The notes below the pieces were generated by a model, which saw only the letters and a program-made list of their open reading frames with translations, had not been told where the DNA came from and ran no database searches. Shown piece after piece: positions 1 to 58,227 of a stretch of 58,227 bases of DNA. This DNA is from Erysipelothrix aquatica. GTDB lineage: Bacteria > Bacillota_I > Bacilli_A > Erysipelotrichales > Erysipelotrichaceae. The first letter of the stretch is position 1. Every line of letters starts with the position of its first letter. The DNA lies in NCBI RefSeq assembly GCF_009828775.2, contig NZ_WTSY02000013.1, positions 1 through 58,227 on the forward strand, in the 5' to 3' direction. Made by a program: the position numbers and the translations under genes.

Positions 1-20
1 ATACAAATAGAGGTGATTTC

Positions 21-932
21 ATGATACATATTATTGCACTAAATCCATCAATTGATTATTTGATGTCGGCAAGTTCTATAGATCTTGGCAAGACGAATCG
101 GTCAAACTTCGAAAAAATAAGAATAGGAGGTAAAGGAATTAATGTTGCAATCGTACTCAATAACTTAGGAATTGATACGACGCTTCATGGATTTTTAGGA
201 GGTTTTACTGGCGAACATATTCGTGAAAATTTGAAAGAGTATCCACGAATAAATGATAAATTTATCAATTCAAATGTATTAACGAGGATCAACGTGAAGA
301 TAAAAACTGATATCGAAACTGAATTGAACGGTTCTGGAGAAATCATCGATTCGAGATACATTGAACAACTCGAACGAGAAATCATGACATTTACCGAAAA
401 CGATATTGTCGTTATGAGTGGTAGTATTTCCCGGGGAATGAATTACAGTTGGTACACAAAGATAGCAAAACATTTACATTCGAAGAATATTGATTTTATC
501 GTTGATATTGGAAGTCATGAGCTCATAAATATTTTGGAATATCATCCCCTCTTAATTAAACCAAATATTGATGAGTTCCTTCAAATTACCAATGTCTCGG
601 ATGATTACGAATCGATTCTTATTGCAGGTAAGGAAATGCTTAAATTAGGTGTTAAGAATATTATTATCTCTTGTGGTAAAGATGGATCTATATATATTTC
701 CAATCAAGAGCTGTTTAAGGCGACGGTTCCAGAAGGGAAGCTTATTGATTCAGTTGGAGCTGGAGACTCCATGGTTGCTGGATTTATTGCAGGAATCGTA
801 AAAGGAGAATCCGAAAAAGAAACATACTTATTAGCATCGGCTTCGGGAACGGCGACGGCATTTTCTGAAGCACTTGCTACATCAGAGGAAATCTCAGCTT
901 TAATGAATAAAATCAAAATAGAGAGGATCTAA
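21..932 (+). CDS. fruK: 1-phosphofructokinase (PfkB family)
   Basis: A 303-residue PfkB/ribokinase-family sugar kinase that should phosphorylate fructose 1-phosphate to fructose 1,6-bisphosphate in the cytoplasm. The N-terminal sugar-binding motif GGKGIN is at residues 37-42. The C-terminal signature SVGAGDSMVAGF carries the catalytic base Asp249. The length is normal for the family. The start has a good ribosome site (GAGGTG, 10-15). It lies 2 bp upstream of a fructose PTS permease, and this pairing separates FruK from tagatose-6-phosphate kinases of the same fold. The promoter and any fruR regulator lie outside the window. Confidence 0.93.
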   Translation: MIHIIALNPSIDYLMSASSIDLGKTNRSNFEKIRIGGKGINVAIVLNNLGIDTTLHGFLGGFTGEHIRENLKEYPRINDKFINSNVLTRINVKIKTDIETELNGSGEIIDSRYIEQLEREIMTFTENDIVVMSGSISRGMNYSWYTKIAKHLHSKNIDFIVDIGSHELINILEYHPLLIKPNIDEFLQITNVSDDYESILIAGKEMLKLGVKNIIISCGKDGSIYISNQELFKATVPEGKLIDSVGAGDSMVAGFIAGIVKGESEKETYLLASASGTATAFSEALATSEEISALMNKIKIERI

Positions 933-934
933 TT

Positions 935-2794
935 ATGGAATTAAAAATTAGTGATGTACTTAAAAGTAATAGTATTATTTTCGATTTGAAAGAAAATGAT
1001 AAGAAATCTGTACTTTTAGAAATGTCCGAGTATTTAAAGGAGCAAGGATTTGTTAGTAATGCAAACCAGTTCTTAGATGTACTTCTTGAAAGAGAATCTA
1101 TCAGTACGACTGGTGTTGGAGATGGAATTGCAATCCCTCATGGTAGGAGCAATCTAGTTACAGAAACAGTTGTTCTATTTGGAAGAAGTGCTGCTGGGGT
1201 AAATTTTGAAAGCATGGATGGCAAACCTGTACATTTATTTTTTATGATTGCTACTCCGGAAAATTCAGGGAATGAGCACCTTAAAATTCTTGCAGAATTA
1301 TCGGGTAAGCTCATGCATGCTGATGTTGTGCTAAAACTAAAAAATGCCTCAACGTATTCAGAAATAATCGAAGCATTCGCAATTGACGATACTTCTAATA
1401 ATATCGAAACGAATGATTTCCATAATCATAAAAAAGTTGTAGCAGTAACAGCATGTGCAACAGGAATTGCACACACATATATGGCAGCTGAGAAGCTTCA
1501 AGAAATTGCAAAGAAGTTGAATATTGATGTAAAAGTTGAAACTAACGGAACTTCAGGTGTTGGAAATCAACTTTCTAAGACTGATATTGAGAATGCTGAT
1601 GCTGTGATTGTTGCTGCTGACATCAAGGTTGAAACATCACGATTTGATGGTAAAAAGATGCTTGCAGTCCCAGTAGCTAAAGCAATTAAAGAACCTCAAA
1701 AGTTATTTGAAGAAGCACTTTCTGATAATACTCCGATTCATAGTGAGAAGGCTCAAGAATCACCACGAGATGAGAAAAAAGGAATCTATAAACATCTAAT
1801 GAGTGGTGTGTCTTATATGCTTCCATTTGTTATTGGTGGTGGAATTGTTATTGCACTTTCCTTTTTGGTCGATCAGTTAATAGGTGTGCCACAAGATAGT
1901 TTAGGTCAATTGGGTAGTTATAATGAACTCGCAGCATCTCTGAATAAAATTGGTGGCGCAGCATTTGGATTCATGCTTCCCGTATTAGCTGGTTACATTG
2001 CCTACAGTATTGCAGACCGTCCGGGTCTTGTAGCGGGATTTGTTGCAGGTGGAATTGCTAGCACTGGTGGCGCAGGTTTCCTTGGTGCCCTAATTGGTGG
2101 ATTTGTTGCAGGGTATGTAGTCAATTTTGTGAAGAGAATGCTCAATGGACTGCCACATTCACTGAATGGATTAAAAAATATCATGTTATATCCTCTTTTA
2201 GGTGTCCTCATTACTGGTGCAATAATGCTTATTGTTAATGTACCAATGAAAACGATTAATGATATGATGAACAACTTCCTGTTGAACCTGTCTGGCACGA
2301 ATGCTGTAATCCTAGGATTGCTTTTAGGTGCAATGATGGCAATTGATTTAGGGGGTCCAGTTAACAAGGCGGCTTATGTTTTTGGTACAGGAACGCTTGC
2401 TACAGCATCTGTAGGAGGAAGCAGTGTCATGGCAGCCGTAATGGCGGCTGGGATGGTACCACCGCTTGCTGTATTCGTTGCCACACTATTTTTCAAAGAT
2501 AAATTTACAGTCGAAGAGAAACAAGCTGGACTTACTAATGCAGTCTTAGGAGCATCTTTCATTACTGAAGGAGCAATTCCTTTTGCATCCAAAGATCCGT
2601 TACGAATCATTCCAAGTTTTGTAGTTGGGTCCGCGGTTACCGGTGCACTTGTGCTTGCATCAAATATTATGGTAAGTGCACCTCACGGTGGTATCTTCGT
2701 AATTTTCCTTGTTTCGCAACCAGTTCTATACATTGCTTACATTGCAATTGGATCAATAATTAGCGGATTCATTATGGGTATTTTATCCAAATAA
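935..2794 (+). CDS. fruA: Fructose PTS permease, EIIABC fused
   Basis: A 619-residue phosphotransferase permease that imports fructose and releases fructose 1-phosphate for FruK. Domain order is A-B-C. The EIIA domain spans about 1-150, with phospho-His69 in the motif AIPHGRS. The EIIB domain of the fructose type spans about 165-265, with phospho-Cys174 in VTACATGIAHT. A polytopic EIIC membrane domain spans about 285-619, rich in Gly and Ala (for example GGGIVIALSF and DLGGPVNKAAYVFG). Both phosphorylation residues are intact. It is co-transcribed with fruK and ends before a clear terminator. The pair sits directly upstream of yaaA-recF, an unusual position. Confidence 0.94.
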   Translation: MELKISDVLKSNSIIFDLKENDKKSVLLEMSEYLKEQGFVSNANQFLDVLLERESISTTGVGDGIAIPHGRSNLVTETVVLFGRSAAGVNFESMDGKPVHLFFMIATPENSGNEHLKILAELSGKLMHADVVLKLKNASTYSEIIEAFAIDDTSNNIETNDFHNHKKVVAVTACATGIAHTYMAAEKLQEIAKKLNIDVKVETNGTSGVGNQLSKTDIENADAVIVAADIKVETSRFDGKKMLAVPVAKAIKEPQKLFEEALSDNTPIHSEKAQESPRDEKKGIYKHLMSGVSYMLPFVIGGGIVIALSFLVDQLIGVPQDSLGQLGSYNELAASLNKIGGAAFGFMLPVLAGYIAYSIADRPGLVAGFVAGGIASTGGAGFLGALIGGFVAGYVVNFVKRMLNGLPHSLNGLKNIMLYPLLGVLITGAIMLIVNVPMKTINDMMNNFLLNLSGTNAVILGLLLGAMMAIDLGGPVNKAAYVFGTGTLATASVGGSSVMAAVMAAGMVPPLAVFVATLFFKDKFTVEEKQAGLTNAVLGASFITEGAIPFASKDPLRIIPSFVVGSAVTGALVLASNIMVSAPHGGIFVIFLVSQPVLYIAYIAIGSIISGFIMGILSK

Positions 2795-2810
2795 TTAGCA
2801 TATAAAACAT

Positions 2811-2878
2811 AAAAACAACCGAATGCACTCATCTAAAAAAATCAATTTTTGAAGGTGCAAAATCGGTTGTTTTTTTTT
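2811..2878 (+). terminator. Rho-independent terminator of fruKA
   Basis: A 12-bp stem pairs 2811-2822 (AAAAACAACCGA) with 2863-2874 (TCGGTTGTTTTT), and a run of T follows. It closes the fruKA unit 17 bases after the fruA stop. Confidence 0.85.
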
Positions 2879-2982
2879 ATGTAAAAAAATGTCGTCAAAC
2901 CCACTAATATAGGACTTTTATGATTATTCATATACGTGCATTTTGTCGTAAAATATGATAAAATAGAGGAGTTAAAAAAAGG

Positions 2983-3193
2983 ATGGATAATATGAAAAAA
3001 GAAGGAGACTACATAACACTTGGACAGTTTCTGAAAGTTATGGACTATGTGCAATCGGGTGGGGAAGCTAAACACCTTATTCATACATTCTCCATTCAAG
3101 TAAACGGCGAGAATGAAAATCGTCGTGGAAAGAAACTTTACCCTGGTGATCAAGTTGTGATTAACGGGAATATGCATGAAATCTCTGAAGAAG

Positions 3194-3204
<11 letters not shown>
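2983..3204 (+). CDS. yaaA: S4-domain RNA-binding protein YaaA
   Basis: A 73-residue S4-like protein of the YaaA/YbcJ type that is usually encoded immediately before recF in Firmicutes. The S4 core is visible: ITLGQFLKVMDYVQSGGEAK, followed by the VNGE region and the end motif YPGDQVVING. Its exact role is not established. AGAGGAG at 2964-2970 is about 12 bases from the ATG at 2983. A second in-frame ATG at 2992 follows GGATGG, so the start is uncertain by three codons. The last codons overlap the recF start. dnaN, the usual upstream neighbour, is replaced here by fruA. Confidence 0.85.
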
Positions 3205-6192
<2,988 letters not shown>

Positions 6193-6202
6193 GGAGGGAA
6201 AA

Positions 6203-8713
6203 ATGGAAGAGAATAAAGAATTTGATCGCGTAAAATCGCGTAGTATTTCTGATGAAATGAAGAAATCTTTCGTTTCATATGCAATGTCCGTTATTGTCTC
6301 ACGTGCCCTTCCAGATGTACGTGATGGATTGAAGCCTGTTCACCGTCGTATTCTATATGCGATGAATGATTTGGGTATGACGAGTGATAAACCGTATAAG
6401 AAATCTGCACGTATTGTTGGGGACGTAATTGGTAAGTATCACCCTCACGGTGATAGTGCTGTCTATGAATCAATGGTTCGTATGTCACAAGACTTCTCTT
6501 ATCGTTACATGCTAGTCGATGGCCATGGTAACTTTGGCTCAATTGATGGTGATGGTGCTGCGGCGATGCGTTATACTGAAGCTCGTATGTCCAAAATTTC
6601 GATGGAAATGATGCGCGATATTAACAAAGAAACTGTTGATTTTCAACCTAACTATGATGGGGAAGAGACAGAACCTTCAGTTCTACCTTCACGTTTTCCG
6701 AATGTTTTAGTTAATGGTGGAACGGGGATTGCTGTCGGGATGGCAACGAATATCCCTCCTCATAACTTAGGAGAAGTCATTGATGCTACAATTGCGTTAA
6801 TTGATAATCCGGAAATCACAATTAAAGAATTGATGGATGAATATATTTTTGGTCCAGATTTCCCAACAGGAGCTTATTTACTAGGACGCTCAGGTATTAA
6901 GTCAGCATTTGAAACAGGTCGTGGATCTGTAGTTATGCGTGCTAAAGTTGATATTACGGAGTTACCTAATGGGAAGCCGGTTCTCACAATTTCTGAAATA
7001 CCTTACCAAGTAAATAAAGCGAATCTTGTTGAGAAAATCGCTAGTCTTGTTCGTGATAAGGAAATTGAAGGAATTACTGACTTAAGAGATGAGTCAAACC
7101 GAGTCGGTATCAAAATAGTTATTGAATTACGACGCGAAATACAACCGGAAGTTGTATTAAACCAACTATACCGTTTAACCGCTATGCAATCGACATTTGG
7201 TGTGAATATGTTAGCGTTGGTCGATAATAGACCAAAACTTCTCAATCTTCTTGAAATACTAGGATATTATCGAGATCACCAAATCGAAATTATCACACGA
7301 AGAACGCGATTCGAACTTCGAAAAGCTGAAGAACGTGCTCATATTCTCGAAGGAATGATCATTGCTCTTGATAATATTGATGAAGTAATGACAATTATTA
7401 GAAGTTCAAATGATGATGCTGAGGCAAGTAGTCGTCTTAATGAACGATTTGGCCTTACAGCAATTCAATCTAAAGCAATCTTAGATATGCAGTTCAGACG
7501 TCTGACTGGATTGCAACGTGAAAAACTCGATGCAGAATACGCAGAGTTAACACTAACAATAGAAGATTTAAAAGATATTCTCGCAAATCACAGTCGTGTT
7601 TTAGATATAATTAAGACAGATTTAGAAGAAATTAAGACTAAATTTGGTGATCCAAGACGCTCTGAAGTAATAGAAGCAGATATCGATATGCTTGATGAAG
7701 ATTTGATACCGGAAGAAGATATCGTAATTTCGATGACTATGAATGGTTATATTAAGCGTACAACTATAGACTCCTTTAATGTTCAAAATAGAGGTGGTAA
7801 GGGTGTTAAAGGTATGGCGACATACGATGAAGATGAAATTGATCAGTTCTTAGCTCTTTCAACTCATGATTACTTACTGGTCTTTACTAATAAAGGTAAA
7901 GTGTATAGAATGCGTGGATTTAATGTTCCTGCAGCAAGTAGAACTGCTAAAGGAATTCCAGTCGTCAACTTACTATCTCTGGATGAAGGAGAAGAAGTAC
8001 GTACGCTGGTGAAAGTACCTAGAGATGATGAAGACTCTAAATATGCATTCTTCGTAACTCGACAAGGTATTGTAAAACGTGTTGCAGTGAGTGAGTTTGA
8101 GTCAATTCGACAAAATGGTAAAATTGCAATTACGCTACGCGAAGACGATGAACTCGTGGCTGTCAAAATGACGGATGGTTCAAATGAAATTATCATCGGT
8201 GGAGGCAACGGTAAAGCAGTTCGCTTTGACGAGAATGAAGTTCGACCAATGGGACGTACTGCATCTGGTGTTCGAGGATTCGATGTTGATGGTGGAATCG
8301 TCGTAGGGGTCGCAACTGACCGTGAAGGTAAGTATATTTTAGCCATTACTGAAAAAGGTTATGGAAAACGTACTGAATTAGATGAGTATCGCTTAACCAA
8401 ACGTGGTGCTAAAGGTGTTAAAACAGTTAATATTACTGAGAAGAACGGAAATCTCGTATCGCTTCGTGCTGTCGAAGGTGATGAAGAGCTTCTTGTTATT
8501 TCAAGTGATGGAACTGTTATCCGTACAGAAGTTGCAAATATAGGAATATATGGTCGTTCAACGATTGGTGTTCGAATTATCAATGTTGGAGAAAATGACG
8601 CTGTAGCTTCAGTCGCGGTGTTGAAAGTTAGTGAAGAAATTGCTGACTCAGATACCGATGATAAGTCACACGATGATACAGTGACTGAAACCGAAACTGT
8701 AGATTCAGAATAA
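6203..8713 (+). CDS. gyrA: DNA gyrase subunit A
   Basis: An 836-residue DNA-cleaving subunit of gyrase. The catalytic Tyr is Tyr124 in AAMRYTEAR. The quinolone-determining region reads [12 protein letters not shown] with Ser85 and Glu89, the ordinary susceptible state in Gram-positives. The C-terminal pinwheel begins with the GyrA box [10 protein letters not shown] and contains repeated KRT/RG blades; an acidic tail ([11 protein letters not shown]...) ends the protein. It starts 10 bp after gyrB behind AGGGAGG (6192-6198). Codon use and length are typical. A strong terminator follows. Confidence 0.98.
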
Positions 8714-8721
8714 TATAGTAT

Positions 8722-8755
8722 AAAAGCATACGATTAGTCGTATGCTTTTTCTTTA
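8722..8755 (+). terminator. Terminator after gyrA
   Basis: A 12-bp perfect stem (AAAAGCATACGA at 8722-8733 with TCGTATGCTTTT at 8738-8749), a four-base loop and a T tract. It separates gyrA from the serS promoter. Confidence 0.9.
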
Positions 8756-8777
8756 TCTACAATTAAAACTTACTAAT

Positions 8778-8806
8778 TTGACAATAAATACAGTAATGGC
8801 TATAAT
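8778..8806 (+). promoter_or_regulatory. Consensus sigma-A promoter of serS
   Basis: TTGACA at 8778-8783, a 17-base spacer and TATAAT at 8801-8806 match the sigma-A consensus exactly. Transcription should start near 8813, just upstream of the T-box leader. Confidence 0.9.
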
Positions 8807-8812
8807 TATCTT

Positions 8813-9018
8813 AAACTCAGTGTGAGGGAATAATATAGTCGCAAGTTATTTAAAGAGAGATACTGTTGGTGAGAGGTATTATTAATTGATTATAGATCTA
8901 CCCTTGAGAGATTAAGTTCGGAAGACAGCCGTTATCTGTTAAAGGAATGTTTCACGTGAAACATTCGAAAAAGGGTGGCACCACGGTAAATCCGTCCCTT
9001 AATGAGGGTGTTTTTTTT
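8813..9018 (+). promoter_or_regulatory. Serine T-box leader of serS
   Basis: A T-box riboswitch that should sense uncharged tRNA-Ser and let transcription read into serS. In order: an AGAGAGA bulge element (8854-8860), the distal-loop motif GGTGAGAG (8868-8875), a candidate specifier TCT followed by A (8897-8900, a serine codon), the T-box proper AAGGGTGGCACCACGG (8971-8986), then CCCT...AGGG and a T run (9010-9018) as terminator. The T-box and terminator are clear; the specifier is my best reading, not proven. Unusually, a perfect parS palindrome sits between the Stem III region and the antiterminator. This leader fills the only gene-free stretch over 300 bases in the window (8714-9036). Confidence 0.9.
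8948..8963. other. parS: parS site 1 (ParB-binding)
   Basis: TGTTTCACGTGAAACA is an exact copy of the chromosomal parS consensus bound by ParB/Spo0J. It is extended to a perfect 22-base palindrome (8945-8966). It lies inside the transcribed T-box leader of serS, so the RNA would also carry an 11-bp hairpin here. Confidence 0.92.
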
Positions 9019-9036
9019 ATTTTAGGAGAGATAGTT

Positions 9037-10326
9037 ATGTTAGATATTAATCTATTTAGAACTGATGCGGATATTATTCGCGAAAACATAAAGAAAAAAT
9101 TCCAAGATCACAAGCTACCGATGGTCGATGAAATCATTGCATTGGATATTGAATATCGTGGTTTAAAGACACGTGCGGACGAATTGCGTGGTCAAAGAAA
9201 CTCATTAAGTAAGGAAATTGGTAAACTAATGGGTCAAAAGAGAATCGATGAAGCAAATTCCATTAAAGAGCAAGTTCAAGCATTTGCTAAAGAACTTGAA
9301 GAAATTGAGCAAAATGAAGAGCCGGTATTTGAAAAATTACAACAACTCTTGATGCAAATACCGAACTTAATAGCTGATGATGTTCCTTTGGGAAAAGATG
9401 ACAGTGAAAATGTTGAGCGCTCACGTCATGGTGAAATGGTAGAAAAGCCATTTGAAGTCCCTTATCATGTAGATATTATGGAGTCATTCGATGGAATCGA
9501 CTTAGATGCAGCACGAAAAGTTAGTGGACAAGGATTCTACTACTTACAAAAGGATGTTGCGCGTCTTCATTCAGCTGTCACTGCATACGCGAGAGACTTC
9601 ATGATTGATCGTGGTTATGATTATGTCATTCCACCATATATGATTCGTAGTCACGTTGTTACTGGTGTAATGAGTTTCGAAGAAATGGAAAATATGATGT
9701 ATAAGGTTGAAGGTGAGGATCTGTACTTAATTGGTACCAGTGAACACTCAATGATTGGTAAGTTTATTGATACAATCAACCCTGAATCTAAGATGCCTCA
9801 ACGCCTCACTAGCTACTCACCTTGCTTCCGTAAAGAAGTAGGTGCTCATGGAATAGAAGAGCGAGGAGTATATAGAATACACCAGTTTGAGAAGCAAGAG
9901 ATGGTTATTGTATGTAAACCGGAAGAAAGTGCTGCATTATTTGAAGAAATGTACAAAAATTCAGTTGATTACTTCCGAAGTTTAGATATTCCAGTCAGAG
10001 TACTAGAGTGCTGCTCAGGGGATTTAGCTGATCTAAAACACAAATCTGTTGATGTTGAAGCATGGAGTCCTCGTCAAAAGAAATTCTTCGAAGTAGGAAG
10101 TTGTTCAAACCTTACAGATGCTCAAGCAAGAAGACTGAAAATAAGAATTGATACAAAAGACGGACGCGTATTTGCACATACTTTAAACAATACAGTTGTT
10201 GCACCTCCGCGGATGCTTATCGCATTTTTAGAGAATAACCTTCAAGAAGATGGTTCAGTACTAATTCCTGAAGCATTAAGACCTTACATGGGATTCAAAG
10301 AGAAAATGGTTCCTGTATCTAAATAA
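9037..10326 (+). CDS. serS: Seryl-tRNA synthetase
   Basis: A 429-residue class II synthetase that charges tRNA-Ser. The N-terminal coiled-coil arm binds the long variable arm of the tRNA (about residues 25-105, rich in Lys/Glu/Gln). The catalytic core shows the motif TSEHSMIGKF, motif 2 with FRKEVGAHG, and motif 3 NNTVVAPPRMLIAFLENN. I start at ATG 9037 (MLDINLFRTD), six bases after AGGAGAG at 9024-9030. The frame is open further upstream to 8947 but that part is the parS and T-box sequence. Expression is controlled by the T-box leader. Confidence 0.97.
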   Translation: MLDINLFRTDADIIRENIKKKFQDHKLPMVDEIIALDIEYRGLKTRADELRGQRNSLSKEIGKLMGQKRIDEANSIKEQVQAFAKELEEIEQNEEPVFEKLQQLLMQIPNLIADDVPLGKDDSENVERSRHGEMVEKPFEVPYHVDIMESFDGIDLDAARKVSGQGFYYLQKDVARLHSAVTAYARDFMIDRGYDYVIPPYMIRSHVVTGVMSFEEMENMMYKVEGEDLYLIGTSEHSMIGKFIDTINPESKMPQRLTSYSPCFRKEVGAHGIEERGVYRIHQFEKQEMVIVCKPEESAALFEEMYKNSVDYFRSLDIPVRVLECCSGDLADLKHKSVDVEAWSPRQKKFFEVGSCSNLTDAQARRLKIRIDTKDGRVFAHTLNNTVVAPPRMLIAFLENNLQEDGSVLIPEALRPYMGFKEKMVPVSK

Positions 10327-10332
10327 ATCATT

Positions 10333-10369
10333 AAAAAAAGGAGTTAATCTTACGATTAACTCCTTTTTT
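10333..10369. terminator. Bidirectional terminator between serS and HAD gene
   Basis: A 17-bp stem pairs 10333-10349 with 10354 onward (GGAGTTAATC / GATTAACTCC), flanked by A7 and T7. It serves serS on the plus strand and the HAD phosphatase on the minus strand. Confidence 0.9.
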
Positions 10370-10380
10370 AATTGCATTAA

Positions 10381-11172
10381 CTACTGTTTTTCTAAGTATT
10401 CCTTAATAATTCGAGTTACAGGAGCAGAATTATTGTCTTCAATTAAAAAATCAGCAATTTGTTTGACATCATCATGCGCATTCATAACGGCATATCCAAT
10501 ACCCGCTAGCTCGAGCATTCCAATATCGTTATGATAATCACCAAATGCAACAACATCATCTTGATCAATATTCATTTCTTCGAGAAGATGCTTAAGACCT
10601 TCTCCTTTATCGACATTGTTATGCATGACGTCAATCCAAATTTTACCCGCAGTAACAGCATTATAACGACTTGATAGGGCAGGTTCAATAAAATTCTTGT
10701 AATTATCAACCGTATTTTCAAGACTTAACATAGTGACTTTGATTATATCATCATTCACTTTAGATATATCGTCGACTATATTGTAGTCGAGATAATATTC
10801 ATACAGTTTTTGTTTATGGTCATCATCATAGACCTCGACATAAGCACTCGTTAGAGACGATGCGATAATTGAAGTTTCTTTTGCTTTACGAATGGGAACT
10901 AGTACTTCTTCAATATCTTCCTGAGAAAATACAGACTTATAGATTATTTTACCGTTATACTCGACAATTGCACCATTGTCTGAGATAAAATTGATCTCAT
11001 GATTAAAATCCTTAACTTTATTTTTAATGCTAAAGAGTGTTCTTCCAGAAGCTAAAACAAGTCCGGAATCACTACTGTTTAGTAGGTCTAGTGTTTCTTT
11101 AAAATCTTTTGGCAACTCTGAATTATCGTTCAGAAGAGTGTGATCCATGTCACTTACAAATAGTTTTGGCAT
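10381..11172 (-). CDS. HAD-superfamily (Cof type) sugar-phosphate phosphatase
   Basis: A 263-residue cytoplasmic HAD hydrolase of the Cof/YidA class, which dephosphorylates small phosphorylated metabolites; the substrate cannot be told from sequence. Motif I is DMDHTLLND (nucleophile Asp7 and acid Asp9), motif II is in LASGRT, and motif IV is AFGDYHNDIGML. The long C2-type cap between motifs II and IV supports the Cof group. The ribosome site GGAGG lies just before the ATG (complement of 11175-11180). It is transcribed alone, converging on serS. Confidence 0.88.
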   Translation of the reverse strand: MPKLFVSDMDHTLLNDNSELPKDFKETLDLLNSSDSGLVLASGRTLFSIKNKVKDFNHEINFISDNGAIVEYNGKIIYKSVFSQEDIEEVLVPIRKAKETSIIASSLTSAYVEVYDDDHKQKLYEYYLDYNIVDDISKVNDDIIKVTMLSLENTVDNYKNFIEPALSSRYNAVTAGKIWIDVMHNNVDKGEGLKHLLEEMNIDQDDVVAFGDYHNDIGMLELAGIGYAVMNAHDDVKQIADFLIEDNNSAPVTRIIKEYLEKQ

Positions 11173-11202
11173 ATGTTACCTCCAGTGAAATTATATCATA
11201 AA

Positions 11203-11218
11203 TGTTTCACGTGAAACG
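11203..11218. other. parS: parS site 2 (one mismatch)
   Basis: TGTTTCACGTGAAACG matches 15 of 16 positions of the ParB site. It lies between the divergent HAD phosphatase gene and the SRP RNA promoter, 2.25 kb from site 1, as expected for clustered origin-proximal parS sites. Confidence 0.85.
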
Positions 11219-11246
11219 TTGCATTTATTTGCATATTTGTTATAAT
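11219..11246 (+). promoter_or_regulatory. Promoter of SRP RNA
   Basis: TATAAT at 11241-11246 with a weak -35 (TTGCAT, 11219-11224) at 16-base spacing. The -35 region abuts the last base of parS site 2. The predicted start near 11253 coincides with the first base of the SRP RNA terminal helix. Confidence 0.7.
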
Positions 11247-11252
11247 AACTAT

Positions 11253-11338
11253 GCTACTACAACATAATCTAATGAACCAGGTCAGGGTAGGAATACAGCA
11301 GCCTTAATTTAGCTCTTATGTGTGTAGTGGCTTTTTTT
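11253..11338 (+). ncRNA. ffs: Signal recognition particle RNA (4.5S type)
   Basis: A short bacterial SRP RNA without an Alu domain, which binds Ffh to target nascent membrane proteins. The universal helix 8 core is present: CCAGGTCAGG (11278-11287), a GGAA tetraloop at 11290-11293 closed by GTA/TAC, then AGCAGCC. The 5' arm 11253-11267 pairs with 11316-11331 through 15 base pairs with one bulged G. A T run (11332-11338) ends the transcript. Position before tadA and near dnaX matches other Firmicutes. Confidence 0.93.
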
Positions 11339-11362
11339 GTATCCAAAATGAGGTGATAGATC

Positions 11363-12250
11363 ATGAATCACGAAATGTATATGAGAGAAGCTATAAAACA
11401 AGCTAAATTGGCATATGAGATGGATGAAGTACCTGTCGGTGCTATCGTAGTAAAAGACGGAAAAATTATAGGTAAAGGATTCAATCTAAGAGAGAGTACC
11501 AAAAGAACAAGCGCACATGCAGAAATTGAAGCCATGAATGATGCGGGGAAATCACTTAATAGTTGGAACTTAAGCGGTTGTACTGTTTATGTAACTGTTG
11601 AACCTTGTCAAATGTGTGCAGGGGCAATGATTCAAGCTCATGTAGATACGGTAGTATATGGTGCTAATGAACCCAATAGTGGTAGCTATGGGTCAGTATT
11701 GAATATGTCTGAAATAAAGGGATTTAATCATTACCCGAAGGTAATCCCAAACATACTCGAATCTGAAGGGAGATTACTTATGAAAGAATTTTTTAAAGAA
11801 AAACGTAATAATGAAGTAAAAATCAAACGCGTCGATGAGAAATCCTATAATCTATACTTAGATGTCAGAAAGAAAGTGTTTGTTGAAGAACAAAACGTTG
11901 ATATAGGACTTGAAATAGATGAATATGATTCAGCTAATAACGAGAATGTAATGCATGTAATGGCGGTTGTTAATAATCAAGTTGTTGGAGCTGCACGTTA
12001 TGTGAAAAAGGGAGATACCCTCAAGGTTGGACGAGTTGCAGTGCTCAAAGAGTATCGAAAATTCAAAATAGGGACTAAGTTGCTCCAAGATGCGGAGAAA
12101 CAAGCGAAAAATAATGGATTTAAACGACTTGAATTGGGTGCCCAGATTCAAGCAATACCATTCTATGAAAAAAATGGTTATAAAGAATATGGTGAAGTCT
12201 TTGATGACGCAGGGATTGATCATATAATGATGGAAAAGGAAATCAAATAA
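11363..12250 (+). CDS. tadA: tRNA adenosine deaminase TadA fused to GNAT acetyltransferase
   Basis: A 295-residue two-domain protein. Residues 1-150 are TadA, which converts A34 of tRNA-Arg(ACG) to inosine; the zinc/catalytic motifs are HAE (His52, Glu54) and PCQMC (Cys82, Cys85). Residues 151-295 are a GNAT acetyltransferase (RKKVFVEEQNVDIGLEIDEYD, then VGRVAVLKEYRKFKIGTKLL and PFYEKNGYKEYG). The acetyl-CoA loop reads RKFKIG, with Lys where a Gly is common. TadA alone is normally about 150-170 residues, so this is a true fusion; there is no stop or in-frame ribosome site at the junction. AGGTGATAG precedes the start. The acceptor of the GNAT part is unknown. Confidence 0.92.
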   Translation: MNHEMYMREAIKQAKLAYEMDEVPVGAIVVKDGKIIGKGFNLRESTKRTSAHAEIEAMNDAGKSLNSWNLSGCTVYVTVEPCQMCAGAMIQAHVDTVVYGANEPNSGSYGSVLNMSEIKGFNHYPKVIPNILESEGRLLMKEFFKEKRNNEVKIKRVDEKSYNLYLDVRKKVFVEEQNVDIGLEIDEYDSANNENVMHVMAVVNNQVVGAARYVKKGDTLKVGRVAVLKEYRKFKIGTKLLQDAEKQAKNNGFKRLELGAQIQAIPFYEKNGYKEYGEVFDDAGIDHIMMEKEIK

Positions 12251-12283
12251 AAAAACATCAATCTTAGTGATTGATGTTTTTTT
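12249..12283. terminator. Bidirectional terminator after tadA
   Basis: A 15-bp stem (ACATCAATC / GATTGATGT core) lies between A7 and T7 tracts. It serves tadA and, on the other strand, the sortase gene. Confidence 0.9.
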
Positions 12284-12294
12284 ATAGCATAAAC

Positions 12295-12900
12295 TTATGT
12301 GTTCGGTACTTCACTGATTTGTGTTGCTTTGACGATAGTTCGCCATGGATCAACAGTTGTCTGTTCTGTACATGTAATTAAAGTAAGTGTTCTAGCATCT
12401 GGAGTATCATTCAAGACCGACACATCCGTATGATGAACGGTAGAAATGTCTTCAATACGATAAGTGTAAGTATTCTTTTTATCGTTAAGTATTACTTCAT
12501 CACCAATTTCAAGTTTATCAAAATCTCTAAAGACACAGCTTGCACAGTTACCATTGTGGCCCGCGATAGCAAAGTTTCCGTTACCTGTAGGTTCAGGAGA
12601 ACTTTCATACGCAACTACATAGCGAGAAAGATAGTTCCAATCATTTGTTTTAGCAATCAAATGATTAACACCGAGTTTTTCAATAACTATATAGCCCCAT
12701 ACATTGGCATCAACAGTCTCAGCTGGCAATTCCGAGTTCTCAGATAATAAAGGAGCATTCATAAAATTTTGTAGTTCCTGTTCCTGTGATTTACGTTCGA
12801 AGTATTTGATACCGACATCGTAAACAATGATTGAGAGCCCCAGCACAGTCATTAGTATCCCAATGATACCAAGAACATTTACTTTTTTCTTCTTTTCCAT
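12295..12900 (-). CDS. Sortase (membrane cysteine transpeptidase)
   Basis: A 201-residue sortase that should attach surface proteins to the cell wall. One N-terminal membrane helix (about residues 9-28) follows a KKKK cytoplasmic tip. The catalytic triad is visible: His115 in AIAGHNG, Cys177 in TLITCT and Arg187 in PWRT. The class (A, D or E-like) and sorting motif cannot be fixed by eye. No substrate gene with an LPxTG-type tail is in the window. No proper Shine-Dalgarno site is present: a TTGTAA-17-TATAAT promoter ends six bases before the ATG, so the mRNA may be leaderless. Confidence 0.9.
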   Translation of the reverse strand: MEKKKKVNVLGIIGILMTVLGLSIIVYDVGIKYFERKSQEQELQNFMNAPLLSENSELPAETVDANVWGYIVIEKLGVNHLIAKTNDWNYLSRYVVAYESSPEPTGNGNFAIAGHNGNCASCVFRDFDKLEIGDEVILNDKKNTYTYRIEDISTVHHTDVSVLNDTPDARTLTLITCTEQTTVDPWRTIVKATQISEVPNT

Positions 12901-12906
12901 ACCTTA

Positions 12907-12935
12907 ATTATATGGAATCAAATAAGTAATTACAA
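12907..12935 (-). promoter_or_regulatory. Sortase promoter, six bases before the ATG
   Basis: Read on the minus strand: TTGTAA (12935-12930), a 17-base spacer, TATAAT (12912-12907), six bases, then ATG at 12900. The start of transcription should fall on the start codon. Confidence 0.7.
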
Positions 12936-12948
12936 CCAATAGGCCGTA

Positions 12949-12957
12949 TGATATAAT
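12949..12957 (+). promoter_or_regulatory. Extended -10 promoter of dnaX
   Basis: TGATATAAT is an extended -10 box. The predicted start near 12964 gives a leader of only about 11 bases, just enough for AGGTGA (12965-12970) before the dnaX ATG. Confidence 0.6.
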
Positions 12958-12974
12958 GAATAATAGGTGATAAC

Positions 12975-14846
12975 ATGGCATATCAGTCATTATATAGAAA
13001 ATACAGACCTTCTACGATGGACGAAGTAGTCGGCCAACAACATATTGTTGAAGTCCTTACAAATTCAGTAAAAAAAGATAAGATATCGCATGCTTATCTT
13101 TTAACTGGTCCACGAGGTACCGGGAAAACCTCAACAGCAAAATTGTTTGCACGTGCAGTAAACTGTACAAGTGACACTGAACTGATCTGTGGTCAGTGTG
13201 ATAACTGTGTTGCAGTACAAAATAACACGCACCCTGACTTAATTGAAATCGATGCAGCAAGTAATAACGGTGTCGATGAAATCCGAAGTCTAATCGAACG
13301 TGTTAAATACACACCAATTTTAGGTAAATATAAAGTTTATATTATTGATGAGGTCCATATGTTAACACAAGGTGCATTTAATGCCCTTTTGAAGACATTA
13401 GAGGAACCACCAAGTCACGTCGTCTTTATTCTTGCGACTACAGAAATTCATAAAGTGCTTCCAACCATCATTTCAAGATGCCAAAGATTCGATTTTACGA
13501 GAATTCCTGAATTGGCAATTGCAGAGCGTTTAGACAGTATTTTAGAGAAAGAACATGAAAGTGCAGAACCTGGTGCAACGGAATTGATTGCATCATTATC
13601 GGGTGGTGGATTGCGTAATGCTCTAACTATTCTAGAACAAGCAATTGTGCTATCTGATGGTCCAATTACAAAGCAACAAATCTATGCGTCAAACGGTGTA
13701 CTGTCAGTTGATGGAAAAATGGAAATGTTTAGAAATATTGCGGCAAGTGATATGCAGCAACTTATTGATAATATTCAAGCTATGAAAATGCAATCAGTCA
13801 GCTATGATCGCTTAGTGATGGACATTACTAAAAACCTCAAAGATAGTCTGATTTATACGTATACTAAAATGAATACATTAACTGAAGATACTTTAGTTCG
13901 TTATTTATCAGAAGCATTTACAACAGATGTTCGTCTTAAAATGATTGATATCTTGTTAGAGTATGCAGAAAAGATGCGTTTCTCACAACAACCCGAAATG
14001 TACTTTGAGATTGCTATGTTAGACATATTCAATCATTTTTCGAATAACTCAGGTATAGTACAAGGACAGCCAACTCAAAAATATACGCAGTTTGTTCCAA
14101 ATAAACAAGAGACTGTAGTTGAAACTCCAAAAGACTTAAATCCGATAGTAGAATCCGTAAATACGAAAGGTGCTACAGATTTAGATCCAGTAGTACTCAC
14201 AAAAGATGTAAGTAAACAACCAGAAGTTGTTATATCGAATCCAGAAGATGCAATACAATTTGAGTTTGATGATACTGAACATGAAGTAATCGAAGATGTC
14301 ATTGATGATTCAATAAACGCATCAAGTATTGCTCCTGTACATACAGAAAATAGTATTGGGCTAAAGAATATTGATACTGATATGGTTATAAGACTTATGG
14401 TAACTGCTGATAAGTCACTAAGATTAGCAGATGAAGAGCAATTTACGCAAATCCAAAGGTATCGAAATATACCACAATGGGCACGATCAGCGAGATTACT
14501 ATCTGGCGGTAAAGTTGTGTTAAGTAGTCCGTTCTTTGTGGTTGTGGCGATGCAGTCTGAAATTGAAGTTCGTGAAATTGGTGAAGCACGGAATCGTCAC
14601 GAACTCAATAAATTTAGCGAAGTGATTTTCAATAAAGATAAAACAATCTTAGCAATCTCGGTAAATATGTATCAAGAAGCGGTCGCGAGGTTTATTGAAC
14701 TTAATAAAGCAGGAACCTTACCAAGTCCTGTTTTACCTGAAGAACTTACTGTAACAGAAGAAAATGCGGAAGATGCACGAATTGTTGATGAGTCACTTGA
14801 TAGTGTCTTAAATCTATTTGGTGACTCCGTAGAAATTATTGAATAG
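12975..14846 (+). CDS. dnaX: DNA polymerase III subunits gamma/tau
   Basis: A 623-residue clamp-loader ATPase. The AAA+ core (about 1-370) shows Walker A GPRGTGKT, the zinc module with Cys in CTSDTELICGQCDNC, Walker B VYIIDEVHML, the SRC sensor ISRCQRFDF and sensor 2 GGLRNAL. An acidic linker (about 370-465) and a C-terminal domain (465-623) correspond to the tau part that contacts the polymerase. The length is normal. AGGTGA precedes the ATG. recR starts 8 bp downstream; the small DNA-binding gene ybaB, which usually separates these two, is absent. Confidence 0.96.
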   Translation: MAYQSLYRKYRPSTMDEVVGQQHIVEVLTNSVKKDKISHAYLLTGPRGTGKTSTAKLFARAVNCTSDTELICGQCDNCVAVQNNTHPDLIEIDAASNNGVDEIRSLIERVKYTPILGKYKVYIIDEVHMLTQGAFNALLKTLEEPPSHVVFILATTEIHKVLPTIISRCQRFDFTRIPELAIAERLDSILEKEHESAEPGATELIASLSGGGLRNALTILEQAIVLSDGPITKQQIYASNGVLSVDGKMEMFRNIAASDMQQLIDNIQAMKMQSVSYDRLVMDITKNLKDSLIYTYTKMNTLTEDTLVRYLSEAFTTDVRLKMIDILLEYAEKMRFSQQPEMYFEIAMLDIFNHFSNNSGIVQGQPTQKYTQFVPNKQETVVETPKDLNPIVESVNTKGATDLDPVVLTKDVSKQPEVVISNPEDAIQFEFDDTEHEVIEDVIDDSINASSIAPVHTENSIGLKNIDTDMVIRLMVTADKSLRLADEEQFTQIQRYRNIPQWARSARLLSGGKVVLSSPFFVVVAMQSEIEVREIGEARNRHELNKFSEVIFNKDKTILAISVNMYQEAVARFIELNKAGTLPSPVLPEELTVTEENAEDARIVDESLDSVLNLFGDSVEIIE

Positions 14847-14854
14847 GAGTTATA

Positions 14855-15445
14855 ATGTATCCGAAAACACTGCAACAACTCATAGAGTCTTTTAAAATGC
14901 TTCCTGGAGTTGGTCAAAAAACAGCAGAACGTTATGCACTTACAATGTTGGAATCAAACATTGAAGATCTCAACGAATTTGCAAGCAATCTGATGAATAT
15001 AAAATTAAACATTAAAACATGTAAAGTATGCCATAATCTTACAGAAACAGAAATCTGCGATATTTGTGCAGATAATACTCGTGATCAAAATACAATTTGT
15101 GTTGTTTCAAGTGCTAAAGAAGTTTTCTCAATCGAAAAAACACAAGAATATCATGGTGTCTATCATGTACTCGACGGCCTGATTTCAACGAAAAAAGGCA
15201 TAATGCCTGATCAATTGAATATTGAAAGTTTGGAAAAACGTCTATCCCAAGAATCAAAAGAAGTGATTTTAGCATTGAATGCAACAGTTGAAGGTGAAAT
15301 GACTTCATTGTACCTTGCTAAAAGGCTCGAGGATAGAGTTGATGTAACACGTTTGGCTTTCGGACTTCCAATTGGAGGGCATCTCGATTATGCCGATGAC
15401 ATGACATTAATCAAAGCTTTTGAAGGGCGTAATAAAATTAAGTAA
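14855..15445 (+). CDS. recR: Recombination protein RecR
   Basis: A 196-residue protein of the RecFOR gap-repair pathway that forms a DNA clamp. The helix-hairpin-helix LPGVGQKTAERYA is at about residues 15-27. A four-cysteine zinc finger follows (CKVCHNLTETEICDIC, about 55-70). The Toprim domain includes ICVVSSAKEV and the conserved end LAFGLPIGGHLDYADDMTL. AGGAG lies before the ATG. It forms an operon with dnaX and the unknown gene that follows. Confidence 0.95.
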   Translation: MYPKTLQQLIESFKMLPGVGQKTAERYALTMLESNIEDLNEFASNLMNIKLNIKTCKVCHNLTETEICDICADNTRDQNTICVVSSAKEVFSIEKTQEYHGVYHVLDGLISTKKGIMPDQLNIESLEKRLSQESKEVILALNATVEGEMTSLYLAKRLEDRVDVTRLAFGLPIGGHLDYADDMTLIKAFEGRNKIK

Positions 15446-15459
15446 AGGAGGATAACATA

Positions 15460-16326
15460 ATGAGCTCAATCGCATATATTTCGGATGAAAGAATGATAGA
15501 ATTTCATAGAAGTAATGGTCATCGTTCCATCAATTTTTGGCGTCTTAGCACGAAGCGATTTGAACGTTTTGATGTGGGCTCATTGTTATTCTTTATAGAC
15601 AAACGTTATATTCACCCCGTAACAAAGGAAAAAGGAATTATTGGATATGGACGTGCTCGTAGCGTACGAACGATGAGTATCAAGCGGACATGGGACGAGT
15701 ACCAACACATGAATGGATACAAAGATTATCCTTCGTTTCATGAGTCCATTATGAATGCAACTAAAGATGGGGAAGCGCCTAAGCAAATTCAATCAATCGA
15801 ATTAGATCATGTCGTATTTTTCAAAGGACCAGTCTTTCTAAGTGAAGTTGACTTCGTCTTGCCAAGTAGACTTGAATCATTCTTGTATCTTGTAGATGGT
15901 GGCAGAGATGTCGCGATTGAACTCTTAAAGAAAGCAGAAACGATTGGTATCGATCAATGGTTTGCAGCAATAAATGCGCGCGTAGAAATGAATTTAATTT
16001 ATGAAGATATCCATGAACAGACGATCCGAAATGCAATTTCTGATATAGCAGTAACATGGACACAATTACAAGAAAATTTGACCTACAATATTGAAAATAC
16101 ATCGCGAATCGGTCCAATCGCATATCAATATACGGAGCGGTTAACTAAAATCTATTTGCCAAGCTCATCAATAAAAAACCATTTTTACGAGCTTCTCGGT
16201 ATTATAACGTGGTTAAAAAAAGAACTCGAAGTTTATCAACTTGAGTTCGTCATTGTATCGAAAACTTCGATGCGTGATTTTGAAGATCAATTTAAGCGCC
16301 TGAAGTTAACGCCCTTATATATTTAG
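15460..16326 (+). CDS. Unknown protein, possible PUA/EVE-like N-terminus
   Basis: I do not recognise this 288-residue protein. It is soluble, with no signal or membrane segment. The N-terminal third (FWRLSTKRFERFDVGSLLFF ... KGIIGYGRA) has the rhythm of PUA/EVE-like nucleic-acid-binding folds, in which a beta strand with FxxGD/SLLFF is followed by a GxG turn; this is a weak impression. The rest is predicted mixed helix and strand. It begins 14 bp after recR behind a strong AAAGGAGG site and is probably translated from the dnaX-recR transcript. Its last 35 bases overlap the 3' end of the convergent CYTH gene, with no terminator visible. Confidence 0.75.
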   Translation: MSSIAYISDERMIEFHRSNGHRSINFWRLSTKRFERFDVGSLLFFIDKRYIHPVTKEKGIIGYGRARSVRTMSIKRTWDEYQHMNGYKDYPSFHESIMNATKDGEAPKQIQSIELDHVVFFKGPVFLSEVDFVLPSRLESFLYLVDGGRDVAIELLKKAETIGIDQWFAAINARVEMNLIYEDIHEQTIRNAISDIAVTWTQLQENLTYNIENTSRIGPIAYQYTERLTKIYLPSSSIKNHFYELLGIITWLKKELEVYQLEFVIVSKTSMRDFEDQFKRLKLTPLYI

Positions 16327-16834
16327 GTTTTGCTTCGTGGTATTCAACATTTAACTCATTGAGCATATCTACATAGTGTGGATATGCTTTTTCGTTTGCT
16401 TCATGTAGTTCATATTCCAATTCGAAATCGTTGTGGTTCTCGAATGATGATGCATCGAGGCACCAAGACCCATAAGTATCATCATACGTATAGCGTTGTG
16501 TGTCACTATATGCAATGCAATCCAATTGGTTAACGTCCAAGTTTAACCGATTAAAAAAATCAATGACGGAAGGGTGGTCTAATGTCTTTGTTTCTAAGAG
16601 CACCTCATGTTCCATGACCCCATCCTCTTGAGGAATTTTAACTGTAAACTCGAAGCGATTATCGACTGTGCGAATACGGCACATGATGCCCATACTGTAC
16701 AGTTGACGATCAGGTGTATCGTAGTAATCATTGCGTTGGTTGACTCCAGAATCGAAAGGCAATTTCGACTTAATCTTCTCAAATAACGGTTCATCCAACA
16801 TTGTTTTGTATTCAATCTCTAGGTTATGTTTCAT
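16292..16834 (-). CDS. CYTH-domain protein (YjbK-like triphosphatase)
   Basis: A 180-residue CYTH/triphosphate-tunnel protein. The defining ExExK motif is near the N-terminus (LEIEYK), with paired charged strands after it (CRIRTVDNRFEFTVKIP, EHEVLLET). Family members hydrolyse inorganic triphosphate or similar polyphosphate compounds; the substrate here is unknown. In many Firmicutes a yjbK homologue lies next to the NAD kinase gene, as here, where the two are divergent with 42 bp between them. No Shine-Dalgarno site is evident before the ATG; TAACAT six bases upstream is a possible -10 of a leaderless mRNA. Confidence 0.87.
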   Translation of the reverse strand: MKHNLEIEYKTMLDEPLFEKIKSKLPFDSGVNQRNDYYDTPDRQLYSMGIMCRIRTVDNRFEFTVKIPQEDGVMEHEVLLETKTLDHPSVIDFFNRLNLDVNQLDCIAYSDTQRYTYDDTYGSWCLDASSFENHNDFELEYELHEANEKAYPHYVDMLNELNVEYHEAKPKYIRALTSGA

Positions 16835-16841
16835 ATTACTA

Positions 16842-16850
16842 TGTTACAAT
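16842..16850 (+). promoter_or_regulatory. Extended -10 promoter of nadK
   Basis: TGTTACAAT is an extended -10 box. Transcription would start near 16857, leaving a short leader with AAGGAAG (16864-16870) six bases before the nadK ATG. Confidence 0.55.
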
Positions 16851-16876
16851 ATGTCTAAAGGAAAAGGAAGTAACTT

Positions 16877-17659
16877 ATGAAACGATTTATAACAATTCAT
16901 CGTGGTGATAGTGCATCAGAAAGTATTTGCCAAATGGTAACACGCAAATTAACTGAAGGTGGTATGGTTCGTGATGAGCATCAACCAGAACTCGTGATTT
17001 GTGTTGGTGGTGATGGTACTTTGTTGAAAGCCTTTCACGAGTATATTGATAAAGTTGAAGACGTCTCGTTTGTGGGTATTCATACGGGTACTTTAGGGTT
17101 TTCAACAGATTATACACAGGATCAAATTGATGATTTCATTGCGGATGTATTAACAAAACAACCGATCATTGATGAGAAGAGAATCTTAGAAGTCACTTTA
17201 AAAAATACTACCAAGGTGTCCCATTACTACGCACTTAATGAAGTTCGCGTGGAAAATATTGTAAAGACGCAAACGATGGATATTCATATTGACGATTCAT
17301 ATTTTGAAACTTTTAGAGGAAATGGTGTATGTATATCAGGGCAATATGGATCGACTGCATATAATCGTTCGATTGGCGGAGCAGTAATTTATCCGGGTCT
17401 TGATCTCTTACAGATGACAGAAATATCTGGAATTCACCATCGCCACGCTCGAAGTTTAGGGTCACCACTGGTGATGAATCCACATACAACAATTAGACTT
17501 ACGAGTGACTCGTTTGATCATGCGTTGCTTTGCTATGACCATCTACATGTTCATTTAGATTCAATCCACGATATAACAATTCGAAATAGTGACCATGTCA
17601 TGCGTTTTGCTCGTTTCAAAGAGATACCTCATATAACACGCTTAAATGCACTATTCTAA
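16877..17659 (+). CDS. nadK: NAD kinase
   Basis: A 260-residue enzyme that makes NADP from NAD with ATP or polyphosphate. The conserved GGDGTLLKAF motif holds the catalytic Asp (about residue 50). ALNEVRVE is the NE/D motif, and GSTAYNRSIGGAVIYPG is the second glycine-rich motif of the family. The length fits the short Gram-positive form. A clear ribosome site (AAGGAAG) precedes the ATG. It is monocistronic, ended by a bidirectional terminator shared with the rodA-type gene. Confidence 0.95.
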   Translation: MKRFITIHRGDSASESICQMVTRKLTEGGMVRDEHQPELVICVGGDGTLLKAFHEYIDKVEDVSFVGIHTGTLGFSTDYTQDQIDDFIADVLTKQPIIDEKRILEVTLKNTTKVSHYYALNEVRVENIVKTQTMDIHIDDSYFETFRGNGVCISGQYGSTAYNRSIGGAVIYPGLDLLQMTEISGIHHRHARSLGSPLVMNPHTTIRLTSDSFDHALLCYDHLHVHLDSIHDITIRNSDHVMRFARFKEIPHITRLNALF

Positions 17660-17687
17660 AAAAAACAGGAGATAATCCTGTTTTTTA
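17660..17687. terminator. Bidirectional terminator, nadK and rodA-type gene
   Basis: A stem of AAAAAACAGGA (17660-17670) and TCCTGTTTTTT (17676-17686) with a five-base loop. It overlaps the stop codon of the minus-strand gene. Confidence 0.85.
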
Positions 17688-18890
17688 GTGTCTGTGTCTA
17701 TTTTGTGTTTCACTGTACATATGAAATGCGACGGCAAGTGGAATCATATATGAAAGCAATGATGATCCCCCATACGAAATAAAGGGTAAAGTAATTCCGG
17801 TAATCGGAAGCACTGCCATAATCATCCCAATATTTTCTAGATGCTGGAAGAAAATCATTCCAATGATTCCCATCATCATATAACGTTCTCTCGGTAAATC
17901 ACTGTGTTTTGTAATGGAGACGAGTTTAATATCAAATAAGAATGATAGTGCGATAGTTATTGAGCCACCGATGAAACCAAAATTTTGAGAAATAACGGCA
18001 AAGATGAAGTCTGTTTGTGCTTCAGGATAATGGGCAATCATCGTTCCGAGAGGATGTCCATTAATACCAGCAGTTCCGTAAGAAATCATCGATTGGAAAA
18101 GTTGGTAACCATGTCCCATAGCGTACTTTTCATAGTCAAGCCAGCCATAGAAACGATCCAAGCGATATGACGTCGATCCTCCACCAAGTAAAGTATTCAA
18201 GACATCTGGGTAGTTATAGTAGAGGAAGACAATTCCTAATAATGCGCCAATACTTAATGTTGCAATGATAATGAACCATTCGCGACGTACACCAGATAAA
18301 ATAAACATAGTTGCTAAACTAAATAGAATAACAATAGGAACTCCAGTATCTGGTTGTAAGAAAATTAGGATAAAAGGTGGGAGTGCAAATTTAGCAATTT
18401 TGAAAAATAGTTGAAAATCACTTTGAAATGTATACCCTTCTTTATCGGTATTATGTTGATGAATGACATTTGCAGCTTTGATAACTAAGACAATTTTCAT
18501 GAACTCACTAGGCTGAAAAGAACCGATTCCAGGGATCATATACCAAGCCCGTGTTCCGTTAATTGGTGCAACGATACTGCTGTTGATATTTGCAAAACGT
18601 GCGATTACAAGACCAGCTAGAAGGACCATTAAGATCCAATAAGCTATATCTATCGCAGTAAACAGTCGGTCTATTCCGATTTTAATTAGAAATGCGATAA
18701 CTGCGAATCCAATCGCAAACCACATTAATTGTTTCTTAACTAAAGAAATTGCATCTGCTTGACCATTATCTAAAAGTGGTGCGGATAGATAGATGGCCAC
18801 AACACTTATCGTTGCGAATGCAATCATAATTCCGAACAAAACTTTGTCTAAGGTAAAGTAGCGCTTACTTTCATTGATGAATTTGTTCAT
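17685..18890 (-). CDS. rodA: SEDS cell-wall polymerase, RodA type
   Basis: A 401-residue polytopic membrane protein of the SEDS family (FtsW/RodA/SpoVE), peptidoglycan glycosyltransferases that work with class B penicillin-binding proteins. The family motifs are present: IGSFQPSEFMKI near residue 135, PEAQTDFIFAVISQNFGFIGG, and LPFISYGGSSLLSYM near the C-terminus. The ENIGMIMAVLPITGITLPF stretch looks more like RodA than FtsW, but no partner PBP gene is nearby to confirm it. AAAGGAGCGACA precedes the ATG. It is divergent from the PTS-like gene. Confidence 0.88.
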   Translation of the reverse strand: MNKFINESKRYFTLDKVLFGIMIAFATISVVAIYLSAPLLDNGQADAISLVKKQLMWFAIGFAVIAFLIKIGIDRLFTAIDIAYWILMVLLAGLVIARFANINSSIVAPINGTRAWYMIPGIGSFQPSEFMKIVLVIKAANVIHQHNTDKEGYTFQSDFQLFFKIAKFALPPFILIFLQPDTGVPIVILFSLATMFILSGVRREWFIIIATLSIGALLGIVFLYYNYPDVLNTLLGGGSTSYRLDRFYGWLDYEKYAMGHGYQLFQSMISYGTAGINGHPLGTMIAHYPEAQTDFIFAVISQNFGFIGGSITIALSFLFDIKLVSITKHSDLPRERYMMMGIIGMIFFQHLENIGMIMAVLPITGITLPFISYGGSSLLSYMIPLAVAFHMYSETQNRHRH

Positions 18891-18957
18891 TGTCGCTCCT
18901 TTTGTGAATAGATAGAATAGTGTATAATATATAAAGATAAATCAAGAGGTGTTCCAC

Positions 18958-20511
18958 ATGAATCGTCTTCAAACTTATTACGAACAATTACAATTACCTT
19001 TAAAATCATTATTCTTTGGATCGTTGCTAGTCGCAATTGGTACGATTATACCTAATCCATATGTGAATAGTGTTTTAAAATTGGATAGCCCAATACTACT
19101 TTCAATATCACGTGTGTTATTGATGAGTGGTGGTATTATTTTAGCATATTTCCCACTATATGTTTTTATCAAGTTACTCTCTCATGAGAAAAACGAACCG
19201 AACATAGTAGTCACAGGAATTATATCATATCTAGCATTTTTAGTATCTATGCTACTCTTGTCACCAACGACATCACCAACGGCTACTTACATTAGCGCAT
19301 TAGTGATCAAATTAGGTGATAAACAGTATATGTTATACCGTACAGGGATATTTGGTTTAATAGCAATCTATCTCTTTGTTAAGAATATATATCGTAAAAC
19401 TTCAGAAAAACGTCACATAAGTAATGTCTCATTTGCGGATCGTGAAACAGTTAAGATGGTTTTCGCAATCGTAGGATCATCTGTGATCGGTATGCTCTTT
19501 GCATTTGGATGGCCATATTTTATGGAAATGATGTACAGCATCATGGAGTTTATTTCGCAAGATGTAAATAATCCAATGAGTTTATTTGCTTATGGAGCGC
19601 TAGAACGTCTCATGGCACTTGCTAACCTTGATGTTATATTACACCAAGAATTCTGGCTCAATACCTTAGGTGGAACCTGGATGAACCTTGCAGGTCAATC
19701 ATTCGTTGGTGATGTCAACATCTGGGCCGGACAGTTAAAAGAAACGGTGAATGTCTTTGGTGCTGGTCGCTTTACAAGTGCATATTATGTTATGAACATC
19801 TTTGCCGTTCCAGCTTACTTAATTGCAATCTCAACGACCATTTCAAACAAACGTGCACGTAACCGTAATATCGGATTATTAATTGCTGCGATTCTTGTAT
19901 CGATGGTTGGTGGTACGTTGTTACCAATCGAAATTTTAATGTTACTTACAAGTCCAACACTATACTTCTTCCACCTGTTTGCAACAAGTTTTATTTATGC
20001 GATTCTGAGTGGATTCTCGGTAGCATTGGGATTCTCCTTCTTTGGAAATCTACTCTCAGCAACACCTGGAAACATTATCGATTTGATGGGTATTTCTTAT
20101 AATACTGTATTAGTAAGTAAAGTCTTTATCTTATTGCTCGTAGGTATCATTGTCTTCCTAGTTTACTTCTCATTCACACGCTTGTACTTCAATAAACTAG
20201 CATTGGATGTTCTAAGTATTACAAATAAGCAACAACGTATTGAAGACTTCACAGAAGGTCTTGGTGGTGTATCAAATATTGAAACAGTATCAAGTACGTT
20301 AACGCGAATTCATGTTGAACTAAGGGAGCGAGAAGATTTAAATATTGCTGCGCTTCACCGTCAGGGTGTTACTCGAATTGTTGAGACTCGCCAAGGCTTT
20401 GTCTTGTCCATTGGTTCACCAGCATATATGATTCAAAAAGCTATTAACAAAAATATGAAAACATACAGAGCAATACACGAAGTAGAGGAAGTTGAAGAGA
20501 ATGAAGGATAA
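18958..20511 (+). CDS. PTS EIIBC-like membrane protein lacking the phospho-cysteine
   Basis: A 517-residue protein with a polytopic EIIC-like region (about 1-415) and a C-terminal EIIB-like domain of the glucose family (about 425-500). In active EIIB domains the motif is ...CITRLR; here it is SSTLTRIHV, with Thr (about residue 447) in place of the phosphorylated Cys. I find no cysteine in the whole protein, so it cannot be phosphorylated as a normal EIIB. The EIIC motifs are also changed (NLDVILHQEFW where GLHHxxxxFW is usual; NIFAVPA where MFGLPA is usual). Start: ATG 18958, seven bases after AGAGGTG; an in-frame GTG at 18949 overlaps that site. The last 11 bases overlap mutS. The function is unknown, probably transport or sensing without PTS phosphorylation. 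Confidence 0.85.
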   Translation: MNRLQTYYEQLQLPLKSLFFGSLLVAIGTIIPNPYVNSVLKLDSPILLSISRVLLMSGGIILAYFPLYVFIKLLSHEKNEPNIVVTGIISYLAFLVSMLLLSPTTSPTATYISALVIKLGDKQYMLYRTGIFGLIAIYLFVKNIYRKTSEKRHISNVSFADRETVKMVFAIVGSSVIGMLFAFGWPYFMEMMYSIMEFISQDVNNPMSLFAYGALERLMALANLDVILHQEFWLNTLGGTWMNLAGQSFVGDVNIWAGQLKETVNVFGAGRFTSAYYVMNIFAVPAYLIAISTTISNKRARNRNIGLLIAAILVSMVGGTLLPIEILMLLTSPTLYFFHLFATSFIYAILSGFSVALGFSFFGNLLSATPGNIIDLMGISYNTVLVSKVFILLLVGIIVFLVYFSFTRLYFNKLALDVLSITNKQQRIEDFTEGLGGVSNIETVSSTLTRIHVELREREDLNIAALHRQGVTRIVETRQGFVLSIGSPAYMIQKAINKNMKTYRAIHEVEEVEENEG

Positions 20512-23014
20512 TTCAAAACTGACACCTATGCTCCAACAGTATATGGAAATAAAACAAAACACCAATGATGCGTTGGTGTTTTATCGATTAGGTGATTTTT
20601 ACGAACTCTTTTTTGAGGATGCCGTAGTTGCATCAAAAGTTTTAGACCTTGTGCTAACAGCACGATCGGCAGGTGGTAATGAGAAAGCACCCATGGCGGG
20701 TGTACCGCATCATGCCGCAGCATCTTATATTCAAAAACTTGTGAATGCGGGTTATAAAGTAGCGATCGTCGAACAAGTTGAAGATCCCAAATCAGTTAAG
20801 GGAATTGTGAAACGCGAGGTTGTAGAAATTGTCACTCCGGGTACATATCTCGAGGTTGAAGACCATGAAACGCGTGAGATTGCAGCCATTCATACAGATC
20901 TCGTTTATGCGAGCGTTGTCAGTTGCGACATCGTTTCGGGTACAGTTCGTGCTATAAGAGTTATGAATGATTTCGTAGATATCATTAAAGTTCTCCAACA
21001 ATTTCAAGTTAAAGAAATCGTAGTTAGCGAAGACTTTGACCCTAATATTTTAAAAGAAGTTAAAGCCAAAACAGATATTTATGTATCATATCAAGAAACA
21101 ATTGATGAGACCATGAACCATGATGATAAGGCGATTGGAATGGCCTTATCACGATTGAGTGCCTATTTAAAATATACGCATAAGCGCTCATTGCAACATT
21201 TATCAGATGTTGTCGTTTTGAACGATCAAGCATACCTTCGTATGGATTATGCAACAATGACAAACCTTGAACTGATAGATCATCAAAATGGCAAAGAGTT
21301 GTCCTTGTTTCACTACCTCAACAAAACCCGCACAAATATGGGAGCACGTGCTTTAAAACAAGAGTTGATGCAACCAATGGTTAGCAAAACAGCGATCTAC
21401 AAACGGCACGCTCAGATCGAAACACTAATTCAAGATTATCTGTTAAATGATAAATTAGTGGCAAGTTTAAAAGAAGTCTATGATATTCATCGTGTCGTTG
21501 CACGGATGGCGACAGGAAAGCATAATGCCCAAGACCTTGTTCGTCTGAAGAAGACATTGGGAGTCTTCCGTACAATTCAAAGAGATATTGAAGGTTTTGA
21601 TGAGTTCCAATTCATTAGTGAATTAGACCCCTTAGAAGCAATTTTTGAGATGCTTGATAATACAATTTTAGATGATGCTCCCGTTCAATTAAAAGAAGGG
21701 CGTACATTTAAAACCGGGATTCATGATACCTTAGATGAACTCCTCGAAATTTCAAAAAATGGCAAGCAATGGCTCGTTACGTATGAAGCCAAACAACGGG
21801 AAAAAACAGGCATTAAAAATTTAAAAGTAGGATACAATCGTGCGTTTGGATACTTTATTGAAGTGTCAAAAGGACAAGTTGATAATGTTCGTGATGATTT
21901 CGGTTATATCAGAAAACAAACACTAACCAATGCCGAACGCTATATCAGTGAAGAACTTCAAGAATATGAAGTGAAGATAAGCCAAGCAAGTGACCAAATT
22001 TTACAGATCGAAACTGAACTCTTTGCGAAGTATTCTGAGTATGTTTCAGAACATGCGAAATCCATTCATGCAATTGGAGATGGTCTTGCGACATTGGATG
22101 TACTTGTTGCTTTAGCAGAAATTTCGGCACTTCCTGGTTTTACAAAACCAAAAGTTGTAGAGGGGCGTTACCTTGATATTCAAGAAGGAAAACATCCTGT
22201 ATTACAAGCAACCCTTAAAGATCAACAATACATTGCAAGCGATACTCTAATGGATGAATCGATTTATACACTGATTTTAACTGGACCGAATATGGGTGGT
22301 AAGAGTACCTATATGCGAATGGTCGCATTAAATGTTGTGCTTGCACAAATGGGATGTTTTGTGCCATGTGACCGCATGGAATGGAGTCTTGTTGATCAAA
22401 TCTTTACACGCATGGGTGCCAGTGACGATATTCTCATGGGTCAGTCTACGTTTATGGTTGAAATGATTGAAGCGCAAGCAGCTTTATCTAATGCGACAGA
22501 ACAGTCATTAATTCTGTTTGACGAAATTGGTCGTGGAACCTCAACCTATGACGGGATGGCACTAGCCCAAGCAATTATTGAATATATTAATAACTCGGTT
22601 AAAGCACGGACGATTTTCTCGACTCATTATCACGAACTGGTTGCACTGGAAGAAATGTATGATGGCATTAAAAATATTCATGTTGAAGTTCATGAAGAAA
22701 ATGACCATGTAACATTCCTATATCGTGTTTTAGATGGGCGAGCAGATAAATCATATGGGATAAACGTTGCGCGTCTTGCACATTTACCGCAAAGTATTAT
22801 TGATCGCGCAAAACAAAATCTTGAAGTTCTCGAACTTTCTAAGAACTCAGTCAATATTGATAGTAAAGTAATTCAAGTAGAAGTAGAACCTCAAGGTTAT
22901 GGATTTGTGAAGCAACGGCTTCAAGGAATCGATGTTAATCAACTGACACCGATTGAAGCGTTAATGCTTGTTTCTGAACTCAAAAAAGTTTTAGAAGGTG
23001 ATTCACATGAGTAA
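20501..23014 (+). CDS. mutS: DNA mismatch repair protein MutS
   Basis: An 837-residue mismatch-recognition ATPase. The N-terminal mismatch-binding domain has the Phe-x-Glu motif in FYRLGDFYELFFEDA. The lever and clamp helices lie in the middle. The C-terminal ATPase has Walker A GPNMGGKST, ILFDEIGRGTSTYDG (Walker B and signature) and STHYHEL. I use ATG 20501, which overlaps the preceding stop; an in-frame TTG at 20492 is possible. Translation is likely coupled to the PTS-like gene. The C-terminus overlaps mutL by 8 bases. Confidence 0.97.
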   Translation: MKDNSKLTPMLQQYMEIKQNTNDALVFYRLGDFYELFFEDAVVASKVLDLVLTARSAGGNEKAPMAGVPHHAAASYIQKLVNAGYKVAIVEQVEDPKSVKGIVKREVVEIVTPGTYLEVEDHETREIAAIHTDLVYASVVSCDIVSGTVRAIRVMNDFVDIIKVLQQFQVKEIVVSEDFDPNILKEVKAKTDIYVSYQETIDETMNHDDKAIGMALSRLSAYLKYTHKRSLQHLSDVVVLNDQAYLRMDYATMTNLELIDHQNGKELSLFHYLNKTRTNMGARALKQELMQPMVSKTAIYKRHAQIETLIQDYLLNDKLVASLKEVYDIHRVVARMATGKHNAQDLVRLKKTLGVFRTIQRDIEGFDEFQFISELDPLEAIFEMLDNTILDDAPVQLKEGRTFKTGIHDTLDELLEISKNGKQWLVTYEAKQREKTGIKNLKVGYNRAFGYFIEVSKGQVDNVRDDFGYIRKQTLTNAERYISEELQEYEVKISQASDQILQIETELFAKYSEYVSEHAKSIHAIGDGLATLDVLVALAEISALPGFTKPKVVEGRYLDIQEGKHPVLQATLKDQQYIASDTLMDESIYTLILTGPNMGGKSTYMRMVALNVVLAQMGCFVPCDRMEWSLVDQIFTRMGASDDILMGQSTFMVEMIEAQAALSNATEQSLILFDEIGRGTSTYDGMALAQAIIEYINNSVKARTIFSTHYHELVALEEMYDGIKNIHVEVHEENDHVTFLYRVLDGRADKSYGINVARLAHLPQSIIDRAKQNLEVLELSKNSVNIDSKVIQVEVEPQGYGFVKQRLQGIDVNQLTPIEALMLVSELKKVLEGDSHE

Positions 23015-24866
23015 AATTCACGTATTAGATACACATTTAACAAATATGATTGCTGCTGGTGAAGTTGTTGAACGTCCAGGTGGTATTGTAAAAGAACTTG
23101 TTGAAAATGCAATTGATGCTATGGCTACAACGATTGATATTAAAATCATTGAAGGTGGAATGCAATTGGTTGAAGTATCTGATAATGGTGAGGGTATGAG
23201 TGCTGATGATTTGTCACGTGCCTTTGAGCGTCACTCAACAAGTAAAATATCTGATACAGATGACTTAAACGCAATCCTGACATTTGGATTTCGTGGGGAA
23301 GCATTGCCGTCGATATCGTCAGTTAGCCAAGTTGAAGCGACAACAAACAATGGTGATACTGGCCATCGTATTTTTATTGATAATGGTAAAAAACGTGACG
23401 TCGTGCGGTTTGCACGAAATAAAGGAACAACAATTCACGTTCGAAATCTCTTTTTGAAGACGCCTGCGCGTCTGAAATACATTAAGAATATTCATTATGA
23501 AAACTCGATCATCCAGGATACTGTGCAAAAATTTGCATTGGGTCGACCGGATATAGCTTTTTCACTCACGCTTGATGATCGCATGGTGTTTAGAAGTTAT
23601 GGCACTGGTGATGTCATGGATGTGTTCCACCGAATTTATGGAGGAACTATTACAGAAGATTCACGCCGCTTCGAAGCATCAAATTATGATTTCAAAATCG
23701 AGGGGGTTGCAGCTTTACCGCAACATAATCGTTCAAATCGATATGCGATTTGGTTATATATCAATGATCGAATGATTCGTTATCCAAAAGCTCAAAAGGC
23801 TGTCGTTGATAGCTTTAGACGTCATATGCCGACCGACCGTTATCCAATTGTTGTCATGAAGATAACAGTAGATCCGCAACTTGTTGACGTCAACGTTCAT
23901 CCAAGTAAATGGGAGATTCGTTTGTCGAAAGAAGATCAACTTGTATCATTAATTCAAAATCATTTGGAGGCGTTACTGTCAGAAGGTATGCGTCCACAAA
24001 AAATCACAATAAAACCAAGTTTACCAGAACAAACGGATATGCGAGATGCACTACAAAATGCGATTATTGAAACTCAAAAAGAAATCTATATTGAAGAAAA
24101 TTTTGTTAAAAATACCATTCTATCGAGCACATTCGATGATGAATCAGAAGTAACATCAGAACCAGTAAACATCACAGATATGCCAGTTATTGATACACCG
24201 ATATTTACTCACGATTATCGTGTTGAAGAAAAAGAGACTGCTTTTATACCTCAAACACCATATCCATCTGAACCAAAACCCATAGAAGTTTTAATTGAGC
24301 CACTAACAGTTCTATCACAATTAAGTGGTAAATATATCTTGGCCCAAGGGGATGCGGGATTATATATAATTGATCAACATGCGGCAATGGAGCGTGTTCG
24401 TTACGAATACTATCAAGATAAACTCTTAAATAAAGATGTACCCATGCAAGACTTTTTGATTCCAATGATTATTGAAGGGCGTCAAAAACTAATTGGTCAG
24501 ATCAATGCAATCAATGAAGTCTTTAGACCATTTCAAATGCAACTCGAAGTTTTTGGAGATGATGCATTTGTCCTTCGGGCTGTTCCAGTCTGGATTGATG
24601 AAGCAGAGGTCCATGAATTTGTGAATGAAGTATTGGATATGTTCGAAACGGACAAAGTGGTTCGTGAAGAGGATGTGCGTCGTAATGTCATTGCGACATT
24701 GGCGTGTCATTCTTCAGTGCGCTTTAATGAGTTTATGTCTATGGAAGCCATGGAAACATTGGTTGAGCAATTGCGACATACGCAACAACCGTTCCATTGT
24801 CCCCATGGACGTCCGACATTTATAACAGTCGAGCACAATCAACTCATTAAGGAATTTAAACGATGA
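23007..24866 (+). CDS. mutL: DNA mismatch repair protein MutL (endonuclease type)
   Basis: A 619-residue GHKL ATPase and nicking endonuclease. N-terminal motifs are ELVENAIDA, DNGEGM and TFGFRGEALPSISSV. The C-terminal domain carries the metal-dependent endonuclease motif DQHAAMERVRYE, fitting DQHA(x)2E(x)4E, together with ACHSSVRF and CPHGRP. This is as expected in bacteria without MutH. The start ATG 23007 lies six bases after AGAAGGTG; an in-frame GTG at 22998 is part of that site. The stop overlaps miaA as ATGA. Confidence 0.97.
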   Translation: MSKIHVLDTHLTNMIAAGEVVERPGGIVKELVENAIDAMATTIDIKIIEGGMQLVEVSDNGEGMSADDLSRAFERHSTSKISDTDDLNAILTFGFRGEALPSISSVSQVEATTNNGDTGHRIFIDNGKKRDVVRFARNKGTTIHVRNLFLKTPARLKYIKNIHYENSIIQDTVQKFALGRPDIAFSLTLDDRMVFRSYGTGDVMDVFHRIYGGTITEDSRRFEASNYDFKIEGVAALPQHNRSNRYAIWLYINDRMIRYPKAQKAVVDSFRRHMPTDRYPIVVMKITVDPQLVDVNVHPSKWEIRLSKEDQLVSLIQNHLEALLSEGMRPQKITIKPSLPEQTDMRDALQNAIIETQKEIYIEENFVKNTILSSTFDDESEVTSEPVNITDMPVIDTPIFTHDYRVEEKETAFIPQTPYPSEPKPIEVLIEPLTVLSQLSGKYILAQGDAGLYIIDQHAAMERVRYEYYQDKLLNKDVPMQDFLIPMIIEGRQKLIGQINAINEVFRPFQMQLEVFGDDAFVLRAVPVWIDEAEVHEFVNEVLDMFETDKVVREEDVRRNVIATLACHSSVRFNEFMSMEAMETLVEQLRHTQQPFHCPHGRPTFITVEHNQLIKEFKR

Positions 24867-25780
24867 AAAAAATAGTAGTAATTGCAGGTGTAACTGCATC
24901 TGGGAAAACAAAAATGGGTGTTGCATTGGCTCATCGATTTAACGGTGAAATTATAAGTGCCGATTCCGTTGCGGTCTATCGTGAACTGAATATTGGTTCT
25001 GCGAAGCCATCAATGGAAGAACGTGAGGGCATCATCCATCATTTAATTGATGTTACATCGATTGAGGAACCGTATCATGTTGCCCAGTTTCAAAAAGATG
25101 CGCGCGCAGCGATTGCAGCGATTCATGCAAAGGGAAAACTACCAATCATTGTAGGTGGAACGGGACTATACATTAATGCATTAGTAAATGATTACCGTTT
25201 CGAAGAAGAAGTTCCGGATGTGAAGGATTCCTTCGAGGGCATCGATGATGACACACTGTATCAGATGCTTCAAGAGCGGGATTCGGAGGCAGCGCAATCA
25301 GTTCATCCCAATAACCGTAAACGTATTGTACGAACACTAAACATGCTTCAAGACGGTAAGACAAAGACCGAAATCCATGAAAACCAAAAAAATGTGGCTC
25401 TGTTTGACGCATGTATTTTCTTCTTGCAAACAGACCGCGTCGTACTTTATGAGCGAATTAATAAGCGCGTTGATATGATGATGGCACAAGGGCTTGAGTC
25501 GGAAGTTTCATGTTTGCTTCACCATAATCCAAAACTCTTTGAACTGCAGGCTTTACAGGCAATCGGATACCGTGAATTTGAACCGTTTTTTAACCATGAG
25601 ATTAGTGCGGAAGCGCGTGATGAACTCATAAAACGGAATACCCGTCGTTTTGCTAAAAGACAGATTACGTGGTTCAAACACCAAACACCGAGTCAATGGA
25701 TTGATATTCAATCGAGCAATGCCTTTGAAACAGTATCGCAACGTGTTACACAATTTATACAAGGGCCTACGGAATCGTAG
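24863..25780 (+). CDS. miaA: tRNA dimethylallyltransferase MiaA
   Basis: A 305-residue enzyme that adds a dimethylallyl group to A37 of tRNAs reading UNN codons. The P-loop is GVTASGKTK at about residues 9-17. SADSVAVYRELNIGSAKP and the GGTGLYINAL motif are family hallmarks. NNRKRIVRTL and LQAIGYREF follow, then the ARG/Lys-rich end KRNTRRFAKRQITWFKHQ. The ATG overlaps the mutL stop (ATGA), so it is the last gene of the four-gene overlapping operon. hfq, a common downstream partner, is absent. Confidence 0.95.
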   Translation: MKKIVVIAGVTASGKTKMGVALAHRFNGEIISADSVAVYRELNIGSAKPSMEEREGIIHHLIDVTSIEEPYHVAQFQKDARAAIAAIHAKGKLPIIVGGTGLYINALVNDYRFEEEVPDVKDSFEGIDDDTLYQMLQERDSEAAQSVHPNNRKRIVRTLNMLQDGKTKTEIHENQKNVALFDACIFFLQTDRVVLYERINKRVDMMMAQGLESEVSCLLHHNPKLFELQALQAIGYREFEPFFNHEISAEARDELIKRNTRRFAKRQITWFKHQTPSQWIDIQSSNAFETVSQRVTQFIQGPTES

Positions 25781-25787
25781 GTCTTTT
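25764..25787 (+). terminator. Probable terminator after miaA
   Basis: An 8-bp stem (GGCCTACG / CGTAGGTC, one G-T pair), a GAAT loop and TTTT. It overlaps the last codons of miaA. The T tract is short. Confidence 0.6.
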
Positions 25788-25900
25788 AATTTCCCAGGAA
25801 ATAGTATATGTGAAGTATCTTTCATCAAACGATGCGTAAAACTATTGAAAGCACAATATCACTGTGTTAATATATTGATACAGCGGAAGGAAGTTAGTTT

Positions 25901-28189
25901 ATGCTTAAACTGAAGAATATTACAAAGAATTATGGACAGGTTCAAGCACTCAAAGATGTAAGCCTTACATTTAGAGACACTGAATTTGTATCTATCCTGG
26001 GACAATCAGGAAGCGGAAAAACAACATTATTAAATATTGTAGGTGGGTTGGATCGTTATACATATGGTGATTTAATTATCGATGGGCAGTCCACAGAAAC
26101 CTATACAGATAAACAATGGGATGCATACCGAAATAGCTCTGTCGGATTCGTCTTCCAATCCTATAATTTAATCCCCCACTTGACAGTACTACAGAATGTC
26201 GAGCTATCTATGAAGTTATCGGGCATTGGAAAACAGGAAGCACATAAGCGCGCGGAAGAAGCACTTATTAAAGTTGGTTTACATGACCAAATCAACAAAA
26301 AACCGAATCAAATGTCAGGTGGACAAATGCAACGTGTAGCGATCGCACGGGCATTAGTTAATGATCCAGATATTATCTTAGCGGATGAACCAACAGGAGC
26401 ACTAGATAGTAAAACAAGTGTAGTGGTCATGGACCTTCTCAAAGAAATATCAAAAGAAAAGTTAGTTATTATGGTAACGCACAATGCTGAACTTGCTCAT
26501 ACCTATAGTTCACGAATCGTTGAATTCTTGGATGGAGAAATGGTTTCTGATAGCAATCCTGTAAGTAATGATATTGAAGAGGAAAGCAATCATAAACAGG
26601 TTATGACAGCGATGCCTTATCGTACGGCATTAACATTGAGTGGACGAAATCTATGGGCTAAAAAAGGTCGTACCATTCTAACAAGTATAGCAGGAAGTAT
26701 CGGAATCATTGGAATTGCCTTGGTTCTCGCACTTTCGACTGGATTATCGAATACAATTAAGACCATGCAAGAAGAAACGCTTGCCTCATCACCAATCACA
26801 ATCGAGCAAACAGCAATGGACTATGGTATGGCGATGAGTCCAAATCTTTCGAATCCTGGTGAGTCCTATCCAGATTCTACATCAATCAATGTCTATGACC
26901 CAATGGAAGGTTACGAGGCGAAGAAAAATGTAATTACTGCTGACTATATAGACTATGTAAGAAAACTTGATCCAAATCTCTATATTTCCATTCAAGAATC
27001 TACAGGTGTTTCCATGAACTGGATTACACAAAAAGGGTCAAACTATGAATTGGTTCAAACGGGCCAAGATGGTGTGGGTGAACTCTTGAACAACGATGAC
27101 TTTAACAATCGACAATACGATGTGATTGCAGGTAAGATGCCGACCAATCAAAATGAAATTGTCGTTGTCGTTGATGAATATAACCGAATCCCGAAACAAT
27201 CTCAACGTATTTTAGGGATAGAAGGTGAATCGTTTGATGCAACGTCCATTGTTGGTAAAGAATACAAACTTATTGAACACAATGATTTCTATCAAGAATC
27301 GGCAATGGGGATTTTCCCGCCGGCAAATACATCACAATACGAAACACTCTTTAACAGTGACACTGCAACAACATTAACAGTGTCGGGAGTTTTACGTAAG
27401 AGTGAAGCATCATCTGTTTCGATGTACAGCCCTGGACTTTATTACACTGAGGCACTTTCTAAAGATTTCGCAACGCGTGCGCGTCAATCAAATGTTGTGG
27501 CAAAACAATTAGAAGTTAAAGATCTTTATTCGGTTGTCTCAGGTCAGCCAATCGCAAATGCAAATCCATTTATGGATTCAGAACAAGTTTACAACGAAGT
27601 TCTTGCATCCTTAGGTGGTTCTGATGTTGCAACGAAACTCGCGATCATTCCAAAAGACTTTGAAACGAAGTCACAAATTCGCGATTATCTTGATGCATAC
27701 AATCAAGGTCGCGAAAAACCTGATCAAATTACGTATACAGATATGTCAGAGATTATGACAAATATTATGGATACAATGGTTAATACGATTTCTTATGTAT
27801 TAATTGGTTTCTCATCAATTTCATTAGTTGTATCATCATTTATGATTGGTATTATTACTTATGTATCGGTTATCGAACGGACCAAAGAAATTGGCGTGCT
27901 GCGTAGTTTAGGAGCTCGTAAAAAAGATATCTCACGTGTCTTTAATGCGGAGACATTCCTAATTGGACTTGTATCCGGTACGTTTGGAATCGTAGTAACA
28001 TACTTACTTCAGTTCCCAATTAATGCTGTCGTTTACGACTTAACGGGTGCACAAAATATCGCAAACCTAAGTATTAACCATGCATTAATTCTGATTGCAA
28101 TTAGTATTACATTGACCTTTATTGCAGGATTTATTCCTTCAAAAATGGCAGCTAAAAAAGATCCAGTTGTTGCACTACGTAGCGAATAA
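25901..28189 (+). CDS. ABC transporter, fused ATPase and FtsX-type permease
   Basis: A 762-residue single-chain half transporter of the MacB/LolCDE superfamily. Residues 1-230 are the ATPase: Walker A GQSGSGKT (34-41), Q-loop in FVFQSYN, signature [15 protein letters not shown], Walker [13 protein letters not shown] and the H-loop THN. One membrane helix near 265-285 follows, then a large extracellular domain (about 290-610), then three C-terminal helices of the FtsX type with [21 protein letters not shown] between helices. Such proteins export lipids, peptides or antimicrobials, or shape the envelope; the substrate is unknown. GGAAGGAAG precedes the start. It is monocistronic. Confidence 0.9.
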
Positions 28190-28204
28190 TTGTGATCATA
28201 ATCG

Positions 28205-28240
28205 AACCTTGAGTTTCATAGCAAATTCAAGGTTTTTTTT
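28205..28240 (+). terminator. Terminator after the ABC exporter
   Basis: A 12-bp stem (AACCTTGAGTTT with AAATTCAAGGTT, one G-T pair), a six-base loop and T8. Confidence 0.85.
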
Positions 28241-28399
28241 AATGGCCTTGATACCGTGCAATTAAGTTGAATTACACTTGTTCTAGCACGGTGTCTGACA
28301 ATCATAAATATGCACAGATTTTTGCTTGCAATTTTAGGCAATCTGTCTATATTATAGATATTTGTCAATGTGATATACTTGAAAACGGAGGGGATTTAA

Positions 28400-28732
28400 A
28401 TGAAAAAACTATTTATAATTGGACTTACGATTTTAATACTCGCAGGTTGCTCTGCAGCACCTGTAGAGCCAGATTTAACTGCCGTAGAAGCTGAGACGAT
28501 GCTTAATGAAGGCAAAGATATTGTTGGCAAAAAGGTAGCGGTGACTGTCAAGGATTTGAATCCTGCTTCAGCATTTGGATATAACATTTTTGATGGAGAA
28601 CATCTTAATTTTGTATCTCGAGAAAATCCCAAAGTAGAAGTGAATGATAAAATAATTGTGACAGTTACTAAAGTGGAAAGCATGCTTGGGTCGTTTATTA
28701 TCTCTTATGATAATTTGACAAGAGTTAAGTAA
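28400..28732 (+). CDS. Small lipoprotein, OB-fold-like
   Basis: A 110-residue secreted lipoprotein. The lipobox is LAGC with Cys17 as the lipid anchor after a KK-hydrophobic signal. The mature part (GKKVAVTVKDL ... NDKIIVTVTKVESMLGSFIISY) resembles small OB-fold (tRNA_anti-like) lipoproteins, an assignment made by pattern only. ACGGAGGGG lies about nine bases before the ATG. It stands alone between two terminators. Its role is unknown. Confidence 0.82.
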   Translation: MKKLFIIGLTILILAGCSAAPVEPDLTAVEAETMLNEGKDIVGKKVAVTVKDLNPASAFGYNIFDGEHLNFVSRENPKVEVNDKIIVTVTKVESMLGSFIISYDNLTRVK

Positions 28733-28825
28733 TCTCTTTAAGTATTGAGCACTAGTTATTGTAAGGTAGAAGAAACCTAACGAGTGTAATCATCTGGAAT
28801 ACGAACTTAGATCCGAAAATAAATG

Positions 28826-28858
28826 ACCTCCAGCTTCAATAGAGCTTGAGGTTTTTTT
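28826..28858 (+). terminator. Terminator between lipoprotein and GH20 gene
   Basis: ACCTCCAGCTT pairs with GAGCTTGAGGT with one mismatch, followed by T7. It insulates the glycan locus from the upstream gene. Confidence 0.8.
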
Positions 28859-28961
28859 GTGCATTCAAAAAAAGAGAACACTAATTCGTATCGAAAATCC
28901 TATAATCTATGACTGTTAGATACCGTCATAAAAACCTAAACTAAAAGAAAAGGAGTCAAGT

Positions 28962-30152
28962 ATGTTAGAAGACAAAATAAAAATACTATATCCTCATTAT
29001 CGGGAAGTACTCGATGTGGCCATCGATTCGACGATAACAGGATATATCATTAATGGTAATACGATACGCGGATCATCTGACGTGATGGCTTTTTATGGCG
29101 CACTGGATCGTATTCAAGGCGTTGAGGCAATTCACCAAAAAGCGTGGATTCAAGAACGTGGTGTTCATATTGATATGGGACGTAAATATTTTTCGAAAAC
29201 GTGGTTTTTTAATCTAATTGAAGTCATGGCTAAGCAAAAACTTAATACATTGCAAATTCATATATCAGAAAACGAAGGGTTTCGGCTTGCGTTGGATGGT
29301 TATGAATCGCTATGTTCACCAGAGCATCTAACAACGTTGGAGATGCGCGATATCATTCGCTATGCTAATTACTTTTATATAAAAGTTATTCCATCGTTTG
29401 ATACACCAGGACATCTAAAATATATCCTTAAGGATTATCCACAGTACCAATTAAAGGGAAACGAATCAGCCTTAGATATTACAAATCCTAGAGCTCGTCG
29501 ATTCATTAAGGGAATGTTAGGGAGTGTAATGGAGTGTTTCTATACATCCCAAATTATTCATATCGGTGGCGATGAGTTTATTCCATTTGAAAATTATGGT
29601 GATTATCCGCAACTCGAAGCCTATGCGAAAGCTCATTTTAGTCCTGATGCAACGGGAGTTGATACCTACATCGACTACATTAATGACATTGCAAATTACG
29701 TCTATGAGTATAAAAAAGAAGTACGTGTTTGGAATGACGGGTTGTATCGTACAAACCAGAAACCAATCGTCAAACTGGATAAACATGTTCAAGTGACCTA
29801 TTGGACGAGCTGGAACCAATACATGGCACCAGTAGAAACGTTTATAAAGCATAAACATAAAGTGCTCAATTTTATGGATCAATATCTCTATTTTGTATTG
29901 GGTGAAAAAGCAGGATATACATATCCGACTGTAGATAAAATACAGGCATCATTTGAGCCACATACATTTCCATTACGCCATGAACTTGCTTCTGAGCAGC
30001 GTGTCCAAGTTATCTCTGACACATCAGAACAATACTTGGGAAGCTACTTTGCGATATGGTGTGATGACCCTAATGCACTGTCACAGACAGCTGTATTAGC
30101 CATGATTACACCATTAATTGAAGCGTTTGGAGGTAAATTATGGCGCGACTAA
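28962..30152 (+). CDS. GH20 beta-N-acetylhexosaminidase, cytoplasmic
   Basis: A 396-residue glycoside hydrolase of family 20, which removes terminal beta-linked GlcNAc or GalNAc by substrate-assisted catalysis. The catalytic pair is Asp204-Glu205 in IHIGGDEF. GVHIDMGRKYFS and IPSFDTPGH are family motifs, and the substrate-clamping Trp residues lie near VRVWNDG and YWTSWNQY. There is no signal peptide, so it acts on imported oligosaccharides. AAAAGGAG precedes the ATG. It is the first gene of the N-glycan locus, 130 bp before the importer. The linkage preferred is not readable; trimming GlcNAc from N-glycan fragments is inferred from context. Confidence 0.9.
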   Translation: MLEDKIKILYPHYREVLDVAIDSTITGYIINGNTIRGSSDVMAFYGALDRIQGVEAIHQKAWIQERGVHIDMGRKYFSKTWFFNLIEVMAKQKLNTLQIHISENEGFRLALDGYESLCSPEHLTTLEMRDIIRYANYFYIKVIPSFDTPGHLKYILKDYPQYQLKGNESALDITNPRARRFIKGMLGSVMECFYTSQIIHIGGDEFIPFENYGDYPQLEAYAKAHFSPDATGVDTYIDYINDIANYVYEYKKEVRVWNDGLYRTNQKPIVKLDKHVQVTYWTSWNQYMAPVETFIKHKHKVLNFMDQYLYFVLGEKAGYTYPTVDKIQASFEPHTFPLRHELASEQRVQVISDTSEQYLGSYFAIWCDDPNALSQTAVLAMITPLIEAFGGKLWRD

Positions 30153-30177
30153 ATATATGTATTCTACGTGTAAAATC

Positions 30178-30210
30178 TATAGTTTGTGCTTTTTTACATA
30201 TATTTTGTCC
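30178..30210 (+). promoter_or_regulatory. Direct repeat, candidate YesN-type binding site
   Basis: TATAGTTTGTGC (30178-30189) and TATATTTTGTCC (30199-30210) fit TATAxTTTGTxC and are spaced 21 bases start to start, two helical turns. A third copy, TATAGTTTGTCC, is at 40872-40883 upstream of the GH125 gene. The spacing suits an AraC-family activator. Binding is inferred. Confidence 0.45.
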
Positions 30211-30224
30211 CTATATTAAACAAA

Positions 30225-30239
30225 ATGTAAGCGGTACAA
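30225..30239 (+). promoter_or_regulatory. Probable cre site (CcpA)
   Basis: ATGTAAGCGGTACAA fits WTGNAANCGNWNNCW with one mismatch. It overlaps a possible -10 (TACAAT, 30235-30240) of the importer operon, as expected for glucose repression. Confidence 0.55.
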
Positions 30240-30282
30240 TTAGGATGTCACAAGGCAAACTGTATAACAACTGGGGTGATAG

Positions 30283-31218
30283 ATGATGAAACAGTTTATA
30301 AAAGACATGCGCAAGAATTGGGTCTTGCTACTAATGGCATTACCTGGTGCGCTTTGGATGATTTTCTTCTTCTACATTCCGGTATTCGGAAACGTAGTCG
30401 CATTCAAAGACTTCCGATTCTCCAGTGATGGTGGATTCCTACGAAGTCTTTACGAAAGTGAATGGGTAGGACTTAAGAACTTTGAGTTCCTCTTCAGTTC
30501 CGATAATGCATGGATCATAACCCGTAATACCGTACTCTACAACCTGGGATTCATAGTAATTGGTACAGCCTGTGCTGTTGCCCTTGCTATAGTCATGAGT
30601 ATGTTACGGAATAAACGCCGCGTGAAAACGTACCAAACGGCAATGATGTTCCCATATTTTATCTCATGGATCATAATTTCATCCTTCGTATATTCCTTCC
30701 TTAGCCCTGACAAGGGTATTGTAAACCGCGTGATGGTAAATATGGGATCGTCGCCAATTAATTGGTATACAGATCCAACCTACTGGCCGTTTATTATTAT
30801 CTTTATTGGGATTTGGAAGAACCTTGGTTATCAAAGTGTTATCTACTTTGCATCAATCATGGGAATTGATCCAACATATTATGAAGCAGCTAAAATTGAC
30901 GGTGCTAACCGTTGGCAACAAATTCGACATGTTACAATTCCACAAATTGTACCATTAATTAGTATCTTGATGATTCTCGCAGTTGGTAATATCATGCGAG
31001 CAGACTTCGGTCTCTTCTATAACGTACCTCGAAATTCAGGACCATTAACACCAGTAACACAAGTTCTCGATACATTCGTCTATAAAGGATTGGCTGCATC
31101 GGGTGACTTAGGAATGTCGTCCGCGGCGGGACTTTATCAATCTGTCGTAGGTTTGGTGATCTTGGTAGGAGCGAACTCAATTGTTCGAAAACTCGACCCT
31201 GATTCAAGCTTATTCTAG
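30283..31218 (+). CDS. Oligosaccharide ABC transporter permease 1 (LplB type)
   Basis: A 311-residue inner-membrane permease of the CUT1/LplB class with six predicted helices. The EAA loop that contacts the ATPase is YYEAAKIDGANRWQQIRHVTIPQI. The ribosome site GGGGTG precedes two adjacent ATG codons (30283 and 30286). Next come the second permease and the binding protein, the order seen for pneumococcal N-glycan importers. No ATPase gene is in the locus, so a shared MsmK-like ATPase must energise it. Confidence 0.92.
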   Translation: MMKQFIKDMRKNWVLLLMALPGALWMIFFFYIPVFGNVVAFKDFRFSSDGGFLRSLYESEWVGLKNFEFLFSSDNAWIITRNTVLYNLGFIVIGTACAVALAIVMSMLRNKRRVKTYQTAMMFPYFISWIIISSFVYSFLSPDKGIVNRVMVNMGSSPINWYTDPTYWPFIIIFIGIWKNLGYQSVIYFASIMGIDPTYYEAAKIDGANRWQQIRHVTIPQIVPLISILMILAVGNIMRADFGLFYNVPRNSGPLTPVTQVLDTFVYKGLAASGDLGMSSAAGLYQSVVGLVILVGANSIVRKLDPDSSLF

Positions 31219-31227
31219 GAGGACATT

Positions 31228-32148
31228 ATGGATAAAAAAACTAAGAAACGAATTGCAAGTGTAGAAGTTCGAAGTTTTGGTAGAAAAACAGACCTATTCT
31301 TCTCAATCTTCCTTGGAATCATTGCATTATCGTGTTTATTCCCGTTCTTCTTTATTATCGCAGTATCCTTTACCAGTGAGTCAGCATTAGCGATTCAAGG
31401 GTATCGATTGATACCTGGAGAATTTAGTTTAGATGGATATAAATACTTGTATGAATTCAAAGGACAACTTCTATCGTCATTAGGTGTTACCGTATTTATT
31501 ACTGTAGTAGGTACAATTATCAATACAACATTTACCTCTACATATGCATACGCAATTTCAAGACAAAACTTTAAATATCGAAAATTCTTTACGAAATTTG
31601 CATTACTTACGATGTTATTCTCGGCAGGGATGATTCCAAACTACTTGGTTGTTACCAAGATGCTGGGACTTCGTAACTCGATTTGGGCCCTAATTTTGCC
31701 AATGGCATTGAGCCCATTCAACATTATGGTTATGCGTACTTTCTTTAAAAAGACAGTACCAGATGCCATTATTGAATCAGCCCGTATTGACGGTGCAAGT
31801 GAACTTCGAATCTTTGTACAGATTGTTGTTCCACTTGCAGTTCCAGGAATTGCGACAATCAGTTTATTTGCCGCATTAGGATTCTGGAATGACTGGTTTA
31901 ACGCACTCTTGTATATCACTTCTGATAACTTATACCCACTTCAATATCTGTTGATGCAGATCCAATCAAATCTGGACTACATCGCGAAGAACGTTGGAAA
32001 CGCGGGAATCAGTGCTGGGATGTCAATCCCACGTGAAGCGACACGAATGGCAATGGTCGTAATTTCGACATTACCAATTGCACTTACATATCCGTTCTTC
32101 CAAAAATACTTCGTCTCAGGATTGACTATCGGTGGCGTTAAGGAATAA
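31228..32148 (+). CDS. Oligosaccharide ABC transporter permease 2 (YtcP type)
   Basis: A 306-residue permease with six predicted helices, the partner of the preceding protein. The EAA motif is in PDAIIESARIDGASELRIFVQIVVPLA. The basic N-terminus (MDKKTKKRIASVEVRSFGRK) is cytoplasmic. It lies 9 bp after permease 1 behind AGGAGG. Conservation of the pair with a large lipoprotein places the system among complex-glycan CUT1 importers (YtcP/LplC group). Confidence 0.92.
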   Translation: MDKKTKKRIASVEVRSFGRKTDLFFSIFLGIIALSCLFPFFFIIAVSFTSESALAIQGYRLIPGEFSLDGYKYLYEFKGQLLSSLGVTVFITVVGTIINTTFTSTYAYAISRQNFKYRKFFTKFALLTMLFSAGMIPNYLVVTKMLGLRNSIWALILPMALSPFNIMVMRTFFKKTVPDAIIESARIDGASELRIFVQIVVPLAVPGIATISLFAALGFWNDWFNALLYITSDNLYPLQYLLMQIQSNLDYIAKNVGNAGISAGMSIPREATRMAMVVISTLPIALTYPFFQKYFVSGLTIGGVKE

Positions 32149-32202
32149 GAGGATATAAAATATTGCCTATTTATGAAGTTTTAGAGGAAGAGGAGGACTA
32201 TC

Positions 32203-33657
32203 ATGAAAAAAGGCGCATTAAAATTTGCAGTAGTAGCATTAGCATTCTTGTTAGTGTTAACAGGCTGTGGTTCAAAGAAAGGTGCTGAAGGAACGGGTTC
32301 AGGCGAAACTGTAACTTTACAAGTCTACCAAATTGGGGACGCACCAAAAAACATTAAAGAGTTAACAGACAAAATTAACACTATTTCAGAGAAAGAAATT
32401 GGCGTTAAAGTTAACTTCACATACATTGGTTGGGGAGATTATGACCAAAAAATGTCTGTAATGGTTACAGCAGGGGACGAATTTGATATCGCGTTTGCTC
32501 AAAACTATACAGTTAATGCTCAAAAAGGAGCATATGCTGACTTAACAGATCTTGCAAAAACACATGCAAAAGAATTCTTTGATTCAGTAGACCCAATTTA
32601 CTACGACGGTAACGTTGTGAATGGAAAACTATACGGTTTCCCAGTCAACGGTAACGTATTTGCGGCTCAAATGTTATCATTCAACGGTGAGCTATTAGAC
32701 AAATATAACTTAGACATCTCAAATGTTAAAACATATGCAGATGCAGAGCCAATGTTACAAACAATTAAAGACAACGAACAACAAACTGTACCATTCGCAA
32801 TTGGTAAAACATTCAAAGCTAACTTAGGTAACTTTGACTACATCTTAGGTGATGCACTACCATTCGCAGTAAACATTGATGGTGATCAAACACAAATTAT
32901 CAACCCATTCGAAACAGAAGCTGGTATGCAACGTCTACGTGAATTACACGATCTATACAACAAAGGATTAATTCCTACTGATGCAGCAACAAATGATACA
33001 TCATACGACTTGAACAACAACACATGGTTCATGCGTCAAGAAACTCAAGGTGCTGCTGACTACGGTGATAACTTATTAACACAAGTTGCTGGTAAGAAAA
33101 TCGTATCACGTCCATTAAACAATAACTTAAAATCAACAGCTCAAGCTCAAATGGCTAACTTCGTTGTTGCTCAAAACTCAAAAAATAAAGAAGCAGCAGT
33201 TAAATGGTTAAACCTATTGAACACAAATGCTGAAATGATGAATACATTAGTATACGGTATTGAAGGCGAATCATGGGAAAAAGTAGGGGATAAACACCTC
33301 AAATTCTTAGATGGATATAAAGAAGGTTTCCACATGGCAGCATGGAATACAGGAAACTCAGAATTATTACTTCAACCAGAAAATGTAACAACAGAAATGA
33401 TCGAAAAACGTGAAGCAGATACTAAAGCAGCTACAGTTTCACCAATCTTAGGATTCAACTTTGTTACAGACTCAGTTAAAACAGAAATCAGTAACGTTAC
33501 AAACGTTGTTGACGAATACTATGCAGTATTACATACAGGTACAGTTAACCCTGATGAAGTCGTTCCAACATTCATTGCTAAATTAAAAGAAGCAGGATAC
33601 GAAACGATTCAAAAAGAAATGCAAAAACAATTTGACGAATTTAGCAAAAAAGCTTAA
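32203..33657 (+). CDS. Oligosaccharide-binding lipoprotein of ABC importer
   Basis: A 484-residue extracellular solute-binding protein of the CUT1 family, anchored through Cys22 of the lipobox LTGC. It captures oligosaccharides for the two permeases. The mature region begins with VTLQVYQIGDAPKN and contains many Asn and aromatic residues typical of glycan binders. Strong ribosome site GAGGAGG; codon use is biased to a few codons (TTA, ACA, GAA), suggesting high expression. A stable hairpin follows, so this gene may be expressed above or apart from the downstream genes. High-mannose or related glycans are the likely ligand, inferred from the hydrolases. Confidence 0.92.
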   Translation: MKKGALKFAVVALAFLLVLTGCGSKKGAEGTGSGETVTLQVYQIGDAPKNIKELTDKINTISEKEIGVKVNFTYIGWGDYDQKMSVMVTAGDEFDIAFAQNYTVNAQKGAYADLTDLAKTHAKEFFDSVDPIYYDGNVVNGKLYGFPVNGNVFAAQMLSFNGELLDKYNLDISNVKTYADAEPMLQTIKDNEQQTVPFAIGKTFKANLGNFDYILGDALPFAVNIDGDQTQIINPFETEAGMQRLRELHDLYNKGLIPTDAATNDTSYDLNNNTWFMRQETQGAADYGDNLLTQVAGKKIVSRPLNNNLKSTAQAQMANFVVAQNSKNKEAAVKWLNLLNTNAEMMNTLVYGIEGESWEKVGDKHLKFLDGYKEGFHMAAWNTGNSELLLQPENVTTEMIEKREADTKAATVSPILGFNFVTDSVKTEISNVTNVVDEYYAVLHTGTVNPDEVVPTFIAKLKEAGYETIQKEMQKQFDEFSKKA

Positions 33658-33667
33658 TGATCAAATG

Positions 33668-33699
33668 AAGGAGGGGGCATTGGCCCTCTCCTTTTTCTT
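33668..33699 (+). terminator. Terminator after binding-protein gene
   Basis: An 11-bp stem (AAGGAGGGGGC with GCCCTCTCCTT), ATTG loop and T5. It may be partly read through into the YesL-YesMN genes, although a separate promoter there cannot be excluded. Confidence 0.8.
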
Positions 33700-33757
33700 C
33701 GTAAAGCGCTATCATCAAAAATAGTATATAATTATAGAAGTAAGGAAGATGATGATT

Positions 33758-34360
33758 ATGGGAACCTATGTAAGTGATTTTTTTGACCGAATATATGTAT
33801 TGATCAAATTATCGTTAATGTTTTGGATTATGACGATGATGGGTGGAGTCGTTCTAGGCATTGGTCCAGCGTTCTCAAGTGTTGTTCAGTTGTATACCGA
33901 TCATGAGTGGACGCATCGTGATATGCGTTGGAAGCAGATCGGTACACTCTTTGTAAGTAATTTTAAAAGAGGAAATATGATTTTCTATACATATTTCTTG
34001 ATTATCGCAGTTTTGGCTTACAATATGTACCTTGCAGTACAAATTAGAGGTATCGCAATTTTATTTGTTCAATTCTTGATTGTTGCCGCATTTGTACTAA
34101 CAGTGTGTGCATATATCTATGCGGTCTTAATTGATAATAATTTTGAAATTTCATATAAAAACTTATTGAAGCTAAGTGCAATCGCAGTCATGGGGAACTT
34201 CTTTAGTGTCTTAAAATTATTGCTAGCAATGATTGTGGTAGGGTTTATTACGTCGAAATATATGGGTCTTTTACCATTCTTAACAATCGGTATGATTACA
34301 GTATTAGTATCCCGAATTGGGAAACCAATGATTGTAACCATCGATGAGCACATCGGATAG
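33758..34360 (+). CDS. YesL-like membrane protein (DUF624)
   Basis: A roughly 200-residue protein with five or six predicted membrane helices, typical of the YesL/DUF624 family that accompanies LplB/YtcP importers and YesMN regulators. Its biochemical role is unknown. The Shine-Dalgarno AAGGAAG is at 33742-33748, so the best start is ATG 33758 (MGTYVSDFF); ATGs at 33749 and 33752 are too close to it. It ends 2 bp before the histidine kinase gene and is probably coupled with it. Confidence 0.8.
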   Translation: MGTYVSDFFDRIYVLIKLSLMFWIMTMMGGVVLGIGPAFSSVVQLYTDHEWTHRDMRWKQIGTLFVSNFKRGNMIFYTYFLIIAVLAYNMYLAVQIRGIAILFVQFLIVAAFVLTVCAYIYAVLIDNNFEISYKNLLKLSAIAVMGNFFSVLKLLLAMIVVGFITSKYMGLLPFLTIGMITVLVSRIGKPMIVTIDEHIG

Positions 34361-34362
34361 TT

Positions 34363-36063
34363 ATGCAAAAGAAAAGCCTGATGAAACGTTTGATTCATAC
34401 ATATGCCGCGATACTAATTGTCGTTATACTCATCTTTTCGTTGATGGTGAGTTATGCAACAACACAGTCCGATCGAACGGCAGTACAGAATCAAGTGGAT
34501 CAAATAACGAAAAAAGTATCAGCAGTAACAGGGGGATATCAAACCGATTTACGACGTATGATCAATGATCTCTTTCCCGATCAGGCGCGTCTTGATAGTA
34601 TGCGTGATTACTTTTATATGGATTTTAGTAAGTATTATACGCAACAGTTGGGACGTCCACAGTTCCAACTTTTTCCGCGTGATGTCGAAAAACTCTATGA
34701 ACGCTACGATGCGATTGAAGGGTTTGTAATTTCGCTTGAGGCAACCAATGACATTTATCACTCAAGCCGAGATAACAAAATGGGAAGTAAGCCTGAGCAA
34801 TTACCTGATATCTCCGATTACATGGTCTTTTCCAGACCGATTATTAATTATGATGCATACCTACCGCTCGGAAATATCTATCTATACATTGACTACTCGG
34901 TATTTGATACGATTGTGCAACAGGAGCAACGATTTGTTGAACCTATTGTATTCCTACTTTCGAGTACGGGAAATATTCAATATCAATATAATATGGGGAA
35001 TGGCGATGTCTTACAAGAACACATCAAGACGCAGTATGAAACCCGTTCACCATTAGATTCCGCAATATTTGAACAGTATGTCTATAATCGTGTTGAGTTA
35101 TCAGATGGTTCGGTACTCATTGTAGCTGCTGATAAGCACGATATCTTTATGAAGTCATTCTCTACATATGCTTTGATTACTGCAGGAGGGACGTTCTTAA
35201 TTGTGATTCTACTGTTCGTCTTGTTTCGAACATTTGGACGTTATGATACACAAGTGAACGATGTGTTGGGAACCATGGAGCGTGTGCGTCGTGGTAATGT
35301 TTCAGATCGTATTGAAATTCAAAATAAAGAGGATGAGCTTCTTACTATTTCCCAGGCAATTAACGAGACCTTGGACAGCATGAATCGTTATATTAAACAA
35401 ATTTATCAGATGGAGATTCGCCAACAGGATATTAATATGCGTGCCTTACAATCACAAATAAATCCTCATTTCTTATACAATACATTAGAATTTATTCGAA
35501 TGTATGCTGTCTCGGAAGGTGTTAATGAATTAGCGGATATCGTCTACACATTCTCTACATTGCTTCGCAACAACATTTCGTTAGAGAAGACAACGACTCT
35601 CGCGAAAGAACTGGAATTTGTTGAAAAGTACGTTTATTTACATCAGATGCGATATCCCAATAAGATTGCCTATAAATTTGATGTAGCTGAGAATTTTGAA
35701 ATGATTAGCATTCCTAAATTTACGCTGCAACCTTTGATTGAAAACTATTTTGTACACGGTGTTAACTATCGTCGTGTTGATAACGCCATTAAAGTCGCAG
35801 TCTACAAAGACAATAAACGAATTCACATAAAAGTATCGGATAATGGCCGAGGGGTCACGGATGAAGTCTTAGCGACAATTCGTCAACGCTTGCAAGAATC
35901 TGAATTTGATTTGGATAACGACAAGTCAGTAGGGCTTGTGAATGTTCATGAACGATTGAAAGTATTCTACAAAGACAATGACTATCGTATGGAAGTAGCA
36001 CATAGTGATAATGGAGGATTTGAGGTTTTAATTAGTTTTATAGAGGAGGAATCGGATGTATAA
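34363..36063 (+). CDS. Sensor histidine kinase, YesM/LytS type
   Basis: A 566-residue membrane sensor. Helix 1 is at about 11-31 and helix 2 at about 268-289; between them lies an extracellular domain of about 235 residues. A HAMP linker follows (290-340). The phospho-acceptor is His369 in SQINPHFLYNTLEF, the His_kinase domain of the YesM class. The C-terminal ATPase has DNGRGV and GLVNVHERL. It probably senses extracellular sugars or the liganded binding protein. A related system in pneumococcus (TCS07) responds to host glycans. It overlaps the response regulator gene by 8 bases. Confidence 0.92.
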   Translation: MQKKSLMKRLIHTYAAILIVVILIFSLMVSYATTQSDRTAVQNQVDQITKKVSAVTGGYQTDLRRMINDLFPDQARLDSMRDYFYMDFSKYYTQQLGRPQFQLFPRDVEKLYERYDAIEGFVISLEATNDIYHSSRDNKMGSKPEQLPDISDYMVFSRPIINYDAYLPLGNIYLYIDYSVFDTIVQQEQRFVEPIVFLLSSTGNIQYQYNMGNGDVLQEHIKTQYETRSPLDSAIFEQYVYNRVELSDGSVLIVAADKHDIFMKSFSTYALITAGGTFLIVILLFVLFRTFGRYDTQVNDVLGTMERVRRGNVSDRIEIQNKEDELLTISQAINETLDSMNRYIKQIYQMEIRQQDINMRALQSQINPHFLYNTLEFIRMYAVSEGVNELADIVYTFSTLLRNNISLEKTTTLAKELEFVEKYVYLHQMRYPNKIAYKFDVAENFEMISIPKFTLQPLIENYFVHGVNYRRVDNAIKVAVYKDNKRIHIKVSDNGRGVTDEVLATIRQRLQESEFDLDNDKSVGLVNVHERLKVFYKDNDYRMEVAHSDNGGFEVLISFIEEESDV

Positions 36064-37552
36064 AGTAATCTTAATTGATGATGAGTATATGATTTTACAG
36101 GGGTTACAGAAGCTTATTCAATGGGACCAACTGGGTATTGAATTAGTAGGAACCTTTGATGATGGTATCGACGCTTTGGATTATGTTCGCGAAAATCCTG
36201 TAGATATTGTAATTACGGATGTGAGTATGCCTGTTATGACGGGAATTGAATTTGTCGCACAATCGCAAGAAGAAGACATCAACTTTAATTTTATTATTTT
36301 GTCAGGGTATCAAGAATTTGAATATGTCAAAGAGGGGATTCGTCTTGGTGCAGAAAATTTCATCCTTAAACCAATTGATACGGTTGAGTTGAATGGCTCG
36401 ATTCGTAAAATAGTTCAAAAGCTAGATGAAGAAAAGTATCACGAGCAGGGAGATGAAATTCTCTTCCGGAATACAGTTATTCGTTGGTTAACAGGGGAAA
36501 TTGATTCAGTCGATTTACGTCGTATCTTAAAACAATTAGGGCATCGTCTTGAGTTAACTGACTTGTATTCGGTGATTGCAATTGGGGGTGTCACTGAAAC
36601 ACGTAAAACAGTTTGGAATCATTTCATGAAAGAGATGATGATTCCGTACTATGCTTACATGGGGGAAGAACTGTATATTATCATTGAGGGTTCAAATCTT
36701 CGTTTCGATCAAGTCCGTAAGGGAATCATTCATCTCATTATTAAAGAAGATGAAAAAATTGCGATTGGTGATTTGTTTGTAAAGTTTGATCAAATTCATC
36801 GTAGTTATGACCATGCCTCAGCACTCTTGGAAATTGTTGAGTTTTATGACGATGATTCGTACTTGCGTGATCAAAGTATTAAAGATAGCACGAGCATCGA
36901 AATGAATGCCAAAATATCGTTCGAGAAATTCCATCAATCACTTGCTTTAGGTGATGGTGCAGGAATTCGTGAAGAGATGAAAGGTCTAATCGATGAGGCG
37001 ATTGTAACCAATCCACAACCAGAGTATATACGCTATATTGCGTTTATTGTTTTTTCAGACATTTACCGTCATTATAATCGTATGTCCTCCGAGCATTACT
37101 ACTCAAATCTCAAATTGTTACATGGTGCAAACTCAATCGGCGAAATTTTAGATGTCCTTGAGTCATCTATTGAGGTTAATCATGCGCAAACTGATGTCAA
37201 ACAGTACAATGTGAACGTTCAAAAAGCACTGCAAATGATTCATCAGAATTACACTGATGACCTAACAATTGGAACGATTGCAGACTCATTACATTTAAAC
37301 GCGATGTATCTCGGACAGATTTTTAAGAAAGAAACGGGACTTAGCTTCTCACAATATTTAAACCAACACCGCATTAAAAAAGCGCAGAATCTTTTGATGC
37401 AATCAAGTCATAATGTGAATGAAATAGCGGAACTGGTTGGCTATACAAGTTCTGGATACTTCTACAAAAACTTTAAGAAGGAATGTGGAATTTCTCCTCG
37501 AGAGTTCCGTGAACGATGGCACAAGAATGGCGACGTCCTTCAGTTAGACTAA
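36056..37552 (+). CDS. Response regulator with AraC DNA-binding domain (YesN type)
   Basis: A 498-residue regulator. The receiver domain (1-120) has Asp8/Asp9 and the phospho-acceptor Asp55 in IVITDVSMP, all intact. A central region of unknown fold follows (about 135-380). The C-terminal AraC/XylS domain (about 395-498) has two helix-turn-helix units: NYTDDLTIGTIADSLHLN and HNVNEIAELVGYTSSGYF. GAGGAGG lies just before the ATG inside the kinase gene. It likely activates the importer and perhaps the mannosidase operon. Confidence 0.93.
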   Translation: MYKVILIDDEYMILQGLQKLIQWDQLGIELVGTFDDGIDALDYVRENPVDIVITDVSMPVMTGIEFVAQSQEEDINFNFIILSGYQEFEYVKEGIRLGAENFILKPIDTVELNGSIRKIVQKLDEEKYHEQGDEILFRNTVIRWLTGEIDSVDLRRILKQLGHRLELTDLYSVIAIGGVTETRKTVWNHFMKEMMIPYYAYMGEELYIIIEGSNLRFDQVRKGIIHLIIKEDEKIAIGDLFVKFDQIHRSYDHASALLEIVEFYDDDSYLRDQSIKDSTSIEMNAKISFEKFHQSLALGDGAGIREEMKGLIDEAIVTNPQPEYIRYIAFIVFSDIYRHYNRMSSEHYYSNLKLLHGANSIGEILDVLESSIEVNHAQTDVKQYNVNVQKALQMIHQNYTDDLTIGTIADSLHLNAMYLGQIFKKETGLSFSQYLNQHRIKKAQNLLMQSSHNVNEIAELVGYTSSGYFYKNFKKECGISPREFRERWHKNGDVLQLD

Positions 37553-37553
37553 C

Positions 37554-37586
37554 AAAAAGGAAGAACAATCTTTGTTCTTCCTTTTT
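37554..37586. terminator. Bidirectional terminator after the YesN gene
   Basis: A long stem (AAAAAGGAAGAACAA with TTGTTCTTCCTTTTT) separates the regulator gene from the convergent GH92 gene. Confidence 0.9.
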
Positions 37587-37590
37587 TAGT

Positions 37591-39726
37591 TTATTTTGAC
37601 ATTGAGAATGGAAGTTCATCATCCGTATATTGACGCTGACGAGGAACAATTCCTAACTCGAAATCAAGTTGCGTACCTTGAATAAGATCATTGTGTTTGA
37701 GATAGAGTGCTGTATACTCAGTCCCATCTTTCATCATCTTGGAAACGAAATTATGATGACGCGTGTTATTTTCGGTATTGATTTGGAGTACTTCACCGTT
37801 TGGTAGATTTACTGTAACGGTATCAAAGAAAGGAATACCCACGACATATTCTTGTGTTCCGGGACTAACTGGATAGAATCCCATAGCATTGAAGACATAC
37901 CATGCAGACATACTACCATTGTCTTCGTCGCCGGGGTAACCTGTGAATGTGGGTTTGAATGTTTCGCGCATGAGGCTTCGTAAAAGAACTTGTGTTGAAG
38001 CCGGCTCGCCACCATACGTGAAGAGATAAGGAATATGGAAACTTGGTTGGTTTGAAATTGCCATTTGGCCAAAATCAATCGCAGCGACTTCACTCATTTC
38101 GTGAATTTCAAAGCCATAACTTCCTGATGTGAAGTACGGTTTTTGGTTCACAAGATGCGTAATTTTATCAAGATAGGCTTGTTTTGAATCATATAACTTA
38201 ATAAGACCTGCAAAGTCGTGATACACAGCCCAAGAGTTTTGCCAAGAGGATCCTTCGGTATACGCATGTCCCCATTCGATATCACTAAATGAATCACTGA
38301 AGTTGCCATCTGTATCTTTTGCACGCATCAATCCTGAGTTTGAATCAAAGAGTTGCGCATAATTTTTTGAACTTTCCATGAATGTTTGGTAATCATCGGT
38401 ACGTCCAATCATTTTTGCTACTTGTGCGATACAAAAATCACTGTAACTGTTATCTAACGATTGGTTGACACTTTCATGGTAGGATGATGGAACGTAACCA
38501 TACTTCCAATAGTCATTGACGGCGCGGCGGCCATACTGTGGATTCTCCGATTCGACTGTTGCAGATTGTTTCATCGCCTCATACAACGACTCAATCTTAT
38601 CGTGAGCGAGCCCTTTTGTGAGCGCATCACTGATAACTGCATCGACAAGAGTGCCTGGCATGAGTCCGCGTTCATCAGGTGAAAGCCATTTAGGAAGGTA
38701 TCCGGCTTCATGGAAACTGTTGAGGAAACCTTCAAGCATCAGTTCATAGTGTTCGGGTTCAATAAGGGAAAAGAACGGGAATAATGATTTATAAGTATCC
38801 CAGAATCCGTTATTGGTAAATAAGACTCCTGGTGCACTCGATCGCGTAATTGTATTGTAGTGGATAGGCTCATTGTTGGAATCCATTTCATAGAATGTTT
38901 GAGGGAAAAGGAAACAACGATAGAGCGCAGCGTAAAACATTTTGACAGCTTCTTTGTCAGTGTGAGTTACTTCAACTTTGGAAAGTTTTTGTTCCCATGC
39001 ATCTTTCGCATTTGCTAGCATGCTTTCAAAGGTTGATGGTAAGCGTGATGCATTGAGTTTTGCTTGTTGCGAATTGATAAAAGATGTCGCAACGGTAATG
39101 GTTGGATGTGATGAAGTCGTACGAATAATGATAATGTCAGTGCCATCTTCAAAAGTACTTGCTTCGGCGGTGAATGGAACGTCTAACGTCATATGTGCAT
39201 ACATTGTGAAGTTTGGATCTTCGGAACCTGAAGCATTCACGACAGCATATGAAATGGTGTTTTCGTCAATATGGATATCATGGATACCTTTGATTGCTGA
39301 TACAACAAAACAGACTGCTTCAGAACGTAAGCTTGTGTTCTGAAGCTTCATTCCGTAAGTTGATGCCGTTAGTTCTGACTCAAGGGCATAGCGTTGGCTC
39401 GTAAGTTTGAGATATCCTGGATTGTATACAGCTTCTTCAATGCGATAACTGCTTTGAAGGTGAAACACACTGCGGATAAGTGGATCGGTTGTAAAGGGAG
39501 TTATTAAAAAACTACTGAAGTCACCCATCCAAGGACTCGGTTGGTGTGTACAGCGAAAACCGGAAAATAATGGTTTGCTTGGATTAAACCACCATGACCC
39601 TTCATCATTTTGTGGTGCAAAGTAGTTCATGCCAAAGGGAACTCCGGTGAAAGGGAGGGTGTTACCATTTGAATAACCGGGATAGTTTTGTGTCCCGACG
39701 CGTGTATCAATTGTATCGTGTGTCAT
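37591..39726 (-). CDS. GH92 alpha-1,2-mannosidase, cytoplasmic
   Basis: A 711-residue calcium-dependent alpha-mannosidase of family 92. The N-terminal segment DTRVGTQNYPGYSNG is typical. The C-terminal half has GYPGDEDNGSMSAWYVFNAM, the signature of the catalytic domain, and NKGL/PNGE strands after it. It would trim alpha-1,2-linked mannose caps of high-mannose glycans. There is no signal peptide, which fits import before trimming. It sits on the minus strand with the GntR regulator gene 8 bp upstream, so it is probably in the autoregulated GntR operon. Ribosome site AGGAGACT (minus strand) before the ATG. Confidence 0.93.
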   Translation of the reverse strand: MTHDTIDTRVGTQNYPGYSNGNTLPFTGVPFGMNYFAPQNDEGSWWFNPSKPLFSGFRCTHQPSPWMGDFSSFLITPFTTDPLIRSVFHLQSSYRIEEAVYNPGYLKLTSQRYALESELTASTYGMKLQNTSLRSEAVCFVVSAIKGIHDIHIDENTISYAVVNASGSEDPNFTMYAHMTLDVPFTAEASTFEDGTDIIIIRTTSSHPTITVATSFINSQQAKLNASRLPSTFESMLANAKDAWEQKLSKVEVTHTDKEAVKMFYAALYRCFLFPQTFYEMDSNNEPIHYNTITRSSAPGVLFTNNGFWDTYKSLFPFFSLIEPEHYELMLEGFLNSFHEAGYLPKWLSPDERGLMPGTLVDAVISDALTKGLAHDKIESLYEAMKQSATVESENPQYGRRAVNDYWKYGYVPSSYHESVNQSLDNSYSDFCIAQVAKMIGRTDDYQTFMESSKNYAQLFDSNSGLMRAKDTDGNFSDSFSDIEWGHAYTEGSSWQNSWAVYHDFAGLIKLYDSKQAYLDKITHLVNQKPYFTSGSYGFEIHEMSEVAAIDFGQMAISNQPSFHIPYLFTYGGEPASTQVLLRSLMRETFKPTFTGYPGDEDNGSMSAWYVFNAMGFYPVSPGTQEYVVGIPFFDTVTVNLPNGEVLQINTENNTRHHNFVSKMMKDGTEYTALYLKHNDLIQGTQLDFELGIVPRQRQYTDDELPFSMSK

Positions 39727-39734
39727 AAAGTCTC

Positions 39735-40790
39735 CTAATTGTGCGTAGATTCGCGTTTAATGAGTGAAACATCAATAATCAGTCGTTCTTGTGGTGTATT
39801 TGGATCTTGGATAATTTTAAGTAAGTGCTGCATTGCACGCATCCCAATCTGCTTAAAGTTCTGCTCAAGGGTTGTAAGTGGTGGATTGACGAATTGTGAA
39901 GCCTGGGTATTGTCGAAACCAACAATCTTGAAATCGTGTGGAATCGAATAATTCAGATGTGTTAAGGCATTCATAATAGAAATTGCGAGAATGTCGTTTT
40001 CACACACAATACCATTGATTCCTGATGCAATCAGAACGTGAATCAAATCTTTAAAGTCATCTGCATTCTTCGTTAGGTTGCAATAGATCGGCTTGGCATT
40101 GTGATTCAATCCCGAATCGCTAAGAGCCTTGAGATACCCGAAATAGCGCTCACGAACTGATGAAACATCTTCTATGCGTGTGGTACTTATATAGGCAATA
40201 TTTTTCAACTCTTGATCAATTAGGTGTTGTGTTGCAAGATATCCCCCTTGAAAGTTATTGGAAATAATACTTGAAAAGGGAACACCGGATACTTCTTTAT
40301 CTAAGATTACGGTTGGAACATTGAGCAAATAGAGAGGATAAGCATATTCTAAAATATCGTTGTTGTTGAATGGATAGAAGATAATCCCGGCATAATTTGT
40401 CGCAATATCTTGAAGCTGTTCGGCTGAAATTTTGCTATTTTGCTGTACTTGCAGACGATAGGGTGTATCTTGAAGTGCTTGAAGAATGCCTTGCGTGTAA
40501 TTCCCAAAACTGTAAGTATCGGGAAAAGGCATAATAAATAGAATATCGGTTAAATCACGCGAAGCCGTGATTTTTTCTATTGGACTTACAAAACTCCCAA
40601 GACCACGTTTGCGGTAAATAAGGCCTTCTTGCTCAAGGTCGTTTAAAACACGTTTTGATGTAATACGACTGACATTGAATGTGGCAGCAATATCATTCTC
40701 ACTTGGTAACTGGTCGTGAGCGTGGTATTTGCCATGGTAAATGTCGTTTTTAATGTGCTCTTTAATTGTTTGGTATAGAGGTTTGGTCAT
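39735..40790 (-). CDS. GntR-family transcriptional repressor with sugar-binding domain
   Basis: A 351-residue regulator. The N-terminal winged helix (about 1-70) has the GntR pattern YHAHDQLPSENDIAATFNVSRI and GLIYRKRGLGSFV. The C-terminal part (80-351) is a LacI-type periplasmic-binding fold that should bind a sugar effector. This is the AraR-like arrangement. I choose ATG 40790 (MTKPLYQTI), four to five bases after GGAGG; a start at 40814 would lie near the transcription start and overlap an operator. It is the first gene of a minus-strand pair with GH92. Three matching palindromes in the divergent region suggest it represses both itself and the GH125 operon. Confidence 0.9.
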   Translation of the reverse strand: MTKPLYQTIKEHIKNDIYHGKYHAHDQLPSENDIAATFNVSRITSKRVLNDLEQEGLIYRKRGLGSFVSPIEKITASRDLTDILFIMPFPDTYSFGNYTQGILQALQDTPYRLQVQQNSKISAEQLQDIATNYAGIIFYPFNNNDILEYAYPLYLLNVPTVILDKEVSGVPFSSIISNNFQGGYLATQHLIDQELKNIAYISTTRIEDVSSVRERYFGYLKALSDSGLNHNAKPIYCNLTKNADDFKDLIHVLIASGINGIVCENDILAISIMNALTHLNYSIPHDFKIVGFDNTQASQFVNPPLTTLEQNFKQIGMRAMQHLLKIIQDPNTPQERLIIDVSLIKRESTHN

Positions 40791-40801
40791 AATGCCTCCT
40801 G

Positions 40802-40815
40802 GTTGGTATATCATC
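40802..40815. promoter_or_regulatory. GntR operator copy 1
   Basis: GTTGGTATATCATC is a variant of the palindrome CTTGNTATATCAAG. It covers the predicted transcription start of the repressor gene. Confidence 0.6.
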
Positions 40816-40818
40816 TAC

Positions 40819-40847
40819 ATTTTACTTGTTATATCAAGAAAAATCAA
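40819..40847 (-). promoter_or_regulatory. Promoter of the gntR-GH92 operon
   Basis: Minus strand: TTGATT (complement of 40842-40847), a 17-base spacer and TAAAAT (complement of 40819-40824). The predicted start is near 40812. Operator copy 2 fills most of the spacer. Confidence 0.7.
40825..40838. promoter_or_regulatory. GntR operator copy 2
   Basis: CTTGTTATATCAAG is palindromic except for one central pair. It lies between the -35 and -10 boxes of the repressor's own promoter, a classic autorepression position. Confidence 0.7.
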
Positions 40848-40936
40848 TCCAATAATTCGTACACAAAGACCTATAGTTTGTCCATTAAAAACCTATTGTA
40901 TAAAGAATAAAATTGAAGTGTAACTGGTAACTATAT

Positions 40937-40950
40937 CTTGGTATATCAAC
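40937..40950. promoter_or_regulatory. GntR operator copy 3
   Basis: CTTGGTATATCAAC matches copies 1 and 2. It lies just upstream of the GH125 ribosome site, where a bound repressor would block the long plus-strand operon. Confidence 0.65.
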
Positions 40951-40963
40951 TTTAGGAGGAACT

Positions 40964-42253
40964 ATGACAGTCTATAGAGAAATGCCAAAATCCGTACGTG
41001 ATTTTATGAATGAAATTGCTGAACTTTGTGGTGAAGAACACAAAGGGTGGTCAGAAATATTTGAAAACGTGTATTCAAATACACTGCTTACAACAATCAA
41101 ACGTATCAGTGAGGACGATACATATGTACTGACAGGAGATATTCCGGCAATGTGGCTTCGTGATTCAACAGCCCAAGTACGTCCATATCTACCCATTGCT
41201 GAACGTGATGCTGATATTCAAGCCATGATTCGTGGTGTGATTTCGCGGCAATTTGACATGATTCTTCATGATCCTTATGCCAATGCATTTAATGAAGATG
41301 CGAATGGCGCAGGTCATCAAACCGATGATACAACCATGACCCCTCTCATTTGGGAACGCAAATATGAAATCGATTCATTATGCTACCCAATCCAACTTTC
41401 TTATCTTTACTATCAACATACTCAAGATGCAACAATCTTCGACGATCGCTTCAAACAAGTTGCAAAAACGGTCATTGATTTATGGGTAGTCGAGCAAGAT
41501 CATACGCGATCCCCATACAATTTTGAACGTCCAACAGATCGAAAAGAAGACACATTAACCAATGGTGGTCGTGGTGGTGAAGTTGCCCGCACAGGTATGA
41601 CTTGGTCAGGATTTAGACCAAGCGATGATGCATGTGAATACAACTACTTAGTACCATCAAATATGTTTGCGGTTGTTGTTCTTGAATATATGGAAACGAT
41701 TTTTACTACCGTAAATGTTGATGCAAACTTAGCAAACCAAGCGCAACAACTCAAACTTGAAATTAAGAAAGGAATCGAAGACTTCGCAGTGTTCTCAAAC
41801 GGTGAAAAAGATATCTATGCCTATGAAGTTGACGGCTTAGGCAATGCCCTACTAATTGATGATCCAAACGTCCCAAGCCTCCTTGCAGCTCCTTACTTAG
41901 GATTCTGTGATGTCGATGATGTTCTGTATCAAAACACGCGTAATCATATTTTGAGTCCTAAAAACAAATACTTTTATGAAGGACAATTTGCACGTGGATG
42001 TGGAAGTTCACATACTCCAGAAGGCTACATTTGGCCAATCGCATTATCAATTGAAGGCTTAACTACCAATGATAAAGCTACAAAAGCAGCAATCCTAAAT
42101 ACATTAGTAGCTACCGATGGTGGAACAAAAATGATGCACGAAAGTTTCGATGTCAATAATCCAACAAACTTCACCCGTGAGTGGTTCTCATGGGCAAACA
42201 TGATGTTCTGTGAACTTGTCATGGATTTCTTCGATATAAAGGTTAAACGATAA
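40964..42253 (+). CDS. GH125 exo-alpha-1,6-mannosidase, cytoplasmic
   Basis: A 429-residue inverting mannosidase of family 125 that cleaves alpha-1,6-linked mannose. The family motifs are VLTGDIPAMWLRDSTAQVRPY (about 55-75), GMTWSGFRPSDDACEYNY with the likely acid Asp221/222, and MHESFD with Glu393, the position of the catalytic base in characterised members. No signal peptide. TAGGAGGA lies five bases before the ATG. It is the first gene of a tight operon GH125-GH38-GH1-ROK-ROK-manA under operator copy 3. Confidence 0.94.
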   Translation: MTVYREMPKSVRDFMNEIAELCGEEHKGWSEIFENVYSNTLLTTIKRISEDDTYVLTGDIPAMWLRDSTAQVRPYLPIAERDADIQAMIRGVISRQFDMILHDPYANAFNEDANGAGHQTDDTTMTPLIWERKYEIDSLCYPIQLSYLYYQHTQDATIFDDRFKQVAKTVIDLWVVEQDHTRSPYNFERPTDRKEDTLTNGGRGGEVARTGMTWSGFRPSDDACEYNYLVPSNMFAVVVLEYMETIFTTVNVDANLANQAQQLKLEIKKGIEDFAVFSNGEKDIYAYEVDGLGNALLIDDPNVPSLLAAPYLGFCDVDDVLYQNTRNHILSPKNKYFYEGQFARGCGSSHTPEGYIWPIALSIEGLTTNDKATKAAILNTLVATDGGTKMMHESFDVNNPTNFTREWFSWANMMFCELVMDFFDIKVKR

Positions 42254-42254
42254 T

Positions 42255-44921
42255 ATGAAAAAAACAGTACATATCATTTCACATAGCCACTGGGATCGTG
42301 AGTGGTACATGCCATATGAGCAACATCATATGCGCTTAATCGAACTCTTCGATGACTTATTCGAAGTTTTCGAAAATGACCCAGGATATAAAAGCTATCA
42401 CCTCGATGGTCAAACAATATCATTGGATGACTATCTTGAAGTGCGTCCAGAGAACCGTGAGAAACTAGAAAAACTTGTTCGTGACCAAAAACTCTTCATT
42501 GGACCTTTCTACATTCTACAAGATGATTTCTTGATTAGTGCTGAAGCAAATGCACGAAACATGCTTGTAGGTCTCGATGAGAGTTACAAATGGGGTGAAC
42601 CCGTAAAACTTGGATATTTCCCAGATACATTTGGCAACATGGGACAAGCACCACAAATGATGAAACAAGGAAATATGGACGCAGTTGCATATGGTCGTGG
42701 GGTCAAAACGACAGGATTCAATAACGTCGTTGTTGATGAAGACTACACTTCAAAATACTCTGAAATTAACTGGGAAGGCGCTGATGGTACTGAAATCTTC
42801 AGTATCTTGTTTGCCAACTGGTATAGCAATGGTAATGAAATCCCAGCTGAACGCGAAGCAGCAATTTCGTTTTGGGATAAGAAACTTGCCGATGCAGAAC
42901 GTTATGCATCCACGCCACACCTTCTCATGATGAATGGTGTTGACCATCAACCAATTCAAAAAGACGTAGCAAAAGCCATCGCTCTTGCCAATGAATTGTA
43001 TCCAGACTACGAATTCATTCATAGTAACTTTCCGGATTATATTGAGGCGGTCAAAGCGACACTTCCTGAAGATATCGGGACCGTTAAAGGTGAACTAACA
43101 AGTCAAGAAACAGATGGGTGGTATACATTAGCGAATACATCATCATCACGAATTTACTTAAAACAAGAAAACGTTGCAATTCAAAATCTTCTAGAACGTA
43201 TTACAGAACCTTTGGCTACAATTGCGACCGATGTAACGGGTCACTATCCACATGAAATGTTGCGATACGCTTGGAAGAAGCTAATGCAAAACCATCCTCA
43301 TGATTCGATTTGTGGATGTGGTGTTGATAGTATTCACCGCGGAATGATGACTCGTTTTGAAGATGCAAAACAAGTTGGTAATTTTGTACGTGACGAAGCA
43401 CTTCGTCATATTGAAACTGCTTTAAATACAGACGTTTTCCCGAAAGCATCACGTCCATTTGTTGTTTTCAATACAGAAGGTCAAGAAAAGTCTGGTTTAG
43501 TCGAAGTTGAAGTAGAGTGGGAACGAATCCCATTTAACGATCGTAAACCGCAGGAAAATTACTACGAACTTGTTGAAAAAGGGACACCAGATGTCCTCGT
43601 AATCAACGAAAGTGGGGAATCGGTACCTTTTGAAATCGTAAGTTCAGATGTGAAGTACAACTATGATTTGCCAAAGGATGCTTTCCGTAAACCTCATTTT
43701 GCACGCTACATCACCGTACGTTTAAATATGGCAATGATGCCGTCTTTCTCATGGGAGACATTTGCACTTGTTGAAGGAACACCCGAACCGCTCGTATCAT
43801 CATTCAAAGGATTGGAAAACGCATCATTACGTGTATCTGTCTCCAATACCGGACAAATCGATATTGAGGATAAAGTACACGGTCATACTTATGAAGATGT
43901 TCTTTGTTTTGATGATGCAGGAGATATCGGGAATGAATATATCTTCAAGCAATCTCTTGATGGAACATTCATCACATCCAAAGGATTGGATGCAACAGTA
44001 ACGATGCTTGATGACACTGCTTTAGTAAAACGCATGAAGATGACTCAAACGATGATGATTCCTGAAGCGGCTGAGGATCTACTCAAAATAGAACAAGAAT
44101 CAGTGACGGAAATGCGTGAACGTTTGTCAAAACGCTCAACAAAACTTATCCCATTAACACTCGAAACGATTATGACGCTTGAGGCAGACAGCCCAATTCT
44201 AAAATTTGAGACACACTTTAATAATCAAGCGAAGGACCATCGTGTTCGTGCTATTTTCAACAGTTCAATGTCGGTACCAACACATGAATCAGAAAGTATT
44301 TATGAAGTTGTAACACGTCCTAATGCAGTCTCAAAATCATGGCAAAATCCAACAAACCCACAACACCAACAAGCATTCTCCGCCATTACAACTGAGGAAA
44401 AAGGAATGATTGTTGGGAATACAGGATTGCATGAATATGAGGTATTGGATGACCAGTATCTTGCAGTCACAATTCACCGCGGTGCTGGAGAAATGGGTGA
44501 TTGGGGATATTTCCCAACACCAGAAGCACAAGTTCTTGGTGAAACAACAGTGTCCTATGCTGTAAGTTTCCATGGTCGTGATGACAAACATGAATACTAC
44601 CGTGCGATGAAAGGAATTCAAGTTCCATTCATCACTACACAGGCAGCTGTTCATTCAGGAACATTCGCAAGCAAACATCAATACCTTATTGTCGATGCAG
44701 CAGACGCATATGTAACATCGCTCAAACGTAAAGAACACGAAACAGATATCATGGTTCGCATGTTCAACTTAAGTAATGATGATGCCACAACAATTCATGT
44801 CGATTTTGAAGGCACACAACTTTATGATTCTAGTCTCATTGAAATTGTCACGGACAAACCATACGATACAACGCTCAAAGCCGCTGAGATTCGAACAATT
44901 CGTATTCCAGATGTCAAATAA
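42255..44921 (+). CDS. GH38 alpha-mannosidase, cytoplasmic
   Basis: An 888-residue zinc-dependent retaining alpha-mannosidase. ISHSHWDREW holds zinc ligands His12 and Asp14. GYFPDTFGNMGQAPQM contains Asp124, the probable nucleophile and ligand. HDSICGCGVDSIHRGM is a conserved active-site loop. Streptococcal relatives act on alpha-1,3 linkages of N-glycan cores. It lies one base after the GH125 stop, so translation is coupled. No signal peptide. Confidence 0.94.
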   Translation: MKKTVHIISHSHWDREWYMPYEQHHMRLIELFDDLFEVFENDPGYKSYHLDGQTISLDDYLEVRPENREKLEKLVRDQKLFIGPFYILQDDFLISAEANARNMLVGLDESYKWGEPVKLGYFPDTFGNMGQAPQMMKQGNMDAVAYGRGVKTTGFNNVVVDEDYTSKYSEINWEGADGTEIFSILFANWYSNGNEIPAEREAAISFWDKKLADAERYASTPHLLMMNGVDHQPIQKDVAKAIALANELYPDYEFIHSNFPDYIEAVKATLPEDIGTVKGELTSQETDGWYTLANTSSSRIYLKQENVAIQNLLERITEPLATIATDVTGHYPHEMLRYAWKKLMQNHPHDSICGCGVDSIHRGMMTRFEDAKQVGNFVRDEALRHIETALNTDVFPKASRPFVVFNTEGQEKSGLVEVEVEWERIPFNDRKPQENYYELVEKGTPDVLVINESGESVPFEIVSSDVKYNYDLPKDAFRKPHFARYITVRLNMAMMPSFSWETFALVEGTPEPLVSSFKGLENASLRVSVSNTGQIDIEDKVHGHTYEDVLCFDDAGDIGNEYIFKQSLDGTFITSKGLDATVTMLDDTALVKRMKMTQTMMIPEAAEDLLKIEQESVTEMRERLSKRSTKLIPLTLETIMTLEADSPILKFETHFNNQAKDHRVRAIFNSSMSVPTHESESIYEVVTRPNAVSKSWQNPTNPQHQQAFSAITTEEKGMIVGNTGLHEYEVLDDQYLAVTIHRGAGEMGDWGYFPTPEAQVLGETTVSYAVSFHGRDDKHEYYRAMKGIQVPFITTQAAVHSGTFASKHQYLIVDAADAYVTSLKRKEHETDIMVRMFNLSNDDATTIHVDFEGTQLYDSSLIEIVTDKPYDTTLKAAEIRTIRIPDVK

Positions 44922-44922
44922 A

Positions 44923-46299
44923 ATGAGATTTCCAAAAGACTTTCTGTGGGGTGCAGCGGCTTCTGCACCTCAAACAGAAGGGTCTAACCTAAGTGGTGGG
45001 AAATCTTTAAACACATGGGATAAATGGTTTGAATTGAGCCCTGAACGATTTGATCAAAACGTGGGCCCACAAACAACCTCAGATGTCTACAAACTTTACA
45101 AAGAGGATGTTCAACGCATGCGCGATATGAATCTAAACTCGTATCGAACATCGATTTCATGGACTCGATTATTGCCAGATGGCAAAATACTGAATCAAGA
45201 AGCAGTCGCTTACTATCGTGATTACTTCCAAACAATGATCGATAAAGGTATTCATCCAATTATTAACTTATTTCACTTCGATATGCCGTGGTGGATGATG
45301 GAAAAGGGTGGATGGACCAATGCAGAAGTTACGGACCATTTTGCCTTCTATGCCCAAACATGTATCGAAGAGTTTGGAGATTTAGTGAAAGACTGGACAA
45401 CATTTAACGAACCTATTGTTCATGTTGAATGCAGCTATTTATATGAATTTCATTATCCAGCGATTGTTGATTTCAAACTTGCTATCTTAGCGGGATATAA
45501 CACGATTTTAGCCCATGCAAAAGCTATCAAAGCAATGCGTAATGTTCGTTCAGACATTCGGATCGGAACCATTTTAAACCTAACCCCAGTCTATGGTCGC
45601 TCTGATTCGAAAGATGATGTTCAAGCAACACGGATTGCGAACGCTTTAAACATTACGAGTTTTATGGATGCCATGGTCAAAGGAACGTTTGATCCCTTCA
45701 TGGTCAATCTTCTTAAAGAACATGGTCTTCTTCCCGAAACCAATGCAAAAGATTTAGAAATTATTCGGGAAAATACAGCTGAGTTCTTAGGCGTTAACTA
45801 TTATCAACCACGCCGTGTCCAAGCCCCATCGAAGAAACTCGAGGGTCTTGCAACGATGCCCGAAGACTTCTACGAAGCCTATGCTTGGCCAGAACGTCGT
45901 ATGAATCCATATCGCGGTTGGGAGATATATCCTGAAGCGATTAAAGATATCGCAAACCTCATCACAACACAATATGACAACATGCCGTGGTATGTATCGG
46001 AAAATGGAATGGGTGTCGCAGATGAGGCCCGCTTTAAGGATGAAGATGGCATGATTCAAGATGCCTACCGCGTTGAATTTGTTGAAGAACACCTACAGTA
46101 CCTATCTGAAGCAATTGCTGGTGGGGCAAACTGCTTTGGCTATCACATGTGGACATTTGTAGATTGCTGGTCATGGCTCAATGGCTACCGGAACCGTTAC
46201 GGATTCTACAGCGTCGACCTTGAAACACAAAAACGAACACCTAAAGCAAGTAGCTTCTGGATGCGTGACTTTATTCAATCACAACAGGAAGGGGAATAG
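44923..46299 (+). CDS. GH1 beta-glycosidase (possible beta-mannosidase)
   Basis: A 458-residue family 1 retaining glycosidase. The acid/base is Glu163 in TFNEP and the nucleophile Glu360 in YVSENG. The end WSWLNGYRNRYGFYSVDL differs from the Ser-Lys-Tyr pattern of 6-phospho-beta-glucosidases, so the substrate is probably not phosphorylated. In this locus the missing step is cleavage of Man-beta-1,4-GlcNAc, and I infer this enzyme performs it. I start at ATG 44923 (MRFPKDFLWG), the usual GH1 start, one base after GH38. The frame is open further upstream but that is GH38 sequence. Confidence 0.9.
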   Translation: MRFPKDFLWGAAASAPQTEGSNLSGGKSLNTWDKWFELSPERFDQNVGPQTTSDVYKLYKEDVQRMRDMNLNSYRTSISWTRLLPDGKILNQEAVAYYRDYFQTMIDKGIHPIINLFHFDMPWWMMEKGGWTNAEVTDHFAFYAQTCIEEFGDLVKDWTTFNEPIVHVECSYLYEFHYPAIVDFKLAILAGYNTILAHAKAIKAMRNVRSDIRIGTILNLTPVYGRSDSKDDVQATRIANALNITSFMDAMVKGTFDPFMVNLLKEHGLLPETNAKDLEIIRENTAEFLGVNYYQPRRVQAPSKKLEGLATMPEDFYEAYAWPERRMNPYRGWEIYPEAIKDIANLITTQYDNMPWYVSENGMGVADEARFKDEDGMIQDAYRVEFVEEHLQYLSEAIAGGANCFGYHMWTFVDCWSWLNGYRNRYGFYSVDLETQKRTPKASSFWMRDFIQSQQEGE

Positions 46300-46303
46300 G
46301 AAC

Positions 46304-47185
46304 ATGGCAATACTAGCATTTGATATGGGAGGAAGTGCTGTCAAGTACGGTATCTGGAATCATGATACGCTCGAAATGACAGATCAATTCAAAACACCTG
46401 CTACATGGGATGAAATGAAAGATAGTCTCAATCAAACTTATCAAAATCTAAAAATCACTTATGACATTTCGGGCATCGCACTTTCAGCCCCTGGAAGTGT
46501 TGATGTTGCGAAAGGTGTTATTGGTGGTATTTCAGCAATCGAGTATATCCACCATTTCCCTATTGTGGAAGACCTTGAATCCGTTTTTGGTTTGCCGGTA
46601 AGCATCGATAACGATGCCAACTGTGCTGCACTTGCGGAAACATGGAAAGGCGTTGCACGTGGAGAATCAAACGTACTTTTTGTGGTTGTTGGAACAGGAA
46701 TCGGAGGTGCGGTCATCGTCGATGGCGAAATCCAAAGAGGTCATAATCTCTTTGGTGGTGAATTTGGCTGCATGATTCTTGACGGAAAACAATCGTTTAG
46801 TATGCTTGGTACCGCTGTCCACATGGCTGAGCGGTACGCCCGTCGTCTAGGAATTCCTGAAGATAGCATAACGGGTGCAGAAGTATTTGACCGCGCAAAA
46901 GCAGGGGATGCACTTGCAATCGACGAGGTTAATAACTTCTATGATTATCTCGCGTTAGGTCTATATAATTTACAATTTACGACAGATCCAAGTTCCATCA
47001 TTATTGGTGGTGGTGTTAGCCAGAACCCTGATTTAATACCGGCAGTTACAACACGAATTCAAGATATGTTAAGCAATGCAGGTCTTGAAAGTGTCGACGT
47101 ATCGGTTAAGGCGTGCCATTTCCTCAATGATGCCAATTTAGTCGGAGCAGTGGCTGCATTCCAAACACAGAAGGGAGCACAATAA
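46304..47185 (+). CDS. ROK-family sugar kinase 1
   Basis: A 293-residue ROK kinase. The N-terminal phosphate loop is FDMGGSAVKYG, and IDNDANCAALAE contains the catalytic Asp. VVGTGIGGAVIVDG is the ROK core. The zinc site usual in glucokinases (GH plus CxCGxxGC) is missing: GGEFGCM replaces GEIGHM. The GEFG form resembles non-zinc members such as beta-glucoside kinases. Likely a mannose or GlcNAc kinase by context. AGGAAC precedes ATG 46304. Confidence 0.88.
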   Translation: MAILAFDMGGSAVKYGIWNHDTLEMTDQFKTPATWDEMKDSLNQTYQNLKITYDISGIALSAPGSVDVAKGVIGGISAIEYIHHFPIVEDLESVFGLPVSIDNDANCAALAETWKGVARGESNVLFVVVGTGIGGAVIVDGEIQRGHNLFGGEFGCMILDGKQSFSMLGTAVHMAERYARRLGIPEDSITGAEVFDRAKAGDALAIDEVNNFYDYLALGLYNLQFTTDPSSIIIGGGVSQNPDLIPAVTTRIQDMLSNAGLESVDVSVKACHFLNDANLVGAVAAFQTQKGAQ

Positions 47186-47187
47186 TT

Positions 47188-48093
47188 ATGAAATATGCTG
47201 CAAGCGTTGATATTGGAGGAACATCCACACGTGTTGCTCTAATAAGTCAAACAGGCGACATTATTGAACGTCAGTCCTTCACAACGTTGGGTGATAATCC
47301 ACACGCGACACTCGAAGGAATTTACGAGATTATTCAAAGTTTTAGTGAGCCTTGTGTTGGCGTTGGTGTGTCTTGCCCAGGACCACTAGATTTAAAGAAG
47401 GGAATCGTTCTCACTCCACCAAACTTAACAGGATGGCATTACTTCAAATTTAAAGAAGAAGCTGAAAAGCTTTGGAATTTACCCGTAATTTTAGAAAATG
47501 ATGCAAACTTAGCAGGTTATGCCGAAGCTATGAAAGGTGCTGGTGTTGGTGAAGATGTTGTTCAGTACTTTACGATTAGTACAGGACTGGGCGGTGGCTT
47601 AGTCATCAACGAAAATATCTTTCTAGGATCACACGGTTTTGCGCAAGAGGTGGCCAATGCTATTTTATGGAAGGACGGCCCACAGTTGGGTGATTTGAAG
47701 CCCGGCTCTGTAGAATCGATTTGCAGTGGGACGGCAATCACACAACGTGCCAAACAACAAGGACTCGATGCACAACATGCTGGCGATGTTTATCAACTTG
47801 CACAATCAGGCAATATGGTCGCTGAAGCTATTATTGATGATGCTATTGAATATCTTGCAAACATGATTGCGATTGTAATTGGTGTTATCGATCCCGGTGT
47901 TGTTGTATTGGGAGGTGGTGTTGCATTGAAAATTCCGAACTTTGTAGAAAAAGTTACCGAACGTGTTCAAGCCAAAGTCTATGCGGTCCAAGTTGAAAAT
48001 GTAAATATTAAACGCGCGGAGTTAGGCGACGATAATGGTCTAATCGGCGGTGGTTTATATGCCTTCAATGTATTTGCTGGAGGTATGATATGA
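47188..48093 (+). CDS. ROK-family sugar kinase 2
   Basis: A 301-residue ROK kinase, 2 bp after the first. It shows VDIGGTSTRVAL, the catalytic Asp in LENDANLAGYAEA, and STGLGGGLVINE. The zinc motif is again absent (FAQEVANAIL in place of GEIGH). The two kinases are clearly divergent, so they probably phosphorylate different sugars, one mannose and one N-acetylglucosamine. Which does which cannot be told. It overlaps manA by 4 bases (ATGA). Confidence 0.88.
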   Translation: MKYAASVDIGGTSTRVALISQTGDIIERQSFTTLGDNPHATLEGIYEIIQSFSEPCVGVGVSCPGPLDLKKGIVLTPPNLTGWHYFKFKEEAEKLWNLPVILENDANLAGYAEAMKGAGVGEDVVQYFTISTGLGGGLVINENIFLGSHGFAQEVANAILWKDGPQLGDLKPGSVESICSGTAITQRAKQQGLDAQHAGDVYQLAQSGNMVAEAIIDDAIEYLANMIAIVIGVIDPGVVVLGGGVALKIPNFVEKVTERVQAKVYAVQVENVNIKRAELGDDNGLIGGGLYAFNVFAGGMI

Positions 48094-49052
48094 GCGTAAT
48101 CAAGCTATCACCATCTTACAAAGACTACCTTTGGGGTGGTAATAAACTCAAAGAATCCTATCGCAAAGAAACACCATTAACGCCACTTGCCGAAAGTTGG
48201 GAAATATCAACCCATAAAGATGGACCCAGTTATCTTGTGGACTATCCAGGTGTTGCGAAGACATTACCAGAATACATTGCTGCCCAAGGTCGCCACGTTC
48301 TTGGTACCAAAGGACAAGCATTTGAATACTTTCCAATCCTCGTTAAATTTATTGATGCTAAACAAGACTTATCCATTCAAGTCCATCCTGAGGACGCGTA
48401 TGCTAAAGTTCATGAAAATGAGTACGGTAAAACGGAAATGTGGTATATCTTGGAAGCTGAACCCGGTGCATCCATCTACTATGGTACAAAGACATCACTA
48501 AGCAAAGAAGCATATAAGGAAGCGATTGAAACGAACACCATCCTCGATGTTCTCAATAAAGTTCCAGTAAGCAAAGGCGACGTAATTTTTGTTGAAGCGG
48601 GAACGATTCATGCAATTGGTGCTGGAATCGTTATCTGTGAAATTCAACAAAATTCAAACACAACGTATCGTGTCTATGATTTTAATCGTAAAGACGCGAA
48701 TGGTAATTTGCGCGAATTACATATCCAACAAGCGATCGACGTATCAAATTTAGAACCCAAAGATACATCATTTGAAGCCCAGGAGCCATTTGTTGTTTCC
48801 GACGGCTACCAAAGTCGAATTCTTGTAAGTTGTGATTACTTTACAACGACAGAAGTCATTCTTGATGATTTCAAAAATTATTATCTTGACGATACATCAT
48901 TTGAAGGGATTGTGGTTGTCGATGGCTATCTCACAATTACACAAAACGATACAGTTGTTGAGCTTAAAAAAGGCGAATCAGCTTTCATTGATGCAAACAC
49001 GCCAAACATCAAAATAAGTGGCATTGCACGCTACTTATCAATCAGAGTATAA
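48090..49052 (+). CDS. manA: Mannose-6-phosphate isomerase, class I
   Basis: A 320-residue zinc cupin that converts mannose 6-phosphate to fructose 6-phosphate. Zinc ligands lie in LSIQVHPEDAYA (Gln and His), the following Glu in KTEMWYILEAE, and the His of AGTIHAIGAG. The length is that of the short Firmicute class. It is the last gene of the operon and links mannose release to glycolysis. It starts on the ATGA overlap with the second ROK gene. Confidence 0.94.
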   Translation: MSVIKLSPSYKDYLWGGNKLKESYRKETPLTPLAESWEISTHKDGPSYLVDYPGVAKTLPEYIAAQGRHVLGTKGQAFEYFPILVKFIDAKQDLSIQVHPEDAYAKVHENEYGKTEMWYILEAEPGASIYYGTKTSLSKEAYKEAIETNTILDVLNKVPVSKGDVIFVEAGTIHAIGAGIVICEIQQNSNTTYRVYDFNRKDANGNLRELHIQQAIDVSNLEPKDTSFEAQEPFVVSDGYQSRILVSCDYFTTTEVILDDFKNYYLDDTSFEGIVVVDGYLTITQNDTVVELKKGESAFIDANTPNIKISGIARYLSIRV

Positions 49053-49088
49053 AAAAAGAAGACACGCATTCATGCGGTGTCTTCTTTT
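49051..49088. terminator. Bidirectional terminator after manA
   Basis: AGAAGACACGCA pairs with TGCGGTGTCTTCT with one bulge, flanked by A and T tracts. It ends the glycan operon and, on the minus strand, the orphan regulator gene. Confidence 0.85.
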
Positions 49089-49103
49089 GTGTTCCCTACA
49101 CAA

Positions 49104-49790
49104 TTATACGCGGTGTGGGTTTTCGCTCCAGCGATAACCCTTACCACGCACAGTGTAGATTGAAGAAAGATTTAATTTCTTTCGGATATTACGAATATGT
49201 ACATCAACTTTACGTTCGAGCTCTTCAGAATAGGGCTCGTTCCAGATGTTATCAATAATTTGACGCCGTGAAACGACATCACCACGGTTTGCTAAGAAAT
49301 GGCCAATAATGCCAAGTTCAATCGGTGTCATTGGAATATCAACACCATCTTTAGTGATGACTTGATTATCAACATCCATCAACATATTCTCGGAAATTGA
49401 GAACAATGAAAGTTGTGTTGATTTATCAAAGTAAGAATCAAACATGCGTTCCATGTATGCGAGTAAAACATTAATGGATTTATTCTTTTCCCAAACAACA
49501 TCGATGTCTTCATCGAGTGCTTCAATTTCAATAGCATCGGTAAGTGATGTTGTCATCAGGACCGTGCGTGCTGTCGGTACCATGCGTTTCACTGATGCTA
49601 AAAGTTTGATTCCGTTTGTATCATCAAGATCGTATTCGGAAATGACGAGTAATGAATTTTTCATTGCAAATTGCTCAATGCCTTCCATGGCAGACGATGC
49701 GGTTAGCACTTTGTAGTTGTTTGCTTCAAGCCCTTTACTTAATGTTTCTAAATATTTTGAATCGCTATCAATAATTAATGTTGTTATCAT
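49104..49790 (-). CDS. Orphan OmpR-type response regulator with Glu at the phospho-site
   Basis: A 228-residue protein with a receiver-like domain (1-115) and a C-terminal winged helix of the OmpR/PhoB class (about 135-226; MTPIELGIIGHFLANRGDVV and YTVRGKGYRW). In the receiver, Glu52 in SEYDLDDTNG takes the place of the phosphorylated Asp, and the acidic pocket has only one Asp (Asp8, IIDSD). A Lys (102) and Thr80/81 remain. No histidine kinase gene is adjacent. It may be constitutively active or ligand-controlled. Start ATG 49790 lies nine bases after AGGAGG; the frame is open 12 codons further, without a ribosome site. Confidence 0.88.
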   Translation of the reverse strand: MITTLIIDSDSKYLETLSKGLEANNYKVLTASSAMEGIEQFAMKNSLLVISEYDLDDTNGIKLLASVKRMVPTARTVLMTTSLTDAIEIEALDEDIDVVWEKNKSINVLLAYMERMFDSYFDKSTQLSLFSISENMLMDVDNQVITKDGVDIPMTPIELGIIGHFLANRGDVVSRRQIIDNIWNEPYSEELERKVDVHIRNIRKKLNLSSIYTVRGKGYRWSENPHRV

Positions 49791-49879
49791 AATGACTAAC
49801 CTCCTAACATCATCATATATAAACATATTATAAAGTTATACAATCTGTCATTAAAGTATGAATTGGTGTTATAGAAAAC

Positions 49880-49900
49880 AAAAAAACCGCATATCGCGGT
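49880..49900 (-). terminator. Terminator of degV 1 (minus strand)
   Basis: ACCGC / GCGGT stem (49886-49890 with 49896-49900) followed on the minus strand by T7. The stem is only 5 bp, but it directly follows the stop codon. Confidence 0.6.
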
Positions 49901-50755
49901 CTAAATTATAGGGTTTTTCATGTATTGGAAAGCTACAGATCCGATTCCAACATGAACACTAACTGTAGAAATTAGAGGTCCTGTATGAAGTTTTGCTTCT
50001 GGGAAAGCTGTCTTCAACTTATCAATCGTTGTTTCTAATGCTTCGGGTGCATCGACATCAACAACCGTTATCGTATAACCAGCACCAACGCCAACATCTT
50101 GCATATGTGCGATGACAGTATCAATCGCTTTAGACATTGTGCGAACTTTACCGAATGGATCAATGACACCATTTGTTGTGTGGTTTAAATGCAAGATTGG
50201 CTTGATCTTGAGGAATCCACCCAATGTTGCTGCAAGTGGTGATAAACGACCACCACGAGAGAGATGTTTCAAATCATCAGGAATAATATAGGTATCACTA
50301 TTCTTAATGGAATCATCCAAGATTGCGCGAATTGCTTCGATTGACTTGCCTTCATCTAATAAATCACGTGCTGTTAATGCTAAGTCTAATTCAATACGCG
50401 CTGCGGTAAAGCAGTCGATGTATTCAAACTTGATATCTGCAAACTGTGCAGCTGTTACCATTGCATTGATTGTTCCTGAGATACCGCTTGTAATTGGAAC
50501 GGCTAAGATTTGTTCGTAGCCCATTTCTTTAATTTCTGTAAAAAGTTCCTCAATTTTCCCCAAAGATGGCAACGACGTTTGAAGCAGTTTTCCAGATGCG
50601 AGTTTCTGGTTTACTTCATCTATTGATATTTCAACGCTTTCTAAGTAAGCGTGATCTCCATCTATTATTTGTAGTGGAATAGCAAAGAGTCCTTCCTTAC
50701 GATCTACTTCGTTGTAATAGTTGCTTCCGCTGTCAACGACTACTGCAGTTTTCAT
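49901..50755 (-). CDS. DegV/FakB-family fatty-acid-binding protein 1
   Basis: A 284-residue DegV protein. Family members bind a fatty acid and present it to the FakA kinase for phospholipid synthesis. The DegV core is seen in VVVDSGSNY (strand 1), LQTSLPSLGKIEELF, and VPITSGISGTINAM; DLKHLSRGGRLSPLAATLGGFLKIKPIL and HVGIGSVAF follow. The ribosome site AGGAGG is clear. fakA is not in the window. It is adjacent to a second degV paralogue, and the two differ in the ligand region. Confidence 0.88.
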   Translation of the reverse strand: MKTAVVVDSGSNYYNEVDRKEGLFAIPLQIIDGDHAYLESVEISIDEVNQKLASGKLLQTSLPSLGKIEELFTEIKEMGYEQILAVPITSGISGTINAMVTAAQFADIKFEYIDCFTAARIELDLALTARDLLDEGKSIEAIRAILDDSIKNSDTYIIPDDLKHLSRGGRLSPLAATLGGFLKIKPILHLNHTTNGVIDPFGKVRTMSKAIDTVIAHMQDVGVGAGYTITVVDVDAPEALETTIDKLKTAFPEAKLHTGPLISTVSVHVGIGSVAFQYMKNPII

Positions 50756-50812
50756 AATTCAACCTCCTAGTATCCTAATATTATATACCATAAACGCATG
50801 TTGTGCTCATAT

Positions 50813-51667
50813 TTAGAACTTTGGTGCCCATTGAATTGCAATCGTTCCAAGCCCTGCATGAGCAGCGACAACAGCTGGTAATTTAGATGCATGTGTTTCA
50901 AATGTTCCCAATGCTTCGGTAATGGCAGTATTTGCCCGTGCAACAATTTCTTCACCCTCATTGTCTAAGTAGTAAATAACATGGGTTTCCGGTGTCACGT
51001 TGTCATCACGCATCGCTTTGATAATAATGTCAAAGACTTTCGTTTCTGTACGTGCTGTTCCAAATTTTTCGATCGTATCCAAGTCACTCTTTAAGTATAG
51101 GATTGGCTTCACTTTAAGTAGAGACGCTAAAGTTGCTGCACTTTTTGAAATTCGACCACTAATTTTTAATTGATCTAATGTTTGTGGGTAGACAAATGAT
51201 GTGATCTTTGGAATCATCGCATCAATTCCAGAGAGAATTGCGGCGACAGAGCTGTTGGCTGCAGCTTGTTCATTTACGAAGCGAACAAGATGTTGTACGG
51301 CTCCAGCAAGAGAACGGGTATCCACGAGCGAAACATTATCTAAACCAACTTCTTGGATGGCTTGATTCATGGAATTGTAAGTTCCAGATAATGATGATGT
51401 AAGAGCCAATACGAAAATATGATCATAGTTTTGAGTTTTCAAAGTTTCAAATGTTGTAATAAGGAGTCCAAGATTTGGTTGAGATGTTTGAAGATGCTCT
51501 TTGTTACGGAGTAAATCGTTGACAGCATCATAGCCCATTTCAACTTGATCGAGATATTCTTTATTGTTGTGAATAAGTGTAAGTGGTGTAATTGTGACAT
51601 TCATTGCAGCCGCTTGTTCGGGTGTTAAGGAGACTGATGTGTCACAGACAATTGCATAATTTTTCAT
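50813..51667 (-). CDS. DegV/FakB-family fatty-acid-binding protein 2
   Basis: A 284-residue DegV paralogue of the next gene, with the same length but clearly different sequence. Motifs: IVCDTSVSLTPE, LQTSQPNLG, LALTSSLSGTYNSM, LDQLKISGRISKSAATLASLLKVKPIL and VVAAHAGLGTIAI. Firmicutes commonly keep two or more FakB proteins with different fatty-acid preferences; these two may divide saturated and unsaturated ligands. GGAGGATT precedes the ATG. It is followed by a 57-bp gap and then the paralogue. Confidence 0.88.
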   Translation of the reverse strand: MKNYAIVCDTSVSLTPEQAAAMNVTITPLTLIHNNKEYLDQVEMGYDAVNDLLRNKEHLQTSQPNLGLLITTFETLKTQNYDHIFVLALTSSLSGTYNSMNQAIQEVGLDNVSLVDTRSLAGAVQHLVRFVNEQAAANSSVAAILSGIDAMIPKITSFVYPQTLDQLKISGRISKSAATLASLLKVKPILYLKSDLDTIEKFGTARTETKVFDIIIKAMRDDNVTPETHVIYYLDNEGEEIVARANTAITEALGTFETHASKLPAVVAAHAGLGTIAIQWAPKF

Positions 51668-51762
51668 GGTAATCCTCCAATGCGAGCATTATATAATTAA
51701 ATACTTTGAATGTCAAACTATCTACTGAAGTCGCCAGTCTTTCAACTGAAATCAAAATGCTT

Positions 51763-51768
51763 TATAAT
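51763..51768 (+). promoter_or_regulatory. TATAAT box six bases before the yigZ-type ATG
   Basis: TATAAT at 51763-51768 ends six bases before ATG 51775. A weak -35-like TTTCAA lies 17 bases upstream (51740-51745). There is no Shine-Dalgarno site. Confidence 0.55.
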
Positions 51769-51774
51769 GTATGC

Positions 51775-52395
51775 ATGGAACCAATAGACTACAAAACAAT
51801 TAAAGAATCAGTAATCACTGAGCAAGAAATCCAAAAATCGAAATTTATCACCTATTTGGCACCGGTACAAACGGAAGCTGATGCAAAAGAATACCTGCGT
51901 GCGATAAAAAAAGAACATCCGAAAGCAACGCACCATTGCAGTGCATATGTTGTTGGTGAGATTGAACGATCGAATGATGATGGCGAACCGTCATCAAGTG
52001 CAGGACTTCCAATGCTTCAGGTCTTACGCGGTAATAAGATGAACTATGTCATTGCAGTAGTCGTACGCTATTATGGTGGAATCTTGTTGGGTGTTGGCGG
52101 TCTTATCCGTGCATACGGTTCAAGTGTCACGCTTGGAATCCAGGAAGCGGAAGTCTTAGTACCACAACGTGTCTTTCTATTCCGTGTGTCCTTTCCATAT
52201 GAGTTTACCAATGATGTGGAAGTCTATGCAGGGTCAGTAGGTACAGTTATGGAACGCCAATATGATACTCTAGCAGTCTATGATGTTCGTGTCCTTTCAC
52301 TAGACGCTCTAGACAAGCTGAGCGATGTGACACGAGGCATGGGTCACAAAGAACTGATTCAGGAATCAACCGAACTTATTAAGGAGGTGTCGTAG
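51775..52395 (+). CDS. YigZ/IMPACT family protein
   Basis: A 206-residue YigZ protein. IMPACT-type proteins carry an RNA-binding-like domain and in eukaryotes regulate Gcn2; the bacterial role is unsettled. Conserved blocks are SKFITYLAPV, EHPKATHHCSAYVVG, DDGEPSSSAGLPMLQVL and VVRYYGGILLGVGGLIRAYG. I use ATG 51775 (MEPIDYKTIKES) because it gives the usual length; an upstream in-frame start at 51706 would add 23 residues unlike the family. The start has no ribosome site and a TATAAT box six bases ahead. The stop overlaps a possible GTG start of the Fur gene. Confidence 0.88.
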   Translation: MEPIDYKTIKESVITEQEIQKSKFITYLAPVQTEADAKEYLRAIKKEHPKATHHCSAYVVGEIERSNDDGEPSSSAGLPMLQVLRGNKMNYVIAVVVRYYGGILLGVGGLIRAYGSSVTLGIQEAEVLVPQRVFLFRVSFPYEFTNDVEVYAGSVGTVMERQYDTLAVYDVRVLSLDALDKLSDVTRGMGHKELIQESTELIKEVS

Positions 52396-52397
52396 TG

Positions 52398-52811
52398 ATG
52401 AGAGAAGAACTCAAAAATCATAAAATTAAGTACACAAAGCAACGGGATGAATTGTTATCACTCTTAAAAGAGAGTAACCAACCGCTGACCATTAATCAAA
52501 TTTTTGAATCACTAAAGAGTACGTTAGATCTTTCGACGATTTACCGCACCCTTGATTTGTTTGTTGAAAAGGGATTAGTATCCAAACTATTGGTGAGTGA
52601 ACCCAGCCAAACCGTCTATGAATTTAAACACCATGGTCATAAGCACCATCTTATTTGTACTGAATGTGGTCTCTTTCAAATTATTGAAGGATGTCCATTA
52701 CATAATTATGAAGACCGTGTCGAGGAAAGCACAGGCTTCATTATCGCGCGACATCAATTGGAATTGTATGGAATTTGTCCTGCATGTCAATTATTGATGG
52801 CCAATGCATAA
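52398..52811 (+). CDS. Fur-family transcriptional regulator
   Basis: A 137-residue Fur-family repressor (Fur, Zur or PerR-like). The N-terminal winged helix shows KYTKQRDELLSLLKES and STIYRTLDLFVEKGLV. The C-terminal metal-binding half has HHGHKHHLICTECG, then CPLH, and a second CPAC pair for structural zinc. The metal sensed cannot be chosen safely. AAGGAGG is at 52381-52387; GTG 52395 or ATG 52398 may start translation. It is probably co-transcribed with the YigZ-type gene. Confidence 0.88.
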   Translation: MREELKNHKIKYTKQRDELLSLLKESNQPLTINQIFESLKSTLDLSTIYRTLDLFVEKGLVSKLLVSEPSQTVYEFKHHGHKHHLICTECGLFQIIEGCPLHNYEDRVEESTGFIIARHQLELYGICPACQLLMANA

Positions 52812-52812
52812 T

Positions 52813-52851
52813 AAAAAAAAGCATTCATCGTTTCGGTGAATGCTTTTTTTT
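52813..52851. terminator. Bidirectional terminator after the Fur gene
   Basis: GCATTCATCG pairs with CGGTGAATGC with one G-T pair, between A8 and T8 tracts. Confidence 0.88.
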
Positions 52852-52854
52852 GTT

Positions 52855-53757
52855 TTAGTTGTCTGATTTCATAATTTCTTTTGCACTTGCAAGAAGAGAT
52901 GCCATATTTTGAAGTTCTGAAGGAACGATAATTTTCGTTGCTTTTCCATCAGCTACTTTCTCTAAAGCTTCAAGGCTCTTCAATTTGATATAGGCATTAT
53001 CTGCAGATACAGTTTCAAGTTTCAAGGCAGCACTTGCTTGCGCAGTAAGAATCTTGTCAATTGCTTCTGCTTCCCCTTCCGCTTCGGCGATCATTGCAGC
53101 TTTCTTAGCTTGAGCACGTAAGATAGCAGCTTCATTTTCCCCTTCAGCGATTAGGATTGCGGAACGTTTTTCCCCTTCGGCACGTAGAATGGATTCACGA
53201 CGTTCACGTTCAGCACGCATTTGTTTTTCCATCGCTTCTTGAATATCACGTGGTGGAATAATATTTTTAACTTCAACACGTTGAACACGAATACCCCATG
53301 GATCAGTTGCTTCATCAAGAATCGCACGCATTTGTGAGTTGATGATATCACGTGATGTTAAGGTTTGGTCGAGTTCTAAGTCCCCGATTATATTACGAAG
53401 TGTTGTTGCTGTAAGGTTCTCAATCGCATTAATTGGATTGTGAATACCATATGTAAACAAGACTGGGTCTGTAATTTGGAAGTAAATAACTGTATCAATT
53501 TGCATCGTGACGTTATCTTTAGTAATAACAGGCTGTGGCGCAAAGTCTTGAACACGCTCTTTCAATGAGACACGATTAGCGACGCGGTCGACGAATGGTA
53601 GAATCAAATGCATCCCTTTATCTAATGTATGTGAGTATGCCCCTAAGCGCTCAATGACATACGCATTGGATTGCGGAATTACTCGGATACAGTACCCAAT
53701 AATGAGTAACGCAATAACCAAAATAAGTCCAATAATAATCATTGTTGAAATTTCCAT
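52855..53757 (-). CDS. Stomatin-like SPFH/band 7 membrane protein
   Basis: A 300-residue membrane protein with one N-terminal helix (about 5-25). The SPFH domain follows: NAYVIERLGAYSHTLDKGMHLILPFVDRV and VITKDNVTMQIDTVIYFQI. A long Ala/Glu/Arg-rich coiled coil (about 180-260) is typical of QmcA/stomatin proteins, which organise membrane microdomains. AAGGAGAAC precedes the ATG. It is the last gene of a three-gene minus-strand operon with an NfeD partner, the conserved stomatin pairing. Confidence 0.93.
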   Translation of the reverse strand: MEISTMIIIGLILVIALLIIGYCIRVIPQSNAYVIERLGAYSHTLDKGMHLILPFVDRVANRVSLKERVQDFAPQPVITKDNVTMQIDTVIYFQITDPVLFTYGIHNPINAIENLTATTLRNIIGDLELDQTLTSRDIINSQMRAILDEATDPWGIRVQRVEVKNIIPPRDIQEAMEKQMRAERERRESILRAEGEKRSAILIAEGENEAAILRAQAKKAAMIAEAEGEAEAIDKILTAQASAALKLETVSADNAYIKLKSLEALEKVADGKATKIIVPSELQNMASLLASAKEIMKSDN

Positions 53758-53762
53758 TGTTT

Positions 53763-54194
53763 CTAGTTCTCCTTGATCTCTCTAACAATTAATTTAACAC
53801 CCTCTATTGCTATAATCTCAACACGCGTTCCTTTTGGAAGCTCTGAATAATCCGAAGTTGTTGCAGACCACTCAGTACCATTGAGACGTATCATTCCCCA
53901 CTTGTCTTCATCAATTGCTTCTGACAAGATTGCTTTCCGACCAATAAGACTGTCGGCATTTGTTGCGATAACATTTCCTCGTAATAAACGCGTCGTAAAT
54001 GGACGAATTAAGATTAGAGAAACAATCGAAACAAATGCAAATATAATGACTTGGATGAGAACGCTATCTGTAAAGAATGCCACAGCAGTTGCTGCAATTG
54101 CCCCAATCGCAAACCATATAGAAACTAAATTCCCTGCAGTTAGTAATTCGATGACAATCATCGCAATAACTACTACAATCCAAAACACTGTCAT
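53763..54194 (-). CDS. NfeD-family membrane protein
   Basis: A 143-residue NfeD protein of the short type. Four hydrophobic helices fill residues 1-75, and the C-terminal OB-fold (about 80-143) reads IGRKAILSEAIDEDKWGMIRLNGTEWSATT and KGTRVEIIAIEGVKLIV. Partner of the stomatin-like protein. It overlaps the upstream unknown gene by 4 bases. GGGGAGGAGGT precedes the ATG. No protease domain, so it is not the long NfeD form. Confidence 0.92.
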   Translation of the reverse strand: MTVFWIVVVIAMIVIELLTAGNLVSIWFAIGAIAATAVAFFTDSVLIQVIIFAFVSIVSLILIRPFTTRLLRGNVIATNADSLIGRKAILSEAIDEDKWGMIRLNGTEWSATTSDYSELPKGTRVEIIAIEGVKLIVREIKEN

Positions 54195-54574
54195 ACAAGT
54201 ACCTCCTCCCCATTTGATAAAGCATCAATGTCGAAGATAAGAACATTTTCTGTTTCATCAAATCGAGCATAGATTTTTTGTCCTGTTAACGGTTTGCCAA
54301 CTTTAGCAGAAATTAAATCACACAGTGCCTTATTATTTATTTTAGCATATCCTTTACCAATTGATATCTTATGTAGGTTCTCTTTTGGATATGCATTTAA
54401 ATCCATATCACGTTTTGAGACCGGTTTAATTCCAATCTCAGAATTTTGTGAAAAACCAACCAAAACATACTGACTTGCCTGAAAGTGAGATGCAGCATTC
54501 TGGTTTAGTGTTATGTTGTTACTGTTTAATGTCACAATCTCGAGTTGTGCATTACCAGTTACCCAATTAAACAT
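54191..54574 (-). CDS. Unknown 127-residue protein of the stomatin-NfeD operon
   Basis: I do not recognise this small protein. It has no membrane segment or signal. It is Asn-rich near the N-terminus (LNSNNITLNQNAA) and its end reads KIYARFDETENVLIFDID. AAGGAGGG lies before the ATG, and its 3' end overlaps nfeD by 4 bases, so it is translated as the first gene of the nfeD-stomatin operon. A role in that membrane complex is a guess from position. Confidence 0.75.
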   Translation of the reverse strand: MFNWVTGNAQLEIVTLNSNNITLNQNAASHFQASQYVLVGFSQNSEIGIKPVSKRDMDLNAYPKENLHKISIGKGYAKINNKALCDLISAKVGKPLTGQKIYARFDETENVLIFDIDALSNGEEVLV

Positions 54575-54707
54575 AGCGTCCCTCCTTTATGTTTCAATCA
54601 TACACCCTATTTTCGAATATTTCAAGTTCTTCTTTTTCTTCGAAATCTTTTTTCTTTGGGGTTTTAAAATTTTTGAGTGTTTCAAAATAGAAATATTAAA
54701 CATACTG

Positions 54708-54716
54708 TGATACTAT
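54708..54716 (+). promoter_or_regulatory. Possible extended -10 promoter of the VOC gene
   Basis: TGATACTAT resembles an extended -10 box. The rest of the 169-bp gap between the divergent genes shows only AT-rich sequence. Confidence 0.4.
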
Positions 54717-54743
54717 GTTATCGAAAAGAAACGAGGACTACTT

Positions 54744-55583
54744 ATGTTAGTAAATAATGAAGCGCTACTTGGATACGTCACGTTACGTGTCAAAGATTTA
54801 AAAATGATGACGCAATTCTATAATGAAACAATTGGTCTACAAATTATCAATGAAACAGAAACGCGTGCGATGCTTGGCGTTGATAATCGAAAAATTGTAG
54901 AGTTGATAACATCGAAAGATGTGAAACAAGCAACCAAAGCTTACAATGGCCTCTACCATCTCGCAATCCTATTGCCAGAGGAACGATATCTTGGTCAAAT
55001 TCTGTATCACTTTGACGCAGTTGGATTTGATATTGGTGGTGCCGGTGACCACATTTATAGCCAAGCACTATATATGAATGATCCAGAGGGGAATGGTATT
55101 GAAATCTATGCCGATCGTCCACGCTCAGAGTGGCTTGTGAATGAAGACGGGACAATGGAAGCTGCCACCGAACCGGTAGATATTCAACGTTTAGTTTCAT
55201 TGGTAACGGATCCAACATGGTATGGTATGCCAGCAGGAACAATTTTAGGTCATGCTCACCTTCAAGTGAATGCGATTCGTGATGCACGTGATTTATACTT
55301 GGATAGACTCGGCTATGATTTGATTACTGATATGCAACATGCTATTTTTATTTCCAAACGTGGTTATCACCATGATATCGCCCTGAACGTTTGGTCAGGA
55401 CCATCATTAACACCACTCCCTGAAGATACAACTGGACTTGCTTCAGTAACAATCTATGTTAATAATCTCGAGCCAATTAAAGCAGATCTTCAAGCACTCG
55501 AAAATTATCGTTATACAGTTTCAGACGATATGGTCGAAATAGTTGATAAAGCAGGGATTCATCTAAAACTGACTGTGTTATAA
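54744..55583 (+). CDS. Two-domain VOC (glyoxalase/dioxygenase-like) protein
   Basis: A 279-residue protein with two vicinal-oxygen-chelate domains, like CatE-type dioxygenases. Domain 1 (5-130): LGYVTLRVKDLKMMTQFYNETIGLQ, HLAILLPEE, YMNDPEGNGIEIYADRP with a metal-ligand Glu. Domain 2 (165-279): GHAHLQVNAIRDARDLYLDRLGYDL and HDIALNVW. His and Glu ligand positions are retained. The ring-cleaving or other substrate is unknown. A weak GAGG lies before the ATG. The next gene begins only 7 bp downstream. Confidence 0.88.
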   Translation: MLVNNEALLGYVTLRVKDLKMMTQFYNETIGLQIINETETRAMLGVDNRKIVELITSKDVKQATKAYNGLYHLAILLPEERYLGQILYHFDAVGFDIGGAGDHIYSQALYMNDPEGNGIEIYADRPRSEWLVNEDGTMEAATEPVDIQRLVSLVTDPTWYGMPAGTILGHAHLQVNAIRDARDLYLDRLGYDLITDMQHAIFISKRGYHHDIALNVWSGPSLTPLPEDTTGLASVTIYVNNLEPIKADLQALENYRYTVSDDMVEIVDKAGIHLKLTVL

Positions 55584-55584
55584 T
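55576..55584 (+). promoter_or_regulatory. Extended -10 promoter, six bases before the CDF ATG
   Basis: TGTTATAAT is a strong extended -10 box; it spans the end of the VOC gene. Six bases separate it from ATG 55591, which predicts a leaderless mRNA. Confidence 0.65.
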
Positions 55585-55590
55585 AAATAC

Positions 55591-56709
55591 ATGGAAAATT
55601 TAAACGAAAAAAACAGAAACAAAGAAGGTATTAAAGTAGGTTTAGCGGGACTCGCGATAAACCTACTTTTGTCTGTCTTTAAGGTAACGATAGGAATTAT
55701 TGCGAACTCACAATCTATAATGGCTGATGGTATTAATAACTTTTCAGACTCAATGTCATCGGTTATTACAGTGGTTGGCTTTATCGTCACTGGTAAACCA
55801 GCAGACCGCGAACATCCGTATGGACATCAACGTTTTGAATATATAGCGGGATTTGTGATGGCTTTAATTATGGGTGTTTTAGGATTGGAAGTTCTCAAAA
55901 CATCGATAGCTAATATTATTGAACCACAAACTACAACGTTCTCGATGCTTGCCATCTTTGTTCTGATATTTTCAATTGCTGCTAAAGGATTCATGGCATA
56001 TATGTACGATGTTCAAGCACGAAAACTCAAATCAGACATGCTACTAGCATCCCGTCAAGATAGTCTCAATGACATGATGACCACCGCTGGTGTTCTGATT
56101 GGTGTTGGCTTTCAATTTTGGACTGGCTATACCATTGATGCCTACTTAGGACTGGGCTTATCCTTGTTTATTCTTTGGTCAGCTCTAAAAATGGTCCGTG
56201 AATTCATGAATAGTCTTCTCGGAGAACGCCCTGATGCATCAGTTCTTGATGAAATAAAAATAATTTTGGATACGAATTCCGAAATTTTAGGATATCACGA
56301 TTTAATGGTTCATAATTACGGATCAAATACGACATACGGGAGTGTTCATGTTGAAATTAATCAAACAATGTCACTGATTGACGCCCATACGATTGTCGAT
56401 ACTTTGGAGAATACAATTCTAAACAAAACAGGGATTTCGTTGGCGATTCATATGGATCCATTAGATATCGAGAGTCCCGAAATGAAAGAGATTTATCAAA
56501 TTATAAAAAAACATATACGAACGTTCTATGGTGGTGTTGATTTTCATGATGTTCGAATTATTCACGACACGCTGATGTTTGATCTCGTGATTGAACCCGA
56601 TAAACTCAATGTAGTAGACACAATCAAAACCACACTTAAAGAAGAGCTCGCGCGTAATGGTTTTACCTATCCCCTGAAAGTTACCGTTGATACTCAGCAA
56701 TTAATATAG
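55591..56709 (+). CDS. Cation diffusion facilitator (metal efflux)
   Basis: A 372-residue CDF transporter that exports divalent metals by proton antiport. Six helices fill about 20-210. The metal site motif is in DGINNFSDSMSSVITVVGF (helix 2) and DSLNDMMTTAGVLIG (helix 5). HPYGHQRFEY is the second family motif. The C-terminal part (215-372) is cytoplasmic with extra length beyond the usual 90-residue domain. The metal, Zn, Mn or Fe, is not readable. The start has no Shine-Dalgarno site, see the promoter. Confidence 0.9.
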   Translation: MENLNEKNRNKEGIKVGLAGLAINLLLSVFKVTIGIIANSQSIMADGINNFSDSMSSVITVVGFIVTGKPADREHPYGHQRFEYIAGFVMALIMGVLGLEVLKTSIANIIEPQTTTFSMLAIFVLIFSIAAKGFMAYMYDVQARKLKSDMLLASRQDSLNDMMTTAGVLIGVGFQFWTGYTIDAYLGLGLSLFILWSALKMVREFMNSLLGERPDASVLDEIKIILDTNSEILGYHDLMVHNYGSNTTYGSVHVEINQTMSLIDAHTIVDTLENTILNKTGISLAIHMDPLDIESPEMKEIYQIIKKHIRTFYGGVDFHDVRIIHDTLMFDLVIEPDKLNVVDTIKTTLKEELARNGFTYPLKVTVDTQQLI

Positions 56710-56723
56710 AATGAGGAACACCT

Positions 56724-58064
56724 GTGAAAGAAACTAAAAAATTTGGACTGTTTACAACCATAGCCATGATTGTCGGAATTGTGGTAGGGTCTGGCATCTT
56801 TTTTAAAACTGATGATATTCTGTTTGCCACCCAAGGCAGCGTCCTTCTAGGAGTCGTACTTTGGGTCGTCGGAGCTTTCGGCATTATCTTTGGTGGGCTC
56901 TGCGTTGCCGAGTATGCGAAACGAACATCAGAAGCCGGTGGACTCATAGCCTATGCGGAACTCGCATGGGGAAAGACAATGGGATACCTTTCTGGATGGT
57001 TTCAAGTTGTTTTCTATTTTCCAGCAATTGTTGCGATTCTATCGTGGATTTGTGCTATATATATTGGATTGCTCTTCAATATTACAGATCCAACAGACAT
57101 TAGACTGTGGATCATAACATTAATCATTATCGTCGCAACATTTGTCTTGAATATATTTAACCGTAACCAAGCGGGGCTATTTCAAAACATTACGCTAGTT
57201 ATTAAAATAGGTGCTTTGCTAGGATTAGCGCTATTGGGGCTGGTTTTTGGAAATCCTTCCAATCTTGCTGCACCAATAATTGAAGAATCACGATTAAATT
57301 CAAGTTTGTTTGTCGGCCTTATTGCGTGCGCATTCTCCTACGATGGTTGGTTTGTTGCACCGGCAATAGCACATGAAATTGAGAACCCGAAGAAGAATCT
57401 ATCGAAAGCATTGATTGTCGCTCCGATTATCATTCTTGCTATCTATCTCGCGTATTTTGTCGGAATTAATGCTTTGTTAGGACCAGAACAAGTGATGGCT
57501 TTGGGTGATGGATCTGTTGGTTACATTGCAGAAATGATTTTTGGACCAATCGGTATGAAATTGGTTTACCTTGCGGTGATCATTTCAATTTTGGGTTCTG
57601 TGAATGGATTAATATTGGGTTACATCCGATTGCCTTATTCTTTGGCAATTCGCAATCGCTTCCCTCATTCGGAGCGATATAAGACAATGAATGATCATCT
57701 TGGAATCCCGGTAGCGTCAGCAAGGCTTGCTTTTGCTCTCGTAATGTTTTGGCTGATTCTTCATGCCATGAGTATCTTTCAAATCACTGTGGGTCCATTA
57801 GCGTTAAGTGGGCTTCAGATTGATAGTTTACCGATTGTGATTACATATGTCTTTTATAGCTCATTGTATGTACGGACATTATATGAAGAGCTAACCCAGA
57901 AACGCTTGGGTGTTTTCAAAGGATATGTTTATCCAGGTCTTGCGTTATTAGGTGCTTCGTTTGTATTGTATGGCGGACTAACGCAACCACAATCAGTTGC
58001 ATATTTCATTATTTCGTTTATGGGAATTGCCTTAGGTTATGTATTTATGAACAAGGAAGCATAG
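56724..58064 (+). CDS. APC-family amino-acid permease
   Basis: A 446-residue transporter with about 12 predicted helices, of the APC/LAT class (SteT-like). The substrate-binding loop is IVGIVVGSGIFF in helix 1, and AFSYDGWFVAPAIAHEIENPKKNLSKAL in the middle is typical. The amino acid carried is unknown. It starts with GTG at 56724, six bases after GAGGAAC, 14 bp behind the CDF gene, so the two may be one transcript. A terminator follows. Confidence 0.9.
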   Translation: MKETKKFGLFTTIAMIVGIVVGSGIFFKTDDILFATQGSVLLGVVLWVVGAFGIIFGGLCVAEYAKRTSEAGGLIAYAELAWGKTMGYLSGWFQVVFYFPAIVAILSWICAIYIGLLFNITDPTDIRLWIITLIIIVATFVLNIFNRNQAGLFQNITLVIKIGALLGLALLGLVFGNPSNLAAPIIEESRLNSSLFVGLIACAFSYDGWFVAPAIAHEIENPKKNLSKALIVAPIIILAIYLAYFVGINALLGPEQVMALGDGSVGYIAEMIFGPIGMKLVYLAVIISILGSVNGLILGYIRLPYSLAIRNRFPHSERYKTMNDHLGIPVASARLAFALVMFWLILHAMSIFQITVGPLALSGLQIDSLPIVITYVFYSSLYVRTLYEELTQKRLGVFKGYVYPGLALLGASFVLYGGLTQPQSVAYFIISFMGIALGYVFMNKEA

Positions 58065-58065
58065 G

Positions 58066-58099
58066 AAAAAGGAGCAGTCTACAGGTCTGCTCCTTTTTT
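58066..58099 (+). terminator. Terminator after the permease
   Basis: AAAAAGGAGCAG pairs with CTGCTCCTTTTT, then T. Beyond it the last ~130 bases show no gene or other recognisable element. Confidence 0.85.
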
Positions 58100-58227
58100 G
58101 GGTTCTACATATTCTAGTGTTGGTGAGAAATCATCAACACTTTTTAATGCTTAATTTCGAACATAATAAAAGACATAGATGACAAACACGATATACTTAG
58201 GTTACTACACTCCAAGAAAGGTGCTAG

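Follow-up and report, generated by a model that had tools for sequence, protein, structure and literature searches.

A parS palindrome that probably doubles as Stem III of the serS T-box leader in Erysipelothrix aquatica

The leader of the seryl-tRNA synthetase gene (serS) of Erysipelothrix aquatica contains a perfect parS site, and the palindrome that encloses this site coincides with Stem III of a T-box riboswitch. The structural correspondence between parS and Stem III is well supported by comparison with related leaders, and we consider it quite probable that one sequence acts as parS in DNA and as Stem III of the serS T-box in RNA. A single palindrome thus appears to have been selected both as the DNA site of a segregation protein and as a riboswitch helix. 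The parS site and the serS T-box are each ordinary; their conserved fusion, with flanking pairs that co-vary, appears to be new. A literature search for parS together with T-box, serS, riboswitch, or terminator, in which subscription journals were thinly covered, returned no description of such an arrangement.

The serS leader and its parS site

The window (the whole stretch of DNA analyzed, 58,227 nucleotides) contains recF-gyrB-gyrA, and serS lies 3' of these genes. The features of the serS region are as follows.

8722 to 8749, plus strand: terminator-like hairpin 3' of gyrA, with a 12-pair stem and a T-rich tail
8778 to 8806, plus strand: predicted serS promoter, TTGACA-N17-TATAAT, 12 of 12 consensus matches
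8811 to 9002, plus strand: serS T-box leader, RF00230, full-length model (1 to 219)
8897 to 8899, plus strand: specifier UCU, a serine codon, from the cmscan alignment (AGA-UCU-ACC)
8929 to 8934, plus strand: CCGTTA, F-box, stem IIA/B, from the sequence and the cmscan alignment
8945 to 8966, plus strand: 22-bp palindrome assigned to T-box Stem III, from the cmscan Stem III columns, the RNA fold, and flank co-variation
8948 to 8963, unstranded: parS TGTTTCACGTGAAACA, exact match
8973 to 8998, plus strand: T-box sequence and antiterminator, GGGTGGCACC...GTCCC, from the cmscan alignment
8993 to 9018, plus strand: terminator-like hairpin and U run (terminator scan; stem plus T run at 8993 to 9010), competing with the antiterminator
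9037 to 10326, plus strand: serS, seryl-tRNA synthetase (MLDINLF...), Pfam PF02403 and PF00587
11203 to 11218, unstranded: second chromosomal parS, TGTTTCACGTGAAACG, with one mismatch, 31 bp before the SRP RNA
11250 to 11337, plus strand: small SRP RNA, RF00169, 63.7 bits

The terminator-like hairpin at 8722 to 8749 would separate gyrA transcription from that of serS, and a consensus scan of positions 8690 to 9060 found the TTGACA-17-TATAAT element to be the sole promoter of its kind. The T-box leader was matched by cmscan at 92.3 bits (E value, 4e-21), where the gathering score is 93; scores for relatives that share this parS Stem III range from 100 to 137. Its specifier fits the downstream gene, since UCU (Ser) stands ahead of serS, and the equivalent place in relatives holds UCA, UCC, or UCU. 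The canonical T-box structure did not emerge when the whole leader RNA was folded, and the energy was unremarkable (z = −1.26); no conclusion here draws on that fold. No leader match was found among plasmid records.

As the preliminary description of this DNA had stated, the leader contains an exact parS (TGTTTCACGTGAAACA) within a perfect 22-bp palindrome, GAATGTTTCACGTGAAACATTC. The site conforms exactly to the 16-bp consensus TGTTNCACGTGNAACA, and no other perfect parS occurs in the 2.15-Mb genome; the chance expectation for a given 16-mer in 58 kb is about 1e-5. The second site, at 11203 to 11218, is spaced 2.2 kb from it. The same description had flagged MFHVKH as a false N-terminus, and this reading stands: the list of open reading frames shows that the palindrome's ATG at 8947 begins a reading frame that continues uninterrupted into serS but starts inside the leader, yielding a false 30-amino-acid extension of SerS (8947 to 9036, MFHVKHSKKGG...). 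Because of this continuity, the extension is a genuine annotation risk, and the leader accounts for the false MFHVKH start.

ParA, ParB, and Noc are also encoded in the genome; their genes lie on a different contig, arranged as rsmG-noc-parA-parB. Noc scores above its NCBIfam cutoff, and ParB is recognized by the ParB domain model TIGR00180. The residues that separate parS binders from Noc are R173 and G201 versus Q and R (PMC7383237). Read by eye, these positions are R and G in the ParB of this genome (KSR and MGH) and Q and R in its Noc (KSQ and ERH). In several single-contig relatives, serS lies 9 to 13 kb from the start of the record, which, if these records begin at the origin as we assume, places the serS-leader parS near the replication origin.

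Correspondence of the palindrome to Stem III

The palindrome had been described as lying between Stem III and the antiterminator, and its hairpin as a neighbor of the switch that could alter it. This placement is not borne out. cmscan places both arms of the palindrome on both arms of Stem III; the palindrome is thus Stem III itself rather than its neighbor, and corresponds to the normal Stem III of the discriminator. Formation of an RNA hairpin had also been proposed and is supported by folding of the palindrome alone, but the proposed length of 11 bp is not, as the predicted stem is 9 bp long, with ACGU as its 4-nt loop (−10.4 kcal/mol; z = −3.06).

The same alignment is found in relatives from several families, where parS falls on the Stem III columns of Rfam-confirmed T-boxes, including some whose SerS proteins are only ~32% identical. 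We surveyed 108 serS loci of the family, a sample in which Erysipelothrix is over-weighted with 13 loci: 93 contain a serS T-box, of which 45 use parS as Stem III and 48 do not, and 15 have no T-box motif. The start of parS lies 25 to 32 nt ahead of GGTGG in every one of the 45 leaders, and in this survey no parS occurs elsewhere within a T-box leader. Most leaders that lack parS have an unrelated hairpin in this slot, between the F-box and the T-box sequence; its stem and loop vary from leader to leader, and some leaders have no Stem III at all. These unrelated hairpins usually have GAGUG-like purines on the 5' side and AA on the 3' side; the published Stem III signature is RRRxG before and AA after the stem (PMC7583486). 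An exact RRRxG precedes 25/45 parS stems and 11/33 other stems, and AA follows 28/45 and 16/33, respectively; the Erysipelothrix leaders have GA, not AA, 3' of Stem III. A constraint at the DNA level is visible in the parS core and ACGU loop, which are nearly invariant (43/45), whereas the loops of the other Stem III hairpins all differ.

To assess constraint at the RNA level, we examined bases outside the 16-bp core, which the ParB consensus does not fix. Watson-Crick and G-U combinations were counted as pairs, and expected counts were derived from base composition. Among 38 distinct leader sites, the first three flanking pairs are formed in 38, 38, and 35 cases (expected, 21.6, 27.8, and 19.9). 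The 137 remaining parS sites in these loci have the same pairs in 99, 89, and 68 cases (expected, 85.9, 77.2, and 62.5), which is only slightly above chance; these nonleader sites lead us to reject the idea that palindromic flanks accompany every parS. Species that are related do not count as independent observations. When each genus is represented by a single site, 18, 18, and 16.7 of 18 are paired (expected, 10, 14.2, and 9.7); the observed total was not attained in any shuffle. On the SerS tree, the identity of the flanking pairs changes at least 8, 7, and 21 times, with pairing, G-U included, mostly retained. The use of G-U pairs in the flanks points to a constraint on RNA and away from an extended DNA palindrome. 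The free position within the core (5 with 12) is unpaired in 1 of 42 leader rows (TT) and in 12 of 133 nonleader sites (CA, TT, or CT), a small sample. Since the flanks co-vary with G-U pairs while the core and loop stay at the parS consensus, constraints on both DNA and RNA are visible.

Occurrence in Erysipelothrix and other bacteria

Comparison with close relatives had been suggested as a check, and the palindrome site is present in the serS leader of all 13 Erysipelothrix genomes. Twelve have the parS-plus-T-box pattern, and the 13th has TGTTTCATGTGAAACA, with a one-letter change in the core, in the same slot; absence from a close relative was not seen. Each of the single-contig genomes of the genus contains only two sites within one mismatch of the parS consensus, ~2.2 kb apart: the serS-leader site and a second one whose counterpart in the window directly precedes the SRP RNA. 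The pair recurs with this spacing in most of the genus. In one Erysipelothrix genome (L312), three sites near serS, one of them in the leader, have the altered core TGTTTCATGTGAAACA on one strand or the other, and one further parS is perfect.

Beyond the genus, we scanned 84,980 bacterial and archaeal species for TGTTNCACGTGNAACA followed, after 0 to 30 nt, by GGTGGNACC. This pattern matched 111 stretches. By a simple motif rule, 74 of these are T-boxes, all from Bacillota and mostly from Erysipelotrichaceae; SerS is encoded downstream of 72, and the remaining two loci end too early for this to be checked. The leaders of E. tonsillarum, E. inopinata, and E. anatis are among the matches. The other 37 stretches, mostly from other phyla, do not resemble T-boxes and are not accompanied by SerS. 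In a class-level sample, 17 of 395 genomes match, across several families. Collectively, these data suggest that, in a single bacterial lineage, at least 74 species share the double use of parS and Stem III. For the spacing searched (parS 0 to 30 nt before GGTGGNACC), parS in T-boxes of genes other than serS was considered and rejected, and none of the 13 other T-boxes of the E. aquatica genome contains a parS-like site.

The trait is distributed unevenly in the family. By genus, 18 have parS as Stem III, 24 have a T-box without it, 5 have no T-box motif, and 4 are mixed between the last two states. The trait changes at least seven times on the SerS tree, where many forks are weak and gain cannot be distinguished from loss. 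Because many genera of the family do without the overlap, neither function needs it. Two genera bear on whether the functions are separable. In g29 (L298 and L299), the Stem III slot of the T-box contains a decayed parS in which the hairpin has re-formed, and an intact parS lies downstream. In g212, no T-box is found by motif, nor by Rfam in one member, and parS is kept 28 nt before the start codon without extended pairing. Both cases fit the idea that the two constraints may be lost singly, the direction of change being inferred.

Two probable roles of one sequence

As double-stranded DNA, positions 8948 to 8963 would be a candidate ParB-loading site, one of two in the chromosome and close to the origin, which ParB would presumably occupy. 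In the nascent RNA, the palindrome and its flanking pairs would form Stem III of the serS T-box and, with the antiterminator, the discriminator that senses charging of tRNA-Ser; we expect this T-box to switch normally with a stem that bears parS. The simplest reading is that the two roles merely share letters.

A regulatory link between the roles, of which ParB spreading with an effect on serS transcription had been proposed in the preliminary description, would go further. ParB at parS could repress serS or act as a roadblock to its transcription, or transcription and the state of tRNA could alter ParB loading; as speculation, ParB loading could be coupled mutually to RNA polymerase and to tRNA-Ser-dependent folding of the leader, connecting serine supply with origin segregation. 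The T-box terminator lies downstream of parS, so the site should be transcribed with serS on or off, which favors such a link. Precedents for an influence of ParB on neighboring genes go both ways: ParB of Pseudomonas aeruginosa represses two parS-adjacent genes, whereas genes beside parS in Bacillus subtilis are unchanged upon loss of Spo0J (PMC7022226). Against a link, serS and parS are also adjacent without overlap in many genera. We regard both the link and its mutual form as unlikely, though the least unlikely of the alternatives considered here.

Slightly less probable is that parS functions in DNA alone and by chance is situated in an intergenic leader near oriC, the RNA hairpin being incidental. 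serS is indeed close to the origin, parS sites cluster around it throughout the family, those outside leaders lying right after the serS stop codon or up to ~4 kb downstream, and any perfect palindrome will give some hairpin. A chance location is nonetheless disfavored by the confinement of leader copies to the Stem III slot, by flanks that co-vary and use G-U pairs, unlike those of the other parS sites of the family, and by the presence of a non-parS hairpin in the same slot of other leaders. Finally, an RNA hairpin that merely resembles parS and is no longer used by ParB would suit the need for a Stem III hairpin in most of these leaders and its retention in g29, but is very improbable given that other Stem III elements are free in sequence and loop while dozens of species retain the 16-bp parS consensus in these stems, and that the serS-leader site is one of only two parS sites in complete Erysipelothrix genomes.

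We return to a shared sequence with two roles as the preferred reading. The site resembles chromosomal ParABS parS sites of the Bacillota type (TGTTNCACGTGNAACA) in its exact core, its proximity to the origin, and the presence of parA-parB and noc in the genome, and differs from the nonleader parS sites of the family in lying within a structured regulatory RNA whose flanking pairs co-vary. The leader resembles a transcriptional serS T-box (RF00230), with Stem I containing UCU, stem IIA/B, Stem III, antiterminator, and terminator in order; Stem III is usually free in sequence, whereas here it is held to the parS consensus.

In Neisseriaceae and Pasteurellaceae, DNA uptake sequences double as transcription terminators. 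The arrangement described here is similar in that a signal at the DNA level is also an RNA hairpin, but differs in that a centromere-like palindrome would serve as a helix of a tRNA-sensing riboswitch. Functional RNA thus need not be avoided by parS sites, and the variable Stem III of the T-box may carry other information. The serS leader also offers a natural system in which to study possible interference between ParB complexes and the transcription of a structured leader.

Two further observations concern parS sites in other contexts. A second, very divergent SerS (32 to 34% identity) has parS within its coding sequence (L274 and L276, about +317 in serS; also L275, L277, and L278). This divergent SerS also has a T-box with parS as Stem III in genus g196 and some other families of the class; gene replacement in situ under a retained leader is one possibility. 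Some nonleader parS sites resemble intrinsic terminators of gyrA or serS, with an extended palindrome and a T run after it (relative to the start or end of serS: L244, −296; L253, −266; L242, +20; L249, +24; L251, +21; L258, +22; L288, +1171). By a simple rule, 13 of 149 nonleader sites, several of them from one genus, are terminator-like, versus a mean of 2.4 (maximum, 8) in shuffled sequences.
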